Position numbers and translations under genes: made by a program. Shown piece by piece: positions 1 through 64,000 of a stretch of DNA of 64,000 nucleotides; the stretch's first letter is position 1, and every line of letters begins with the position of its first letter. The notes beneath the pieces were generated by a model that was not told the DNA's origin, did no database searches, and saw only the letters and a list, made by a program, of their open reading frames with translations. The DNA comes from Caulobacter sp. 602-2. GTDB taxonomy: Bacteria; Pseudomonadota; Alphaproteobacteria; Caulobacterales; Caulobacteraceae. The stretch is from contig NZ_JAAKGT010000012.1 of assembly GCF_011043625.1 (NCBI RefSeq), positions 1 to 64,000 on the forward strand. The letters run 5' to 3'.

Positions 1-168
1 GGGCGCGATGATCATCTTGATCAGCCGCAGGAAGATGTCGGTGATCAGCGACAGGCCCGAGGCGGCCGACTTGGCCCCTTCGGCGTCCAGGAACTGGTTG
101 CAACCCCAGCCGACGAGCACCCCCAGCACCATCGCGCCGACGATCAGATAGGCGAAGCGTTTGTTCAT
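1..168 (-). CDS. Dicarboxylate/amino acid:cation symporter, N-terminal part (gene runs off the left edge)
   Basis: The first 56 codons are visible. The N-terminus MNKRFAYLIVGAMVLGVLVG is a first membrane helix, and near the window edge stands LRLIKMIIAP, which is typical of the second helix of the DctA/GltP (DAACS, PF00375) family. Members import C4-dicarboxylates or acidic amino acids with Na+ or H+. The ATG at 166-168 follows a purine-rich stretch (GGAAGACC). About 240 bases separate it from the divergent amn gene, and no clear gene is seen there. The family is fairly sure; the substrate cannot be told from this fragment. Confidence 0.75.
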   Translation of the reverse strand, partial: MNKRFAYLIVGAMVLGVLVGWGCNQFLDAEGAKSAASGLSLITDIFLRLIKMIIAP

Positions 169-408
169 AGGGTCTTCCGTTCCCCCTCGGCCGCGTGGCG
201 ACCGGGCCTGCTGAAGCGCCCTCCCAGCAGGCGCATTCGTTTCATGGACGCCCCGAGAGGGGGCATGTGGCGCCCCTTTTGGCCGAGCGTGGCGGCTTCG
301 TCCATGCCCGGGGCGTCACAAAGGCGCAGGCTGGGGGCGCTATGCTCGCCCCAGGGCCGGGCCGCGCCCCGCTCTGGTCAGGCTGCGGCAAGGCTGATAT
401 AGGACGCC

Positions 409-1863
409 ATGTCTAACCAAGAAAAAGCGATCGCCGTCGTCGAACGGCTCAACTCCGAATACGAACGCGCCGTCGAGGCGCTGCGCACCGCCCTTCGGGC
501 CTATCTCGAAAATGGAACCCGCCCCGACCCGCAGATGCGGTTCGACGGCTCGTTCACCTATCCCGAGCTGCGCCTCACCTACGACCCCGAGGCCCTGCCG
601 CCCAAGCTGGCGCGCTCGTTCGCCCGGGTCAGCCGTCCCGGCGTCTACTCGACCACGGTCACCAAGCCGGCCCAGTTCAAGGACTATCTGGTCGAGCAGC
701 TTTCCCTGCTGATGGACGACTTCGACGTCGAGATCGAAGTCGCCCGCTCCGAGCAGGAGATCCCCTATCCCTACGTGCTGGACGCCAGCATCGACCTGAA
801 CCAGGCCGATGTGCGCAGCGAGGACATCGCCCGCTTCTTCCCGACCACGGACCTGGCCTTCATCGGCGACGAGATCGCCGACGGCGTCTGGAGCCCGGTG
901 CTGGAAGACACCCGGCCGCTGGCCCTGTTCGACGGCCTGCGCACCGACTTCTCGCTGGCCCGCCTGCGCCACTACACCGGCGCTCCGGCCGAGCACGTGC
1001 AGCCGTTTATCCTGTTCACCAACTACCACCGCTACGTGGACGAGTTCGTCCGCTGGGGCGTGGAGCAGCTGAAGAAGCCCGATAGTCCGTACACGGCGCT
1101 GTCGTGCTCAGGCGGCGTGGTGGTCACGGCCGAGACGCCGAACGCCGAGCAGGCGATCGCCGACGGCGCCTGGCGCAAGCACCAGATGCCGGCCTACCAC
1201 CTGATCGCCCCGAACGGTCAGGGCGTCAGCCTGGTCAACATCGGCGTCGGCCCGTCCAACGCCAAGACCATCTGCGACCACCTGGCGGTGCTGCGCCCGC
1301 AGGCCTGGCTGATGATCGGCCACTGCGGCGGCCTGCGCGACACCCAGACCATCGGCGACTACGTGCTGGCCCACGCCTATCTGCGCGACGACCACGTGCT
1401 GGACGTGGTGCTGCCGCCGGAGATCCCGGTGCCGTCGATCGCCGAGGTGCAGCGCGCCCTCTACGACGCGGCCAAGGCGATCAGCGGCGACACCGGCCAG
1501 GAGCTGAAGAAGCGCCTGCGCACCGGCACCGTGGTCACCACCGACGACCGCAACTGGGAACTGCGCCACAGCCTGTCGGCCCTGCGCTTCAACCAGAGCC
1601 GCGCGGTCGCCATCGACATGGAAAGCGCCACCATCGCCGCCCAGGGCTATCGCTTCCGGGTGCCGTACGGGACGCTGCTGTGCGTGTCGGACAAGCCGCT
1701 GCACGGCGAGATCAAGCTGCCGGGCCAGGCCAACGCCTTCTACGAGCGGGCGATCAGCCAGCACCTGCAGATCGGCATCCTGACCTGCAAGCTGCTGCAC
1801 GAGGAAGGTCCCAACCTGCACTCGCGCAAGCTGCGCGCCTTCGACGAGCCGCCTTTCCGGTAA
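409..1863 (+). CDS. amn: AMP nucleosidase
   Basis: Cleaves AMP to adenine and ribose 5-phosphate in purine salvage; cytoplasmic. The 484-residue product has the length of E. coli Amn. An N-terminal AMP-nucleosidase-specific domain covers roughly residues 1-190. It is followed by a nucleoside-phosphorylase-type fold with VGPSNAKTICDHLAVLRPQA, IGHCGGLRDTQ and the nucleotide-binding AIDMESAT motif around residue 403. The gene stands alone, with a strong intrinsic terminator right after the stop. Long mirror frames on both strands here are GC-bias shadows. Confidence is high. Confidence 0.95.
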   Translation: MSNQEKAIAVVERLNSEYERAVEALRTALRAYLENGTRPDPQMRFDGSFTYPELRLTYDPEALPPKLARSFARVSRPGVYSTTVTKPAQFKDYLVEQLSLLMDDFDVEIEVARSEQEIPYPYVLDASIDLNQADVRSEDIARFFPTTDLAFIGDEIADGVWSPVLEDTRPLALFDGLRTDFSLARLRHYTGAPAEHVQPFILFTNYHRYVDEFVRWGVEQLKKPDSPYTALSCSGGVVVTAETPNAEQAIADGAWRKHQMPAYHLIAPNGQGVSLVNIGVGPSNAKTICDHLAVLRPQAWLMIGHCGGLRDTQTIGDYVLAHAYLRDDHVLDVVLPPEIPVPSIAEVQRALYDAAKAISGDTGQELKKRLRTGTVVTTDDRNWELRHSLSALRFNQSRAVAIDMESATIAAQGYRFRVPYGTLLCVSDKPLHGEIKLPGQANAFYERAISQHLQIGILTCKLLHEEGPNLHSRKLRAFDEPPFR

Positions 1864-1891
1864 GGATCGGCGTCCGTCTGAAAACGACGAA

Positions 1892-1920
1892 GGGGCGGTG
1901 GTCATCCACCGCCCCTTTTT
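1892..1920 (+). terminator. Intrinsic terminator after amn
   Basis: A perfect 10-bp stem (GGGGCGGTGG / CCACCGCCCC) with loop TCAT is followed directly by TTTTT. It sits 29 bases after the amn stop and just before the convergent 3' end of the BlaR1-like gene. Confidence 0.9.
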
Positions 1921-1938
1921 GCTGGTTGTCGCCCGAAC

Positions 1939-3153
1939 CTACTGCGGGACGGAGAAGAGGATCGGGATCGTCACCTGGCCGCCGGCGGTGGGCTGGCCGT
2001 CCAGGGTCTTGGGCTGCATGCGGAAGATCTGGCTGAGCTGCATCGCCGCCTCGCCGAAGGCGTAGGGGCTGTCGCTCTGCCCCAGGACCCGGCAGTTCTC
2101 GAGATTGCCGGCGATGGCGACGGTGCAGGTGATGGTCGCCCGGCCGCCGGCCTTGGCCGTCACGGCGTCGGCCGGATAGAAGCGGGCCAGGTCGTTGGCG
2201 TCAGGCTTCTGTGCCCAGTCGGGGCGGGTGATCACGGCCGGTTCCAGGGCGGGGGCGGCGGGATTGGCGGCCCAGACCGCGCCGGCGGCCGTGGAGGCCA
2301 GCAGGGCGACGAGGGCCAGGCCCGCCTTGCGGCGCAGAGGGGTGACGGAGGCGGCGTTCAGCATGGTCAGTCTCTCCTTCAGGGGATGGGGCCCCGCCGC
2401 CGGCCAATGGCAGCCGAGCGGGGCGGTGTCGGCCGTCAGCACGGTGCTGAGCAGCGTTTCGGCATAGAGGCGGCGGGCGTGCGGATGGCGCTCGATCACC
2501 GCCGCGTCGCAGGCGATCTCCTGGTCGACCCGCAGGGCGCGGGCGGCCATGTGGACCAGCGGGTTGAACCAGCACAGGCATTGCAGGGCCACGGCCAGGC
2601 CGTTGATCGTGGCGTCGCCGCGCCGCAGGTGGACGTCCTCGTGAGCCAGGACCAGGGCGCGGGCCTCGCCTTCGAAACGGTCGGCGAAGTCGGCCGGCAC
2701 GACGATGCGCGGCCGCAGCCAGCCCAGCACCAGCGGGCCCGCGTCGACATGCTGGCCGCGCAGCACCGAGGGGCTTTCATCGAGCGGCGTCAGTCGGCCG
2801 ACGGCGCGCACGAAGCGGGCCTGGCGCACGGCAAACAGGCCCAGCGTCAAGACCACGCCGATCTCCCAGGCGACCAGGGCGATTGTGGTCAGGGCGGGGG
2901 CCTTGGCGGCCATCGGCGCGACGGCCTTGCCGGCGGTCGCGGCGAACGCCAACGCCGGCGCCATCACCGTGGTCGGCGCGGGGATCGGGATCAGGCTGAC
3001 CAGGGCGCACAGCGGCGCGGCCAGCCACAGGGCGTAGGCCGCCAGCGGTCCGAAACGGCGGCGGACGGGCTTGCGCAGCAGCATGATCGCGACGATCGCC
3101 ACGGCCAGAGCGAGGTTGGCGCGCAGAAGCGCCTCCAGGATCGCGCCGCTCAT
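1939..3153 (-). CDS. BlaR1-like M56 family membrane metallopeptidase with C-terminal TonB domain
   Basis: A predicted antirepressor protease that would relieve repression by the BlaI-like protein encoded just upstream. The start at 3153 gives 404 residues beginning MSGAILEALLRANLALAVAI and overlaps the blaI stop by ATGA. An open frame extends further upstream but only as a shadow of blaI. N-terminal membrane helices are followed by the zinc motif HEDVH (in VLAHEDVHLRRGD) and the downstream DQEIACDAA glutamate, as in peptidase family M56. After another helix the C-terminus is not a penicillin-binding sensor. It looks like a TonB_C-type domain (FYPADAVTAKAGGRATITCT to the end). Signal and target are unknown. 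Confidence 0.8.
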   Translation of the reverse strand: MSGAILEALLRANLALAVAIVAIMLLRKPVRRRFGPLAAYALWLAAPLCALVSLIPIPAPTTVMAPALAFAATAGKAVAPMAAKAPALTTIALVAWEIGVVLTLGLFAVRQARFVRAVGRLTPLDESPSVLRGQHVDAGPLVLGWLRPRIVVPADFADRFEGEARALVLAHEDVHLRRGDATINGLAVALQCLCWFNPLVHMAARALRVDQEIACDAAVIERHPHARRLYAETLLSTVLTADTAPLGCHWPAAGPHPLKERLTMLNAASVTPLRRKAGLALVALLASTAAGAVWAANPAAPALEPAVITRPDWAQKPDANDLARFYPADAVTAKAGGRATITCTVAIAGNLENCRVLGQSDSPYAFGEAAMQLSQIFRMQPKTLDGQPTAGGQVTIPILFSVPQ

Positions 3154-3512
3154 TTGGCGATCCTTTCGACCAGCGCCTTCAGTTCGGCGATGTCCTCGTC
3201 GGTCAGCTTGCCGGCGTCGGAGAACTGGGTGACCAGCGGCGCCAGGCGGCCCTCGAACAGCCGGTCGAGCAGGCCCTGGCTCTCGGCCTCGACATAGGCC
3301 CCGCGCGCGACCAGCGGCGCGTACTGGTAGCGGCGGCCCTCGGGCGTGGCGCCCACGGCCTTCTTCTTCACCAGGCGGCTGAGCAGCTGCTTGACCGTGC
3401 CTTCGGTCCAGCCGTTCGGCTCGCCGACCTCGGCGATGATCGCTTCGGAGGTCAGCGGGTTCTTCCGCCATAACGCCTCCATGATGACGCTCTCAGCCGT
3501 GCTGATCTTCAT
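3150..3512 (-). CDS. BlaI/MecI-family transcriptional repressor
   Basis: A 120-residue winged-helix repressor (MKISTAESVIMEALWRKNPL, then TEGTVKQLLSRLVKKKAV). It matches the BlaI/MecI/CopY family (PF03965) in length and in the order of helices. I chose the ATG at 3512 because AAGGAGG lies 9 bases upstream (3522-3528); the frame runs on to 3542, but that start would lie inside the operator. The gene overlaps the M56 peptidase by ATGA. The family is typically cleaved or inactivated by its paired M56 protease. A double dyad directly upstream is the probable autoregulatory operator. It may control genes other than beta-lactamase, since none is seen here. Confidence 0.88.
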   Translation of the reverse strand: MKISTAESVIMEALWRKNPLTSEAIIAEVGEPNGWTEGTVKQLLSRLVKKKAVGATPEGRRYQYAPLVARGAYVEAESQGLLDRLFEGRLAPLVTQFSDAGKLTDEDIAELKALVERIAK

Positions 3513-3532
3513 GGCCTCGCCCCTCCTTGTGG

Positions 3533-3577
3533 TCGATGACATCTGTCAACGTCGTAATCGTTGACAGATGTCATCGA
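3533..3577. promoter_or_regulatory. Paired operator dyads upstream of the blaI-like gene
   Basis: Arms of 19 bases (3533-3551 and 3559-3577) are perfect inverted repeats around a 7-base spacer. Each arm itself contains a smaller dyad, TGACA-N2-TGTCA, at 3537-3548 and 3562-3573, with centres 25 bases apart. BlaI/MecI operators have the TACA/TGTA type of dyad, so this is the likely site for the repressor encoded next to it. Confidence 0.75.
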
Positions 3578-3765
3578 TGTGGTCAACCGGCGTTTTTCGA
3601 GGGGGCTAGAGTGCGCTCGCGGTGGACAGGGCCAGCATCAGGACCGGCAGCGCGACGCAGACGAGGAACCGCAGATCGTGCACGCCGAATTGATGCGCGC
3701 ATAACGGGGTTACGCCAAGGGCGCTCGCGTGGCGGGAAGCGTTCGGCGCCGCGCCGGCGCCCTGC

Positions 3766-4524
3766 CTAGCGCGACACGCGATCTAGGAAGCCGACGATCC
3801 CCGCCGCCAGGCTCGGCTCCATCACCGCGCTCATGTGGTCGCCGGGCACGCGCTGGGCGCGGCCGTTGGGCAGCATGCCGGCCAGGGCCTCGGCCGAGCC
3901 GTTGTCGTCGTCGCGCTGGCCGGCGATGACCAGGGTCGGAACCTCGATGCGGGCGATGTCTTCCGCCGAGGTCGGGACGAAGGCGTTGAGCACGCCCAGC
4001 ATCGCCTCGGGCTTGAGGTCGCTCGCCGCCATCATCGCCCGCACCCGGCGGCCGGCGCGGGGATCCTTGGCCTGGTCGCCGTTGCGGATGGCGTCCTCGA
4101 ACATGGCCGCCCGTTCGCCCGCGCCCATCAGGCCCGAGGCGCCCATGCCCGCCAGGACGAGCCGTTCGGGGCGGGCGCCGCGCACCATCATCCGCACCGC
4201 CGTGCGCGCACCCAGCGAATAGCCGACCAGGTCGTAGTCGGTCAGGTGCAGGTGGGCGATCAGGGCCTGCTGGTCCATGGCCAGCACGTCGGCGGGCCAG
4301 GCGGCCGGATCGGTCGGCGCGTCCGAGCGGCCGTGGCCGCGCAGGTCGGGGGCGATCACCTTGCGACCGGCGCCGACCAGGGCCTGGACGATGCCGGGCA
4401 GGAACCAGTTGCTCTCGGCGCTGGCCAGGAAGCCGTGCAGCAGCAGGGTCGGCCAGCCCTCGCCCAGGGTGCGGTAGGCGATGGAGACGCCGTCGAAACT
4501 CTGGAATCGCTGGACCGCAAGCAT
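3766..4524 (-). CDS. Alpha/beta-fold hydrolase
   Basis: A 252-residue alpha/beta hydrolase. LLLHGFLASAESNW carries the oxyanion HG motif, DLRGHGRSD follows, and GYSLG is the nucleophile elbow with the catalytic serine. VIAGQRDDDN supplies the likely acid and VPGDHMSAV the histidine. No signal peptide is seen, so it is probably cytoplasmic. The ATG at 4524 (MLAVQRFQSF) fits the family start better than an in-frame ATG at 4575, which lies inside a strong palindrome. The substrate is unknown; esterase, lipase and dehalogenase-like roles are all possible. Confidence 0.85.
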   Translation of the reverse strand: MLAVQRFQSFDGVSIAYRTLGEGWPTLLLHGFLASAESNWFLPGIVQALVGAGRKVIAPDLRGHGRSDAPTDPAAWPADVLAMDQQALIAHLHLTDYDLVGYSLGARTAVRMMVRGARPERLVLAGMGASGLMGAGERAAMFEDAIRNGDQAKDPRAGRRVRAMMAASDLKPEAMLGVLNAFVPTSAEDIARIEVPTLVIAGQRDDDNGSAEALAGMLPNGRAQRVPGDHMSAVMEPSLAAGIVGFLDRVSR

Positions 4525-4557
4525 GGCGGCACAATCTGCGCGGACGCACGATCCGTC

Positions 4558-4607
4558 CAGAGCCTTTAGCCTCACATGAGATCATGTGAGGCGTGAAAAA
4601 GGCTCTG
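4558..4607. promoter_or_regulatory. Nested perfect palindrome between divergent genes
   Basis: The inner 11-base arms at 4569-4579 and 4582-4592 (GCCTCACATGA / TCATGTGAGGC, spacer GA) are perfect. The outer arms CAGAGCCTTT (4558-4567) and AAAGGCTCTG (4598-4607) pair again around them. It lies upstream of the hydrolase gene and before the phosphatase gene. It could be an operator or a structured 5' leader. There is no T-run, so it is not a clear terminator. Confidence 0.6.
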
Positions 4608-4700
4608 AATCAAATACTTGCGGCGTGGCGTCCGCCGAAGCCGCTCATACTTTCGGCTGCCACGCCGTAGACTCTCGATTTCGTCACACGGTGCGACTAC

Positions 4701-5483
4701 ATGCACGCCATGACCCGTCACATCCCCCTGCAAGGCGTCGAGAACTTCCGCGACTATGGCGACTACGCCGCCGGGGCGGGGCGGTTGAAGAAAGGGCTGC
4801 TGTTCCGCGCCGCCCACCAGGCCGACGCCACCGACGAGGATCTGGCCGCGATGGCGGGCCTGGGCATCGTCACCATCGTGGATCTGCGCCGCGCGCCCGA
4901 GCGCCAGCGCGAGCCGTCGCGGCGCTGGAGCGGTTTCTCGGCCCAGGTGATCGACAACGACCTGGGCGGCGAGGGCGACGATCCCTGGCAGACCTTCCTG
5001 CGCGGCTGGGACCATTCGGAAGGCCCGCTGCGCGGCTACATGGTCGAGTCCTATCGCAGGAAGCCGTTCACCCCGCGCCACGTCGACCTCTTCAGGCGCT
5101 ACTTCGCGGCGCTGGCCGAAGCCAAGGGGCCGGTGCTGATCCACTGCGCGGCCGGCAAGGACCGCACGGGGCTGCTGGCCGCGCTGACCCACCACCTGGC
5201 CGGCGTGTCGCGCGATGACCTGGTCGAGGACTATCTGGCTACCAACGATCCCGAACGCTACGCCCGCATAGGCGAGCGGATCGGCCGCTACCTGGCCGGC
5301 TACACCGGCTCGGTCCCGCCCGAGGCGGCGATCCGCGCGGCCCTGGCGGTGGAGGCCGAGTACATCCTGGCCTCGATCGAGGCCATCGAGGCCGCCCACG
5401 GCAGCATCGACGCCTATCTGGAGACGGTGCTGGGCGTGGATGCGGCGACCCGCGAGGCGATCCTGGCCCACATCCTGGACTGA
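4701..5483 (+). CDS. Tyrosine-protein phosphatase (dual-specificity type)
   Basis: A 260-residue protein of the bacterial Y_phosphatase3 family (PF13350). It opens with the typical IPLQGVENFRDYG and VDLRRAPERQ. The active-site loop is HCAAGKDRTG, with the cysteine near residue 149 and the arginine near 155 (CX5R), so it should form a cysteinyl-phosphate intermediate. No signal peptide is visible. The start may instead be the ATG at 4710 (MTRHIPLQ); neither has a strong ribosome-binding site. The substrate may be phosphotyrosine or phosphoinositide-like; this is not decidable here. Confidence 0.88.
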   Translation: MHAMTRHIPLQGVENFRDYGDYAAGAGRLKKGLLFRAAHQADATDEDLAAMAGLGIVTIVDLRRAPERQREPSRRWSGFSAQVIDNDLGGEGDDPWQTFLRGWDHSEGPLRGYMVESYRRKPFTPRHVDLFRRYFAALAEAKGPVLIHCAAGKDRTGLLAALTHHLAGVSRDDLVEDYLATNDPERYARIGERIGRYLAGYTGSVPPEAAIRAALAVEAEYILASIEAIEAAHGSIDAYLETVLGVDAATREAILAHILD

Positions 5484-5521
5484 GGCTTGGCGCCCCGCGC
5501 GATCTGGGATTTCGTGCCGGG

Positions 5522-5959
5522 ATGCGCATCGAAACCCTTATCGACGGGCTGATCGCGGCCGCGCCGGAACTGGCGCCGAGGCTGGCCGAGCACTACGCCG
5601 ACTACGACGAACGGCTGGACTACGTCTTCTTCTCCCACGACGTCGTTGCGCAGGCGATCGCCCTGCGCCGGGGCTCGCACGAGGATCGGGTTCGGCTGGC
5701 CGCCATGCTGGCGCTGATGGAGCAGGCCTGGGCGGAGGAAGGCGTCAGCCACGTCGACGCCGAGACGGTGGCCGTCATCGCGTTGTCGTTCCTGGAAAGC
5801 CTGGGTGATGAAGAACTGCAGGCCCTGAGGCCGATGCTCGGGCCCGAGATGGGGCGGGCGGCGGATCGCCATTATCTGCCGCAGCCTCCGCCCACCCTGC
5901 GCCAGCGGGGTGTGATGCTCCTGCATCGGATGTTCCTGGGGTTTCCCAAGAAGGCGTGA
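5522..5959 (+). CDS. Conserved hypothetical protein
   Basis: A 145-residue, acidic, helical protein (MRIETLIDGLIAAAPELAPR) with a basic, proline-containing tail. No domain is recognised with certainty. The reading frame has strong third-position GC bias, and it lies between the phosphatase and an MFS gene on the same strand, so it is probably real and may be co-transcribed. No signal peptide or membrane segment is seen. Confidence 0.65.
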   Translation: MRIETLIDGLIAAAPELAPRLAEHYADYDERLDYVFFSHDVVAQAIALRRGSHEDRVRLAAMLALMEQAWAEEGVSHVDAETVAVIALSFLESLGDEELQALRPMLGPEMGRAADRHYLPQPPPTLRQRGVMLLHRMFLGFPKKA

Positions 5960-6028
5960 CAAACGCTCGTTCGCGAGCGAGGCTCCGCTTCAGGGCTGCG
6001 TCAGACGGCCCGCAGCAGGGCGGACACC

Positions 6029-7459
6029 ATGAGCGAGGTCTTGGACGGCGCGCCCGCGCGCCTGGGCGTCGAGTCGAAACCGGCGCGAAAACCGCTGACC
6101 CGGGGCGGGTGGTCCTGGGTGCTGCACCAGGGCTCGCGCGACGTCTATGTGGTGCTGGTCACCATCTACATCTTCGCTCCCTATTTTTCCGGCGTGCTGG
6201 TCGGCGACCCGGTGCGGGGCCAGGCCATGATGGCCCAGATCGCCACCACCTACGGCCTGATCGTCGCCCTGACCGCCCCGATCCTCGGCGCGGCGGTCGA
6301 AAAGTACGGCCCGCGCAAGCCGCTGGCCGCGACCCTGCTGACCCTGATGCTGCCCATGCTGATCGTGCTGTGGTGGGCGACGCCGGCCGGCGGACTGCCG
6401 CTGGCGGCGACGGCCGGGGCGCTGATCGTGCTGGGCGTGGCCTACAACTGGGGCGACGTGGCCGCCAATTCCCTGCTGCCCCGCGCCGCCGCCGAGCCCG
6501 GCCAGGCCTCGCTGCTGTCGGGGCTGGGCTATGTGTTCTCCAACGGCCTGTCGGTGCTGATGCTGATCCTGATGCTCTGGGGCTTCGTGCTGCCGGGGCA
6601 GGTCGACTGGCCGGGGATCCCCCAGGCGCCGCTGCTGGGGCTTTCGACCGGTCACCATGAGCCCAGCCGCCTGTCGGGGCCGCTGTCGGCGCTGATCATG
6701 GCGCTGGGGGCGATCCCGTTCCTGCTGTGGACGCCGGACGCGCCGCGCACCGGGCTTGGCGTCGGCGCGGCCTTCAAGGCGGGCCTTGCCCTGCTGCGCG
6801 ACACCTTCGCCAACCTTCGCGGCCATCGCGACGTGGCGACCTTCCTCGCCGCGCGGATGCTCTATTGCGACGGGATGACGGCGCTTCTGGTGTTCGGCGG
6901 CCTGTTCGCGGCCGGGGTGATGGGCTGGGGCGCGCTGGAGATGCTGGTCTACGGCGTGTCGCTGAGCCTGGTCGGCGCGTTGGGCGGCTTCCTGGCGCCC
7001 AGGCTCGATCGCGTGCTGGGGCCCAAGCGCGCCGTGCAGATCGAGATCGCCGGCTGCCTGGCGGCGCTGATCTGCCTCTTGGGCATGCGGCCCGACCGCA
7101 TCCTCTACGTCTTCGCCTATGACCCGGCAGGCCCCGCAGCGTGGGACGGACCGATCTATCGCACCTTGCCCGAGCTCTTCTATGTGGGCCTGGGCCTGAT
7201 CATCGCCGTCTGCGTCACCGCCCAGTACGCGTCGAGCCGCACCTTGTTGGTGCGCCTGGCGCCGGCCGATCGCACGGCGGCCTTCTTCGGCCTCTACGCC
7301 CTGTCGGGCACGGCGACGGTGTGGCTGGGCTCGGCCCTGGTGGCGGCGGCGACGACGCTGTTCCACAGCCAGGTGGCGGGCTTCGTGCCGATCGTCGCGC
7401 TGATGGCCATGGGCGCCCTTGGCCTGTTCGCCGTCCGCGGCGGCGGGCGCGAGGCTTGA
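6029..7459 (+). CDS. MFS transporter (UMF1-like)
   Basis: A 476-residue polytopic membrane protein with about 12 hydrophobic segments. The first is preceded by a cytoplasmic start (SWVLHQGSRDVYVVLVTIYI), and LGAAVEKYGPRKPLAA is the MFS loop between helices 2 and 3. The pattern resembles the UMF1/Atg22-like branch of the major facilitator superfamily. The substrate is unknown. The following pabB starts 31 bases after the stop, so the two may share a transcript, without a clear functional link. Confidence 0.8.
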   Translation: MSEVLDGAPARLGVESKPARKPLTRGGWSWVLHQGSRDVYVVLVTIYIFAPYFSGVLVGDPVRGQAMMAQIATTYGLIVALTAPILGAAVEKYGPRKPLAATLLTLMLPMLIVLWWATPAGGLPLAATAGALIVLGVAYNWGDVAANSLLPRAAAEPGQASLLSGLGYVFSNGLSVLMLILMLWGFVLPGQVDWPGIPQAPLLGLSTGHHEPSRLSGPLSALIMALGAIPFLLWTPDAPRTGLGVGAAFKAGLALLRDTFANLRGHRDVATFLAARMLYCDGMTALLVFGGLFAAGVMGWGALEMLVYGVSLSLVGALGGFLAPRLDRVLGPKRAVQIEIAGCLAALICLLGMRPDRILYVFAYDPAGPAAWDGPIYRTLPELFYVGLGLIIAVCVTAQYASSRTLLVRLAPADRTAAFFGLYALSGTATVWLGSALVAAATTLFHSQVAGFVPIVALMAMGALGLFAVRGGGREA

Positions 7460-7490
7460 GGCGGGCCACGGACGCGCCTATCACCCCGCG

Positions 7491-8822
7491 ATGCGCGACG
7501 TCGCCCTCATCGCCGCTCCCTGGCGCGACCCCCTGTGGGCCGCGGCTCCCTTTCGGGACGAGCCGTTCGCCTGCGCCCTGCTGTCGGGCGGTCCGGGCGA
7601 GCGGTGGTCCTATCTGCTGCGTGCGCCAGACCAGACCCTGGTCCTGGAGGCGTCCGATCGGCGCGATCCGTTCGCGGCCCTGGCCGACATGGTCGGACCC
7701 GCCCTGCCGGCCGATCCGGAGGGCCCGCCCTTCCAGGGCGGCGCCGTGGGCCTGGCCGCCTATGAGCTGGGCGACCGGGTCGAGGCCCTGAACCTGGCGC
7801 GGGGCGACTGGCCCGACCTGGTCTGCGCCCGCTATCCGGCCCTGCTGGCCTTCGACCACCTGCAGCGCACGGTCGTCGCCGTCGGTCGCGGCGAGGGAAG
7901 GGCGCAGGCGCAGGGCCGCGCCCGCGAGGCCCTGGCCTGGCTGGACGCACCGGCCCGCGACCCGTTCGAGGGACGTCTGTGCCAGGCGCTCGAAGCCGAG
8001 CCCCCGGCCGACTACGAGGCGGCGGTGGCCCAGGTGGTCCAGCGGATCCTGGACGGCGAGATCTTCCAGGCCAACATCGCCCGGGCCTGGCGCGGCCGCC
8101 TGGCGGGCGAGGCCGACCCCTTCGACCTGTTCGCCCGCCTGCGCGGCGCCAGCCCCGCGCCGTTCTCGGCCTATCTGCGCCTGCCGGGCCGGGCGATGGT
8201 GTCCAACTCGCCCGAGCGGTTCCTGAAAGTGCGCGGCGGCGAGATCGAGACCCGCCCGATCAAGGGCACCCGGCCGCGCGGCGCCAGTCCCGCCGAGGAC
8301 CGCGCCCTGGCGTTCGAGCTGTCGGCCAGCGCCAAGGACCGGGCCGAGAACCTGATGATCGTCGACCTGATGCGCAACGACCTGGCCAGGGTCAGCCCGC
8401 CGGGCAGCGTGCGCACGCCGCAGCTCTTCAAGGTCGAGACCTTCGCCAACGTCCATCACCTGGTCTCGACGGTGGAGGGCCGGCTGAAGCCGGGCCTGGG
8501 CGTTTCCGACCTGCTGCAGGCGACCTTTCCGCCGGGCTCGATCACCGGCGCGCCCAAGGTGCAGGCGATGAAGGTGATCGCCCAGCTGGAGGGGCCGCGC
8601 GGGCCCTATTGCGGCTCGCTGTTCTGGGCCGGGTTCGACGGCGCCTTCGAGTCCAGCGTGCTGATCCGCACCGTGGCCCTGGCGCAGGACGACCAGGGCT
8701 GGCGGCTGGAGGCCAAGGCCGGGGCGGGCATCGTCGCCGACAGCGATCCGTTGTCCGAGCGGCTGGAGACCGAAGCCAAGATCGACGCCCTGCGCCGGGC
8801 GCTGACGGGGGAGGGGGCATGA
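7491..8822 (+). CDS. pabB: Aminodeoxychorismate synthase component I
   Basis: Makes 4-amino-4-deoxychorismate from chorismate and ammonia in folate synthesis. The 443-residue chorismate-binding enzyme shows ETRPIKGTRPRG, AENLMIVDLMRNDLARV and the Mg-binding region near FPPGSITGAPKVQAM. I chose the ATG at 7491 (MRDVALIAAP); the frame opens at 7419 but overlaps the MFS gene there. The 3' end overlaps pabC by ATGA, which implies translational coupling of two consecutive pathway steps. It is not fused to a lyase domain, unlike some relatives. Anthranilate synthase is less likely given the pabC neighbour. Confidence 0.9.
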   Translation: MRDVALIAAPWRDPLWAAAPFRDEPFACALLSGGPGERWSYLLRAPDQTLVLEASDRRDPFAALADMVGPALPADPEGPPFQGGAVGLAAYELGDRVEALNLARGDWPDLVCARYPALLAFDHLQRTVVAVGRGEGRAQAQGRAREALAWLDAPARDPFEGRLCQALEAEPPADYEAAVAQVVQRILDGEIFQANIARAWRGRLAGEADPFDLFARLRGASPAPFSAYLRLPGRAMVSNSPERFLKVRGGEIETRPIKGTRPRGASPAEDRALAFELSASAKDRAENLMIVDLMRNDLARVSPPGSVRTPQLFKVETFANVHHLVSTVEGRLKPGLGVSDLLQATFPPGSITGAPKVQAMKVIAQLEGPRGPYCGSLFWAGFDGAFESSVLIRTVALAQDDQGWRLEAKAGAGIVADSDPLSERLETEAKIDALRRALTGEGA

Positions 8823-9586
8823 TCGCGCTGACCGACCGGGGCCTGCTGCTGGGCGATGGCCTGTTCGAGACCCTGCTGGCCGTCGACGGCCAGGTCCGTC
8901 ACCTCGAAGCGCATCTGGACCGCATGGCGTCAGGCTGCGCGGTGCTGGGCCTGCCGGTCCTCGACCGCGAACAGGCCCGCGACCTGGTTCTCGCCGCGCC
9001 GGACAAGGCCGGGCTGACCGCCGGACGCGCCGCCGTGCGCCTGACCCTGACCGCCGGTTCGGGCGGGCGCGGCCTGGATCGGCCCGAGGCGCCGGCCTGC
9101 GTGCTGTTCGCCGCCGCCGCGCCCGCGCCGCCGGCCGGCGCGCCGGCGTCGGCCATCCTCGCGTCCGTGCGCCGCAACGAGGGCTCGCCGGCCTCGCGGC
9201 TGAAGACGCTGGCCTATCTCGACAACGTGCTGGCCCGGGCCCAGGCGCGCAACGCCGGCGCCGACGAGGCCCTGATGCTGGACAACCAGGGCCGCCTGGC
9301 CTGCGCCTCGGCGGGCAATCTGTTCTGGCTGGACGGGGACGTGCTGGCGACGCCGGCGCTGGACTGCGGCGTGCTGGCGGGGCTGGCGCGGGGGCGGGTG
9401 ATGGACGCGGCCGCTCGCCTGGGGCTGAAGGTGCGCGAGGTCCACGCCGGGATCGAGGCCCTGGCCGGCGCCGATGCGGCCTTCCTGACCAACAGCCTGA
9501 CGGGCGTGCGGCCCCTGGTGTCGCTGGACGGCCGCGCCCTCGGCGTCGATCCGCGCGTGGCGGCCCTGGCCGACGCGCTGGCCTAG
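8819..9586 (+). CDS. pabC: 4-amino-4-deoxychorismate lyase (class IV aminotransferase fold)
   Basis: Converts aminodeoxychorismate to p-aminobenzoate and pyruvate with pyridoxal phosphate. The 255-residue protein begins MIALTDRGLLLGDGLFETLL, the standard class IV start. The PLP lysine is in SRLKTLAYLDNVLARAQA, and EALMLDNQGRLACAS is the downstream family motif. It is coupled to pabB by an ATGA overlap. The stop codon shares CTAG (9583-9586) with the stop of the convergent TadE-like gene. Branched-chain or D-amino acid aminotransferase is the alternative, but the context favours PabC. Confidence 0.88.
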   Translation: MIALTDRGLLLGDGLFETLLAVDGQVRHLEAHLDRMASGCAVLGLPVLDREQARDLVLAAPDKAGLTAGRAAVRLTLTAGSGGRGLDRPEAPACVLFAAAAPAPPAGAPASAILASVRRNEGSPASRLKTLAYLDNVLARAQARNAGADEALMLDNQGRLACASAGNLFWLDGDVLATPALDCGVLAGLARGRVMDAAARLGLKVREVHAGIEALAGADAAFLTNSLTGVRPLVSLDGRALGVDPRVAALADALA

Positions 9587-10122
9587 GTCTTGAGCCACTC
9601 CACCGTTTCGGTGCGGCGCGGGCGCAGGAAGTAGGTCCGCCGGAAGGTGAACGAGGCTTTGTTCAGGCTGGTGGCGGGCGTGTAGTTGTAGCTGGTGGTG
9701 CTGACGATGACGCTGCTGCCGGCGGGCAGCACGCTGTCGGGGACGTTGGTCACCACGGCGGCGGCGGCCGGGCAGTCGGTCGGGCTGTTCTTGGGGGCGA
9801 CCCAGGCCACGGTGTCCTTGCCCTTGCTGTCTGACACCACGCTGTAGAGGCACAGGCGCATGGGCGAGGCCGGGAACGGCTTCATCACCGCCAGGCTGAT
9901 GTTGTAGATGTCGTTGACCCGGGTCTGGTTGATCTGGCCGTTCTGGGCGGCCATGTCGCCGATCAGCGAGGTGGCGTGGAACAGGCGTCGCTGGGCCATC
10001 ATCGCCTGGGTCAGCTCGGCCATGCCGAAGTAGAACAGCAGCAGCAGCGGGGCCAGCAGGGCGAACTCGACGGCGACCGCGCCACGGACGTCGCGGGTGA
10101 AGCGGGGACGGCGCGGGGTCAT
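9583..10122 (-). CDS. TadE-like pseudopilin / pilus assembly protein
   Basis: A 179-residue protein with a prepilin-like start: a basic leader (MTPRRPRFTRDVRG) then AVAVEFALLAPLLLLFYFG, the TadE/TadG pattern (PF07811) in which cleavage occurs after glycine before the hydrophobic helix. The rest is an extracytoplasmic domain with a single cysteine pair. The ATG at 10122 overlaps the stop of the upstream TadE-like gene by ATGA, so I prefer it to a longer frame opening at 10308. It probably acts as a minor pilin that initiates or anchors the Flp pilus. CpaA in this window is the likely processing peptidase. Confidence 0.82.
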   Translation of the reverse strand: MTPRRPRFTRDVRGAVAVEFALLAPLLLLFYFGMAELTQAMMAQRRLFHATSLIGDMAAQNGQINQTRVNDIYNISLAVMKPFPASPMRLCLYSVVSDSKGKDTVAWVAPKNSPTDCPAAAAVVTNVPDSVLPAGSSVIVSTTSYNYTPATSLNKASFTFRRTYFLRPRRTETVEWLKT

Positions 10123-10730
10123 GTGGGGCAGCTCACGGCGACGACGGCTTCGTTGTTGAACGGCTCGTTGGCGAAGGCGGTGGTGAAGCCGAGCGTCTTC
10201 TTGCCCTTCGAGGTCTCGATGACCGAGGCCAGCAGCGGCGTGATCACCGGCCAGTCGTAATAGGCGCGCACGACGACGAGCGAGCTGGCGCCGCCGGGAT
10301 CCCAGCACATGGTGTTGGGCGTCGTCAGGCTGCTGGTCGAGGTGAAGGTCGACACCGTGCGCACGTCGACGCGCAGGCGGGTGCTGCAGTTGTCCTGCAG
10401 CCAGCTCATGCGCTGGCAGACCTTGGTCTTGAAGGCGGTGGCCGAGTTGTCGCTAGAGGTCTGGACTTGGCCCGTGCGGATCTCGCGGCCGGCGTCGATG
10501 ACTGCGTTCTCCAGCATCATCGAGACGAAGAACACCAGCGCCAGTTCGATCAGGCCGAAGAACAGCAGCAGGAACGGCGCCAGCAGCAGGGCGAACTCGA
10601 CGGCGGTCGCGCCGTCCTGCGCGCGCGCGAACCGGTGCAGCCGGCGGCGGACGGCCTGCCTCAGGCGGGCGTTGAGCGTGGCGGGAGGCTTCCCCATGGA
10701 GCGGTCCGAGTTTGCGACGAGGCCGACCAT
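10119..10730 (-). CDS. TadE-like pseudopilin / pilus assembly protein
   Basis: A 203-residue second TadE-family protein. Its signature is ARAQDGATAVEFALLLAPFL with the hydrophobic helix running to about residue 70, then a periplasmic or surface domain with paired cysteines (CQRMSWLQDNC). The ATG at 10730 has GGGAG about 10 bases upstream; an internal ATG at 10697 (MGKPPATLN) is the alternative. It is translationally coupled to the next TadE gene. The pair points away from the pilin genes but belongs to the same machine by content. Confidence 0.8.
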   Translation of the reverse strand: MVGLVANSDRSMGKPPATLNARLRQAVRRRLHRFARAQDGATAVEFALLLAPFLLLFFGLIELALVFFVSMMLENAVIDAGREIRTGQVQTSSDNSATAFKTKVCQRMSWLQDNCSTRLRVDVRTVSTFTSTSSLTTPNTMCWDPGGASSLVVVRAYYDWPVITPLLASVIETSKGKKTLGFTTAFANEPFNNEAVVAVSCPT

Positions 10731-10761
10731 AGCGGCCGCTCCCTAACCGCGTCCTAAGCCG

Positions 10762-10789
10762 CTCCACGCGCGCTCATGCGTGCGTGGAG
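10762..10789. terminator. Hairpin after the pilus N-domain gene
   Basis: Arms 10762-10773 and 10778-10789 (12 bases, one mismatch) enclose the loop TCAT. It lies 16 bases after the stop at 10805 of the minus-strand gene. No T-run follows, so it may be only a stabilising or attenuating hairpin. Confidence 0.45.
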
Positions 10790-10804
10790 TCGTCTGATAA
10801 GGGG

Positions 10805-11236
10805 TCAGGGCTGGCCGGGCGCCGGGGCCGGCGCCGGTTCGGCGGCGGTCAGGGCGGTGCAGCGGCCGTCGCAGGCGTAGGCGGAAGCGTTCACGCCGCG
10901 CTGGACGGTCACGGCGTCGGCGGTGACGTCGGTCACCAGCACCTGGCCGCCGGCCAGCGGGCGGCCCTGGGCGTCGAAGGCGAACAGGGTGGTCACGCCC
11001 ACGCGCTTGCCCAGGATCACCAGAGTGCGGTCGTTGATGACGCTGACGTCGGCGATCTGCGGGTCGCCGACCACGATCTCGCGGGCGGGCCCGCCGAGGG
11101 GCACCGTCGTCGCCTGGCCGGCGGCCACGGTCATGGTGCGGGTGGGCGCGGAGGCGGTCGGCGCGGCCGCCTGGGCCGCCACGGCGGCGCCGAAGAGGCT
11201 GAAAACGGCGGCGATGGCGAGCGAGAGGCGGCGCAT
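10805..11236 (-). CDS. Exported protein with T2SS/T3SS pilus N-terminal domain
   Basis: A 143-residue protein with a clear signal peptide (MRRLSLAIAAVFSLFGAAVA, cleavage near AQA). One domain like the N-terminal pilus-assembly domain of CpaC (PF13629) follows: TVPLGGPAREIVVGDPQIAD, then LVILGKRVGVTTLFAFDAQG. The tail is proline/alanine-rich with two cysteines. CpaC in this window has the same domain (PRGKSAIIELPVDVRDMLVT) fused to a secretin. This stand-alone copy is probably a periplasmic partner of the secretin channel. An AGGA ribosome-binding site precedes the ATG. Confidence 0.78.
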   Translation of the reverse strand: MRRLSLAIAAVFSLFGAAVAAQAAAPTASAPTRTMTVAAGQATTVPLGGPAREIVVGDPQIADVSVINDRTLVILGKRVGVTTLFAFDAQGRPLAGGQVLVTDVTADAVTVQRGVNASAYACDGRCTALTAAEPAPAPAPGQP

Positions 11237-11549
11237 GGCGGTCCTGTCGGAGCGAAATCTATGACTTCACCCTGACGAAGAATGGTCAATAAAAACCTAA
11301 GATCGGCCAGGGTGCGACAAGCTGCGCATCTGCGAATTCCTTGAGAATCAACGGGTTTCCGCGCTCGAATGGTGACGTGGTTAAGAGTTGATAATGGTAA
11401 ACTTGAGTAAACCAAAAGAAAAATCGGCAGAATGTCTCGGTGTTTACTGCCGATTAATCGAGGTGGGCGAAATTGATCGTGTTTTCGGGGGTGAACAAGT
11501 CGCCATGGCTTGCAGGCCCAGCCAAGTTTTCTCAGCAGGAGATCAAGTC
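11237..11549 (+). promoter_or_regulatory. Pilin upstream region with CtrA-like box
   Basis: About 310 bases without a credible gene; a frame that reads through into pilA from 11388 has no support as coding. It is notably AT-rich from 11340 to 11470. TTTA-N7-TTAA at 11443-11457 matches the CtrA consensus TTAA-N7-TTAA at 7 of 8 defined bases. A further TTAA stands at 11381-11384. In Caulobacter crescentus, pilA is a known direct CtrA target, so late-cycle control is the likely logic. Confidence 0.6.
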
Positions 11550-11723
11550 ATGTCGAAGTTTGTCACGCGCTTCCTGAAGGACGAGTCGGGCGCCACGGCC
11601 ATCGAATACGGCCTCATCATCGCCCTGATCGCCGTCGTCATCGTCGCCGCTTTCGGCGTCCTGCGTCCGGCCATCGAAGGCGCCTTCGAGCGTACCGCTG
11701 GTCAGCTGGACGCCGCCCAGTAA
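11550..11723 (+). CDS. pilA: Flp-family type IVb major pilin
   Basis: A 57-residue prepilin: MSKFVTRFLKDESG, then ATAIEYGLIIALIAVVIVAA. Cleavage by CpaA is expected after the glycine of ESG, leaving the GxxxxEY-type Flp helix. Length and sequence are very close to C. crescentus PilA. AGGAG stands 9 bases upstream of the ATG at 11550; a longer frame from 11388 lacks prepilin features. It polymerises into the polar Flp pilus used for surface sensing and as a phage receptor. It is followed 28 bases later by a second pilin gene. Confidence 0.93.
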   Translation: MSKFVTRFLKDESGATAIEYGLIIALIAVVIVAAFGVLRPAIEGAFERTAGQLDAAQ

Positions 11724-11751
11724 GGCTTGGACCGCTCAAGGGAGACGGCCG

Positions 11752-11928
11752 ATGGTCGCCTTTATCGATCGTTTTCTGAATGACGAACGAGGCGCAACGG
11801 CCATCGAGTACGGCCTGATCGCGGCTCTGATGAGCCTGATCGTGGTCGCCGCCGTCCCCGTGCTTCGCGAACCCCTGCTCGGCGCTTTCGACCGGGTGCG
11901 GGGCCACCTCGACGCCGCAGGCAACTAG
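11752..11928 (+). CDS. Second Flp-family pilin (tandem paralogue)
   Basis: A 58-residue prepilin-like protein, MVAFIDRFLNDERG, then ATAIEYGLIAALMSLIVVAA. It has the same processing site (RG before ATAIEYG) and the same length class as the preceding PilA, with a divergent C-terminus ending HLDAAGN. A GGGAGA ribosome-binding site lies 7 bases before the ATG. Both pilin genes precede one terminator and so are probably one transcript. It could be a minor pilin, an alternative subunit, or a recent duplicate. Confidence 0.85.
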   Translation: MVAFIDRFLNDERGATAIEYGLIAALMSLIVVAAVPVLREPLLGAFDRVRGHLDAAGN

Positions 11929-11960
11929 CGGCGAAGAGGCGGGAAGCCCAAAGGTCTTGA

Positions 11961-12000
11961 AGGGCCGCGACGTTCCGACGTCGCGGCCCTTCTTCTTTTC
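11961..12000 (+). terminator. Intrinsic terminator after the pilin pair
   Basis: A perfect 12-bp stem, AGGGCCGCGACG (11961-11972) with CGTCGCGGCCCT (11979-11990), is followed by TCTTCTTTTC. It separates the abundant pilin message from cpaA. Confidence 0.85.
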
Positions 12001-12097
12001 TGGTCTCGAATACAGAGAACACTGCGGCCAAGCCCGGCAACGATTGCTTCATCGGCGCCGGGATAGATTGGCGCAAGTCGAGGTTAGAGGCCCTGCC

Positions 12098-12610
12098 ATG
12101 CAGACCCTGCAGATCCTTCCGCTGATCGTCTTCGCCGGCCTCGCCGTCGTCGCGGGCCTGAAGGACGTCACCAGCTACACCATTCCCAACTGGATCTCGC
12201 TGGCGCTGATCGCGGCCTTTCCGCTGGGCGCGGCGATGGGCGGGATCGGCTGGGCTTCGGCGGGCCTGTCGCTGGCCGTGGGTTTCGGCCTGCTGGTGGT
12301 CGGCATGATCATGTTCGCCCTGCGCTGGGTCGGCGGCGGCGACGCCAAGTTCCTGGCCGCCTGCGCGCTGTGGATGGGCGTGCCCGGCATCGCGCCGTTC
12401 CTGCTGACCACGGCCCTGGCCGGCGGCGCGCTGACCGTGGGCCTGATGAGCCTGCGCTCGGGCTGGCTGGCGCCGGTGATCGCCGGCGGTCCGGCCTGGG
12501 TGCGCCGTCTGGGCGACAAGAAGGGCGACGTTCCCTACGGCGTGGCGATCGCCGCCGGGGCCCTGGCCGCCCTGCCGCAAAGCGTCATCGGCCAAGCTTT
12601 GCTCAACTAG
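12098..12610 (+). CDS. cpaA: Prepilin peptidase (TadV/CpaA)
   Basis: A 170-residue polytopic aspartic peptidase that removes the leader from Flp prepilins and TadE-like pseudopilins at the inner membrane. Two catalytic aspartates are visible: D23 in LKDVTSYTIPNW and D82 in VGGGDAKFLAA (the GxGD-type motif, A24 family). Length fits the short TadV type without a methylase domain. I chose the ATG at 12098; an upstream extension runs through the terminator. The 3' region has a strong hairpin (12613-12642) before the cpaB promoter. Confidence 0.92.
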   Translation: MQTLQILPLIVFAGLAVVAGLKDVTSYTIPNWISLALIAAFPLGAAMGGIGWASAGLSLAVGFGLLVVGMIMFALRWVGGGDAKFLAACALWMGVPGIAPFLLTTALAGGALTVGLMSLRSGWLAPVIAGGPAWVRRLGDKKGDVPYGVAIAAGALAALPQSVIGQALLN

Positions 12611-12612
12611 CT

Positions 12613-12642
12613 GCGGACCGCTCCCGGCTTTCGGGAGTCCGC
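12613..12642 (+). terminator. Hairpin after cpaA
   Basis: GCGGAC plus CTCCCG (12613-12626) pairs with CGGGAG plus TCCGC (12632-12642) around a short loop, directly after the cpaA stop. No T-run follows, so it is a weak or Rho-assisted terminator at best. Confidence 0.45.
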
Positions 12643-12684
12643 GTCAGGCTGTCGCGGCTCGAAACGCCGTGGCGGCCTACTTCC

Positions 12685-12699
12685 TTTAGTGGCTGTTAA
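12685..12699 (+). promoter_or_regulatory. CtrA-like box upstream of cpaB
   Basis: TTTA-N7-TTAA, the same variant as in front of pilA. The right half extends to GTTAACCAT, close to the extended CtrA half-site TTAACCAT. It lies 118 bases before the cpaB start and could synchronise the assembly operon with pilin expression. Confidence 0.6.
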
Positions 12700-12816
12700 C
12701 CATGGGCGCCGCAGTTTGCGATGCGGCCAGAACGGCTGTTCGATCCCTGCGTCCGGCGGAGTGAAGCTCTCCAGGCGCGCCGAACCCGTCCTGCCGACGC
12801 CAGAGCTCCGCCGCGC

Positions 12817-13707
12817 ATGAACCCTGTCAGAATCATCATCGTGCTGGTCGCCGCCGTTTCGGCGATCGGCCTGGCCGTGCTGATGCAGAAAGCCCTGGGC
12901 GGCAAACCCGCCAAGTCGGAAGCGGTGGCTTCGGCGCCTGCGCCCACCCTTGACGCCAAGCCGATGACCCTCGTTCTGGTCGCCAAGCGCGACCTGGCGA
13001 TCGGCACGCGCCTGACCAAGGACGACGTGGAGTGGAAGGCCTGGCCGGCCGACGCCGTCAGCCCCGTCTATCTCACCAACGGCGCGGCCCCGGTCGAACC
13101 GGCCAATGGCGCGGCCAAGGCGGTCAAGACCGTCGGCGAGGCCGCCGGCGTGCTGGGCGGCGGACCGCCCGAAGCCAGCGTCGAGGGCGCGATCGTTCGC
13201 GACCCGCTGCTGGCCGGCGAGCCCATCGTGGCCCGCAAGATCGTTCGCGGCGGCGAGGGCGGCTACCTCTCCGTCGTGCTGTCGCCCGGCGCCCGCGCCA
13301 TGGCCGTTCCCGTCACCTCCGAGACCGCGGCCGGCGGCTTCATCCTGCCCGGCGACCGCGTCGACGTGCTGATGAGCCGCGACGCGCCCAACGCCGACAC
13401 CAACGGCGGCGGCAAGCAGGTGGTCGCCGAGACCGTGCTGCAGAACATCCGCGTCCTCGCCCTCGACCAGGCCACCGCCGCCGAGAAGGACGCCAAGACC
13501 ATCGTCGCCGCGACGGCCACCCTCGAGGTGCGACCGGCCGAGGCCGAGGCCCTGACCCGCGCCAAGGCGTCGGGCCCCGTCACCCTGGCGCTGCGCGCTT
13601 ATACCGACCTGGGCGGCCCCTCCGGCGTCGCCGCCCCCACCCAGGACTCCACGGTCATCCGCATCAATCGCGGCGGACAGACCTCCAGCATCGCGGTGCG
13701 CCAATGA
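12817..13707 (+). CDS. cpaB: Flp pilus assembly protein CpaB (RcpC)
   Basis: A 296-residue protein with an N-terminal signal-anchor (MNPVRIIIVLVAAVSAIGLA) and a periplasmic region with SAF and RcpC-like domains: VLVAKRDLAIGTRLTKDDV, DPLLAGEPIVARKI, then AMAVPVTSETAAGGFILPGD. The family helps gate or localise the CpaC secretin, possibly by binding cell wall. The ATG at 12817 is chosen over an upstream frame without membrane character. It overlaps cpaC by ATGA. First gene of the seven-gene assembly operon. Confidence 0.92.
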   Translation: MNPVRIIIVLVAAVSAIGLAVLMQKALGGKPAKSEAVASAPAPTLDAKPMTLVLVAKRDLAIGTRLTKDDVEWKAWPADAVSPVYLTNGAAPVEPANGAAKAVKTVGEAAGVLGGGPPEASVEGAIVRDPLLAGEPIVARKIVRGGEGGYLSVVLSPGARAMAVPVTSETAAGGFILPGDRVDVLMSRDAPNADTNGGGKQVVAETVLQNIRVLALDQATAAEKDAKTIVAATATLEVRPAEAEALTRAKASGPVTLALRAYTDLGGPSGVAAPTQDSTVIRINRGGQTSSIAVRQ

Positions 13708-15431
13708 TCCGCCGATCCGCCCTCGTCTCCCTCGCCGTCCTGGCGGCCCTGGCCCCGGCGGCCGCGGCTCATGCCGACGGCTATGCCGGCAACCGGGTCT
13801 ACCGTCCGGCCCGCGCCGCGCCGCGCGCGCCGGCCCCGGTCGTCACCTATGCGCCGCAACCGGTCGCCGACCAGGTGCTGCGCGTCGACCTGACAGCCGG
13901 CCCCGACGCTCGGGTCCTGAACCTGCCGCGCGGCAAGTCGGCGATCATCGAGCTGCCGGTCGACGTGCGCGACATGCTGGTCACCAACCCGCAGGTGGCC
14001 GACGCGGTGCTGCGCAATCCGCGCCGCATCTACGTGCTGGGCGTGGGCAAGGGCTCGACCGACGCGGTGTTCTTCGACGCCGCCGGCCGCCGCCTGCTGT
14101 CGCTGGCCATCCGGGTCGACGAGGATTCCGGCCTGCTGCAGGACACCCTGCGCAAGGTGCTGCCCGACGCCCGCATCGAGGTGCAGCCGGTGCGCGACAG
14201 CGTGATCCTGACCGGTACGGTGGCCAACGCCTCTGACTCCAGCAAGGCCGTGCTGGTCGCCCAGCAGTTCGTCTCCAAGCCCGAGCAGGTGGTCAACATG
14301 CTCAGCATCGCCGGCAAGGACCAGGTGATGCTCAAGGTGCGGGTCGTCGAGGTCCAGCGCAACATCATCAAGCAGCTGGGCGTGTCGACCAGCAACCTGC
14401 TCAACGACGGCTTCAAGACCTATGGCCTGGGCCGCGAGAACACCTTCGCGGTCAACGGCGGCATGGTCGGCGGCGCCGACCTCTGCTACGGCCGCAACAA
14501 CGTCCGCACGACGAACTACACCAACAACGCCTCGCTGACGAACAACGGCAGCGTGACGAGCGGCTCGACCGGGTCGACGACCGCCACCACCTCGACCAGC
14601 GTCAGCGTCACCGATCCGGTGACCGGCGCGGTCACCACCACGACCACCTCGTCGGGCAACAGCGGAACCTCGGGCAGCAGCAACTCGCTGACCGGCCTGG
14701 TCTCCAGCGCCGCCAGCACCGCCTACAGCATGGCCACCGGCAACAACCTCAACGCCTGTCTGCAGGCGTTCGAGCGGGTGGGCTTGATCCGCACCCTGGC
14801 CGAGCCGAACCTGACGGTCGTCTCCGGCGAGGCCGGCAAGTTCCTGGCCGGCGGCGAGTTCCCGGTGCCCACGGGCAGCGACGAGAACGGCCGCGTGACC
14901 ATCGAATTCAAGCCCTACGGCGTGGGCCTGGGCTACACCCCGGTGGTGATGTCGGGCGGCCGCATCTCGCTGAAGCTGTCGACCGAGGTCTCGGAGCTGT
15001 CGAGCCTGGGGGCCTTCACCGTCTCCACCGGCACCAGCTCGACCCTGGTGGTGCCTGGCCTGTCGGTGCGCCGCGCCGAGACCACCGTGGAGCTGCCTTC
15101 GGGCGGCGCCCTGATGATCGCGGGCCTGCTGCACCAGCAGACCAAGGAGAACATCGACTCCCTGCCGGGCATGACCTCGCTGCCGATCCTGGGCTCGCTG
15201 TTCCGCTCGCGCGATTACCTGAATGGCGAGACCGAGCTGGTGGTGATCATCACCCCCTACATCGTCGACCCCACCCGGCCGCAGGATCAGCAGACGCCGG
15301 CCGACGGCCTGCAGATCGCCGGCGACATGAGCACCGTGCTGCTGGGCCGCCTGAACAAGGTGGTCAAGGCCCCCGCGGGCGCCAACGTCGAGCGGACCTA
15401 CCAAGGTCCGGTCGGCTACGTGATCGAATAA
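13704..15431 (+). CDS. cpaC: Flp pilus outer-membrane secretin CpaC (RcpA)
   Basis: A 575-residue secretin forming the outer-membrane pilus channel. It has a signal peptide (MIRRSALVSLAVLAALAPAA), the pilus N-terminal domain (residues about 75-150), a BON-like region (VQPVRDSVILTGTVAN), and the secretin core with VEVQRNIIKQLG and TLAEPNLTVVSGEAGKFLAG. The core ends with the conserved LPGMTSLPILGSLFRS and ELVVIITPYIVDP. A very Ser/Thr/Asn-rich segment lies between about residues 266 and 334 inside the core. Translation is coupled to cpaB. CpaD is the likely pilotin-like partner. Confidence 0.94.
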   Translation: MIRRSALVSLAVLAALAPAAAAHADGYAGNRVYRPARAAPRAPAPVVTYAPQPVADQVLRVDLTAGPDARVLNLPRGKSAIIELPVDVRDMLVTNPQVADAVLRNPRRIYVLGVGKGSTDAVFFDAAGRRLLSLAIRVDEDSGLLQDTLRKVLPDARIEVQPVRDSVILTGTVANASDSSKAVLVAQQFVSKPEQVVNMLSIAGKDQVMLKVRVVEVQRNIIKQLGVSTSNLLNDGFKTYGLGRENTFAVNGGMVGGADLCYGRNNVRTTNYTNNASLTNNGSVTSGSTGSTTATTSTSVSVTDPVTGAVTTTTTSSGNSGTSGSSNSLTGLVSSAASTAYSMATGNNLNACLQAFERVGLIRTLAEPNLTVVSGEAGKFLAGGEFPVPTGSDENGRVTIEFKPYGVGLGYTPVVMSGGRISLKLSTEVSELSSLGAFTVSTGTSSTLVVPGLSVRRAETTVELPSGGALMIAGLLHQQTKENIDSLPGMTSLPILGSLFRSRDYLNGETELVVIITPYIVDPTRPQDQQTPADGLQIAGDMSTVLLGRLNKVVKAPAGANVERTYQGPVGYVIE

Positions 15432-15442
15432 GGACGCGGACC

Positions 15443-16138
15443 ATGACGCGAGCCAAAACCTTCCGCGCCATCCTCGCCGGCGCCGGCCTTGCGGCCCTGG
15501 CCGCCTGCGCGTCGACCGAACGCGCGCCGCCGCCGGCCGCGGTGGCGATCACCCCGACCGAGCAATGGACCGACAAGGTCAAGGTCAGCGCCGCGCCCGA
15601 CGAGGTGCTGCTGGCCGTGCACCCCGAGGGCCTGTCGCCGACCCAGGTGCGGGCGCTGGACTCGTTGCTGGCCCGGTTCACCGAGGCCGAGGCCAAGGAG
15701 CTGGTCGTGCTGGCGCCGGTGGGCGGACCCGAGGCCCCGGCCGCCGGCCGCATGGCCGCCGCCGCCCGCGCCTACCTCATCGACGCCGGCGCGCCGCGCT
15801 TCGCCGTCCGCATCGACTCCTACCCGTCCGACGGCGACAAGGCGCCGCCGCTGCGCGTGGGCTACCTGCGCCATGAGGTCGAGGTCCCGCGCTGCGGCTC
15901 CTGGGACAACCTGACAGCCACGCAGAGCAACCAGGCCTACGCCAACTTCGGCTGCGCCGTGACCGCCAACATCGCCTCGCAGGTGGCCAATCCCGCCGAC
16001 CTTCAGGGCCCGCGCCGCGAGGACGCGGCCGACGCCATGCGCCGCGGCGTGGTCATGGGCAAGTATCGCGCCGGCGAGCCGACCGCGTCGCAGAAGGACA
16101 CCCAGTCCGACGGCGCCGTTTCTCGGGTGGTGAAATGA
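15443..16138 (+). CDS. cpaD: Flp pilus lipoprotein CpaD
   Basis: A 231-residue lipoprotein. The leader MTRAKTFRAILAGAGLAALA is followed by AC, a lipobox cysteine near residue 22. The CpaD signature (PF09476) is seen in VEVPRCGSWDNLTATQSNQA and the CAVTANIASQVANPADLQGP region. In related systems it supports secretin assembly in the outer membrane. It starts 11 bases after cpaC and overlaps cpaE by ATGA. Confidence 0.92.
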   Translation: MTRAKTFRAILAGAGLAALAACASTERAPPPAAVAITPTEQWTDKVKVSAAPDEVLLAVHPEGLSPTQVRALDSLLARFTEAEAKELVVLAPVGGPEAPAAGRMAAAARAYLIDAGAPRFAVRIDSYPSDGDKAPPLRVGYLRHEVEVPRCGSWDNLTATQSNQAYANFGCAVTANIASQVANPADLQGPRREDAADAMRRGVVMGKYRAGEPTASQKDTQSDGAVSRVVK

Positions 16139-17688
16139 CGACCTTCCGGACCACCGATCCCGATCCCTTCGACCTGGGTTTCGAGGCCGACGACGAGTTC
16201 GCGCCGGTCGGCGGCGATCCGTGGCGCACGGCGCCCGCCCCGGCGGCGGCGGCCAGCGACCCGTTCGCCGACTTCCCGCCCGCCCGGCCTCGGCCGGAGA
16301 GCCGGCCCGAGCCCGCCCCGGGCCTCGCCAGCCTGGCGTCCAACCCGTTCGCCGACCTGGCCCCGCCGGTCCAGGAGGCGCCGCGCCCGGCGCCCGTGGC
16401 CGCGCCCGAGCCGGCCGCGATGGACTGGGGCGTCTCGGCGCATGACGAGATCCTGCCCGGCGTCGAGGCCGGCGTCGAGGCCGGCGTCGGCGAGGCCAGC
16501 GTGCCGCGCATCGCCATCCACGCCTTCGGCGTCCGCGCCGAGACCCTGGCGGTGATCGAGGCCGCGGCCGCCGATCGCCGGATGAACCGCGCCTCGGTCG
16601 TCACGCGTTCGGGCGGCCTGGAGGCGGCGGTCGACTTCTACCAGAACCAGCCGACCCCCTCGCTGGTGCTGGTCGAGACCATGGACTCGGCCCAGCGCAT
16701 GCTGGCGCTGCTGGATGGCCTGGCCCAAGTCTGCGACCCCGGCACCAAGGTCGTGGTCATCGGCCAGACCAACGACATCGCCCTCTATCGCGAGCTGATG
16801 CGTCGCGGGGTCAGCGAGTACCTGACCCAGCCCAAGAGCCCGCTGCAGGTGATCCGCGCGGTCACCGCGCTCTATTCAGACCCGTCGGCGCCGTTCGTCG
16901 GCCGCCAGGTGGCCTTCGTCGGGGCCAAGGGGGGCGTTGGTTCCTCGACCCTGGCCCACAACTTCGCCTGGTCGATGGCCGAGCGGATGGAGGCGGCCAC
17001 GGTCATCGTCGACCTGGACCTGCCGTTCGGCACCGCCGGCCTCGACTTCAACCAGGATCCGCTGCAAGGCGTGCTCGACGCGCTCAGCCAGCCCGAGCGC
17101 CTGGACCCGGTGCTGATGGACCGGATGATGGTCCGCTGCGGCGACCGCCTGTCGCTGCTGGCCGCCCCGGCCACGCTGGAGCAGGACTACGACATCGGCG
17201 CCGACGCCTACGAGGAAGTGACGCAGAAGATGCGCGGCGCCGCCCCGTTCGTGGTGCTGGACCTGCCGCACAGCTGGGCGCCCTGGACCCGCAAGGTGCT
17301 GGTCGGCAGCGACGACCTGGTCATCGTCGCCACGCCGGACCTGGCCAGCCTGCGCAACGCCAAGAACATCGTCGACCTGGTGCGCCAGGCGCGTCCCAAC
17401 GACATCCCGCCGCGGCTGGTGCTGAACCAGGTCGGCGTGCCGGGGCGTCCGGAGATCCCGGTCAAGGACTTCGGCGAGGCGCTGGGCGTGACGCCGTCGC
17501 TGGTGCTGCCGTTCGATCCCAAGCTGTTCGGCCAGGCCGCCAATAACGGCCAGATGGTCGCCGAGGTGGCCCCCAAGTCGAAGGCGGCCGAGGGCGTCGA
17601 TCACCTGGCGCGGCTGATCAGCCGTCGCGAGGCGCCGGCGGCCGCCAAGTCGGCCTCGATCCTGTCGGGTCTGTTCAAGAAGAAGTAG
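16135..17688 (+). CDS. cpaE: Pilus localisation ATPase CpaE (ParA/MinD-like)
   Basis: A 517-residue protein. Residues 1 to about 120 are a proline/alanine-rich acidic linker. A degenerate receiver-like domain comes next, then a ParA/MinD-type ATPase with the deviant Walker A GAKGGVGSST (263-272), the DLDLPFGTAGLDF switch region and VVLDLPHSW. In C. crescentus CpaE is polar and directs CpaC and pilus assembly to the pole. The linker carries repeated DPFADFPPA-like and NPFADL motifs and a small GVEAGVEAGVGEA repeat. Coupled to cpaD; cpaF follows after 6 bases. Confidence 0.93.
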   Translation: MTTFRTTDPDPFDLGFEADDEFAPVGGDPWRTAPAPAAAASDPFADFPPARPRPESRPEPAPGLASLASNPFADLAPPVQEAPRPAPVAAPEPAAMDWGVSAHDEILPGVEAGVEAGVGEASVPRIAIHAFGVRAETLAVIEAAAADRRMNRASVVTRSGGLEAAVDFYQNQPTPSLVLVETMDSAQRMLALLDGLAQVCDPGTKVVVIGQTNDIALYRELMRRGVSEYLTQPKSPLQVIRAVTALYSDPSAPFVGRQVAFVGAKGGVGSSTLAHNFAWSMAERMEAATVIVDLDLPFGTAGLDFNQDPLQGVLDALSQPERLDPVLMDRMMVRCGDRLSLLAAPATLEQDYDIGADAYEEVTQKMRGAAPFVVLDLPHSWAPWTRKVLVGSDDLVIVATPDLASLRNAKNIVDLVRQARPNDIPPRLVLNQVGVPGRPEIPVKDFGEALGVTPSLVLPFDPKLFGQAANNGQMVAEVAPKSKAAEGVDHLARLISRREAPAAAKSASILSGLFKKK

Positions 17689-17694
17689 GGGCGA

Positions 17695-19191
<1,497 letters not shown>

Positions 19192-19200
19192 GGCGCGGCG

Positions 19201-20178
19201 ATGTTCATCCTGATCGCGGTCCTCGGCTTCATCACCATCGCCGGGCTCGGCTTCGTGCTGACCGGCGGGGGCGAAAGCGCGGGCGCCAAGGCGGCCAAGC
19301 GCGCCCAGGTGATCGTCGGCGGCGGCGAGCGCCAGGCCGCGGCGCGGGCCAAGGTCGCGGCCAACACCCCCGACGCCCGCCGCAAGCAGATCCTCAAGAC
19401 GCTCAAGGAGCAGGACCGCAAGCAGAAGAAGGCGACGCTGACGATCGCCGCCCGCCTGCGGGCCGCAGGTCTCGGCGAAAACGCCAAGATGTTCTGGATC
19501 ATCAGCGGCGGGCTGGGGCTGTTCGTCACCCTGTTTCTGCTGATGCTGCGCCAGATGCCCCTGGTCGCCCTGGGCGCCGGCTTCGCCGCGGGCTTTGGCC
19601 TGCCGCGCTGGGTGATCGGCTTCATGGGCAAGCAGCGCACCAAGAAGTTCATCGACGCCTTCGCCGACGCCATCGACATCATCGTGCGCGGCATCAAGTC
19701 GGGCCTGCCGGTGCACGACTGCCTGAAGATCATCGGCAAGGAGAGCCCCGAGCCCCTGGCCGGCGAGTTCCGCACCCTGACCGAGAACATCGCCATGGGC
19801 ATGCCCCTGGATACGGCGCTGGAGCGGCTCTACGAGCGCATGCCCACCGCCGAGGTGCGGTTCTTCGCGATCGTGCTCAACATCCAGCAGAAGACCGGCG
19901 GCAACCTGGCCGAGGCCCTGGGCAACCTCTCGACCGTGCTGCGCTCGCGCAAGCTGATGGCCGAGAAGATCAAGGCGCTGTCGGCCGAAGCCGTGGCCTC
20001 GGCCTTCATCATCGGCTGCCTGCCGCCCGGCGTGATGATCCTGATCACGGTCATCGCCCCCGAATACATGAGCACCCTGTTCACCGACCTGCGCGGCCGC
20101 CTGATGCTGCTGGCCGCGGCGATCTGGATGAGCATGGGCATCTTCATCATGCGCCGCATGATCAACTTCAAGTTCTAG
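19201..20178 (+). CDS. cpaG: Flp pilus inner-membrane platform protein CpaG (TadB)
   Basis: A 325-residue protein of the GspF/TadB family. It has an N-terminal helix, a basic cytoplasmic linker, two membrane helices near residues 100-140, the T2SSF domain (FIDAFADAIDIIVRGIKSGL, then FFAIVLNIQQKTGGNLAEAL) and two C-terminal helices. With CpaH it forms the platform that couples CpaF to pilin insertion. It starts with ATG 9 bases after cpaF and is 12 bases ahead of cpaH. Confidence 0.93.
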   Translation: MFILIAVLGFITIAGLGFVLTGGGESAGAKAAKRAQVIVGGGERQAAARAKVAANTPDARRKQILKTLKEQDRKQKKATLTIAARLRAAGLGENAKMFWIISGGLGLFVTLFLLMLRQMPLVALGAGFAAGFGLPRWVIGFMGKQRTKKFIDAFADAIDIIVRGIKSGLPVHDCLKIIGKESPEPLAGEFRTLTENIAMGMPLDTALERLYERMPTAEVRFFAIVLNIQQKTGGNLAEALGNLSTVLRSRKLMAEKIKALSAEAVASAFIIGCLPPGVMILITVIAPEYMSTLFTDLRGRLMLLAAAIWMSMGIFIMRRMINFKF

Positions 20179-20190
20179 GGAGGCGCGCGC

Positions 20191-21177
20191 ATGGTCCAGA
20201 TGCTGACCGATCCCTCCAACCTGCTGACCGCCTTCGTGGCGGTGGTGGTGTTCGCCACCATCATCACCCTGGCCGCGCCGGTGATGAACAGCAACGGCCT
20301 GGAAAGCCGCCTGAAGTCGGTGGCCAACCGTCGCGAGGAGCTGCGCCGCCGCTCGCGCGCGGCCATGGCCCAGAAGGGCGCCTCCGGCTCCAGCCTGCGC
20401 CACACCGACGAGGGCCTCTACAAGACCATCGTCGACCGCCTGCAGCTGTCGAAGCTGCTGGAGGACCCGAAGGTCGTCGACAAGCTGGCCCAGGCCGGCT
20501 TCCGCGGTCCCAAGCCGGTGTCGACCTTCTACTTCTTCCGCTTCGTGATGCCGTTCGTCTTCGCCCTGTTCGCGGCGGTCTACCTGTTCGGCATGAACGG
20601 GCTGGGCCTGCAGACGATCCAGAAGGTGGCGATCTGCGTCGGCGCGCTGACCGTCGGCTACTACGCGCCCAACCTCTACATCCAGAACGCCGCCCAGAAG
20701 CGGCGCGAGTCGATCGTCGCGGCCTTTCCCGACGCGCTGGACCTGCTGCTGATCTGCGTCGAGAGCGGCATGTCGATCGAGGCGGCCATCCAGAAGGTCA
20801 GCAACGAGGTCGGCGCCAGCTCGATGGAGCTGGCCGAGGAGCTTTCCCTGCTCACCGCCGAACTGTCCTACCTGCCCGACCGGCGCCTGGCCTATGAGGG
20901 CCTGGCCCGGCGCACCAACCATCCGGGCATCAAGTCGGTGGCCACGGCCATGATCCAGGCCGAGCGCTACGGCACGCCCCTGGGCGCGGCCCTGCGGGTG
21001 ATGGCCAAGGAAAACCGCGAACTGCGCCTGTCGGCCGCCGAGAAGAAGGCGGCCAGCCTGCCGCCGAAGCTGACCGTGCCGATGATCGTGTTCTTCCTGC
21101 CGGTGCTGTTCATCGTCATCCTCGGCCCGGCGATCCTGAAGATCTCCGACACCATGGCCAAGAAGCCGGTCGGCTGA
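20191..21177 (+). CDS. cpaH: Flp pilus inner-membrane platform protein CpaH (TadC)
   Basis: A 328-residue GspF-family membrane protein. A first helix (LLTAFVAVVVFATIITLAAP) and a pair of helices around residues 110-150 are followed by the T2SSF domain, with FPDALDLLLICVESGMSIEA and ALRVMAKENRELRLSAAEKK, and a last helix. It is the final gene of the cpa operon; a hairpin follows. Heterodimeric partner of CpaG. Confidence 0.93.
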   Translation: MVQMLTDPSNLLTAFVAVVVFATIITLAAPVMNSNGLESRLKSVANRREELRRRSRAAMAQKGASGSSLRHTDEGLYKTIVDRLQLSKLLEDPKVVDKLAQAGFRGPKPVSTFYFFRFVMPFVFALFAAVYLFGMNGLGLQTIQKVAICVGALTVGYYAPNLYIQNAAQKRRESIVAAFPDALDLLLICVESGMSIEAAIQKVSNEVGASSMELAEELSLLTAELSYLPDRRLAYEGLARRTNHPGIKSVATAMIQAERYGTPLGAALRVMAKENRELRLSAAEKKAASLPPKLTVPMIVFFLPVLFIVILGPAILKISDTMAKKPVG

Positions 21178-21193
21178 GCCTCCCCGAAAAGGC

Positions 21194-21225
21194 GACCCTC
21201 GCCGGCGCAGGTTCCGGCGAGGGTC
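21194..21225. terminator. Hairpin between cpaH and the halogenase gene
   Basis: The perfect 12-bp arms GACCCTCGCCGG (21194-21205) and CCGGCGAGGGTC (21214-21225) lie between the converging cpaH and halogenase-like genes. There is no T-run on either side, so it may work as a bidirectional Rho-helped or mRNA-protecting stem. Confidence 0.6.
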
Positions 21226-21241
21226 AGTCAGGGGAAGGGGA

Positions 21242-22759
21242 TCAGCCCGCCAGGCGCGGCTCGGGCTCGGCTTTCACGCCGGCCAGGAAGGCGGCGTGGC
21301 CGGGTAGGGACGCCGCCGTGCGCTCGGCGATGCGCGCCAGGTCATCCAGCCAGCCGTCGACCTGGGCGTCGGCGACCACTGCGGTCATCGGGTGGGGCGC
21401 GGCCGGGCTCAGGCCCTGGCCCAGCAGCACCTGCACCCAGCTGCTTTCCTTGAAGAGGTCCTCGTCGCGGCTGAACACCCGGCCGGAGCTGGCGAACAGC
21501 GCCATGCGTTCGGCCAGGCTTTCGGGGACCTCCATCGCCTTGCGGCTGGCCCAGAACGGCGTGTCCTCGCGCTGCGTGGCCTTGTAGTGCAGGACGAGAA
21601 AGTCACGGATGCAGGCGTACTCCTGCTCGGTCTGGCGGTTGAATTCGGCGGCCAGCAGCGGGTCGAAGCCCTGATCGGGAAACAGCGCCAAGAGGCGCGC
21701 CAGGCCCGATTGCACCAGGTGGATGCTGGTCGACTCCAGCGGCTCCATGAAGCCGGAGGCCAGGCCCAGGGCCACGACGTTGCGGTTCCAGCTTTTCTTG
21801 CGGCGGCCGGTGACGAAGGTCAGCAGGCGCGGCTCGGCTAAGGCCTCGCCCTCCAGGTTGTCCATCAGCGTGCGGGCCGCGGCGTCCTTGTCGGTCCAGG
21901 CGCTGGAGAACACGTGGCCGTTGCCGGTGCGGTGCTGCAGGGGGATGCGCCACTGCCAGCCGGCGTCGCGGGCGCAGGCGCGGGTGTAGGGAACCGGCGG
22001 GGCGGGATCGCGGCTGGGAACGGCCCAGGCGCTGTCCATCGGCAGCCACTTGCGCCAGTCCTCGTAGCCGGACTTCAGCGCCTCCTCGATCAGGAGGCCG
22101 CGAAAGCCCGAGCAGTCGATGAAGAGCTCGCCTTCGACCCGCCGCTCGCCCTCCAGGGTCACGGCGCGCAGGAAGCCGGTCTCGCCGTCCTGGTCGACGC
22201 CGACGATGCGGCCCTCGACGCGGCGGACGCCCCGCGCCTCGGCATGGGCGCGCAGGTGGCGGGCGTAGAGGGCGGCGTCGAAATGAAAGGCCCAGGTCAG
22301 GGGCTCGGCGCCGGCCGCGCTGGCGGCGCGTCCGAAGCGTTCGGCGCGGGCGGCCAGGGCGTTGGCCGACCAGGCCCAGAAGTCGTCGCTGGCGGTTCCG
22401 CGCCGGCGGGCGTCCAGCCAGTAGTGGTGGAAGGGCGTGACGCCCAGCGGCCGGCCGACGGGGCCGAAGGCGTGCATGTAGCGATGGCCGGGCGCCAGCC
22501 AGTCGACGAACTCGATGCCCAGCTTGATCGTGCCTTCGGTGGCGCGAAGGAAGGCGTCCTCGTCGAGGCCGATGAAGGCGTTGAAGTTGCGCAGCTGCGG
22601 GATCGAGGCCTCGCCGACCCCCACCGTGCCGATGGCCTCGGACTCCACCAGGCTGATGGCGACCGTGGGCCCCAGGGCGCGCGACAGCATCGCCGCGCTC
22701 ATCCAGCCGGCCGTGCCGCCGCCGACGATGACGATCCTGCCGATGCGGTTTTCCGCCAT
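21242..22759 (-). CDS. Tryptophan halogenase-family flavoprotein
   Basis: A 505-residue FAD-dependent protein of the tryptophan 7-halogenase family (PF04820). The N-terminal dinucleotide motif is [16 protein letters not shown]. It also has [20 protein letters not shown] and the halogenase-type [16 protein letters not shown] chose ATG 22759 ([13 protein letters not shown]). Homologues are common beside TonB receptors for carbohydrates in Caulobacter, where the substrate is not known. It lies downstream of the TonB receptor gene but behind a terminator, so it is expressed weakly by read-through or from its own promoter. Actual halogenation of tryptophan is unproven. Confidence 0.85.
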
Positions 22760-22790
22760 GGCCTTGCGTCCTTGTCTCCCTACTAAAAGC

Positions 22791-22820
22791 AAAAAGCCCC
22801 GCCGGCGGACCGGCGGGGCT
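22791..22820 (-). terminator. Intrinsic terminator after the TonB receptor gene
   Basis: On the minus strand the stem AGCCCCGCCGG / CCGGCGGGGCT (22795-22805 with 22810-22820) is followed by TTTTT. It is 22 bases past the receptor stop and upstream of the halogenase-like gene. Confidence 0.85.
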
Positions 22821-22842
22821 CTTCGAAGACGTGTTCGGGGCC

Positions 22843-25611
22843 TTAGAACTTGTAGGCGACGCCGAACATGTAGGTGGTGCCGTACTTCTGGTAGTCGATG
22901 GTCCGGCGCTTATCGCCGTTCTCGTAGGTCTTGAACGGCTCGTCGGTGATGTTGTTGGCTTGCAGCATCAGCGACAGGCCCTCGAGGCGGCCTTCGCGGA
23001 ACTCGTAGCCGATCTGGGCGTCGAGCACCGATTCAGCGTCCACCGTACGGTAGATGCGCGAGGCCGACAGGCCGGCCACCTCGCCCAGGAACTTGCCGCG
23101 GTAGCGGTTGCTGATCCGGGCGTTGAAGCCGTTGTTCTCGTAGTAGAACGTGGTGTTGACCACCTTCTTCGACAGGCCGGGCATGTCGATCGGGTCCATG
23201 TTGTCTTCCAGCTTCACTTCGCTGTCGGTCAGCGAGGCGCTGAACTGCAGGCCGAAGTGGCGCAGGGGCTCCCACAGCAGGTCGCCCTGCAGCGAGGTCG
23301 AGAACTCGACGCCGCGGATGAAGCCGCCCTTGCCGTTGTCGGGACCGGTGACCAGGCCGACGGTGGTGCCGAGCGCGGCCTGCTGGGCCGGGGTCAGCAG
23401 GTAGGTGAAGGCCGCGAAGTCCTTGTAGCTCGACGAGTTCGAGTTCACGTAGTTCGACAGCTTCTTGTAGTAGGCGGCCACCGAGACATAGGCCGAGCGG
23501 CCGAAGTACTTCTCCAGCGACAGGTCGACGCCGTCGGCGATGTACGGACGCAGGCGCGGGTTGCCGCCATTGGCGCTGAAGTACGACTGGTTGGGGTTGG
23601 TCGAGGTCAGGTAGGCCGGGTTCTGGTTGAACGACTGGCTGGCGCGCAGTTCGTCCATCCGGGCGCGGGCCAGGGTGCGGGCCAGGCCGACGCGCAGCAG
23701 GGTCTCGTTGCTGAGGTCGAAGGTCAGGTTTAGGCTGGGCAGCACGTAGGTGAACTTGTCGCCGTCGTCGGTCGACATCGGGTTGGCGACGTTGTTGGGA
23801 TCCACGGCCACGCCGGTCGAGAACTGGTCGGTGTAGACCACCTGGACGCCGGCGTTGCCGGTCACCGGGACGCCGCCCACCGTGCTGTCGATGCCGAACT
23901 TGGCGTAGGCCAGGTGAACCTCTTCGCGCACCGACCAGTTGCGGGTCTGCACGGCGGGGTTCTGGTCGGCGATCAGCGTGTAGACGCCGTTCTTCAGCAG
24001 ATACATCGGATCATAGGCCAGCATGCCCTTGATGCCGATCATGTCGAGGCTGACCGTGCCCAGGATCGCCGCGGTCGGGATGGCGCGGCTGGTCGGGGCG
24101 CCGTCGGCGATGCGGCCGCCGAAGGTCAGGAAGCTTTCGTGCACTTCCTTGGACTTCTCACGCAGGCTGCCGTTGTAGGCGAACTCGACGCTGTTGATCG
24201 GGCCCCAGGACAGGTCGCGCTTGGCGGCCAGCTTGATGGCCTTCAGCTCGTCCTCGATTTCCGGGGTGTTGTAGAAGCCGGCCTGGGTCAGGGCCCCGCC
24301 GGCGGCGCCCGCGCCCCACCCTTGCGGGTCGGTCAGCACGATCTGGGCGGCGTTGGTGTAGTCCAGCGTCGAGCTGAACATGGTGCCCGCGCCCGGCGTG
24401 GTGCGGAAGCTCAAGGTGTCGGTCGCGCCGCTGCCGCTGGGGCCGGTGCCCGAATAGGACTCGAAGATCACGTCCTTGCGCTCGGCGTGCGACCACGAGA
24501 GGTCGGCGACCGCCGTCCAGCCGTTGTCGAACGTGTAGGCGGTGTTCCAGCCCAGCGAGGCCAGCTTGGCGTTGCGGGTGTTGAGGTCGTTGCGCATCAC
24601 GCCCTTGACCCCGGTGTAGGTCCCGGCGGTCACGAAGCCGTCGGTGACGGTGTAGCCGGGCTGCAGCGTGGCCGAGCTCCAGTAGAGCGGCAGCTCGATG
24701 CCGCGCAGGATCTGCTTTTCCTTGAAGTCGGAATAGTAGGCGTCGAGCGCGGTGTGGAACTTGTCGTTCGGCTTGTACTCGAGCACGCCGATGACGCCGG
24801 TGCGCTTGAGGTTGTTGGACTGGTTGTAGGGCTTGGCGCCGCCGATCACCAGGTCGTTGGCCGTTCCCGTGGTCGGGTAGCCCCAGGCGTTGAAGCGGCG
24901 GCTCTGGGTGGGCGAGGAGATGTGCGAGGCCGAGATCGCCACGCCCACCGTGTCGTCGGCGAACTGGTCGACGAAGGTGGCGCTGAAGCGGCCGCCCTTG
25001 TCCTTGGCGTCGGGGTTCAGCTTCTTCTCGCCGTTCATCTCGTAGCGGGCGTTGGCCGAGATGACCGTCTTGCCGTAGTCGAGCGGGCGGATGGTGCGCA
25101 GGTCGACCGTGGCGGCCAGGCCCTGGCCGACGACGCCGGCGTCCGGGGTCTTGTAGACCACCACGCCGCTGAGGATTTCCGACGGATACTGGTCGAACTC
25201 GACGCCGCGGTTGTCGCTGGTCGAGACCTGCTCGCGGCCGTTCAGCAGCACGGTGTTGAAGTCGGGACCCAGGCCCCGGACCGAGATCGACTGCGCGCGG
25301 CCGTCCAGGCGCTGGGCGGTCAGGCCCGGCAGGCGGGCCAGCGACTCGGCGATCGAGGTGTCGGGCAGCTTGCCGATGTCTTCGGCCGAGACCGTCTCGA
25401 CGATCGAGCTGGAGGCCTTCTTCAGGGCGATCGAGTTCTCGATCGAGGCCCGGATGCCGGTGACGGTGATTTCCTCGACGGCGTTGTCTTCGGTGGTCTG
25501 GCCGGCGGCCGGGGCCTGGGCGTAGGCCGCTCCGGCGGCCAGCAGCAGCGCCAGGCCGGTGGCGGCCCCGCTCATCAGCGCCGCGCGGCGCGGCTTGAAT
25601 CGGATGTCCAT
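22843..25611 (-). CDS. malA: TonB-dependent maltodextrin receptor (MalA-like)
   Basis: A 922-residue outer-membrane receptor. It has a signal peptide ([20 protein letters not shown] to AQA) and a TonB-box-like EEITVTG (46-52). The plug domain has [20 protein letters not shown] and [17 protein letters not shown] long 22-strand barrel follows, ending in YMFGVAYKF with the terminal aromatic. It is placed in a maltose locus with amylases, a LacI repressor and an MFS carrier, matching the C. crescentus malA locus, so active import of maltose or maltodextrins is inferred. The symbol is by context and family, not by a search. The promoter region is shared with the divergent amylase gene. Confidence 0.85.
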
Positions 25612-25915
25612 GTGTTCCCTCCCGCAAGTTGGTCCGCGCGGTTCTCCCGCGCCGTGTTGCGCAAATTACTGCAAACGCATCGAGACTTTTGCAACTGAAA
25701 AATGGACGGATTGTCATGTTCCGCGACGTCAGGGTGCGAGATATCCATGTTTCAAAGGGTTTTTGCGGCTATTTCGCCACAGTGCGACAGGGCGTGGCGG
25801 GCTGATCGCGAGGCGAATGGATTGACAGTCTGCAAACGGCTTTGCAAATCTATGCAAAATTGACCTGGGCGACGCATCGTTCAGGATCGCGACGCTAGGG
25901 ATGGAGGGGCAGGGG
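25612..25915. promoter_or_regulatory. Divergent maltose-locus promoter region with operator-like dyads
   Basis: About 300 bases with no gene. TGCAAA-CGGC-TTTGCA (25831-25846) is a perfect dyad and directly follows TTGACA (25822-25827), a -35-like element for the amylase operon. On the receptor side TTGCGCAA (25657-25664), TGCAAA (25670-25675) and TTTTGCAA (25687-25694) are clustered. LacI-family repressors bind such dyads, and a LacI-type gene lies in the locus. Repression at both promoters with relief by maltose is the likely scheme. Confidence 0.6.
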
Positions 25916-27745
25916 ATGGACACCCGCAATCGGTGGGGGCGGCTGGCGGCCGCGCTCGGCTGCGCCGGCATGACCCTGGCCTCCGCCCCGGCCCTCGCCG
26001 CGCCGGCTTCCGAAGCCTTCCGCGACCGGCCTGCGCAGGACGAGGTGATCTATTTCGTGCTGGCCGACCGCTTCGCCAACGGCGATCCGGGCAATGATCG
26101 CGGCGGCCTGAAAGGCGACCGCCTGGCCACCGGCTACGACCCTGCCGACAAGGGCTTCTTCCACGGCGGCGACTTCAAGGGCCTGGCCGGCAAGCTCGAC
26201 TATGTGCAGGGCTTGGGCGCGACCGCGATCTGGCTGGCGCCGATCTTCGTCAACAAGCCGGTGCAGGGTCCCAAGGGCCAGGAAAGCGCCGCCTATCACG
26301 GCTACTGGATCACCGACTTCACCGACGTCGACCCGCACCTGGGAACCAAGGCGGACTTCAAGGCCCTGGTCGACGCCGCCCATGCGCGGGGGATGAAGGT
26401 CTATCTCGACATCGTCATCAACCACACCGCCGACGTCATCAAGCTGAAGGAATGCGAGGGCCGTCGCTGCGAGTACCGCAGCAAGGCCGACTATCCGGTC
26501 AGCCGTCGCGGCGGCGTCTCGGGGGCGGCGATCAACGCCGGTTTCGCGGGCGACGCCGACGGTTCGGTGGAAAACTTCGCCAGGCTGACGCGGCCGGACT
26601 TCGCCTACACCCCGTACGTTCCGGCGGCCGAGGCCCGGGTCAAGAAGCCCGACTGGCTGAACGACCCGATCTATTATCATAACCGCGGCGAGAGCGATTT
26701 CGTCGGCGAGAGCTCGCTCTACGGCGACTTCGCCGGGCTGGACGATCTCTACACCGAGCACCCGCGCGTGGTGGCCGGCTTCATCGACGTCTATGGCCAG
26801 TGGATCGACGAGTTCGGGATCGACGGCTTCCGCGTCGACACCGCCCGCCACGTCAATCCGCAGTTCTGGCAGGCCTTCGTGCCGGCCATGCGCGAGCGCG
26901 CGGCCAGGCGCGGCATCCCCAACTTCCACATCTTCGCCGAGGTCGCCGATCCCGATCCGGTGGCCCTGGCCCGCTCGACCGTGGTCGACGGCTTTCCGGC
27001 CCCGCTGGACTTCGCCTTCCAGAAGGCCGCCGCCGAGGTCGTCTCCGGCAAGGCCGGCACCGACGCGCTGGCCAAGGTCTATGCCGCCGACGCGCTCTAT
27101 CGCGGCGGCGAGGCGGCCGGCCCGCAGATCCCCACCTTCCTGGGCAACCACGACATGGGCCGCTTCGGCCGCCGGCTGCTGAAGGACAATCCCGACGCCT
27201 CCGACGCCGAGCTCGTCCAGCGCGCGACGCTGGCCCACGCCATGCTGATGTTCCTGCGCGGCGCCCCCACGCTGTATTACGGCGACGAGCAGGGCTTCAC
27301 CGGCGACGGCGACGACAAGGACGCCCGCGAGGACATGTTCGCCAGCCAGGTGGCCGTCTACAACGACAACCGGCTGATCGGCGGCAAGGGCGGCTCGGCC
27401 GACCGCTATGACCCTTCCGCCCCGCTCTATCGCGCCCTTTCCGGCATGGCCAAGGCCCGCGCCGCCGAGCCCGCCCTGCGGTCCGGCCGCCAGGCGGTCC
27501 GCGCCGCCGGCGACAAGCCCGGCCTGCTGGCCGTCTCCCGCCTCTTCCAGGGCCGCGAAGCCCTGGTCCTGTTCAACACCGGCGCGGCGCCGGTGGACGC
27601 CCACGTCGAGGTCGAGACGACCTCGGCCGCCTGGCGCTCGGTGGTCGGGGCCTGCGCCCCGGCCGCCGCCGCGCCCGGCAGCTATCGCGTGACGCTCGCG
27701 CCGCTCGACTACAAGATCTGCGTCTCGGAGGGCGCGCACCAGTGA
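25916..27745 (+). CDS. Periplasmic alpha-amylase family protein (GH13)
   Basis: A 609-residue GH13 hydrolase with a signal peptide (about residues 1-30, ending ALAAP). It degrades maltodextrins in the periplasm. The (beta/alpha)8 motifs are complete: VYLDIVINHTADV, the nucleophile D308 in GFRVDTARH, the acid E342 in FAEV, and D413 in LGNHDMGR. A calcium-type cysteine pair (CEGRRC) follows the first conserved region. The ATG at 25916 has a GGAGGGG site just upstream; another ATG at 25901 would place the site poorly. The stop overlaps the next glucosidase gene as GTGA. Confidence 0.9.
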   Translation: MDTRNRWGRLAAALGCAGMTLASAPALAAPASEAFRDRPAQDEVIYFVLADRFANGDPGNDRGGLKGDRLATGYDPADKGFFHGGDFKGLAGKLDYVQGLGATAIWLAPIFVNKPVQGPKGQESAAYHGYWITDFTDVDPHLGTKADFKALVDAAHARGMKVYLDIVINHTADVIKLKECEGRRCEYRSKADYPVSRRGGVSGAAINAGFAGDADGSVENFARLTRPDFAYTPYVPAAEARVKKPDWLNDPIYYHNRGESDFVGESSLYGDFAGLDDLYTEHPRVVAGFIDVYGQWIDEFGIDGFRVDTARHVNPQFWQAFVPAMRERAARRGIPNFHIFAEVADPDPVALARSTVVDGFPAPLDFAFQKAAAEVVSGKAGTDALAKVYAADALYRGGEAAGPQIPTFLGNHDMGRFGRRLLKDNPDASDAELVQRATLAHAMLMFLRGAPTLYYGDEQGFTGDGDDKDAREDMFASQVAVYNDNRLIGGKGGSADRYDPSAPLYRALSGMAKARAAEPALRSGRQAVRAAGDKPGLLAVSRLFQGREALVLFNTGAAPVDAHVEVETTSAAWRSVVGACAPAAAAPGSYRVTLAPLDYKICVSEGAHQ

Positions 27746-29370
27746 CGACCGAAAGCTTGACCAAGCCCGCCGCGCATCCCGTTTCCGCAGCCGGCGCCGA
27801 GTGGTGGCGCGGCGCGGTGATCTATCAGGTCTATCCGCGCAGCTACGCCGACTCCAACGACGACGGCGTGGGCGACCTGCCGGGGATCACCGCGCGCCTT
27901 GAGCACATCGCTTCGCTGGGCGTGCAGGCGATCTGGCTGTCGCCGTTCTTCGCCTCGCCGATGAAGGACTTCGGCTACGACGTTTCGGACTATCGCGACG
28001 TCGACCCGATCTTCGGAACCCTGGCCGACTTCGACGCCCTGATCGACAAGGCCCATCGTCTGGACGTGAAGATCATCATCGATCTGGTGTTCTCGCACAC
28101 CAGCGACGAGCACGCTTGGTTCGCCCAGAGCCGGGAAAGCCGGGATAATCCGTATGCGGACTGGTACGTCTGGGCCGACGCCAAGCCCGACGGCTCGCCG
28201 CCCAGCAACTGGCAGTCGGTGTTCGGCGGCCCGGCCTGGACCTGGGACGCCCGGCGCGGCCAGTACTACATGCACAACTTCCTGGCCTCGCAGCCGCAGC
28301 TGAACCTGCACAATCCCAAGGTCCAAGAAGCGCTGCTCGACGTCACCCGCTTCTGGCTGGAGCGCGGGGTCGACGGCTTCCGCTTCGACGCCATCAACTT
28401 CTCGATGCACGACCCGTCGCTGAAGGACAATCCGCCCCTGCCGCCGGGCGGCAAGCGCACCCGGCCGTTCGATTTCCAGGACAAGGTCCACAACCAGGGC
28501 CACCCGGACATCCCGAAGTTCCTGTCCCGCCTGCGGGCCCTGACCGACCAGTACGAGGGCCGGTTCTCGGTGGCCGAGATCGGCGGTGACAGGGCCGACG
28601 AGGAGATGAAGCGGTTCACGGCCGGCGAGGATCACCTCAACAGCGCCTACAGCTTCCTCTACCTCTATGCCGACGAGCTGCGCGAGGAGCTGGTGCGCGG
28701 CGGCGCGGCCGACTGGCCGGGCGCGCCGGGCGAGGGCTGGCCCTCCTGGACCTTCTCCAACCACGACGCGCCGCGGGCGGTGTCGCGCTGGGCCCGGGGC
28801 CGCGACCGCAAGGCCTTCGCCGAGATGGGCCTGCTTCTGCTGATGACGCTGCGCGGCAACGTCTTCGTCTACCAGGGCGAGGAGCTGGGCCTGCCCCAGG
28901 CCCACGTGCCGTTCGAGCGGCTCGTGGATCCCGAAGCCATCGCCAACTGGCCCCAGACCCTGGGCCGCGACGGCGCCCGCACGCCGATGCCGTGGACGGC
29001 CGCGGCGGCCAACGCCGGCTTCTCGACGGTGGAGCCGTGGCTGCCGGTCGATCCGGCCCACCTGCCGCTGTCGGTCGATGCGCAGGAGGCCGACGCGGCC
29101 TCGACCCTGCACGTCGCCCGCCGCCTGATCGGCCTGCGCGCGCAATGGCCGGCGCTGAAGACCGGCGGCATGCACCTTGTCGACACCAACACCCCGCTGC
29201 TGGTTTTCGAGCGCGGCGAGGGCGAGGCGGCGATGCTGTGCGTCTTCAACCTCGGCTTCGAGGCCGTGGCCTGGGACCTGCCGCAGGGCTGGACCGTGGT
29301 CGACAGCGTCAATCTCGGCGCGCCGGGCGCCGTGCCGCCGCTGGGCGGCCTGCTGGCGAAGCGGGGGTGA
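27742..29370 (+). CDS. Cytoplasmic alpha-glucosidase (GH13, oligo-1,6-glucosidase type)
   Basis: A 542-residue GH13 enzyme without a signal peptide, so it is cytoplasmic. It cleaves maltose or short alpha-glucosides after uptake. GAVIYQVYPRSYADSNDDGV is the standard N-terminal motif; catalytic residues are D216 (GFRFDAINF), E279 (VAEIGG) and D342 (SNHDAPR). It starts with GTG at 27742, overlapping the amylase stop (GTGA), so the exported and cytoplasmic steps are co-translated. The 3' end runs into a long palindromic repeat that may act as a transcript end. Confidence 0.9.
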   Translation: MTTESLTKPAAHPVSAAGAEWWRGAVIYQVYPRSYADSNDDGVGDLPGITARLEHIASLGVQAIWLSPFFASPMKDFGYDVSDYRDVDPIFGTLADFDALIDKAHRLDVKIIIDLVFSHTSDEHAWFAQSRESRDNPYADWYVWADAKPDGSPPSNWQSVFGGPAWTWDARRGQYYMHNFLASQPQLNLHNPKVQEALLDVTRFWLERGVDGFRFDAINFSMHDPSLKDNPPLPPGGKRTRPFDFQDKVHNQGHPDIPKFLSRLRALTDQYEGRFSVAEIGGDRADEEMKRFTAGEDHLNSAYSFLYLYADELREELVRGGAADWPGAPGEGWPSWTFSNHDAPRAVSRWARGRDRKAFAEMGLLLLMTLRGNVFVYQGEELGLPQAHVPFERLVDPEAIANWPQTLGRDGARTPMPWTAAAANAGFSTVEPWLPVDPAHLPLSVDAQEADAASTLHVARRLIGLRAQWPALKTGGMHLVDTNTPLLVFERGEGEAAMLCVFNLGFEAVAWDLPQGWTVVDSVNLGAPGAVPPLGGLLAKRG

Positions 29371-29393
29371 TCTCTCACCCTGCCACCTATCCG

Positions 29394-29528
29394 CCCGTCA
29401 TTCCCGCCCTTGTGGCGGGAATCCCTTTGTCAGCCGCAGGTGTGAGTGGGGCGGATCGCAAGCGATCCGCTTGCACCGCCTTTGCGAGCGGAGCCAGGGT
29501 TTCCCGCCACAAGGGCGGGAATGACGGG
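29394..29528. repeat. Long palindromic intergenic repeat, copy 1
   Basis: A 135-base element with perfect 28-base inverted arms (29394-29421 and 29501-29528). A smaller dyad, GCGGATCGC-AA-GCGATCCGC, stands near the middle (29451-29470). A second copy with identical arms lies at 34282-34415 in the same orientation. No coding gene fits here. Confidence 0.85.
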
Positions 29529-29558
29529 TTGAGAGGTGGGGGAAGGGCGAAGGGCTCT

Positions 29559-30572
29559 TCACCCCCCGCAGCTCTCGCGGATGATCAGATCCGTCGGCAC
29601 CCGCTCGCTGCGGCTGGCGCCCTGGCCGCTCGCGTCCAGCAGTTTCGACACCATCAGCCGGCCAGCCTTGGCGGTGTCCTGCGAGATGGTCGACAGGGCC
29701 GGGCGCGAGTAGCGTGCGAAGGGCACGTCGTCGTAGCCGATCACCGAGACGTCGCCGGGCACCGACAGGCCCGCATGCTGCAGCGCGCGGATGGCGCCCA
29801 GCGCGATCAGGTCGGAGGCGGCGACGACGCCGTCGAACTTCACGCCGCGCTGAATGAGAGAGTCGATGCTGGCCTCGGCCGACTCGACCTCGAAGTGGGC
29901 CGGCACGATCAGGTCGGGATCCACGCCCAGGCCGAACTGTTCGACCGCGTCGAGATAGCCGCGGTGGCGCTGCATGGCTTCGGGCGCCTCGGTGTCGCCC
30001 AGGAAGACGATGCGCTTTCTCCCGAGACGGGCAAGGTGCAGCGTCGCGCGCTTGGCGCCCAGCGGGTTGTCGGAACCTACCGAGCAATAGGCCTGGTCGG
30101 GCAGTTGCGCGCCCCAGACCACGAAGCGGGCTTCCGTCTCGGCCAGGCGGTTGAAGGCGGTGTGCAGCCAGGACTGGCCCAGGAAGATCACCCCGTCGGC
30201 GCGGCTGGTGGTCATGGCCGCCGACAGGTCCTCGAAGCTGCCCGGGGCCACGTGACTGACCAGGATGTCGCAGCCGCGCTCGCGGGCGGCCTCGCCGACG
30301 CCGGCGAACAGTTCGAGGAAGAACGGATCCGACAGGCGCCCCTCGCGGTGCTGCGGACGCGGCACGACGATGGCGATCGTGCCCTCGGCGCCGATCGGGC
30401 CGGCGGGCATGTAGCGGCGGAACGGATAGTCCATCTCGCGCGCCAGCTTCCAGATCAGCTGCTTGGTGCGCTGGTTGACAGCGGGGCTGTCGTTCAGCGC
30501 CCGCGAGGCGGTGGAGATCGAGACGCCGGCCATCCTGGCCAGGTCTTCCAGACGCGTCGCCCCCTTGCTCAC
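29559..30572 (-). CDS. malI: LacI-family maltose repressor (MalI-like)
   Basis: A 337-residue regulator. The N-terminal helix-turn-helix and hinge helix (TRLEDLARMAGVSISTASRA) are typical, followed by the periplasmic-binding-protein-like sensor fold (GTIAIVVPRPQ, DGVIFLGQSW, GDVSVIGYDDVPFARY). It sits between the amylase operon and the divergent GH97 gene, which matches the position of malI in the C. crescentus maltose locus. It probably binds TGCAAA/TTTGCA dyads in the promoter regions of this locus and is released by maltose or a product. The symbol rests on context. Confidence 0.85.
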   Translation of the reverse strand: MSKGATRLEDLARMAGVSISTASRALNDSPAVNQRTKQLIWKLAREMDYPFRRYMPAGPIGAEGTIAIVVPRPQHREGRLSDPFFLELFAGVGEAARERGCDILVSHVAPGSFEDLSAAMTTSRADGVIFLGQSWLHTAFNRLAETEARFVVWGAQLPDQAYCSVGSDNPLGAKRATLHLARLGRKRIVFLGDTEAPEAMQRHRGYLDAVEQFGLGVDPDLIVPAHFEVESAEASIDSLIQRGVKFDGVVAASDLIALGAIRALQHAGLSVPGDVSVIGYDDVPFARYSRPALSTISQDTAKAGRLMVSKLLDASGQGASRSERVPTDLIIRESCGG

Positions 30573-30709
30573 CGTATCCCGCCCCTGTCGTCCCTAGCGC
30601 CAAGGATTGCTGATGCAAAACTTGCCGCAAACTTTTTCACTGACCTGTTTAACGCATCGCCCGCCGTGCTTGGCAAGTGCGGCGAGGCGAGGTTTTCCGG
30701 AGTAGAAGC
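30573..30709. promoter_or_regulatory. malI/GH97 intergenic operator region
   Basis: ATGCAAAAC at 30613-30621 and TTGC-C-GCAAA at 30622-30631 lie close together between divergent malI and GH97. They resemble the half-sites seen before malA and the amylase gene. Autoregulation of malI is plausible. Confidence 0.45.
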
Positions 30710-32740
30710 ATGATCCTGCGCCTTCTCGCCGCGGCCGCCCTGGCCCTGGCGGCCTCGCCCGCGCTGGCGGCGGTCACGGCCGTCGCGACCTCGCCCGACA
30801 AGGTGCTGAGCGTGACGGTGACCACCGACAACGACGGCCAGCCGACCTATGCGGTCAGCCGTCTGGGCCGGCCGGTGATCGCCCCGTCCAAGCTGGGCTT
30901 CATCCTGGTCGACGCCCCCAAGCTGCAGCGCAATTTCGAGGTGACCGACCAGCAGACCCGCAGCGTCGACGAGACCTGGGACCTGCCCTGGGGCGAGCGC
31001 AAGAGCGTGCGCAACCGCTTCAACGAGCTGCGCGTGACCTTGGTCGAGAAGACCCCGCTGCACCGCAGGCTCGACGTGGTGTTCCGGCTCTATGACGACG
31101 GCCTGGGCTTCCGCTACGAGTTCCCCGAGCAGGCCAATCTGAAGACCGCCCGCATCGGCGAGGAGCTGACCGAGTTCTCCCTGGTCGACGAGGCCACGGC
31201 CTGGTGGATCCCGGCCTATGAGTGGAACCGCGAGGAATATCTCTACAACACCACGCCGGTCGAAGAGGTCAGCGTCGCCCAGACGCCGATGACCCTGCGC
31301 ACCAAGGACGGCCTGCACGTGTCGCTCCACGAGGCCTCGCTGGTGGACTACGCCGGCATGAACCTGGCCCGCGCCCAGGATCGTCGCTTCAAGGCCAGCC
31401 TGACGCCGGGGATCGGCGAGGCCAAGGTCGAGCGCACGCTGCCGTTCCCCACGCCCTGGCGCACCCTGCAGATCGCCGACAGCGCCGGCGGCCTCGTGAC
31501 CTCCAGCCTGATCCTCAATCTCAACGATCCCAACAAGCTGGGCGACGTCTCGTGGATCAAGCCGATGAAGTATGTCGGCGTCTGGTGGGAGATGCACCTC
31601 GACCACAAGACCTGGGGCTCGGGCCCCAAGCACGGCGCGACCAACGACAACGTCATGCGCCACATCGACTTCGCCGCCAAGCACGGCCTGGGCGGGGTGT
31701 TGGTCGAGGGCTGGAACAGGGGCTGGGACGGCGCCTGGTTCGCCGACGGCTCGGAGTTCAGCTTCACTGAATCCTATCCGGACTTCGATCTTGCGAAGCT
31801 CACCGACTACGCCCGCAAGAAGGGCGTGGTGCTGATCGGCCACCACGAGACCGCCGGCAACACTGTCGTCTACGAGCGCCAGATGGATGCGGCCTTCGAC
31901 CTCTACAAGTCGGTCGGCGTGCCGGCGGTGAAGACCGGCTATGTCGCCGACGCCGGCGGCGCCCAGGTGCTGGGGGCGGACGGCAAGACCCACTTTGCCT
32001 GGCACGAAAGCCAGGCCATGGCCGAGCATCACCTGCGGGTGCTGGAGGCGGCCGCCAAGCGGCAGATCGCCATCAACGCCCACGAGCCGATCAAGGACAC
32101 CGGCCTGCGCCGCACCTATCCCAACTGGATCAGCCGTGAGGGCGCGCGGGGTATGGAGTTCAGCGCCTGGGGCCAGCCGGGCAATCCGCCCGAGCACGAG
32201 GCCAACCTGGTCTTCACCCGCCTGCTCGCCGGGCCGATGGACTACACGCCGGGTATCTTCGGCATGAAGACCAAGGCCCCCGACGGCGTGGCCACCACCT
32301 GGGCCAAGCAGCTGGCGCTGTATGTCGTGATCTACAGCCCGATCCAGATGGCCGCCGACCTGCTCGAGAACTACGAGGCCAATCCTGCGCCCTTCAAGTT
32401 CATCGAGGACGTGCCGGTCGACTGGGCCGACACCAAGGTGATCAATGGCGAAATCGGCGACTTCGTCACCATCGCCCGCAAGGACCGCAAGAGCGACGAC
32501 TGGTACCTGGGCGCGATCAGCGACGAGCAGGGCCGGGTGCTCTCCGCGCCGCTGTCGTTCCTGGATCCGGGCCGCAAGTACCGCGCCGAGATCTATCGCG
32601 ACGGCGACAAGGCCGACTGGAAGACCGCCCCGCAGGACATCGTCATCGAGTCCCGCGAGGTGACGGCGGCCGATACGCTGACCTTGAAACTGGCCCCCGG
32701 CGGCGGCCAGGCGATCCGCTTCGTGGCGCTGAAGCGGTAG
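30710..32740 (+). CDS. Periplasmic alpha-glucosidase (GH97, SusB-like)
   Basis: A 676-residue GH97 enzyme. Signal peptide MILRLLAAAALALAASPALA; an N-terminal beta-sandwich with DDGLGFRYEFPEQ; then the catalytic barrel with VGVWWEMHLDHKTWGSGPKH, GVLVEGWNRGWDGAW and GVVLIGHHETAGN; and a C-terminal beta domain. The E residues of these motifs match the calcium and general-acid positions of the inverting SusB type. It releases glucose from the non-reducing end of maltodextrins in the periplasm. I chose the ATG at 30710; the frame opens earlier at 30677 without signal-peptide sense. Confidence 0.9.
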   Translation: MILRLLAAAALALAASPALAAVTAVATSPDKVLSVTVTTDNDGQPTYAVSRLGRPVIAPSKLGFILVDAPKLQRNFEVTDQQTRSVDETWDLPWGERKSVRNRFNELRVTLVEKTPLHRRLDVVFRLYDDGLGFRYEFPEQANLKTARIGEELTEFSLVDEATAWWIPAYEWNREEYLYNTTPVEEVSVAQTPMTLRTKDGLHVSLHEASLVDYAGMNLARAQDRRFKASLTPGIGEAKVERTLPFPTPWRTLQIADSAGGLVTSSLILNLNDPNKLGDVSWIKPMKYVGVWWEMHLDHKTWGSGPKHGATNDNVMRHIDFAAKHGLGGVLVEGWNRGWDGAWFADGSEFSFTESYPDFDLAKLTDYARKKGVVLIGHHETAGNTVVYERQMDAAFDLYKSVGVPAVKTGYVADAGGAQVLGADGKTHFAWHESQAMAEHHLRVLEAAAKRQIAINAHEPIKDTGLRRTYPNWISREGARGMEFSAWGQPGNPPEHEANLVFTRLLAGPMDYTPGIFGMKTKAPDGVATTWAKQLALYVVIYSPIQMAADLLENYEANPAPFKFIEDVPVDWADTKVINGEIGDFVTIARKDRKSDDWYLGAISDEQGRVLSAPLSFLDPGRKYRAEIYRDGDKADWKTAPQDIVIESREVTAADTLTLKLAPGGGQAIRFVALKR

Positions 32741-32750
32741 AGCTCTTCAA

Positions 32751-32864
32751 TTGTCATCCCGGCCGTAGCGAAGCGGAGCGCCGGGGATCTCCCGCGGATG
32801 ATCCGTCCAGCGTGGGAGATCCCGGCTCTGCGGGCCGCGCGCGGCCCTCCGGCCGGGATGACAA
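32751..32864. repeat. Palindromic intergenic repeat (second family)
   Basis: Perfect 14-base arms TTGTCATCCCGGCC and GGCCGGGATGACAA enclose about 86 bases with an inner GGGATCTCCC / GGGAGATCCC pair. It lies between the converging GH97 and flavoprotein genes and may serve as a transcription end. Confidence 0.75.
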
Positions 32865-32881
32865 GATAAGGGGAGGGCGCC

Positions 32882-33775
32882 CTACCCGAACACCAGCGAC
32901 CGGTGCGCGCCCACCCCCGCCAGCACGCCGTCGGCCGAGGCCAGGGTGGCGTTGTGGTTGGCCCGCGCTGCGTCGCCGGCGGCGAACACGCCCGGCACGC
33001 TGGTCGCCTTCCAGTCGTCGACGCTGATCAGCGGCCCCAGCGGGCCGTCCTCCAGCGCGCAGCCGAGTTGCTCGGCCAGCGGGCTGGCCATGCGCACGGT
33101 GGGCGAGGCGAAGATCGCCTCGATGGCGACGATGCGGCCGTCGGCCAGGCGAGCGCCGCAAAGCTTCGGCTCGTCGCCCAGCAGTTCGACCACCGGAACC
33201 TCCTCGATCGCCACGCCGCGCGCGGCCAGTTTCTCGCGGGTCTCAGCGTCGATCGCCAGGCCTTGGCTGAACAGGGTGGTGGGGCCCCAGTCGGGGATCA
33301 TCTGGGCCTTGTGCAGGTCCATCGCGCCGCTGGCCAGCACGCCCAGCCGTCGGTCGCGCGCCTCGTAGCCGTGGCAGTAGGGGCAGTGCAGCACGCTGGC
33401 GCCCCAGCGGGGCTTCAGGCCCGGAATGTCGGGCAACTGGTCGGCGACGCCGGTGGCCAGCACCAGGCGTTTGCTCCGCAGGGTGCGGCCGTCGCCCAGG
33501 GCCATGGCGAAGCCTTCGCCCTCTTGGCTTGCGTCGCGGGCCTCGCCCTCGACGAACGACACGGTGGGATAGGCCGCCAGCTGCCGGCGGGCCTCGCGCA
33601 GGATGTCGAACGGCGCCTTGCCGTCCTGGCCGAGGAAGCCGTGCGAGGCGTCGGCGAAGCGGTTGCGCGGCAGGCCCGCGTCGACCACCAGCACGTCGCG
33701 GCGGGCGCGGGCCAGCTGCATGGCGGCGGACAGGCCGGCGAAGCTGCCGCCGACGACGATGACGTCATGATTCAT
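32882..33775 (-). CDS. Thioredoxin-reductase-like FAD/NAD(P) oxidoreductase
   Basis: A 297-residue class II pyridine nucleotide-disulfide oxidoreductase. VIVVGGSFAGLSAAMQLARA binds FAD, LHCPYCHGYEAR holds the CPYC redox pair, and VPGVFAAGDAARANHNATLA is the C-terminal FAD motif. The glycine motif for NADPH is present only in altered form (LGVLASGAM), so the partner is uncertain. It overlaps the Rrf2 gene by 11 bases and is co-transcribed with it. It reads as an insert within the maltose locus. A redox-responsive role under the Rrf2 regulator is inferred. Confidence 0.85.
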   Translation of the reverse strand: MNHDVIVVGGSFAGLSAAMQLARARRDVLVVDAGLPRNRFADASHGFLGQDGKAPFDILREARRQLAAYPTVSFVEGEARDASQEGEGFAMALGDGRTLRSKRLVLATGVADQLPDIPGLKPRWGASVLHCPYCHGYEARDRRLGVLASGAMDLHKAQMIPDWGPTTLFSQGLAIDAETREKLAARGVAIEEVPVVELLGDEPKLCGARLADGRIVAIEAIFASPTVRMASPLAEQLGCALEDGPLGPLISVDDWKATSVPGVFAAGDAARANHNATLASADGVLAGVGAHRSLVFG

Positions 33776-34229
33776 GATGAGGGTCCTTGCAGCCCGCCGC
33801 CGCCAGTACGACGCGGCGCGGGCCGATCTGGGCGGCCAGGTCCGCCAGGGTGATCTTGGAAAGGCGCTCGTCCAGCAGGCGGCGGGCCTGGGCCACCGCG
33901 TCGTCGAGGGCGGCGTTGACCGCCTGCTCGACCAGGCAGCCGGGGCTTTCCTCGGCCTTGCCCAGCGCCAGCAGCGGCTCGTCCAGCGCCGCCTGGATGT
34001 CGGCCAGGGTGACGGCGTCGAGCGGTTTCAGCAGGGTCCAGCCGCCGCCGTGGCCCTTGGTCGAGCCGACGATGCCGGCGTCGCGAAGCCCTGCGAAGGT
34101 GCGGCGGATGACCACCGGATTGGTCGCGGCCCACGAGGCCAGGACTTCCGAGGTCAGGGCCTTGTCGGCCTGCTCGGCCATGTGCAGCAGCACGTGCAGG
34201 GCGACGGAGAGGCGGCTGTTCCGTTTCAT
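33765..34229 (-). CDS. Rrf2-family transcriptional regulator
   Basis: A 154-residue Rrf2 protein (MKRNSRLSVALHVLLHMAEQ; SEVLASWAATNPVVIRRTFA; GGGWTLLKPLDAVTLADIQA). Only two cysteines are present (C in SPGCLVEQ and C in AAGCKDP), fewer than the three of Fe-S types such as IscR or NsrR, so cluster binding is doubtful. The ATG at 34229 starts right beside a TTAC/GTAA dyad that is probably its own operator. It precedes and overlaps the flavoprotein gene it is likely to control. Confidence 0.85.
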   Translation of the reverse strand: MKRNSRLSVALHVLLHMAEQADKALTSEVLASWAATNPVVIRRTFAGLRDAGIVGSTKGHGGGWTLLKPLDAVTLADIQAALDEPLLALGKAEESPGCLVEQAVNAALDDAVAQARRLLDERLSKITLADLAAQIGPRRVVLAAAGCKDPHHES

Positions 34230-34249
34230 GTAATTATATATGTTACGTG
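34227..34249. promoter_or_regulatory. Dyad at the start of the Rrf2 gene
   Basis: The arms CATGTAA and TTACGTG (one mismatch) flank an AT-rich centre. The site covers the Rrf2 start codon, a good place for autorepression. Confidence 0.5.
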
Positions 34250-34281
34250 ATGGGGCGAGGCGCAAGGGGCGCTCACCTCAT

Positions 34282-34415
34282 CCCGTCATTCCCGCCCTTG
34301 TGGCGGGAAGCCCTCTGTCAGCCGCAAGGGCGGGTGGGCGGATCGCTGGCGATCCGCTGGCGTCTCACGTTTCAGCGGAACCAGGGTTTCCCGCCACAAG
34401 GGCGGGAATGACGGG
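34282..34415. repeat. Long palindromic intergenic repeat, copy 2
   Basis: A 134-base element whose 28-base arms (34282-34309 and 34388-34415) are identical to those of the copy at 29394-29528. The interior differs but keeps CTGTCAGCCGCA and an inner GCGGATCGC / GCGATCCGC pair. The two copies are direct repeats bracketing malI, GH97 and the Rrf2 pair. Confidence 0.85.
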
Positions 34416-34592
34416 AGGGTGATGCAAATTTATGAGAATTGTTGCCAGATAAGGGTGGTCGTCATCTCGGGGAGACCGCGCGGGTGCCAAGTGGCGGGCT
34501 CGTTTGGGCGTCATTTCGGCCCACAAGAGCAGACAAAACCCCACTTCCTCATTGCATCACTCCCCGCCCCATGCGCAAATGCGCGTCGAAAA

Positions 34593-34613
34593 GCGCATTG
34601 CAAATATTTGCGC
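34593..34613. promoter_or_regulatory. Operator-like dyad before the malY-like gene
   Basis: GCAAATATTTGC (34600-34611) is a perfect palindrome within a larger GCGCA...TGCGC frame. It shares the TTGCAAA half-site of the other maltose promoters and lies 43 bases before the carrier gene. Confidence 0.5.
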
Positions 34614-34653
34614 AAACGGCCGGGGAAACCGGCGGCGTCAAGGCGGGGAAGCG

Positions 34654-36186
34654 ATGACCAAGGCCAGGCTGAGCCTCTTCCAGATCTGGAACATGTGCTT
34701 CGGGTTCTTCGGGATCCAGATCGGCTTTGGCCTGCAGAACGCCAACACCAGCCGCATCTTCCAGACCCTCGGCGTCGAGATCGACCACCTGGCCATCCTG
34801 TGGATCGCCGCCCCGGCCACGGGCCTCCTGGTGCAGCCGATCATCGGCCACCTGTCCGACAAGACCTGGGGCCGGCTGGGCCGCCGGCGGCCCTACTTCT
34901 TCTGGGGCGCGATCCTGACCACGGCCGCCCTGATCCTGATGCCCAACTCGCCCACGCTGTGGATCGCGGCCTCGGCGCTGTGGATCATGGACGCCTCGAT
35001 CAACATCACCATGGAGCCGTTCCGGGCCTTCGTCGGCGACAACCTGCCCGACGAGCAGCGCGCGACCGGCTACGCGATGCAGAGCTTCTTCATCGGCATC
35101 GGCGCCGTGCTGGCCTCGTGCCTGCCTTGGATCCTGACCAACTGGCTGGACGTGGCCAACACCGCCCCGGCCGGCCAGATCCCGCCGTCGGTGCGCATCG
35201 CCTTCTATGTCGGCGGGGCGGCGCTGCTGGCCTCGGTGCTGTGGACCGTCTTCTCCACCCGCGAGTACTCGCCCGAGCAGATGGCGGCCTTCGAGGCCGC
35301 GCAAGCCGCCGCCAAGGGCGAGGCCGTCTCGGCCGAGGCGGGTCCGGGGCGCGCGGTTTCCGCCTACCTGACCGGCGGCGCGATCTGGACGGTCGCCGGC
35401 CTGGCGGTCGCGGCGGGCGTCTATGCCGCCAAGCTGGAGAAGGAGCTCTACGTACTGGCCGCCCTGATCGGCGGCTTTGGCCTGGCGCAACTGGCCGCCG
35501 GCCAGCTGAAGCGGGCGGGGCGTACGGCAAACGGCTTTTCCGAGGTGGTCGAGGACCTCTTCGCCATGCCCGCCACGATGAAGCAGCTGGCGGTGGTGCA
35601 GTTCTTCTCGTGGTTTGGCCTGTTCGCCATGTGGATCTACACCACCCCCGCCGTGGCGGCCTTCCACTACGGCGCGTCGGACGCCACCTCGGCCGCCTAC
35701 AACGCCGGGGCCGACTGGGTGGGGGTGCTGTTCGGCGTCTACAACGGCGTGGCGGCCCTGGCGGCCCTGCTGATCCCGGTGATCGCGCGCCTTTTCAGCC
35801 GCCGCGTCGCCCACGCCCTGTGCCTGGTGCTGGGCGGGCTTGGCCTGCTCTCATTCCTGGCGGTCCGCGATCCGAAGCTGCTGGTGATCGGCATGGTCGG
35901 CGTCGGCTTCGCCTGGAGCTCGATCCTGTCGTCGCCCTATTCGATCCTGTCGGGCTCGGTGCCGGGGCGGAAGATGGGCGTCTACATGGGCATCTTCAAT
36001 TTCTTCATCGTCATCCCGCAGCTGCTGGCCGCCACGGTGCTGGGCCTGCTGCTCAAGACCTTCTTCGGCGGCCAGGCGATCTATGCGCTCGTGCTGGGCG
36101 CGGCCTCGTTCCTGATCGCCGCGGTTTCCGTCTTCGCCGTCAACGACCCGGGCGAGCCCAAGCGGCTGGCCAAGTCTGCTTCGTGA
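34654..36186 (+). CDS. malY: Inner-membrane maltose/sugar carrier, MFS (MalY-like)
   Basis: A 510-residue MFS/GPH-type sugar transporter. MTKARLSLFQIWNMCFGFFG begins the first helix; GHLSDKTWGRLGRRRPYFFW is the strong loop signature shared with SLC45-like sucrose and maltose carriers. About 12 hydrophobic segments can be counted. It should bring maltose across the inner membrane, in place of an ABC importer. The ATG at 34654 is preceded by GGGGAAGCG. A GH15 gene follows after 8 bases and so is cotranscribed. The symbol is assigned from the C. crescentus locus by memory, not by search. Confidence 0.82.
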   Translation: MTKARLSLFQIWNMCFGFFGIQIGFGLQNANTSRIFQTLGVEIDHLAILWIAAPATGLLVQPIIGHLSDKTWGRLGRRRPYFFWGAILTTAALILMPNSPTLWIAASALWIMDASINITMEPFRAFVGDNLPDEQRATGYAMQSFFIGIGAVLASCLPWILTNWLDVANTAPAGQIPPSVRIAFYVGGAALLASVLWTVFSTREYSPEQMAAFEAAQAAAKGEAVSAEAGPGRAVSAYLTGGAIWTVAGLAVAAGVYAAKLEKELYVLAALIGGFGLAQLAAGQLKRAGRTANGFSEVVEDLFAMPATMKQLAVVQFFSWFGLFAMWIYTTPAVAAFHYGASDATSAAYNAGADWVGVLFGVYNGVAALAALLIPVIARLFSRRVAHALCLVLGGLGLLSFLAVRDPKLLVIGMVGVGFAWSSILSSPYSILSGSVPGRKMGVYMGIFNFFIVIPQLLAATVLGLLLKTFFGGQAIYALVLGAASFLIAAVSVFAVNDPGEPKRLAKSAS

Positions 36187-36194
36187 GGCCCCTC

Positions 36195-38549
36195 ATGCGT
36201 ACCCTCAAGACCCTGATCCTGGCCGCCTCGGCCCTGACTGCAACCACGTCGCTGGCCCAGGCCGCCGAGCCCGCCGCCAAGCCGACGACCACCTGGGCCT
36301 ATTCGGCCAAGACCGCCGTCGGCGCCTCGTACGAGGCCTATGTCGACGGCGCCTACAAGGACGGCGGCCCGACCGGCGCGGTGTCGAAGGTGTGGTTCTC
36401 GGTCGCCGACGGCGTGCTGACCGAAACCATGTACGGCCTGATCCACGAGGCCCAGATCAAGCAGATGCGGATCGCCGTGAAGACCGCCGACGGGCTCGCC
36501 GTCGAGGGGCGCGACACGACCGCCAGGACTGAATATCTGTATACGGATAAAAAGGGCCGTCCGCTGTCGCCGGCCTACAAGATCACCACCACCGACAAGG
36601 CCGGCCGCTTCGTCATCGAGAAGCGGATCTTCACCGATCCCGATCGCCACGCCCTGTTCCTGCGGGTGACGATCAAGGCGCTGAAGGGCTCGGTGACGCC
36701 GTTCCTGGTGCTGGAGCCGCACATGGCCAACACCGGCGGAGGCGACGTCGGCTCGGCCGGCGCCCAGGCGCTGACGGCGGGCGAGGGCAAGGTCTATCTG
36801 ACCCTGCGCGGCGACCGCCCCTTCGCCAAGGCCGCCGCCGCCAAGCTGGAAGGCGATGACGCGTTGAAGATCCTCGGCGAGGACGGCGTGCTGGCCGGCG
36901 ACTCCGAAGCCAAGGGCGCGATCGTGCTGGCCGCCCAGCTGCCGACCCAGGCCTCGGGCGTGGCCACCTACGACTTCGCCATCGGCTTCGGCGCCGATCC
37001 GGGCGCCTCGGCCCAGACGGCCATGGCCAGCCTGAAGACGGGCTATGACGAGGTGCTGGCCCGCTACAACGGCGAGGGCGCCCATGTGGGCTGGAGCGAC
37101 TACATCGCGTCGCTGACCGAACTGCCGCGCGTGGCCAAGGAAAGCGCCGACGGCGGCAAGCTGGCCTATGCCAGCGCCCTGATGCTGAAGGTGCAGGAAG
37201 ACCGCACCTATGCCGGGGCCCTGATCGCCTCGCTGTCCAACCCCTGGGGCGACACGGTGGACGCAGGCAAGCCCTCGACCGGCTATAAGGCCGTCTGGCC
37301 GCGCGACTTCTACCAGTGCGCCATGGCGCTTGCGGCCCTGGGCGACAAGCAGACGCCGCTGGCGGCCTTCCACTACCTGCCCACCGTGCAGGTCGGCGAG
37401 AAGACCCCGGGCAACAAGGGCGCCGGCGGCTGGTTCCTGCAGAAGACCGAGGTGGACGGCACGCCCGAGTGGGTCGGCGTCCAACTGGACCAGACGGCCA
37501 TGCCGATCATGCTGGGCTGGAAGCTGTGGAAGCTGGGCTGGCTCTCCGAGCCCGACCTGAAGGCCTACTACGCCCGCATGATCAAGCCGGCCGCCGACTT
37601 CCTGGTCGACGGCGGCAAGGTCGGCATCGGCTGGAACAAGGCCACGATCGTTCCGCCCTACACCCAGCAGGAACGCTGGGAGGAGCAGGACGGCCACTCG
37701 CCCTCGACCACGGCCGCGGTGATCGCGGGCCTGGTCACCGCCGGCGAGATCGCCGACCTGGCCCGCGACGCCAAGTCGGGCGACCGCTACCGCGAAACCG
37801 CCGACGCCTATTCGGCCAAGGTCGAGGCGCGGATGTTCACCACCAGCGGCAAGTTCGGCGACGGCAGCTACTTCATGCGCCTGAACAAGAACGAGGACCC
37901 CAACGACAAGGCCCCGATCGGCGCGGCCAACGGCCAGATCGCCCCGCCCGAGGACGAGGTGGTCGACGGCGGCTTCCTGGAACTGGTGCGCTACGGCGTG
38001 CGCCGGGCCGACGACAGCCACATCGTCGGCAGCCTGCCCGAACTGGACGACACGGCCCGCGAGGACATGTACCGCGTGCGCTACGATTTCAGCTTCCCCG
38101 GTGTGAAGGGCGAGTTCCCCGGCTGGCGGCGCTACGACGTCGACGGCTATGGCGAGGACGCCAAGACCGGCGGCAACTATGGCGAGGGCGGGGAGATGTC
38201 GCCCGGCCAGCGCGGCCGGGTGTGGCCGATCTTCACCGGCGAACGCGGCCATTACGAGCTGGCCCTGGCCGCCGAGAAGGGCAAGCCGAGCAAGGCCCAG
38301 ATCGCCGCCATCCGCGCCCGCTACGTCAAGGGCATCGAGCTGTTCGCCAATGACGGCCTGCTGATCCCCGAACAGGTGTGGGACGGCGTCGGCGCCAAGA
38401 CCCGTCATCCGTATGTCACCGGCGAGGGCACGGATTCGGCTACGCCGCTGGCCTGGTCGCACGCCGAGTACCTGAAACTGCTGCGCTCGCTGGCCGACGG
38501 CCAGGTGTGGGACCGCTATGAGCCCGTGGCGGCGAGGTACGCCAAGTAG
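36195..38549 (+). CDS. Periplasmic glucoamylase (GH15, glucodextranase-type)
   Basis: A 784-residue enzyme releasing glucose from the ends of alpha-glucans. It has a signal peptide (MRTLKTLILAASALTATTSL, AQA), an N-terminal beta-sandwich like that of bacterial glucodextranase (to about residue 280), and the (alpha/alpha)6 GH15 domain beginning KAVWPRDFYQ. The likely catalytic acid is in ERWEEQDGHSPST (near residue 494). The base is the glutamate of WSHAEYLK (near residue 757). The long frame opening at 34419 is not the gene: its first third is a shadow of the carrier gene. Third periplasmic glucan hydrolase in the locus. Confidence 0.9.
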   Translation: MRTLKTLILAASALTATTSLAQAAEPAAKPTTTWAYSAKTAVGASYEAYVDGAYKDGGPTGAVSKVWFSVADGVLTETMYGLIHEAQIKQMRIAVKTADGLAVEGRDTTARTEYLYTDKKGRPLSPAYKITTTDKAGRFVIEKRIFTDPDRHALFLRVTIKALKGSVTPFLVLEPHMANTGGGDVGSAGAQALTAGEGKVYLTLRGDRPFAKAAAAKLEGDDALKILGEDGVLAGDSEAKGAIVLAAQLPTQASGVATYDFAIGFGADPGASAQTAMASLKTGYDEVLARYNGEGAHVGWSDYIASLTELPRVAKESADGGKLAYASALMLKVQEDRTYAGALIASLSNPWGDTVDAGKPSTGYKAVWPRDFYQCAMALAALGDKQTPLAAFHYLPTVQVGEKTPGNKGAGGWFLQKTEVDGTPEWVGVQLDQTAMPIMLGWKLWKLGWLSEPDLKAYYARMIKPAADFLVDGGKVGIGWNKATIVPPYTQQERWEEQDGHSPSTTAAVIAGLVTAGEIADLARDAKSGDRYRETADAYSAKVEARMFTTSGKFGDGSYFMRLNKNEDPNDKAPIGAANGQIAPPEDEVVDGGFLELVRYGVRRADDSHIVGSLPELDDTAREDMYRVRYDFSFPGVKGEFPGWRRYDVDGYGEDAKTGGNYGEGGEMSPGQRGRVWPIFTGERGHYELALAAEKGKPSKAQIAAIRARYVKGIELFANDGLLIPEQVWDGVGAKTRHPYVTGEGTDSATPLAWSHAEYLKLLRSLADGQVWDRYEPVAARYAK

Positions 38550-38580
38550 GGGGCATCTGCTGGCTTCCCACTCGGTCCGT

Positions 38581-38679
38581 CTTCCCCCGCGAAGGCGGGG
38601 GCCCAAGCTGACCTCCCGGAAGGGGCGCGGCGGTTGATAGTCTGCCGTCTCGGCTTGGATCCCCGCCTGCGCGGGGAAG
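38581..38679. repeat. Paired hairpin repeat after the glucoamylase gene
   Basis: Two GC hairpins, 38581-38608 and 38653-38679, are imperfect inverted copies of each other (core CCCCCGCGAAGGCGGGG and CCCCGCCTGCGCGGGG). This is a third kind of intergenic palindrome in the window. No gene is seen in 38550-38760. Confidence 0.7.
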
Positions 38680-38760
38680 CTCGGTGAGAAGCTGGCTCAG
38701 GCTTTGGACCATTTGCCCAGGCCACGGCCTCGGCTAGGTTTCCACCCCGGGAGGAACGCC

Positions 38761-39177
38761 ATGACCGGTCAGCCGATCACGCTGAGGCTGCGCATCCAGG
38801 ATCCGGTTCCTGGCGTGGCCTACAGCCTGCAGGACAAGAAGAACCACCCCGTGGGGCCGGTGGTCGCGGGCGACGCCTCCCTGGCCTTCGACGTATCCTT
38901 GCGCGTCGCGCCGGGGCCGCGGTTCCTGGGCGAGTTCGTGCGCAGCGAGGGACCCAGCCGGCGCTTCGTCTACATCGCCATCGGAACCTCGGCCGGCGAT
39001 CACGGCTCGACCTGGAGCCGCAGGGCCAAGATCGACATCCACACGATCCCGGCCGACCTGCTGGCGAAGGCGCTGGAGGGCGCGGTGCTCGAGGTCCTGC
39101 TGCCCGGCCGCGCCAAGGACGGCGGCCCGGCCTGCGCGACGGTGGTTCCGCTCCTGGCCTGGCGCGTCGCGGACTGA
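38761..39177 (+). CDS. DUF5990 family protein
   Basis: A 138-residue protein beginning MTGQPITLRLRIQDPVPGVA, matching the DUF5990 pattern: a beta-rich region with GPRFLGEFVRSEGPSRRFVY, then IAIGTSAGDHGSTWSRRAKI. Function unknown. I chose the ATG at 38761, with GGGAGG 9 bases upstream; the frame opens earlier at 38704. It stands between a repeat and rmuC. Confidence 0.8.
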   Translation: MTGQPITLRLRIQDPVPGVAYSLQDKKNHPVGPVVAGDASLAFDVSLRVAPGPRFLGEFVRSEGPSRRFVYIAIGTSAGDHGSTWSRRAKIDIHTIPADLLAKALEGAVLEVLLPGRAKDGGPACATVVPLLAWRVAD

Positions 39178-39233
39178 AGGTCCGGCGCGCCGCCCGCCTT
39201 TCTTCGGTCGTCGACTCCGGCTAAGAACGGAGC

Positions 39234-40532
39234 ATGAACGACGCCGTCGACCCCTACCTGATCCTCGCCCTGGTGTTCCTGCTCGCCGCCGCCGGCGCGG
39301 CGGTCTGGGCGATCGTGGCCCAGCGCAAGGCCGCCGCCGCCCAGCAGGAGGCCTGGCGGCTCTCCGCTCAGCTGGAGCAGGCGCTGGAGCGCCATCGCCA
39401 CCTGGAAGACCAGTCGGCGACCCAGATCGAGCTGATCCGCGCCCAGGCCGAAAAGAGCGCTCATGCCGTGGCCGAGCAGCTGATCAAGCGGGCCGACGAG
39501 AACGCCAAGAGCCGCGACCAGCTGACCCACGCGCGCCTGGAGGCCCAGCTCAAGCCGGTGGCCGAGACCCTCGCCAAGTTCGAGGCCCAGGTCACCGCCG
39601 TCGAGAAGGTGCGCGCCGAGGAGACCGGCGGCCTGAAAGCCCAGATCGCCGCCCTGATGGAGGCCTCGACCGCCACCCAGACCGAGGCCCGCAAGCTGTC
39701 GGCCGCCCTGCGCCGCGGCGCCGGCGTGCAGGGCCGCTGGGGCGAGCAGATGCTGCGCAACGTTCTGGAGATGGCGGGTCTCAAGCACGGCGTCGACTTC
39801 ACCGAGCAGGTCCAGCTGGACGGCGGCCGCATCCGTCCCGACGTGGTGGTGCGCATGCCGCGCAACGCCGCCTTCGTCATCGACGCCAAGTGCTCGCTGA
39901 CCGCCTATCTGGAAGCCCAGGACGCGGCCGACGACGTCACCCGCGAGGCCGCCTACCTGCGTCACGCCGCCTCCCTGCGCACGCATATCCAGCAACTTTC
40001 GGCCAAGGCCTACTGGGACGCGCTGGAGGTCTCGCCCGACTTCGTGGCGATGTTCGTGCCCGGCGACGGCATCCTGGCCGCCGCCCTCGAGCGCGCGCCC
40101 GAACTGATGACCGAGGCGATGGAGAAGCGGGTGATCATCGCCACGCCCTCGACCCTGTTCGCCCTCTGCAAGGCCGTGTCCTACGGCTGGCGCGTCGAGG
40201 AGCAGGCCAAGAACGCCGTCGAGGTCGCCGCCCTGGGCCGCGAGCTCTACAAGCGGGTCGCCGACATGGGCGGCCACGTGGCCGGCATGGGCCGTTCGCT
40301 GTCGGCCGCCGTCGACAAGTACAACGCCTTCGTCGGCTCGCTGGAGAGCCGGGTGCTGCCCAAGGCGCGCGAGTTCGAGAAGCTGAAGGTCGAGCACGGC
40401 GGCAAGGGCATCGAGGAACTGGCGGGGGTCGACACCGCCGTGCGGCCGGTCACCAAGCTGGAAATCTCGCAAGCTGATGAAGGGGTGGGACAAAACCCCG
40501 CCTTGACCCTCGGAAACGGGACGCCTACCTGA
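39234..40532 (+). CDS. rmuC: DNA recombination protein RmuC
   Basis: A 432-residue protein: an N-terminal membrane anchor ([20 protein letters not shown]), a long charged coiled coil to about residue 155, then the RmuC domain ([40 protein letters not shown]), which carries a PD-(D/E)XK-like DAK motif. The family limits inversions at inverted repeats, relevant in a genome rich in palindromes. The downstream def gene begins 8 bases later, so the two are probably cotranscribed. Confidence 0.9.
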
Positions 40533-40540
40533 GTCCCGTT

Positions 40541-41062
40541 ATGGCCATCCGTCGCATCCTCACCATCGACAACGCCGCCGACCTGGCGACGCTGAAGCAG
40601 ATATCCAAGCCCGTCGAGGCCGTCACCGACGAGCTGCGCGTCCTCATGGACGACATGCTGGAGACCATGTACGAGGCGCCCGGCATCGGCCTGGCCGCCG
40701 TGCAGGTCGGCGAGCCCGTGCGCATCATCGTCATGGACCTGGCCCGCGAGGGCGAGGAGCCGGAGCCGCGCTTCTTCGTCAATCCGGAGCTGTTCGACCC
40801 GTCCGAAGAGCTGTTCGTCTACGAGGAGGGCTGCCTGTCGGTGCCCGACTACTACGACGCCGTCGAACGTCCGGCCCGGATCAAGGTGCGCTACCTGAAC
40901 TATCAGGGCGAGAAGGTGGAAGAAGAGGCCGAGGGCCTGTTCGCCGTCTGCATCCAGCACGAGATGGACCACCTGGAGGGCGTGCTGTTCATCGACTACC
41001 TGTCGCGCCTGCGCCGCGATCGCGCCATGGCCAAGGCCAAGAAGGCCCGCCGCGCGGCCTGA
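40541..41062 (+). CDS. def: Peptide deformylase
   Basis: A 173-residue enzyme that removes the N-formyl group from nascent proteins. All three motifs are present: GIGLAAVQ (near residue 48), EEGCLSVP with the metal cysteine near residue 97, and QHEMDHLEG with metal histidines near residues 140 and 144. The length is normal and the C-terminus basic. A terminator follows. No fmt gene is seen next to it. Confidence 0.96.
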
Positions 41063-41087
41063 TCCGCCAGCGTCCAGCCGCAAGAAC

Positions 41088-41120
41088 AGCCCCGGTCCGA
41101 AAGGCCGGGGCTTTTTCTTT
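41088..41120 (+). terminator. Intrinsic terminator after def
   Basis: Stem AGCCCCGG (41088-41095) with CCGGGGCT (41105-41112), followed by TTTTCTTT. Confidence 0.9.
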
Positions 41121-41168
41121 GCCCGCCCCGTCGCCTATGGTCGTGGGGCGGGGACGCGGGGGCGTGCG

Positions 41169-41648
41169 ATGGCGAAGAGTTCGTGGCGGGCGTCGAACGC
41201 CCTGGCGCTGGTCGTTGGCGCGGGAGCGCTGGCCGGCTGCACCTTCGTGGACGAGCCCCGGCGCGACGCCCGCGAGTTCCTGGCGGCGACGCCGGCCGAT
41301 CAGATCATGTGCATCATCAGTCCCGACGATGCCGGCGAGATCTGGTTCTCGACCGCCGCCCATCAGTTCCAGCTGGTCATCGCCCAGTCGCGCGTCGGCG
41401 ACCTGGCCAAGTGCAACGTCTGGCTCCGCAGCCTGCCGCTCCATTACGTCAGGGGCGACACCAACATCACCTTCGTGATGGACGGCTGCCGCGTCGCTCG
41501 CTCCTACACGCTCGAGGCTCCGAACCAGGGGATGGTCGATGTCGCCAACAAGGGGTGCGGGCGCCGGTCCGATTTCACCCTGGTCGAACACGAAGCCGGT
41601 TTGCCCCACTACCGAATTACCCTGCGGGAGGAGCAGGGCGGCGACTAG
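41169..41648 (+). CDS. Hypothetical lipoprotein
   Basis: A 159-residue protein with a lipoprotein signal: MAKSSWRASNALALVVGAGA, then LAGC with the lipid-bearing cysteine near residue 24. The mature part is small and beta-rich with four further cysteines (for example CIISP, KCNVW, DGCRV, KGCGRR), suggesting two disulfides. No family is recognised. A following zapE is on the same strand 55 bases later. Confidence 0.7.
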   Translation: MAKSSWRASNALALVVGAGALAGCTFVDEPRRDAREFLAATPADQIMCIISPDDAGEIWFSTAAHQFQLVIAQSRVGDLAKCNVWLRSLPLHYVRGDTNITFVMDGCRVARSYTLEAPNQGMVDVANKGCGRRSDFTLVEHEAGLPHYRITLREEQGGD

Positions 41649-41703
41649 GTTGCGTCAGCTTCCGCTTCCCCCGCGCGGCTCCACGCGCTAACCCGCATCC
41701 CCG

Positions 41704-42822
41704 ATGCCCCAGTCCGTACGCACCGCCTATCGTGAGCGTCTCGCCGCCGGCGAGATCCGCCCCGATGTCGCCCAGGCCGCCGCCATCGACGCCTTGGCCC
41801 GCCTGGAATCCGATCTCGACAACGCCGGCGAGCCCAGCTTCTCGTTCTTCGGCCGCAAGCCCAAGAGCCAGCGCGGGCTCTACATCTGGGGGCCGGTCGG
41901 GCGCGGCAAGTCGATGGTCATGGACCTGTTCTTCGACAGCGCCCCGGTGCACCGCAAGCGCCGCGTGCACTTCCACGTCTTCATGGCCGAGGTGCACGCC
42001 CACATCGACGCCTGGCGCAAGGGCGACGGCGCCGAGCGCAAGGCGCGTTTTGGCCGCCACAAGGGCGACGACCCGATCGCGCCGACGGCCGAACTGATCG
42101 CGGGCGAGGCGAGGCTTCTCTGCTTCGACGAGCTGCAGGTCACCGACATCGCCGACGCCATGATCCTGGGCCGGCTGTTCGAGGCGCTGTTCGCCGAGGG
42201 CGTGACCCTGGTGGCCACGTCCAACCGTCCGCCCGACGACCTCTACAAGGACGGCCTCAACCGCCAGCTCTTCACCCCCTTCATCGCCATGCTGAAGGAG
42301 AAGATGGAGGTGGTGGCCGTGCGCGGGCCGGTGGACTTCCGCCTGGATCGCCTGCGGGCCGGCCGCACCTGGCTGTCGCCCGTCGACAAGACCACCGAGG
42401 CCGAGTTCGACACGCTGTGGGCCGACATGCTGGACGGCGCCGAAGAGACCGGCGCGACGCTGGAGGTGATGGGCCGCAAGCTGCGCCTGCCGCGCGCGGC
42501 CGGCGGCCTGGTGCGCAGCTCGTTCGCCAGCCTGTGCCAGCAGGCGCTGGGGCCGCAGGACTACCTGGCCCTGGCCGAGCGGTTCCACACCATCTTCCTG
42601 GAAGACATTCCGCTTCTCATTCCCGAAAAGCGCGACGCGGCAAAGCGCTTCAACACCCTGATCGACGCCCTCTACGAGGCCGACGCCAAGCTGGTGGCCC
42701 TGGCCGCCGGCGAGCCCGAGGCGCTGTACCCGGCCGGCGACGGCTCTTTCGAGTTCGAGCGGACGGTGTCGCGCCTGCAGGAGATGCGCTCGGCGGACTA
42801 TGTGGGGCGGGTGCGGGACTAG
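41704..42822 (+). CDS. zapE: Cell division protein ZapE (AFG1-like ATPase)
   Basis: A 372-residue AFG1/ZapE P-loop ATPase. Walker A is GPVGRGKSMVMD (near residue 63), Walker B LLCFDELQVTD, and sensor-1 ATSNRPPDDLYKDGLNRQLF. ZapE binds FtsZ at the septum, and relatives affect membrane protein turnover. Normal length. Converges on the histidine kinase gene with a hairpin between them. Confidence 0.92.
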   Translation: MPQSVRTAYRERLAAGEIRPDVAQAAAIDALARLESDLDNAGEPSFSFFGRKPKSQRGLYIWGPVGRGKSMVMDLFFDSAPVHRKRRVHFHVFMAEVHAHIDAWRKGDGAERKARFGRHKGDDPIAPTAELIAGEARLLCFDELQVTDIADAMILGRLFEALFAEGVTLVATSNRPPDDLYKDGLNRQLFTPFIAMLKEKMEVVAVRGPVDFRLDRLRAGRTWLSPVDKTTEAEFDTLWADMLDGAEETGATLEVMGRKLRLPRAAGGLVRSSFASLCQQALGPQDYLALAERFHTIFLEDIPLLIPEKRDAAKRFNTLIDALYEADAKLVALAAGEPEALYPAGDGSFEFERTVSRLQEMRSADYVGRVRD

Positions 42823-42832
42823 AGATCTGAAA

Positions 42833-42851
42833 CCTCTCCCATAGGGAGAGG
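42833..42851. terminator. Hairpin between zapE and the kinase gene
   Basis: Perfect arms CCTCTCCC and GGGAGAGG around ATA, 10 bases after zapE and before the kinase stop. No T-run on either strand; likely weak. Confidence 0.5.
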
Positions 42852-42858
42852 GAGGGAT

Positions 42859-44292
42859 CTAGAACGCCCGGTCCAGCGAGACCGTGAACCGGCAGGCCAG
42901 TCCCTCCAGCGCGTAGTCGATCGCCACCTGCCCGCGCAGTTCGGCGCCGATGCTGCGTTCGATCAGGCGTGAGCCGAAGCCCCGGCGGGCGGGGGCGACG
43001 ACGGGCGGGCCGCCTTCCTCGCGCCATTCGAACACCAGCGCGTCGGACGGCTCGACCCGCCAGTCCAGCAGCAGCCGGCCGGCCTCGCTGCTCAGCGCGC
43101 CGTACTTGGCGGCGTTGGTGGCCAGTTCGTGGAACACCATGCCCAGCGACAGGGCGACGCGCGCGGGCAGATTGACGTCCGGGCCGTGCATGACGATGCG
43201 CGCGGGATCGTACGGCGCCAGTTCCTGGGCCAGGATCGGGCGCAGGCCGGCGCCCGCCCACTGGCTGTCGGTCAGGGCGTTGTGGGTCTGCGACAGGGCC
43301 AGCAGCCGCGCCTCGAAGGCGCGCACGAAGGTCTCGGGCCTGTCGACGCCGCGCAGGGTCTGGCGGGCGATGGCCTGCACGGTGGCCAGGGTGTTCTTGA
43401 CGCGATGGTTCAGCTCGTCGAGCAGCAGGCGCTGCTGCTCGCCGGCCAGCACCTTTTCCGTGACGTCCGAGCCCTCGACCAGCACGCCGGAGACCGAGCC
43501 GTCCGGCTCGACGATCGGCTGGTAGATGAAGTCGAGAAAGCGGTCTTCCAGCGGACCGTCTGGCGTGCGCTGCAACGCGACCTTGATCTCGCGGCCGATG
43601 AAGGCCTCGGCGGTGGCGGTCACCCTGTCGAGCAGGGCCACGAAGCCCTGTTCCACCACCTCGGGCAGGGCCTCGCGCAGCGGCAGGCCGACCACGTCGC
43701 GCCAGCCGATCAGTTGGCCGTAGGCGTTGTTGACCAGGTCGAAGCGGTGCTCGGGGCCGCGCAGCACGGCCATGAAGCTGGGGGCCTGCATGAACAGGCG
43801 CCGCAGGTCGTCGTTCTGGGCCCCGGCCGCCCCGGCCCGCAGCAGCACGTCGTCCTGCAGCATGGTCATCTCGCCCCTGCCGAACGCCACTTCCTTCAGG
43901 CGCTGGATGGCGGTGACGTCCTGGGTGTGCTGGACGATGTAGGCGGTCCTGCCGTCTGGGCCGGGAATCGGGGTGTGGGTGGCGCTCCAGATGCGGTCCT
44001 CGAACCCGCCGCCCAGGTGGGCCGGGCGCTCGATGGCGTAGGGGATCAGCGGCAGGTGATCGACCCTGCCCAGGTCGCGGGCGCGCAGCAGCGAGCTCTC
44101 CAGCCGCTCGCGCGACTCCCCCTGGCTGGGGAAGGCGTCGAACAACGCGACGCCGTCGAGTTCGACCCAACTGCGGCCGACCGTGTCGAGATAGGCCTGG
44201 TTGGCGGCCACGTAGCGCAGCCCGCGATCGAGCATCATGTACGGGGTCGGCAGACGATCGAACACCGTCGCGAAATCGATCGGTCCGGTCAT
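42859..44292 (-). CDS. PAS-domain sensor histidine kinase, HWE type
   Basis: A 477-residue soluble kinase. Two or three PAS domains come first (FDRLPTPYMMLDRGLRYVAA; FMQAPSFMAVLRGPEHRFDL). The HWE/HisKA_2 phosphoacceptor is LLDELNHRVKNTLATVQAIA, with His296. The HATPase domain has MVFHELATNAAKYGAL and the hallmark WRE in FEWREEGG. No membrane segment is present. I chose the ATG at 44292 (MTGPIDFATVF); the frame opens at 44391 but that part overlaps the sdh promoter side. No response regulator is adjacent. The family often signals in light, stress or general stress pathways. Confidence 0.87.
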   Translation of the reverse strand: MTGPIDFATVFDRLPTPYMMLDRGLRYVAANQAYLDTVGRSWVELDGVALFDAFPSQGESRERLESSLLRARDLGRVDHLPLIPYAIERPAHLGGGFEDRIWSATHTPIPGPDGRTAYIVQHTQDVTAIQRLKEVAFGRGEMTMLQDDVLLRAGAAGAQNDDLRRLFMQAPSFMAVLRGPEHRFDLVNNAYGQLIGWRDVVGLPLREALPEVVEQGFVALLDRVTATAEAFIGREIKVALQRTPDGPLEDRFLDFIYQPIVEPDGSVSGVLVEGSDVTEKVLAGEQQRLLLDELNHRVKNTLATVQAIARQTLRGVDRPETFVRAFEARLLALSQTHNALTDSQWAGAGLRPILAQELAPYDPARIVMHGPDVNLPARVALSLGMVFHELATNAAKYGALSSEAGRLLLDWRVEPSDALVFEWREEGGPPVVAPARRGFGSRLIERSIGAELRGQVAIDYALEGLACRFTVSLDRAF

Positions 44293-44406
44293 CGCCTGAA
44301 CATCATCCCCAACAAGCAGCCAGCGATAACGCAAGCTTGGCTTGAGAGGTTCCTTCTTTCTCCCGAAGGGCGAAATGCGAACGTATCTCAAGTAACGGCC
44401 GTTTCG

Positions 44407-44434
44407 TTGACACCCCGGCGCTCGCGCTTAAAAG
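44407..44434 (+). promoter_or_regulatory. Probable sdh promoter
   Basis: TTGACA (44407-44412), then 13 bases, then GCTTAAAA (44426-44433), close to the Caulobacter housekeeping pattern TTGAC-N-GCTANAWC. It is 39 bases upstream of sdhC. Confidence 0.5.
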
Positions 44435-44472
44435 CGTCCCGCAACGCACAAATCCACAGGTTGGACGTAAAT

Positions 44473-44880
44473 ATGACCGAGACGAGCCGGGGGCTCCCTG
44501 AGCGTCCGCTGTCGCCGCACCTCCAGGTCTGGCGCTGGCACATCACCATGGCGTGCTCGATCCTGCACCGCGCCAGCCTGTTCGCCCTCTATGTCGGCGT
44601 CCTGCTCCTGGCCGGTTGGGCACTGGCCCTGGCCTCGGGCCCCGAGCACTACGCCTGCTACACCGGCGTGCTGGGCTCGCTGCTGGGCAAGCTGGTGCTG
44701 TTCGGCATCACCGTCGCGGTCTTCTACAACGTCGCCTACATCGTCCGTCAGAGCTTCTGGGACCTGGGCAAGGGCTTCGATCCGAAGACGGCCAACCTGA
44801 CCGGCGTGGTCGTGATCGCGTTCGCGATCGTCGCCGCCGTCGTCACCTGGATCATCGCCTTCGCGACCGGAGCGATCTGA
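44473..44880 (+). CDS. sdhC: Succinate dehydrogenase cytochrome b556 subunit
   Basis: A 135-residue membrane anchor with three helices. [20 protein letters not shown] then LHR contains the quinone-site S29 and R33. In helix 2 the E. coli heme ligand position reads [15 protein letters not shown]86 replaces H84 and Q93 replaces H91. The rest fits SdhC. The anchor holds SdhAB and reduces ubiquinone. The gene starts the operon, 2 bases before sdhD. Confidence 0.92.
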
Positions 44881-44882
44881 CC

Positions 44883-45284
44883 ATGAGCACCTCCAAGAGC
44901 CAATTCCGTACCCCGCTGTCGCGCGCGCGCGGCCTGGGCGCGTCGCACCACGGCGTGGGCCATTTCATCGCCGAGCGCGTTTCGGGCCTGGCCCTGATCC
45001 CGCTGTTCCTGTGGGGCGCCTTCGCCGGCATCCGCCTGGCCGGCGCCGACTTCGACACGGTCGCCGCCTGGGTGGCGATCCCGATCAACGCCGTCCTGCT
45101 GTCGCTGCTCTTCATCGCCCTGCTGGTGCATCTGAAGAACGCCATCCAGGTGGTCATCGAGGACTATGTCGAGGCGTTCGCCCCGAAGGCCGCCCTCGTC
45201 ATCGGCAACCTCTTCGTCTGCATGCTCGCGGGCGCCGCCGGGATCGTCTCGATCCTGAAGATCGCCTTCACCGGAGCCCTTTGA
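44883..45284 (+). CDS. sdhD: Succinate dehydrogenase membrane anchor subunit
   Basis: A 133-residue three-helix anchor. [20 protein letters not shown] starts helix 1. [16 protein letters not shown] holds H83, the equivalent of the heme ligand of E. coli SdhD, and D94-Y95, the quinone-site pair. The stop overlaps the sdhA start (TGATG). Confidence 0.92.
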
Positions 45285-47071
45285 TGTCGGCCTACACGTT
45301 CATCGACCACAAGTTCGACGTCGTCGTCGTGGGCGCCGGCGGCTCGGGCCTCCGCGCCGCGCTCGGCGCCGCCCAGGCCGGCCTCAAGACCGCCTGCATC
45401 ACCAAGGTGTTCCCGACCCGCAGCCACACCGTGGCGGCCCAGGGCGGCATCTCGGCCAGCCTCGGCAACATGGGCCAGGACGACTGGCGCTGGCACATGT
45501 TCGACACCGTCAAGGGTTCGGACTGGCTGGGCGACCAGGACGCCATCGAGTACCTGACCCGCAACGCTCCGGCGGCGGTCTATGAACTCGAGCACTGGGG
45601 CGTGCCGTTCTCGCGCACGGCCGAGGGCAAGATCTACCAGCGCGCCTTCGGCGGCATGACCAAGAACTTCGGCGAAGGTCCGATCCAGCGCACCTGCGCG
45701 GCGGCCGACCGCACCGGTCACGCCATGCTGCACACGATGTACGGCCAGTCGCTGGCCCACGACACCGAGTTCTTCATCGAGTACTTCGCCCTCGACCTGA
45801 TCATGGAAGACGGCGCCTGCCGCGGCGTGACCGCGTGGAAGCTCGACGACGGCACCCTGCACCGCTTCCAGGCCCAGACCGTGATCCTGGCCACCGGCGG
45901 CTACGGCCGGGCCTACTTCTCGGCCACCTCGGCCCACACCTGCACGGGCGACGGCAACGCCATGGCGCTGCGCGCCGGCCTGCCGCTGCAGGACATGGAA
46001 TTCGTGCAGTTCCACCCCACCGGCATCTACGGCGCCGGCTGCCTGATCACCGAAGGCGCCCGCGGCGAAGGCGGCTACCTGACCAACTCGGAAGGCGAGC
46101 GCTTCATGGAGCGCTACGCTCCGTCGGTTAAGGACCTGGCGCCCCGCGACATGGTCAGCCGCGCGATGACCATCGAGATCCGCGAAGGTCGCGGCGTCGG
46201 TCCCAACAAGGACCACATCTTCCTGCACCTCGACCACCTGGATCCCAAGATCCTGGCCGAGCGCCTGCCGGGCATCTCGGAAACCGCCAAGGTGTTCGCC
46301 GGCGTCGACGTGACCAAGGCGCCGATCCCGGTGCTGCCGACCGTCCACTACAACATGGGCGGCATCCCGACGAACTATCACGGTGAAGTCGTCACCAAGT
46401 CGGGCGACAACCCCGACCAGGTGATCCCGGGCCTGATGGCCGTGGGCGAAGCCGCCTGCGTGTCGGTGCACGGCGCCAACCGCCTGGGCTCCAACTCGCT
46501 GATCGATCTCGTGGTGTTCGGCCGCGCGGCCGGCCTGCGCTGCGCCGAGGTCCTGACCCCCGGCGCCAAGCAGCCGGAACTGAAGGCCAGCCAGACCGAA
46601 GCCCACATCGAGCGCTTCGACCGCATGCGCAACGCCAACGGCTCGACCCCGACCGCTGAACTGCGCCTCGAAATGCAGAAGGCGATGCAGGAAGACGCCG
46701 CCGTGTTCCGCACCGGCGAGAGCCTGGACAGCGGCGTGGCCCGCCTGCAGGCCGTCTGGGACAAGAAGGGCGACGTCAAGGTCTCCGACCGCGGTCTGGT
46801 GTGGAACACCGACCTGATGGAGACCCTGGAGTTCGACAACCTCATCGGCCAGGCGGTCGTGACGGTGAACGGCGCGGCCAACCGCACCGAAAGCCGCGGC
46901 GCCCACGCCCGCGAGGACTTCTCCGAGCGTAACGACACCGAGTGGATGAAGCACACCCTGGCCTGGCTCGACAACGAGACCGGCAAGGTCAGCATCGATT
47001 TCCGTCCGGTGCACAACTACACGATGTCGACCGACATCGATTACATCCCGCCGAAGCAACGGGTTTACTAA
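45284..47071 (+). CDS. sdhA: Succinate dehydrogenase flavoprotein subunit
   Basis: A 595-residue FAD subunit that oxidises succinate to fumarate in the TCA cycle. FAD motif [20 protein letters not shown]; the covalent-FAD histidine is H48 in [11 protein letters not shown]. Substrate and catalytic motifs include [20 protein letters not shown] and the RPRDM-like [10 protein letters not shown] with the catalytic arginine. Full length for the family. Coupled to sdhD; sdhB follows after 10 bases. Confidence 0.96.
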
Positions 47072-47081
47072 GGGAACGCAG

Positions 47082-47864
47082 ATGGTCCAGCTCTCTCTTC
47101 CCAAGAACTCCCGCGTTCAGAGCGGCAAGCACTGGCCGGCCCCGGCCGGCGCCAAGAACGTGCGCTCGTTCAAGATCTACCGCTACGATCCCGAAACCGG
47201 GATGAACCCGCGGTGGGACACCTATGACGTCGACGTCGACGCCTGCGGTCCCATGGTCCTGGACGCGCTGCTCTACATCAAGAACACCATCGACCCGACC
47301 CTGGCCTTCCGCCGGTCGTGCCGCGAGGGTGTCTGCGGCTCCTGCGCGATGAACATCGGCGGCCGCAACACCCTGGCCTGCACGCACGGCCACGGCGAGG
47401 TGCCCGGCAAGGCCGTGCAGATTAGCCCGCTGCCGCACGCGCCGGTGGTCAAGGACCTGATCCCGGACCTGACGCTGTTCTACGCCCAGTACGCCTCGAT
47501 CGAGCCGTGGCTGCACACCACGACCCCCGAGCCGCAGAAGGAATGGCGCCAGGCCCCGGAAGACCGCGAGAAGCTCGACGGTCTCTACGAGTGCATCCTG
47601 TGCGCCTGCTGCTCGACCTCGTGCCCCAGCTACTGGTGGAACGGCGAGAAGTACCTGGGCCCCGCGGCCCTGCTGCACGCCTACCGCTGGCTGATCGACA
47701 GCCGCGATGAAGCCACCGGCGAGCGCCTCGACGACCTCGAGGACCCGTTCAAGCTCTATCGCTGCCACACGATCATGAACTGCGCCCAGGTCTGCCCGAA
47801 GGGTCTGAACCCGGCCAAGGCCATCGCCTCGATCAAGAAGATGCTGGTGGAGCGGGTGGTCTGA
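47082..47864 (+). CDS. sdhB: Succinate dehydrogenase iron-sulfur subunit
   Basis: A 260-residue electron-transfer subunit with three clusters: [15 protein letters not shown] for [2Fe-2S], [16 protein letters not shown] for [4Fe-4S] and [14 protein letters not shown] for [3Fe-4S]. It passes electrons from SdhA to the quinone site of SdhC/D. It closes the sdhCDAB order. The TGA stop may overlap the start of the next gene as CTGA. Confidence 0.96.
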
Positions 47865-48418
47865 CGACCCCTCGCGCCTTCGGTCTCGCCGCATTCCTGT
47901 GGGGCGCGGCCGAGGGCTTCCTGTTCTTCGTCGTTCCGGACGTGCTCATAAGCCTCGTCGCTCTGCGGCGAGGCTTTCGCATGGGGGCCATGGCCAGCCT
48001 GGCCGCGGCCCTGGGGGCGATGGTCGGCGGGGCCTTGATGTGGCTGTGGAGCGCCAATGCGCCGGATGCGGCGCGCAAAGCGGTGGCGGCCGTGCCGTCG
48101 GTCTCCGACGCCATGATCGACAAGGCCCGCGCCGACATGGCCCGCGAGGGCTGGATCCTGGCCAGCCTGAAGGGGCCGCTGACCTCGACGCCCTACAAGG
48201 TCTATGCGGCGCTGGCCCCGCAGGCGGGCGCCGGCCTGCCGGCTTTCGCCGCCGCCGCCCTGCCTGTTCGCCTGCCGCGCTTTCTGCTCGTGGCGGCGGC
48301 GTTTTCGCTGATCGGCGCCATCATGCGCGGGCGGGCCGGTCCGAAGATCACCCTCGGCGTCTTCACGGCGGGCTGGGTGCTGTTCTATGGCTGGTTCTGG
48401 GCGACCCGTCCCGGCTAG
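47861..48418 (+). CDS. Hypothetical membrane protein downstream of sdhB
   Basis: About 185 residues if translation begins at CTG 47861, which overlaps the sdhB stop; with GTG 47942 it would be 158. The longer form gains an intact first helix, [20 protein letters not shown], directly continuous with the frame, and has GGTGGAGCGG 5 to 10 bases upstream. Four or so helices in total. No family is named with certainty. The start codon is the main doubt; the gene itself looks real. Confidence 0.65.
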
Positions 48419-48477
48419 CGTCGGCTTGCAAAAGATGACGGGGTCGTCAATTTTGTTCCGTGCGGGAGACAAACGCG

Positions 48478-50069
<1,592 letters not shown>

Positions 50070-50125
50070 GGCGTCCTGGGGCAGGGCGCCGGAGACGGCG
50101 CGCCCGCCGCCCGGCCGCTTCTTCC

Positions 50126-50152
50126 CCGCCCGCCCGTCCATGAGGCGGGCGG
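50126..50152. terminator. GC hairpin after ferredoxin
   Basis: CCGCCCGCC (50126-50134) pairs with GGCGGGCGG (50144-50152). No T-run follows. Confidence 0.45.
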
Positions 50153-50170
50153 CATGCTGTCGAGGGTCTC

Positions 50171-50494
50171 TTGAAGTTCAAGCCAATCTATCTCGGCGTG
50201 GCGGCCGCGCTGCTGGTCGCGGGCGTCGTCGACGCGCGGGGCTTCGGCCTCGCCAAGGGCGATTTCCGCGGCTTTGGCTCGCTGCTGGAGTGGAAGCCCA
50301 AGTGCATCGAGCCCGTGCGTCCCTACGGCAAGGACCCGCGGGCGCTGCGCGCCTACATGCGCGAAGTCGATGACTGGAGCGCCTGCGTCGACAGGCAGGC
50401 GGAGGCCGACGCGGCCTACGCCGTCGAACAGGTGCAGGACGGCCGCGACAAGGCCCTGCGCCGCATGCGCGAGCAGGTTCTTCTCGGTTACTGA
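50171..50494 (+). CDS. Hypothetical exported protein
   Basis: A 107-residue protein from a TTG start. A short hydrophobic leader (FKPIYLGVAAALLVAGVVDA) could be a signal peptide; the mature part is charged with two cysteines. No family is known to me. GAGGG lies 6 bases before the TTG. Good codon bias supports it. Confidence 0.55.
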   Translation: MKFKPIYLGVAAALLVAGVVDARGFGLAKGDFRGFGSLLEWKPKCIEPVRPYGKDPRALRAYMREVDDWSACVDRQAEADAAYAVEQVQDGRDKALRRMREQVLLGY

Positions 50495-50545
50495 GGGATC
50501 GCGCCCGGCTCCAGGAACGCGTGGCGCGAGCCTCGCGGAATGGCC

Positions 50546-51007
50546 TCAGTCCTGCTCTACGGCGCGCTTGCGAGATTTGCGCCAGTTGTTCAGGGCGTCG
50601 TAGGCGCTTTCAAAATGAAGCGGAACGTCGACCAGATAGTCGTTGAAGCAGGCCGCCTTCAGAACATACTCGTACATCGTGTCCGGGACGATGTGCTCGG
50701 GCGGCTTGCGGCTGCTTCGCGTGTAGGTGCGCGTCCCATCTGCCAGATGCGCCATCATGGCGAGATCCGACATCGTGCGCTCCTCGCAGTTCAGCTCAAC
50801 CAGCTGAAGGGATAGGTCGGCGTTGAAGGTGGTCTCGGTGAAGGCCATCGTGATCCAGACCGTCTTCAAGTTCTCACCCCTCAGGGTGGACTGGTCCATG
50901 TAGACGCCAAAAGTGTTGGCGGCGGTCACCATGCGCCATTCCCCCGCGCATACGGGCGTGGCGGCGATCATTGCGGCCGCGAACGCCGCCCCGAATATCC
51001 AGCGCAT
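50546..51007 (-). CDS. Exported protein resembling surface-adhesin E domain
   Basis: A 153-residue protein with a signal peptide (MRWIFGAAFAAAMIAATPVC, AGEWRMV). The pattern EWRMVTAANTFGVYMDQSTL, KTVWITMAF and VELNCEERTMSD resembles the bacterial surface-adhesin E-like domain, although this is a weak match by eye. The start at 51007 is chosen over 51073, which would add a polar segment before the signal. It is the last host gene before the integrated element. Confidence 0.6.
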   Translation of the reverse strand: MRWIFGAAFAAAMIAATPVCAGEWRMVTAANTFGVYMDQSTLRGENLKTVWITMAFTETTFNADLSLQLVELNCEERTMSDLAMMAHLADGTRTYTRSSRKPPEHIVPDTMYEYVLKAACFNDYLVDVPLHFESAYDALNNWRKSRKRAVEQD

Positions 51008-51204
51008 ACTGCCACTCCAGTTCAATGGCCGTCCAACTGGGGTGCTCCCAATCGACGTCCCCCTGCCATCCACCGTGCTCGCGCGCGGCCGAGCGTCGAC
51101 GCGATCGAGCAGGTCGAATCAACTTGAGCGTACAGCGCAAAGCGCGCTGCTCATCTCGCTAAGCCGCGCGGTTGGCTTGGAAATTCATCTGTCGAGGAAA
51201 GTGG

Positions 51205-51250
51205 TGGTGCCGCCTAGGTGACTCGAACACCTGACCTACGCATTACGAAT
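51205..51250 (-). other. 3' half of tRNA-Thr(CGT): left attachment site of an integrated element
   Basis: On the minus strand the sequence reads from the anticodon loop TTCGTAA (anticodon CGT) through the variable loop, T arm (AGGTG-TTCGAGT-CACCT) and acceptor strand to GGCGGCACCA. Upstream of the loop, beyond 51251, no matching anticodon 5' strand, D arm or acceptor strand exists. So it is not a working tRNA gene. Such a 3' fragment next to a tyrosine integrase is the usual sign of insertion into a tRNA gene. Confidence 0.85.
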
Positions 51251-51437
51251 GAGGTGCGTGCGACTACGGCGCTCTACGTCCATGCACGTCGATGTATCGT
51301 AAGTTGCTGATCCAAAAGGAATATGTGGATCGTTCGTGCGGGCATCTACGGCGCTCGACGGCCAACCACGAGCTCGCTTGCTTCCATATTGCTTCCACGC
51401 AGGGCGTCCGTAAGGAAGCTTGGGAAAGGAGCAAAGC

Positions 51438-52613
51438 ATGCCAAAACGAACGAGCCTTCGCCTCACCAAGCGGATCATTGATGATGCGAAGCCGGACAGT
51501 CAAACATGGGATAGCGAAGTTCCTGGCTTTGGCGTTCGGCGGACGGCAGCCGGTACACGGTCGTTCATCTATGCCTACCGGACGCGAAGTGGTCAGCAGC
51601 GGAAAATGGCGCTGGGAGGCTACCCGGCGCTCACCGTAGAGGCTGCCCGGAGCATCGCCCGCGAGCATGCGGTGAAGATCGCGCGTGGTGAAGACCCGGC
51701 GGCCGAGCGTCGAGCTCAAAGGCAAGCCGAGACGCTCGCCGACATGGTGGTCCACTACTGCGACGAGTACGGGCCTAACGTCAGGCTCAAGGCGCGATCC
51801 ATCCGGGACGCCCGCCAGGTGCTTGTCGCCCACGCCCTCCCGAAGTTCGGCAAGACCCGTATCGCGGACTTCCGGCCCGACGACATTCGCCGCATCCACG
51901 GCGATGCTCAGGACCGCGCCGGCCCTTACCAGGCGAACCGACTCCTCGCTGCGCTGAGCAGGATCTTCAACCTCGCGATCGAACAAGAGGTGAGGGCGAC
52001 CAACCCCTGCAAGGGGGTGAAGAAGTTTCCCGAGGAGGAGCGCTGGAGAAATCTCTCGACCGAAGAGGTGCGACGCCTTCTGGAGGCCTGCGATCGCTGT
52101 CCCTACGAGGATGGTGCGAACGCCATCCGCCTGCTGTTGTTCACCGGCGCGCGCCTCCAAGAAGTGCTGAGGGCCGAGTGGTCGATGTTCGATCTTTCCG
52201 CTGGCGTCTGGGAAAAGCCGTCGAGCCACACAAAGACCAAGAGGCTCCACCGGGTTGAGCTAGCCGGGCCATCGCTGGACCTACTTCGGCGCATGAGGGG
52301 CGAGGATCTGGCGGGGAAGTACCTCTTCCCGGGAAGACCTGGCGGGTACGGGGCGGTGAACCCACGGACGGACTTGAAGCGTCCTTGGTCGTGGCTGATC
52401 CGAGAAGCTGCTCTCTCCGACGTCAGGCTTCATGACCTACGTCGAACGACGGCAAGCTTCATGCTCGATCAGAACGCGCCGCTGGTCACCATTGGTAAGG
52501 CGCTCGGCCACACCCAGGTGGCGACCACTCAGCGGTACGCTCAGCTTCGGTCTACCGCGCAAAGAAACGCGCTAGAGGGAGCTGGCTTGGCGATGGTTCG
52601 TTCTCTAACTTAA
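51438..52613 (+). CDS. P4-type tyrosine integrase
   Basis: A 391-residue phage-type recombinase. The N-terminus (TSLRLTKRIIDDAKPDSQTW, then DSEVPGFGVRRTAAGTRSFI) is the DUF4102 domain of P4-like integrases, followed by a SAM-like core-binding domain. The catalytic domain holds R (LLLFTGARLQEVLRAEWSMF), HDLRRT and LGHTQVATTQRYAQL with the tyrosine nucleophile. AAAGGAG is 7 bases before the ATG at 51438; a TTG at 51420 is the alternative. It catalyses insertion at the tRNA-Thr gene 190 bases away. Confidence 0.93.
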   Translation: MPKRTSLRLTKRIIDDAKPDSQTWDSEVPGFGVRRTAAGTRSFIYAYRTRSGQQRKMALGGYPALTVEAARSIAREHAVKIARGEDPAAERRAQRQAETLADMVVHYCDEYGPNVRLKARSIRDARQVLVAHALPKFGKTRIADFRPDDIRRIHGDAQDRAGPYQANRLLAALSRIFNLAIEQEVRATNPCKGVKKFPEEERWRNLSTEEVRRLLEACDRCPYEDGANAIRLLLFTGARLQEVLRAEWSMFDLSAGVWEKPSSHTKTKRLHRVELAGPSLDLLRRMRGEDLAGKYLFPGRPGGYGAVNPRTDLKRPWSWLIREAALSDVRLHDLRRTTASFMLDQNAPLVTIGKALGHTQVATTQRYAQLRSTAQRNALEGAGLAMVRSLT

Positions 52614-52863
52614 CACGAACTTCACATCTTCTTGCGGCTGCAGCGTCGTAAAAATAGATTTTTGGTGGCTGAAGGCGTGCCGGCGTATTGGTTTAGCCTA
52701 ATAGAGACACGCCTTTCTTTGGGTATAAGTGCATATATGTGGGCGGGTTGTGGGGGATTATTTCAGGAGTCTATCGTCTATAAATCGATATATGGCGATA
52801 TGGGGTTCTTCCCCCCCCTGTGGCTACAGTGACTAATTGTGGGCCGCAACTGAGGCTAAGGCC
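52614..52863. other. AT-rich gap between integrase and hsdR
   Basis: About 250 bases markedly poorer in GC than the host DNA (for example TATAAATCGATATATGGCGA near 52778). A 66-codon frame here (52632-52832) lacks a ribosome-binding site and family features. The hairpin AACTGAGGC-TAAG-GCCTCAGTT (52848-52869) overlaps the hsdR stop. Confidence 0.6.
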
Positions 52864-56036
<3,173 letters not shown>

Positions 56037-56037
<1 letters not shown>

Positions 56038-57046
56038 TAGGCCTCGTCTGCCTCCTCTGGGCCCGAGTCGTCGGTCTCGTGCACCTGAGCTTCGTTGCCG
56101 TCGCTCAGGGCCAAGGCGTAGGGCTTGAAGATGCTGTAAAATCGCTCGAGTTGCTCAACGATCCACGCCTGCTGGGCTGGCCAATCGGTCTCGTTGGTCG
56201 GGTTCGTGTTCTCTCGGTAGAGTGCGATGCGGCACTGCTTCCGGCCGTCCAGGCGTTGCCAGGAGAGCGGATGGCCGAACTTGGCTTCCACTTCGCCCTT
56301 CTGGGCCAGCATCTCGTCGAACCAGACCTTGCCCGGCGGCCCCCGGAAGGAGAACTCGACGGCGACGTACTGCTTGCCGCTGTTGATCGTCGCGGTGAGC
56401 CAAGTGTTCGCTCGGCCGAGACGATAGTCCGCCCAGTGCTGCGGGTGGGCCTTCTGGGGGCGGACCTTGCTATTCTTCTCCAGCAATCGCGAACGCACGC
56501 CCTGCCAGAAACGCTGCTGCTGTTGCTTCAGGTCCGAGACGGTGTTTTCGGCGGACTGCTTTACCTCGCGCGTCCACTCGTTCGGCTCAGCCAGAACGTT
56601 GAGCATCGGAGCAGGATCGGAATTGCCGATCTGCCACAGCTCGATCTGGAGGCCGAAGAACTGGTAGGCGTCGCTCGTGATGTCGTTCAGCCAATCGAGC
56701 GCTGCGCGGTGCTCCTCGGCGAAGTACTGGGCGACCCAGACGATCGTCGCGGCCTTGAGGCCCGCCGCGTAGGTGAGGAGCTGGCCCAGGTGGCGATGGT
56801 CGGTCTTCTCCAACTGGTTCTCTATCAGCACCCAGTGCTCATCGGGCGTATCGGTGCGTTTGGCGAGAATGTCCGCTCTGAAGGGGCCGATGAATTGCTC
56901 GGTGGCCTCTACTTCCAGGTCCATGCCGAGCGCGTCCTGGAGCAGCTCCAGGCCGTCCGGCGAGGCCAGCCAGGGGGTGAAATGCGCCGCTTCGTTCGGC
57001 CAGGCCCTGCGGACATCGACTTGGGTCACTTTGCCCAGCTTCACGG

Positions 57047-57050
<4 letters not shown>
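56037..57050 (-). CDS. DUF4268 protein, putative nuclease-fold accessory of the type I system
   Basis: A 337-residue protein with a GTG start at 57050 that overlaps the hsdS stop (GTGA). Residues 1-100 look like a PD-(D/E)XK-type core: E51, then D60 in FRADILA, then E77-N-Q79 in VLIENQLEKTDHRHLGQLLT. Q stands where K is more common. The C-terminal half, from about residue 200, is the DUF4268 domain (QQQQRFWQGVRSRLLEKNSK to the end). A longer frame up to 57188 lies in hsdS and is ignored. Coupled on both sides to hsdS and hsdR, so it is made with the enzyme. Its role is not established. Confidence 0.82.
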
Positions 57051-58215
<1,165 letters not shown>

Positions 58216-58219
<4 letters not shown>

Positions 58220-59775
58220 GCCTGCAGCACCTCGGCCACGTTTTGCGCGATCACAGTCTGCAGTCTCGCAGCCTCAATATTCAGCCCCTCCAGCTCCTCC
58301 TGCAGGGCTTCAAGCCGCTCCTTGAAGTCGACGCCGTCTACTTGCTCGCCTGGGGGCACGCCCACATAGCGGCCAGGGTTTAGGCTCCAGTCTTGACCGG
58401 CAATCGCGGTCCGGGTGGCGACCTTGCACAGGCCGAGCACGTCCTTGTAGCCATCGTCACCGAAGATTTCGGTCATGCGCTCGCCGCTGCCGGCTTCCAG
58501 CTCCTTGTCCTGACCACGCCACAGGCGCACGATGTTGCCCAAGAACTCGATCTGGTCGGGCGTGTAGTCGCGGTGGGCGCGGCTGACCTGGCGGAACACG
58601 TGCTTGGCGTCGATGAACAGCACCTCGTCGGCTCGCTCCCCCTTCGCTTTGGCCTTGTCGAGGAACCAGAGGGTTACCGGCAGGGTGACTGTGAAGAACA
58701 TTTTTGGCGAGGTGGAGACGATCACGTCCACGGCCCCGCTCTCGATCAGCTTGCGGCGCATCTCCCGCTCCGACCCGTCCGCGTCCGAGGCCGAGTTGGC
58801 CATGACGAAGCCTGCACGGCCCGTCTCGTTCAGGGCCGCGTTGAATAGGCCGATCCAGAGGTAGTTGGCGTTGTTGGTGGTCGGGATGCCGAGCGAAAAC
58901 TTTGCGTCGACATGGCCAGTCTCGGTCACCAGGCGGCTGCGATCGACTTCCGACTGGTTGAAGGGCGGGTTCGCCATGACGAAGTCGAACTGGCCGACCA
59001 TGCCATGCGGGTCCTCGTAGTAGCTGTTGGCGATCTTGATGTCGCCCGAGACCCCGTGGACCGCCAGATTGAGGCGGCACAGCTTCTGGGTGTCCGACAT
59101 CTTCTCGGCCCCGTAGATGCCGATCTCACGCGTAGGGTTCTTGTGGTGGCGTTTCACGAACTCGGCGGAGTGGACGAACATGCCGCCTGAGCCGCAGGCG
59201 GGGTCGAAAATCTTGCCGTGGTAGGGTTCCAGGATCTCGACGATCAGCTTCACGATCGAGCCGGGGGTGAAGTACTCGCCGCCCTTCTGCATGTACGACG
59301 AGGCGAACTCGCCCATGAAGTACTCAAAGATAAGGCCGTAGGCGTCCCCGTCGATCCTCACCGGCTGGAGTAGGCGCAACAGCTCCCTCAGGACGCTGTT
59401 GGGCAGCGATCCATAGCCTTGAGGCATGACCCCCGCCAGGTCCGGGTTGTTCTCCGTGATGGCCTTCATAGCCTTGTTTAGAGCCTCGGCCAGATTTTCT
59501 GTCTCCGGCAGGGACAGCAGGTAGGAGAAGCGGGCATGCTCAGGCAGGAAGACGGCGCCGTGGCCGTGGTAATCCCCTGGTGTGGGCTTCAGGCGCCCTG
59601 TCATCGTCTTGGAAAGCCCGGAATGGACTAGGTCAAACTTGGCCTCCATCTGCCGCAGAGCGATCAGGGCAAGCACCGGTTGGGCGTACTGGTCCGGGCG
59701 CAAGTCGGTGTTGGTCCACAATTGGTTCGCCGTCTGGAAAAGGCGGCGGGTGAGGTCCTGCAGGTCTACTTGCAC
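58216..59775 (-). CDS. hsdM: Type I restriction enzyme, modification (methylase) subunit
   Basis: A 519-residue N6-adenine methyltransferase. HsdM_N helices cover about residues 1-130. SAM motif I is DPACGSGGMF (191-200) and the catalytic motif IV NPPF (269-272). It methylates target adenines with HsdS. The start is GTG at 59775 without a strong ribosome-binding site. First gene of the operon; ATGA overlap with hsdS. Confidence 0.95.
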
Positions 59776-60116
59776 TTGGTGAGGAATTCCGATTGTCGAG
59801 CGTGTCGTGGACCATACCCAAGGAGGCTTTGAGGTCCACCTAATTCACCGGCATCCCTGCGGCGGTGGCATGGCGTGCAGGGGGGCCTCACTTTGCAACG
59901 GGTTGCACGGTCGTGGTGGCGCAAAGGCAGGTCCTCGATGGCCCCTTCGAGCGTGAGTTCCTCGATGAGGGGGAAGGGCGGCGCAGCATGTCTCATCGGG
60001 CTATACCCTGGCGAGACGTCTCGCCGACCCTTCAAAGCCGTCTCATTTGGGTTGATCCCAAATTTTTGGGACATTAGACTCTGAGGGTCTAAGATCCATA
60101 CGAGACGGAGTGGTGG
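59776..60116. promoter_or_regulatory. Divergent region with recombination-site-like dyads
   Basis: About 340 bases without a credible gene. Next to the recombinase gene, TTTGGG-TTGAT-CCCAAA (60047-60063 region), TCCCAAA-TTT-TTGGGA and GTCTC...GAGAC (around 60034 and 60102) form overlapping inverted repeats. These resemble a res/hix site where a serine recombinase would bind. TTGGGA (60066-60071) and TAAGAT (60090-60095), 18 bases apart, are a possible promoter. The hsdM promoter should also be in this gap; I could not place it. Confidence 0.5.
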
Positions 60117-60680
60117 GTGGCGGTGGTTGGTTACGCTCGCGTATCGAGCGCGGGGCAATCCCTAGAGGTTCAGCAGGAGCAGCTTGCTGCGGCCGGCTGC
60201 ATGAAGGTGTTCGCCGAGAAGCGCTCTGGCACGACCACCGAGGGGCGCGAGCAGCTTGATCTTGCATTGTCCTATGTGCGGGAGGGGGATGTCTTCGTTG
60301 TCACCCGTCTTGACCGCCTTGCGCGCTCTCTCGTCGACCTGCGTAGGACTGTCGATGCGCTCACGGCGAAGGGGGTCGGCTTTCGCTGCATCCAGCAGAC
60401 GATCGACACTACCAGCTCGGAGGGGCGGCTGATGCTCAACATCCTTGCCTCATTCGCCGAGTTCGAGACCGACATACGGAAAGAGCGGCAGCGCGACGGG
60501 ATCGAGAAGGCCAAAGAGGCAGGCAAGTACAGGGGACGCCCGGCGTCGATAGACGTGGCGCAGATCCGCGCGCTGGAGGAGAAGGGGGTCGGTCCGGCGG
60601 AAATCGCCAAGCGCCTGGGAATAGGCCGTGCCAGCGTCTATCGGCTCAAGGCCTCAGCTCCTGCGGCACCCGCGAGCTAG
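60117..60680 (+). CDS. Serine recombinase (resolvase/invertase family)
   Basis: A 187-residue small serine recombinase. VVGYARVSSAGQSLEVQQEQ holds the catalytic serine near residue 10, and DVFVVTRLDRLARSLVDLRR and ASFAEFETDIRKERQRDGIE are family motifs. A C-terminal helix-turn-helix (GPAEIAKRLGIGRASVYRLK) binds DNA. It starts with GTG at 60117 with GGAG 7 bases upstream. It may invert or resolve DNA at the adjacent dyads. Confidence 0.93.
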   Translation: MAVVGYARVSSAGQSLEVQQEQLAAAGCMKVFAEKRSGTTTEGREQLDLALSYVREGDVFVVTRLDRLARSLVDLRRTVDALTAKGVGFRCIQQTIDTTSSEGRLMLNILASFAEFETDIRKERQRDGIEKAKEAGKYRGRPASIDVAQIRALEEKGVGPAEIAKRLGIGRASVYRLKASAPAAPAS

Positions 60681-60753
60681 CTGCCAAAGAAGCAGCGCAG
60701 CCCACATCGCCATAACTTGCAGGCAGAAAATCGCCTGTGCGGAAGACAAGTGC

Positions 60754-61788
60754 ATGAGTAACGTCAACACCCTCATTGATCCGCGTAAGGTGGCGGATCT
60801 TGAAGCCATCCTGGTGGGGCTGGACCCAAAGATCGCCGCCAGGTTTCGAACTCGCGAAATGCAGCGGTTGCAGGACGAGGCGAACTCGGCAGCCGTCAAC
60901 CGGCGGCTTTACGCGAACGCATTTGAGCAGGCTCAGCTCAATGGGCATCCGGATCCGCAGGGTTTTGCTCTGGACCAGGTACAATTACAGGGCGTCATCA
61001 AGCTTCACGAGCGGCGGACGGCCGCGATCTTCAAACGCATCAACCATCAGAACAGGATGAGGGCGAATAAGCTTGCCGCCAAGGTGGAGGCGTCGTCCAA
61101 AACTGCGAAGAAGGGCGTTCGTCGCTTTCCTCAAGCGGACCGCCACTATGTTGATATTGTTGGCAAAGCCGAGCGGTTGGGCCATCTCGACAACGCACCT
61201 TTAGTCCTGTCGACTTTCCCCTCTTACCTGAGAACCTACAAGCTGCCTCACTGGGACAAGGCGACGATCAGCCTCAAGGTTATGGCCATGTCGCTAGAGG
61301 CCGCAAAAGAAGGGGCTCAAACGATCAATCTCCGTGTGAGCCCAAGCGTCAGGGCCAGCGCCCTGGCCTCACCTCGAGGCCCGGCCAGTTATATGCAGGA
61401 CGCCATACGGCGAGCGTTTCGCTCCGTGTTTGGCTCCGATGGGTGCCCGGAGTTCTGGTTCGTCATAGAGCTGGATGGTTCCAGCGCGGATGCGTTCCAC
61501 CTCCACGGAGCTGTTGCAACGCCATCAGTCGCTAACGGTCGCGAGCTGGTCGACGCCGCTCTCAGAAGCGCTGCCGGAGGATGGGGCGTTCCTGGCGGAG
61601 CCTATCACCAACAGGTGTCACGCGAACTGCTGGATCCGATCTACTGGGCGTCCTATGCCGTCAAGACCATGAACATTTCCGGCAGGGAGATAGAGCGTAA
61701 GCTTCTTGCGAGCACCAACGGGATCCGGGCGTGGGCTAGAGGATCCTGGGAAGATGTTCGAGCAAGCTTGCCTCAGCCGGGAATGTAA
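60754..61788 (+). CDS. Uncharacterised protein with HUH-endonuclease-like motifs
   Basis: A 344-residue protein that I cannot assign to a named family. Residues 1-130 are helical and charged. In the C-terminal half FWFVIELDGSSADAFHLHG has H249-L-H251 at the end of a strand, the HUH pattern. Later PIYWASYAVKT gives Y297, Y301 and K304, like the tyrosine-lysine helix of replication initiators and relaxases. The order (HUH then Y) is that of Rep-type enzymes. Chosen start ATG 60754 (MSNVNTLIDPRK). GC is lower than in the host. A replication or mobilisation role is inferred only. Confidence 0.55.
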   Translation: MSNVNTLIDPRKVADLEAILVGLDPKIAARFRTREMQRLQDEANSAAVNRRLYANAFEQAQLNGHPDPQGFALDQVQLQGVIKLHERRTAAIFKRINHQNRMRANKLAAKVEASSKTAKKGVRRFPQADRHYVDIVGKAERLGHLDNAPLVLSTFPSYLRTYKLPHWDKATISLKVMAMSLEAAKEGAQTINLRVSPSVRASALASPRGPASYMQDAIRRAFRSVFGSDGCPEFWFVIELDGSSADAFHLHGAVATPSVANGRELVDAALRSAAGGWGVPGGAYHQQVSRELLDPIYWASYAVKTMNISGREIERKLLASTNGIRAWARGSWEDVRASLPQPGM

Positions 61789-61857
61789 AGGCCGAATCTG
61801 GGAAATAGATAGTCATTAAATGCTATTTATTATCTTCATATATTCGCCTTTAATTTC

Positions 61858-62367
61858 GTGAAGACTCACTTCATCGTCTGCTCTTATTGGTGTGGGGGCT
61901 TGGCGGTGTTTCCATTTTTTGTGCGGAGCTATGAGGATAGGCGCAAAGCGATGCGTCTCATGCGAGATCGGTTCTCGTCTACGGATGGTGCCTATGTAGT
62001 GCTAGATGCCCAGTGCTTGGCTCTTGGCCCCTACGACCTATCAGCTATCGTGTCAGGGGCTATGCCACTCCTCTATGTCGGCTCATCGAGACATCAGAGT
62101 CGCAGGCTCGGTTACTTTGCTCGGACCGTTGTCGAGGGCTCCCACTTTAACGGCGCCCATGGGTTTGGTGAGTTCTACAGATCCATTGCCAACGAGGTGC
62201 CGCTCGAACGCCTAGCGGTCATCTCGTTCCACTGGCCTTTCGGATACGAGCTCGAGAAACGCATCTACGACGGGCACGTGCGCGCGTTTGGAGCGCCTCC
62301 ATCAGGCAACCTTCGTCGTCCGGTCGCGAGTTCACGTCACGACCGCTTTCCTCATCGGATGCGCTGA
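61858..62367 (+). CDS. GIY-YIG-like protein (tentative)
   Basis: A 169-residue protein from a GTG start after an AT-rich stretch (61789-61857). LLYVGSSRHQSRRLGYF (71-87) has the YVG and R83 pattern of GIY-YIG nucleases. E133 in ELEKRIYDG and N151 in FGAPPSGN sit where the metal-binding glutamate and last asparagine would be. Overall similarity is weak, and the ribosome-binding site is poor. Its TGA overlaps the next ATG (TGATG). Confidence 0.5.
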   Translation: MKTHFIVCSYWCGGLAVFPFFVRSYEDRRKAMRLMRDRFSSTDGAYVVLDAQCLALGPYDLSAIVSGAMPLLYVGSSRHQSRRLGYFARTVVEGSHFNGAHGFGEFYRSIANEVPLERLAVISFHWPFGYELEKRIYDGHVRAFGAPPSGNLRRPVASSRHDRFPHRMR

Positions 62368-62630
62368 TGGTGCGCGATTGCGTTGGCGCATATGCAGATG
62401 CGGCCTCTCCGGTCGCTACGCTGGATCTCTCGACGCTCAACCTCACGCTTGCGGTGCTGATGATCGCTGCAGGCGTGCTCGTTGCAATCTTCCAATGGCG
62501 CCTTTGCAGGCTGCGGAAGCGACACCGAAGTCGAACAGCGAGCACTCCGCCGTCTTGTCCGCTTTCAGGCGACGATCGGCCCGCTCAGAGTGTGCCAGAC
62601 CCCTCAGGTAAGGGTGGCGATGGGTCCTGA
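62367..62630 (+). CDS. Small single-helix membrane protein
   Basis: An 87-residue ORF starting one base inside the previous stop. LNLTLAVLMIAAGVLVAIFQ is one clear membrane helix, followed by a basic, proline-containing tail. Function unknown. The chain of overlaps suggests coupled translation. Confidence 0.45.
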   Translation: MVRDCVGAYADAASPVATLDLSTLNLTLAVLMIAAGVLVAIFQWRLCRLRKRHRSRTASTPPSCPLSGDDRPAQSVPDPSGKGGDGS

Positions 62631-62793
62631 TGCGCTCGCGTTCGCAATGCTGGTCACCCTAGGCATCACTGTAGGTGCGATCATCGTCGCAACTTGGCGT
62701 TTGCACGCCCTGGAACGTCAGCAGCGCAGCCTTAGGAGCGAGGCGCGCTCGGCGATCGAACGGGTGCAAGGGATCGACGGTGATGGAATATGA
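62620..62793 (+). CDS. Small single-helix membrane protein with charged tail
   Basis: A 57-residue ORF: MGPDALAFAMLVTLGITVGA is the membrane helix, and LHALERQQRSLRSEARSAIE a charged, coiled-coil-like tail. It overlaps the preceding ORF by 11 bases; GGGTGG is just upstream. Layout (short helix plus charged helix, overlapping genes) recalls spanin or holin partners, but no family is recognised. Confidence 0.45.
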   Translation: MGPDALAFAMLVTLGITVGAIIVATWRLHALERQQRSLRSEARSAIERVQGIDGDGI

Positions 62794-62876
62794 ATGAGAC
62801 TTTGGCACCTTCCGATTACTGGGCGAGCCTGCAGCGTTCTTGGGGCGCTCCGCGTCACGAAAAACCGAAGTCTTAG
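62790..62876 (+). CDS. Tiny ORF coupled by ATGA overlap
   Basis: A 28-residue ORF (MNETLAPSDYWASLQRSWGA and 8 more, polar). It overlaps the stop of the previous ORF by ATGA. A competing frame from ATG 62794 gives 50 or so residues, so either or neither may be real. Confidence 0.3.
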   Translation: MNETLAPSDYWASLQRSWGAPRHEKPKS

Positions 62877-62993
62877 AGCAATGCGCCGCTTGCGGATCCG
62901 GGTCCCGTCAATCGCCGGGGGCGGGCAAGCTCAGCTCCCTTACACGTAAGGGAGCTCTCCCTCTTTGGCGGCCGAGACCTTCATTGGAGCGTT

Positions 62994-63437
62994 CTAGCGG
63001 AGGCCATGCTGCGCCTTGGCGACTACCACGCCGCCTTCGAACGTAACTACGATGCTGCTCCCGTCAGCGTTCTCCCAGGACTTTACAGTGGCGTTTGCCG
63101 GCGCGCCGTCAGGCATTGCCGTGCTTGCGCTTCCCAATAGGTGGCCAGGCCCGTTGAGGATTCGGTTGATGTCGCTCTCGAGATAGCCTTCTCGAACCAT
63201 CGCATAGTCCGCGAGCGTAAACCGTGCGGCCTCGCTCTGACGCGAGAGCTGATCCTGCTCGACGAAGTGGCGAAGGCGCGCTCTCGCCTCCTCCAGCTTC
63301 CGCTCCTCGCCGGCCTCATGCTTCGCTCCGGCGACGACGCCAGCCGCTACGAGCGCAACAACCACGCCAGCCCCCCACAGATAGACCGAGGCACTTCCGC
63401 TCTTTGGTGCGGCTTCAGAAGCGCGAGTAGTGGTCAT
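62994..63437 (-). CDS. Membrane-anchored DUF3862/BLIP-like protein
   Basis: A 147-residue protein. A short polar start (MTTTRASEAAPKSGSASVYL) and one membrane helix (WGAGVVVALVAAGVVAGAKH) precede a charged helix. A domain with YAMVREGYLESDINRILNGP and SIVVTFEGGVVVAKAQHGL follows. This pattern (VREG, glycine-rich turn, W, FEGGV) is that of DUF3862/SmpA-like domains. Chosen ATG 63437. Role unknown; the family is often found in phage-like and defence regions. Confidence 0.6.
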   Translation of the reverse strand: MTTTRASEAAPKSGSASVYLWGAGVVVALVAAGVVAGAKHEAGEERKLEEARARLRHFVEQDQLSRQSEAARFTLADYAMVREGYLESDINRILNGPGHLLGSASTAMPDGAPANATVKSWENADGSSIVVTFEGGVVVAKAQHGLR

Positions 63438-63520
63438 GAAGTCCCAGCTCAGTTTTGCTCCCAATCTGGTAGCAAAACGACGCCGTTGCACAAGCCGCTT
63501 TCCCTCCCAGGAAGGCGCGC

Positions 63521-63781
63521 ATGGCACGAGCTTGGGTTTCCTCGCCCGCCTACGAGGTCGCAATCGGCCTTCTGATCGCCAAACGGCATGCCGCTGGCCT
63601 GACGCAGCGCGACCTAGCTGCCAAGCTGGAAAAGCCACCATCGTTTGTTGGAAAGCTCGAAAGTCGTGAGCGTAGGCTCGACTTGATTGAGTTTATCGCG
63701 ATAGCGCGCGCTCTTGGCCTTTCTGCACCCGCCTTGATGCAGGAACTTGACGACAAGTTGCTCAACGTTGGGAAAATCTAA
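63521..63781 (+). CDS. XRE-family transcriptional regulator
   Basis: An 86-residue protein with one helix-turn-helix: LLIAKRHAAGLTQRDLAAKL then KPPSFVGKLESRERRLDLIE. AGGAAGG stands 6 bases before the ATG. It is divergent from the DUF3862-like gene and may control it or the element. Confidence 0.85.
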   Translation: MARAWVSSPAYEVAIGLLIAKRHAAGLTQRDLAAKLEKPPSFVGKLESRERRLDLIEFIAIARALGLSAPALMQELDDKLLNVGKI

Positions 63782-63799
63782 CGCCGTCCGGAGAGAGGT

Positions 63800-63910
63800 A
63801 TGAGCAGGATAGGGGGGCTATTCCTGAACCTCAGTGCGATTGCCGTGGCGATAAGAATGGCAAGCACAGCAGCGGCCGCTTGTGACAGCCTTCACCGCCA
63901 AGGGGTGTGA
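63800..63910 (+). CDS. Possible small hydrophobic peptide
   Basis: A 36-residue ORF (MSRIGGLFLNLSAIAVAIRM and 16 more) with GAGAGAGG just upstream of the ATG. No family. The following sequence to 63988 shows nothing else. Confidence 0.25.
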   Translation: MSRIGGLFLNLSAIAVAIRMASTAAAACDSLHRQGV

Positions 63911-63988
63911 CAAGGTCGAGCCAGGGGCGGATGGGCGCGCGTCGTAACCATTTGATATGGCAGGGTTAATTTTGGAGGTCGTCTAAAG

Positions 63989-64000
63989 GTGAAAAAGCGA
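63989..64000 (+). CDS. Possible start of a gene running off the right edge
   Basis: GTG AAA AAG CGA, with GGAGG 10 bases upstream. Only four codons are visible, so this is a guess from the ribosome-binding site. Confidence 0.25.

What the first reader, a model, noticed from the sequence alone, without database searches (positions are those of the whole stretch)
60754..61788. Unassigned island protein with HUH and Y-x3-Y-x2-K motifs
H249-L-H251 ends a predicted strand and Y297/Y301/K304 sits about 46 residues later, the order of Rep-type HUH endonucleases. The protein does not otherwise look like a known Rep or relaxase. If real, the element could replicate or transfer by a rolling-circle step.
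Basis: partly seen in the sequence, partly recalled or inferred. Interest (0 to 1): 0.6.

Follow-up and report, generated by a model that had tools for sequence, protein, structure and literature searches.

The report
Rep-type HUH nuclease of defence island
The unassigned gene very probably encodes a DNA-nicking replication starter (one-tyrosine HUH endonuclease) of an unnamed family, carried by a 17.5-kb mobile island that sits in a tRNA gene and ferries anti-phage genes between alphaproteobacteria; the likely role, copying the excised island by rolling circle, is inferred and not shown.

Summary
The ORF (344 aa, 60754-61788 +) and its motifs are real. No Pfam, PHROGs or NCBIfam model recognises it. 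Sixteen aligned homologues from Caulobacteraceae (20-45% identical) keep H249, H251, G252, W298, Y301 and K304 without exception. Y297 is kept in only 2 of 16, so this is a one-tyrosine HUH enzyme (HUHG ... W-x2-Y-x2-K), not a Y-x3-Y enzyme. AlphaFold gives an HUH-like arrangement; Foldseek's best hits are microvirus replication initiators (probability 1.00) and parvovirus Rep/NS1 nuclease domains. A profile comparison aligns both motifs in register with PF23343 (REP_ORF2-G2P) Reps, but membership of that family is not met. The gene sits in a 17.5-kb element bounded by 50-bp repeats at tRNA-Thr(CGT), with integrase, AlpA-like and XRE regulators, a serine resolvase directly upstream, and type I restriction plus candidate defence genes. 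Related elements (8-17 kb) share att site, integrase and Rep but carry other cargo, e.g. DRT3. A conserved ~120-bp site before the resolvase follows the resolvase, not the Rep, so it is read as res and not as the Rep origin. Best reading: Rep nicks the excised circle and starts rolling-circle copying; the resolvase reduces multimers. No origin was found.

The parts
60754..61788 (+). Rep-type HUH endonuclease, 344 aa; helical N-terminal half (about 1-155) and C-terminal HUH domain (about 185-340): motif I T190-I-N-L193, motif II H249-L-H251-G, motif III W298-A-S-Y301-A-V-K304
60117..60680 (+). short serine recombinase (resolvase, 187 aa; PF00239 + HTH_7), directly upstream of the Rep gene; the same order in 11 of 16 Rep loci
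59995..60116 (+). conserved noncoding site before the resolvase (palindrome GGCGAGACGTCTCGCC, ATTTGGGTTGATCCCAAAT, TTAGACTCTGAGGGTCTAA); best read as the resolvase's res site and operator
51202..51251 (.). left attachment repeat, 50 bp identical to 68678-68727 of the same contig (3' part of tRNA-Thr(CGT), beyond the window)
51420..52613 (+). P4-type tyrosine integrase (Arm-DNA-bind_3 + Phage_integrase)
63521..63781 (+). XRE-type HTH regulator, conserved in at least seven related loci
61858..62367 (+). small GIY-YIG-like protein (LLYVGSS...), 32% identical to a protein near the Rep of element L035, which has a weak PF01541 hit
52864..56037 (-). type I restriction subunit HsdR (cargo)
56037..57188 (-). 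DUF4268 protein, PADLOC candidate PDC-S11 (cargo)
57047..58219 (-). type I specificity subunit HsdS (cargo)
58216..59775 (-). type I methyltransferase HsdM (cargo)
62933..62956 (.). AGCTCCCTTACACGTAAGGGAGCT, strongest short hairpin found in the scanned intergenic stretches; weak candidate for a Rep origin, unproven

Best explanation
The protein is a one-tyrosine Rep-type HUH endonuclease: H249 and H251 (with E239) bind the metal, Y301 attacks one DNA strand and stays covalently on the 5' end, K304 assists. It is the replication initiator of an integrative element. Proposed cycle: the P4-type integrase, helped by the AlpA-like protein, excises the 17.5-kb element from tRNA-Thr; Rep nicks an origin on the circle and starts rolling-circle copying with host helicase and polymerase; the upstream serine resolvase, acting at the conserved site before its gene, reduces multimers to monomers; the element then reintegrates or moves on, possibly with a helper. 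Shown here: motifs, conservation, fold-level similarity, gene order, attachment repeats. Inferred: nicking, replication, multimer resolution.
For: Invariant HUHG and W-x2-Y-x2-K in 16 homologues, and the three-motif order of Reps, with motif I as hydrophobic-hydrophobic-[T/N/S]-hydrophobic (motif definitions PMC6668415). More distant relatives from other alphaproteobacterial families keep HxHG and/or Y-x2-K where the alignment covers them. Predicted strands 189-194, 234-240, 248-254 and a helix 295-307 carrying Y301. Foldseek: microvirus replication initiators E 6e-6, probability 1.00; AAV Rep68, parvovirus NS1 and circovirus Rep among the top PDB matches. hhalign to PF23343 proteins P 7.7e-5 with both motifs in register; reversed and shuffled controls P >= 0.13. 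Element with att repeats, integrase, AlpA-like protein and several relatives at the same tRNA-Thr. Resolvase directly upstream in 11 of 16 Rep loci, while the window's genome has only four serine recombinases in 5.2 Mb.
Against: No origin or nick site was identified. PDB Foldseek matches are weak (best E 0.011, TM about 0.4). The window protein itself has no significant hit to any Rep family. No sign of a circular or multicopy form could be tested. Five of 16 Rep loci lack an upstream same-strand resolvase, so resolution is not obligatory.
Confidence: 0.62

Rival explanations
1. The protein is a relaxase-like HUH enzyme: it nicks an oriT on the excised element so that a co-resident conjugative system can carry it (an integrative mobilizable element). 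Rep-type enzymes can do this, as Rep_trans proteins do in streptococcal IMEs.
For: No capsid or mating-pair genes recognised in the element; Rep_trans 'initiators' in IMEs proved to be relaxases (PMC7563843).
Against: Motif order HUH then Tyr with YxxK is that of Reps; no N-terminal Tyr and no H-x3-H-x-H; no oriT or helper identified.
Confidence: 0.2
2. The element is a phage satellite (PICI- or P4-like) and the HUH protein is its replication initiator, used after helper-phage induction.
For: Integrase, AlpA-like protein (PHROG excisionase/regulator), replication protein, 8-17 kb size and defence cargo resemble Gram-negative PICIs (PMC6092414).
Against: No Pri-Rep primase seen among the proteins scanned, no convincing packaging genes, no hit in 50,697 phage records or in three viral-contig scans.
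Confidence: 0.15
3. The HUH fold survives but the protein now only binds DNA (regulator), without nicking.
For: Some HUH domains, such as those of papilloma- and polyomaviruses, lost catalysis (PMC6668415).
Against: Those lost all three motifs; here all are kept, and the two histidines, the tyrosine and the lysine are invariant over a range of 20-45% identity.
Confidence: 0.03

Closest known systems
PF23343 REP_ORF2-G2P (Rep domain of inovirus G2P-like and related proteins)
   Same: HUH and YxxK in register, conserved acidic residue before HUH, UUTU-like motif I; weak hits in 8 of 16 family members
   Different: all hits below the curated cut-off (best 19.3 of 27.8 bits); window protein itself has none; extra helical N-terminal half; invariant Trp three residues before the Tyr
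Microvirus replication initiator proteins
   Same: best fold matches (probability 1.00)
   Different: encoded by a tRNA-integrated element with no capsid gene recognised; 10-21% identity over aligned parts
AAV Rep68 / parvovirus NS1 nuclease domain
   Same: top PDB fold matches, one catalytic Tyr
   Different: no SF3 helicase domain; weak structural score
YfjJ/YagK (PF11726) of CP4-57/CP4-6-type elements
   Same: Rep-like HUH protein in integrase-bearing elements (the latter from memory)
   Different: no direct profile match (P 0.24)
Gram-negative PICIs and P4 satellites
   Same: P4-type integrase, AlpA-like protein, own replication gene, size, variable defence cargo
   Different: HUH Rep instead of Pri-Rep; serine resolvase; no packaging module seen

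Membership tests
HUH endonuclease superfamily, Rep type | HUH metal-binding motif | tested here: met
   H249-L-H251 invariant
HUH endonuclease superfamily, Rep type | motif III YxxK C-terminal to HUH | tested here: met
   Y301, K304 invariant
HUH endonuclease superfamily, Rep type | motif I UUTU strand | tested here: met
   U-U-[T/N/S]-U on predicted strand 189-194; N or S in place of T in part of the rows
HUH endonuclease superfamily, Rep type | HUH fold | tested here: met
   AlphaFold plus Foldseek; confidence moderate (pLDDT 76-78, central strands best, fifth strand not clearly formed)
HUH endonuclease superfamily, Rep type | nicking with 5'-phosphotyrosine | not testable with these tools
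   needs assay
Two-tyrosine (Y2) Reps | second conserved Tyr in motif III | tested here: not met
   Y297 in 2 of 16 rows
MOB relaxases | N-terminal Tyr before a three-His motif | tested here: not met
   Tyr follows HUH; only two His
PF23343 REP_ORF2-G2P | score above gathering cut-off | tested here: not met
   best family member 19.3 of 27.8 bits; window protein no hit
PF11726 YagK_YfjJ_C | profile similarity | tested here: not met
   hhalign P 0.24
tRNA-integrated element of a tyrosine integrase | integrase next to one of two att repeats, the other completing a tRNA | tested here: met
   50-bp repeats, tRNA-Thr(CGT)
PICI / P4-like satellite | Pri-Rep primase and packaging module | tested here: not met
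   none among proteins scanned
PICI / P4-like satellite | phage-dependent induction and packaging | not testable with these tools
   needs culture

The most novel reading that the evidence does not exclude
A previously unnamed family of one-tyrosine Reps (HUHG...W-x2-Y-x2-K) drives rolling-circle replication of a family of tRNA-integrated, defence-carrying elements of alphaproteobacteria, with a dedicated serine resolvase/res pair that resolves multimers: a Rep-resolvase replicon inside an integrative element that is neither ICE, PICI nor P4-like.
Probability: 0.4. Interest if true: 0.62.

Novelty: new variant of a known kind. Interest (0 to 1): 0.5.

Why it matters
Defence genes move on integrative elements whose replication is mostly unknown. 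A replication protein that is invisible to current family models, tied to one att site, one integrase type, AlpA-like and XRE regulators and a resolvase, gives a handle to recognise these elements and to test how they persist and spread. It also adds a branch to the Rep superfamily that links bacterial integrative elements with microvirus and filamentous-phage type Reps.

Tried and rejected
Single-protein scans of Pfam, PHROGs, NCBIfam and PDB sequence gave nothing usable. No match in plasmid or phage records and none in three viral-contig scans, so a plasmid or phage Rep of known type was rejected. The conserved 120-bp site upstream of the resolvase was first considered as the Rep origin; rejected because it also precedes the resolvase next to a distant-clade Rep (L041), is missing before the long-type resolvases seen (L032, L036, L040, L043), and lies before a resolvase in 29 of 30 loci read although only about eight have a Rep next to it. 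PF11726 relationship: not supported directly. Y297 as second nucleophile: rejected. Weak CCTTA..TAAGG hairpins near some Reps: too close to chance. Empty-site test: most genus members hold an intact tRNA-Thr with the right flank, but none of the listed matches spans the joined left flank, so a clean empty site was not shown. Search-hit false friends: L019 (a DNA methyltransferase by sequence reading) and L029 (low-complexity stretch).

Full report
Observation. The ORF at 60754-61788 (+) encodes 344 residues with H249-L-H251, Y297, Y301 and K304 as described. An upstream GTG at 60628 is possible, but the ATG at 60754 fits the homologues' lengths. In shuffles of the same composition HxH..Y-x3-Y-x2-K arises in 0.005% and HxH..YxxK in 1.1% of proteins. 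The motif alone is therefore not proof.

Homologues. No Pfam, PHROGs, NCBIfam or PDB sequence match is usable, and plasmid and phage records give none. Whole-genome searches in the host's family found relatives in 19 of 390 genomes (own genome included) and 6 of 22 genera. The window's genome has one copy. Distant relatives occur in other families of the class.

Conservation. Over 16 rows at 20-45% identity to the window protein the invariant residues include K175, H249, H251, G252, A269, L270, W298, Y301 and K304; E239 is E in 15 and D in one. Y297 is Tyr in only two. The enzyme thus has one candidate nucleophile, Y301. The three motifs of Reps (PMC6668415), UUTU, HUH and YxxK, are all present in the right order; motif I reads U-U-[T/N/S]-U.

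Fold. AlphaFold with four sequences gives pLDDT 75.7 for the whole protein and 77.5 for the C-terminal domain, with the central strands and helices at about 88-95. The order is strand 189-194, helix 210-226, strand 234-240, strand 248-254 (HUH), helix 262-274, helix 295-307 (Y301). The fifth strand of the HUH sheet is not clearly formed in the model. Foldseek against viral predicted structures gives 48 matches below 1e-3; the named ones are replication initiators of microviruses. Against the PDB the top group is AAV Rep68, with parvovirus NS1 and circovirus Rep further down, but with modest E-values (0.011-0.02) and TM-scores. Eight of 16 members hit PF23343 weakly, and profile-profile alignment with ten PF23343 proteins gives P 7.7e-5 with H-x-H on H-x-H and Y-x2-K on Y-x2-K; reversed and shuffled controls give P >= 0.13. 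PF11726 does not match directly. I conclude: a remote relative of the REP_ORF2-G2P group, not a member by its curated cut-off.

The element. GC falls from about 0.67-0.75 to 0.56-0.64 between about 51.0 and 68.7 kb of the contig. A perfect 50-bp direct repeat lies at 51202-51251 and 68678-68727; the right copy is the 3' part of tRNA-Thr(CGT) at 68681-68756. The 17.5-kb element holds a P4-type integrase next to the left repeat, a type I restriction system with a PDC-S11 protein inside it, the resolvase, the Rep, a GIY-YIG-like protein, an XRE regulator, an AAA_13 protein matching PDC-S06, and an AlpA-like gene next to the tRNA. Related elements use the same tRNA-Thr: L035 (8.4 kb: AlpA-like, Rep 7 bp behind it, XRE, GIY-YIG-like, DRT3a/b, integrase), L041 (15.8 kb), and the elements in G002 and G057 (about 16 kb, delimited by repeat positions); integrase-side att copies are also seen in L034, L037 and L043. 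Core and cargo can therefore be told apart: att, integrase, AlpA-like, XRE and Rep recur; the defence genes change.

Resolvase and its site. In 11 of 16 Rep loci a serine recombinase lies upstream on the same strand (gaps from -51 to 1033 bp), while this genome has only four such genes in all. A conserved noncoding block of about 120 bp precedes the short-type resolvase in six of the loci. A sequence model of it finds 43 sites in 37 of 388 family genomes; 29 of the 30 loci read have the resolvase directly behind, but only about eight have a Rep next. The block also precedes the resolvase of L041, whose Rep is of the distant clade. It therefore follows the resolvase, and its length and inverted repeats suit a three-part res site and operator (inference from known Tn3-type resolvases, from memory). 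Two further loci (L080, L095) have divergent HxHG..W-x2-Y-x2-K proteins behind this resolvase, which strengthens the pairing.

Mechanism. Shown: motifs, conservation, fold-level similarity, att repeats, gene order. Inferred: excision by integrase and AlpA-like protein, nicking by Y301, rolling-circle copying of the circle, resolution of multimers. A role in transfer with a helper (as for Rep_trans relaxases of IMEs, PMC7563843) or use as a satellite's replication gene (PMC6092414) cannot be excluded. A recent parallel is Rep-Arvir of archaeal viruses, where a new Rep family was recognised by structure and is switched on after excision (PMC13107129).

Novelty. HUH Reps in integrative elements are known. 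What appears new is the family (no model in the libraries), its invariant Trp, the resolvase/res pairing, and the family of tRNA-Thr elements with exchangeable defence cargo. The literature searches done here found no description of it, but only open-licence papers were searchable.

Noticed in passing
window 59995-60116; L022, L023, L033, L041, L042 and 43 sites in 37 genomes: A conserved ~120-bp noncoding block precedes short serine resolvases across Caulobacteraceae, often without a Rep; probable res site of a widespread resolvase family.
   Followed up: partly
L035:12489-15993: DRT3 reverse-transcriptase defence pair carried as cargo of an 8.4-kb sister element with the same att site and Rep.
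   Followed up: partly
window 56037-57188: DUF4268 protein (PDC-S11) embedded between hsdR and hsdS of a type I system.
   Followed up: no
L030:1602-3845 (contig 65602-67845): AAA_13 ATPase matching candidate defence family PDC-S06 in the same element.
   Followed up: no
L080, L095: Divergent HxHG...W-x2-Y-x2-K proteins (HWHG..WIAYSAKK; HYHG..WVSYCSKE) behind the same resolvase type; probably further Rep families.
   Followed up: no
L030 tRNA-Thr(CGT) at 4681-4756 and several genus members: tRNA-Thr(CGT) is an insertion hotspot: several genomes carry two or three copies of the att repeat.
   Followed up: partly
about 51389-51412 and 68560-68640 of the contig; L035, L041: Direct repeats like TGGAAGCNA near both element ends, likely arm-type integrase sites.
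   Followed up: no
window 61858-62367; L035:10957-11544; L041:8268-8735: Small GIY-YIG-like proteins in three of the elements, near the Rep; role unknown.
   Followed up: partly
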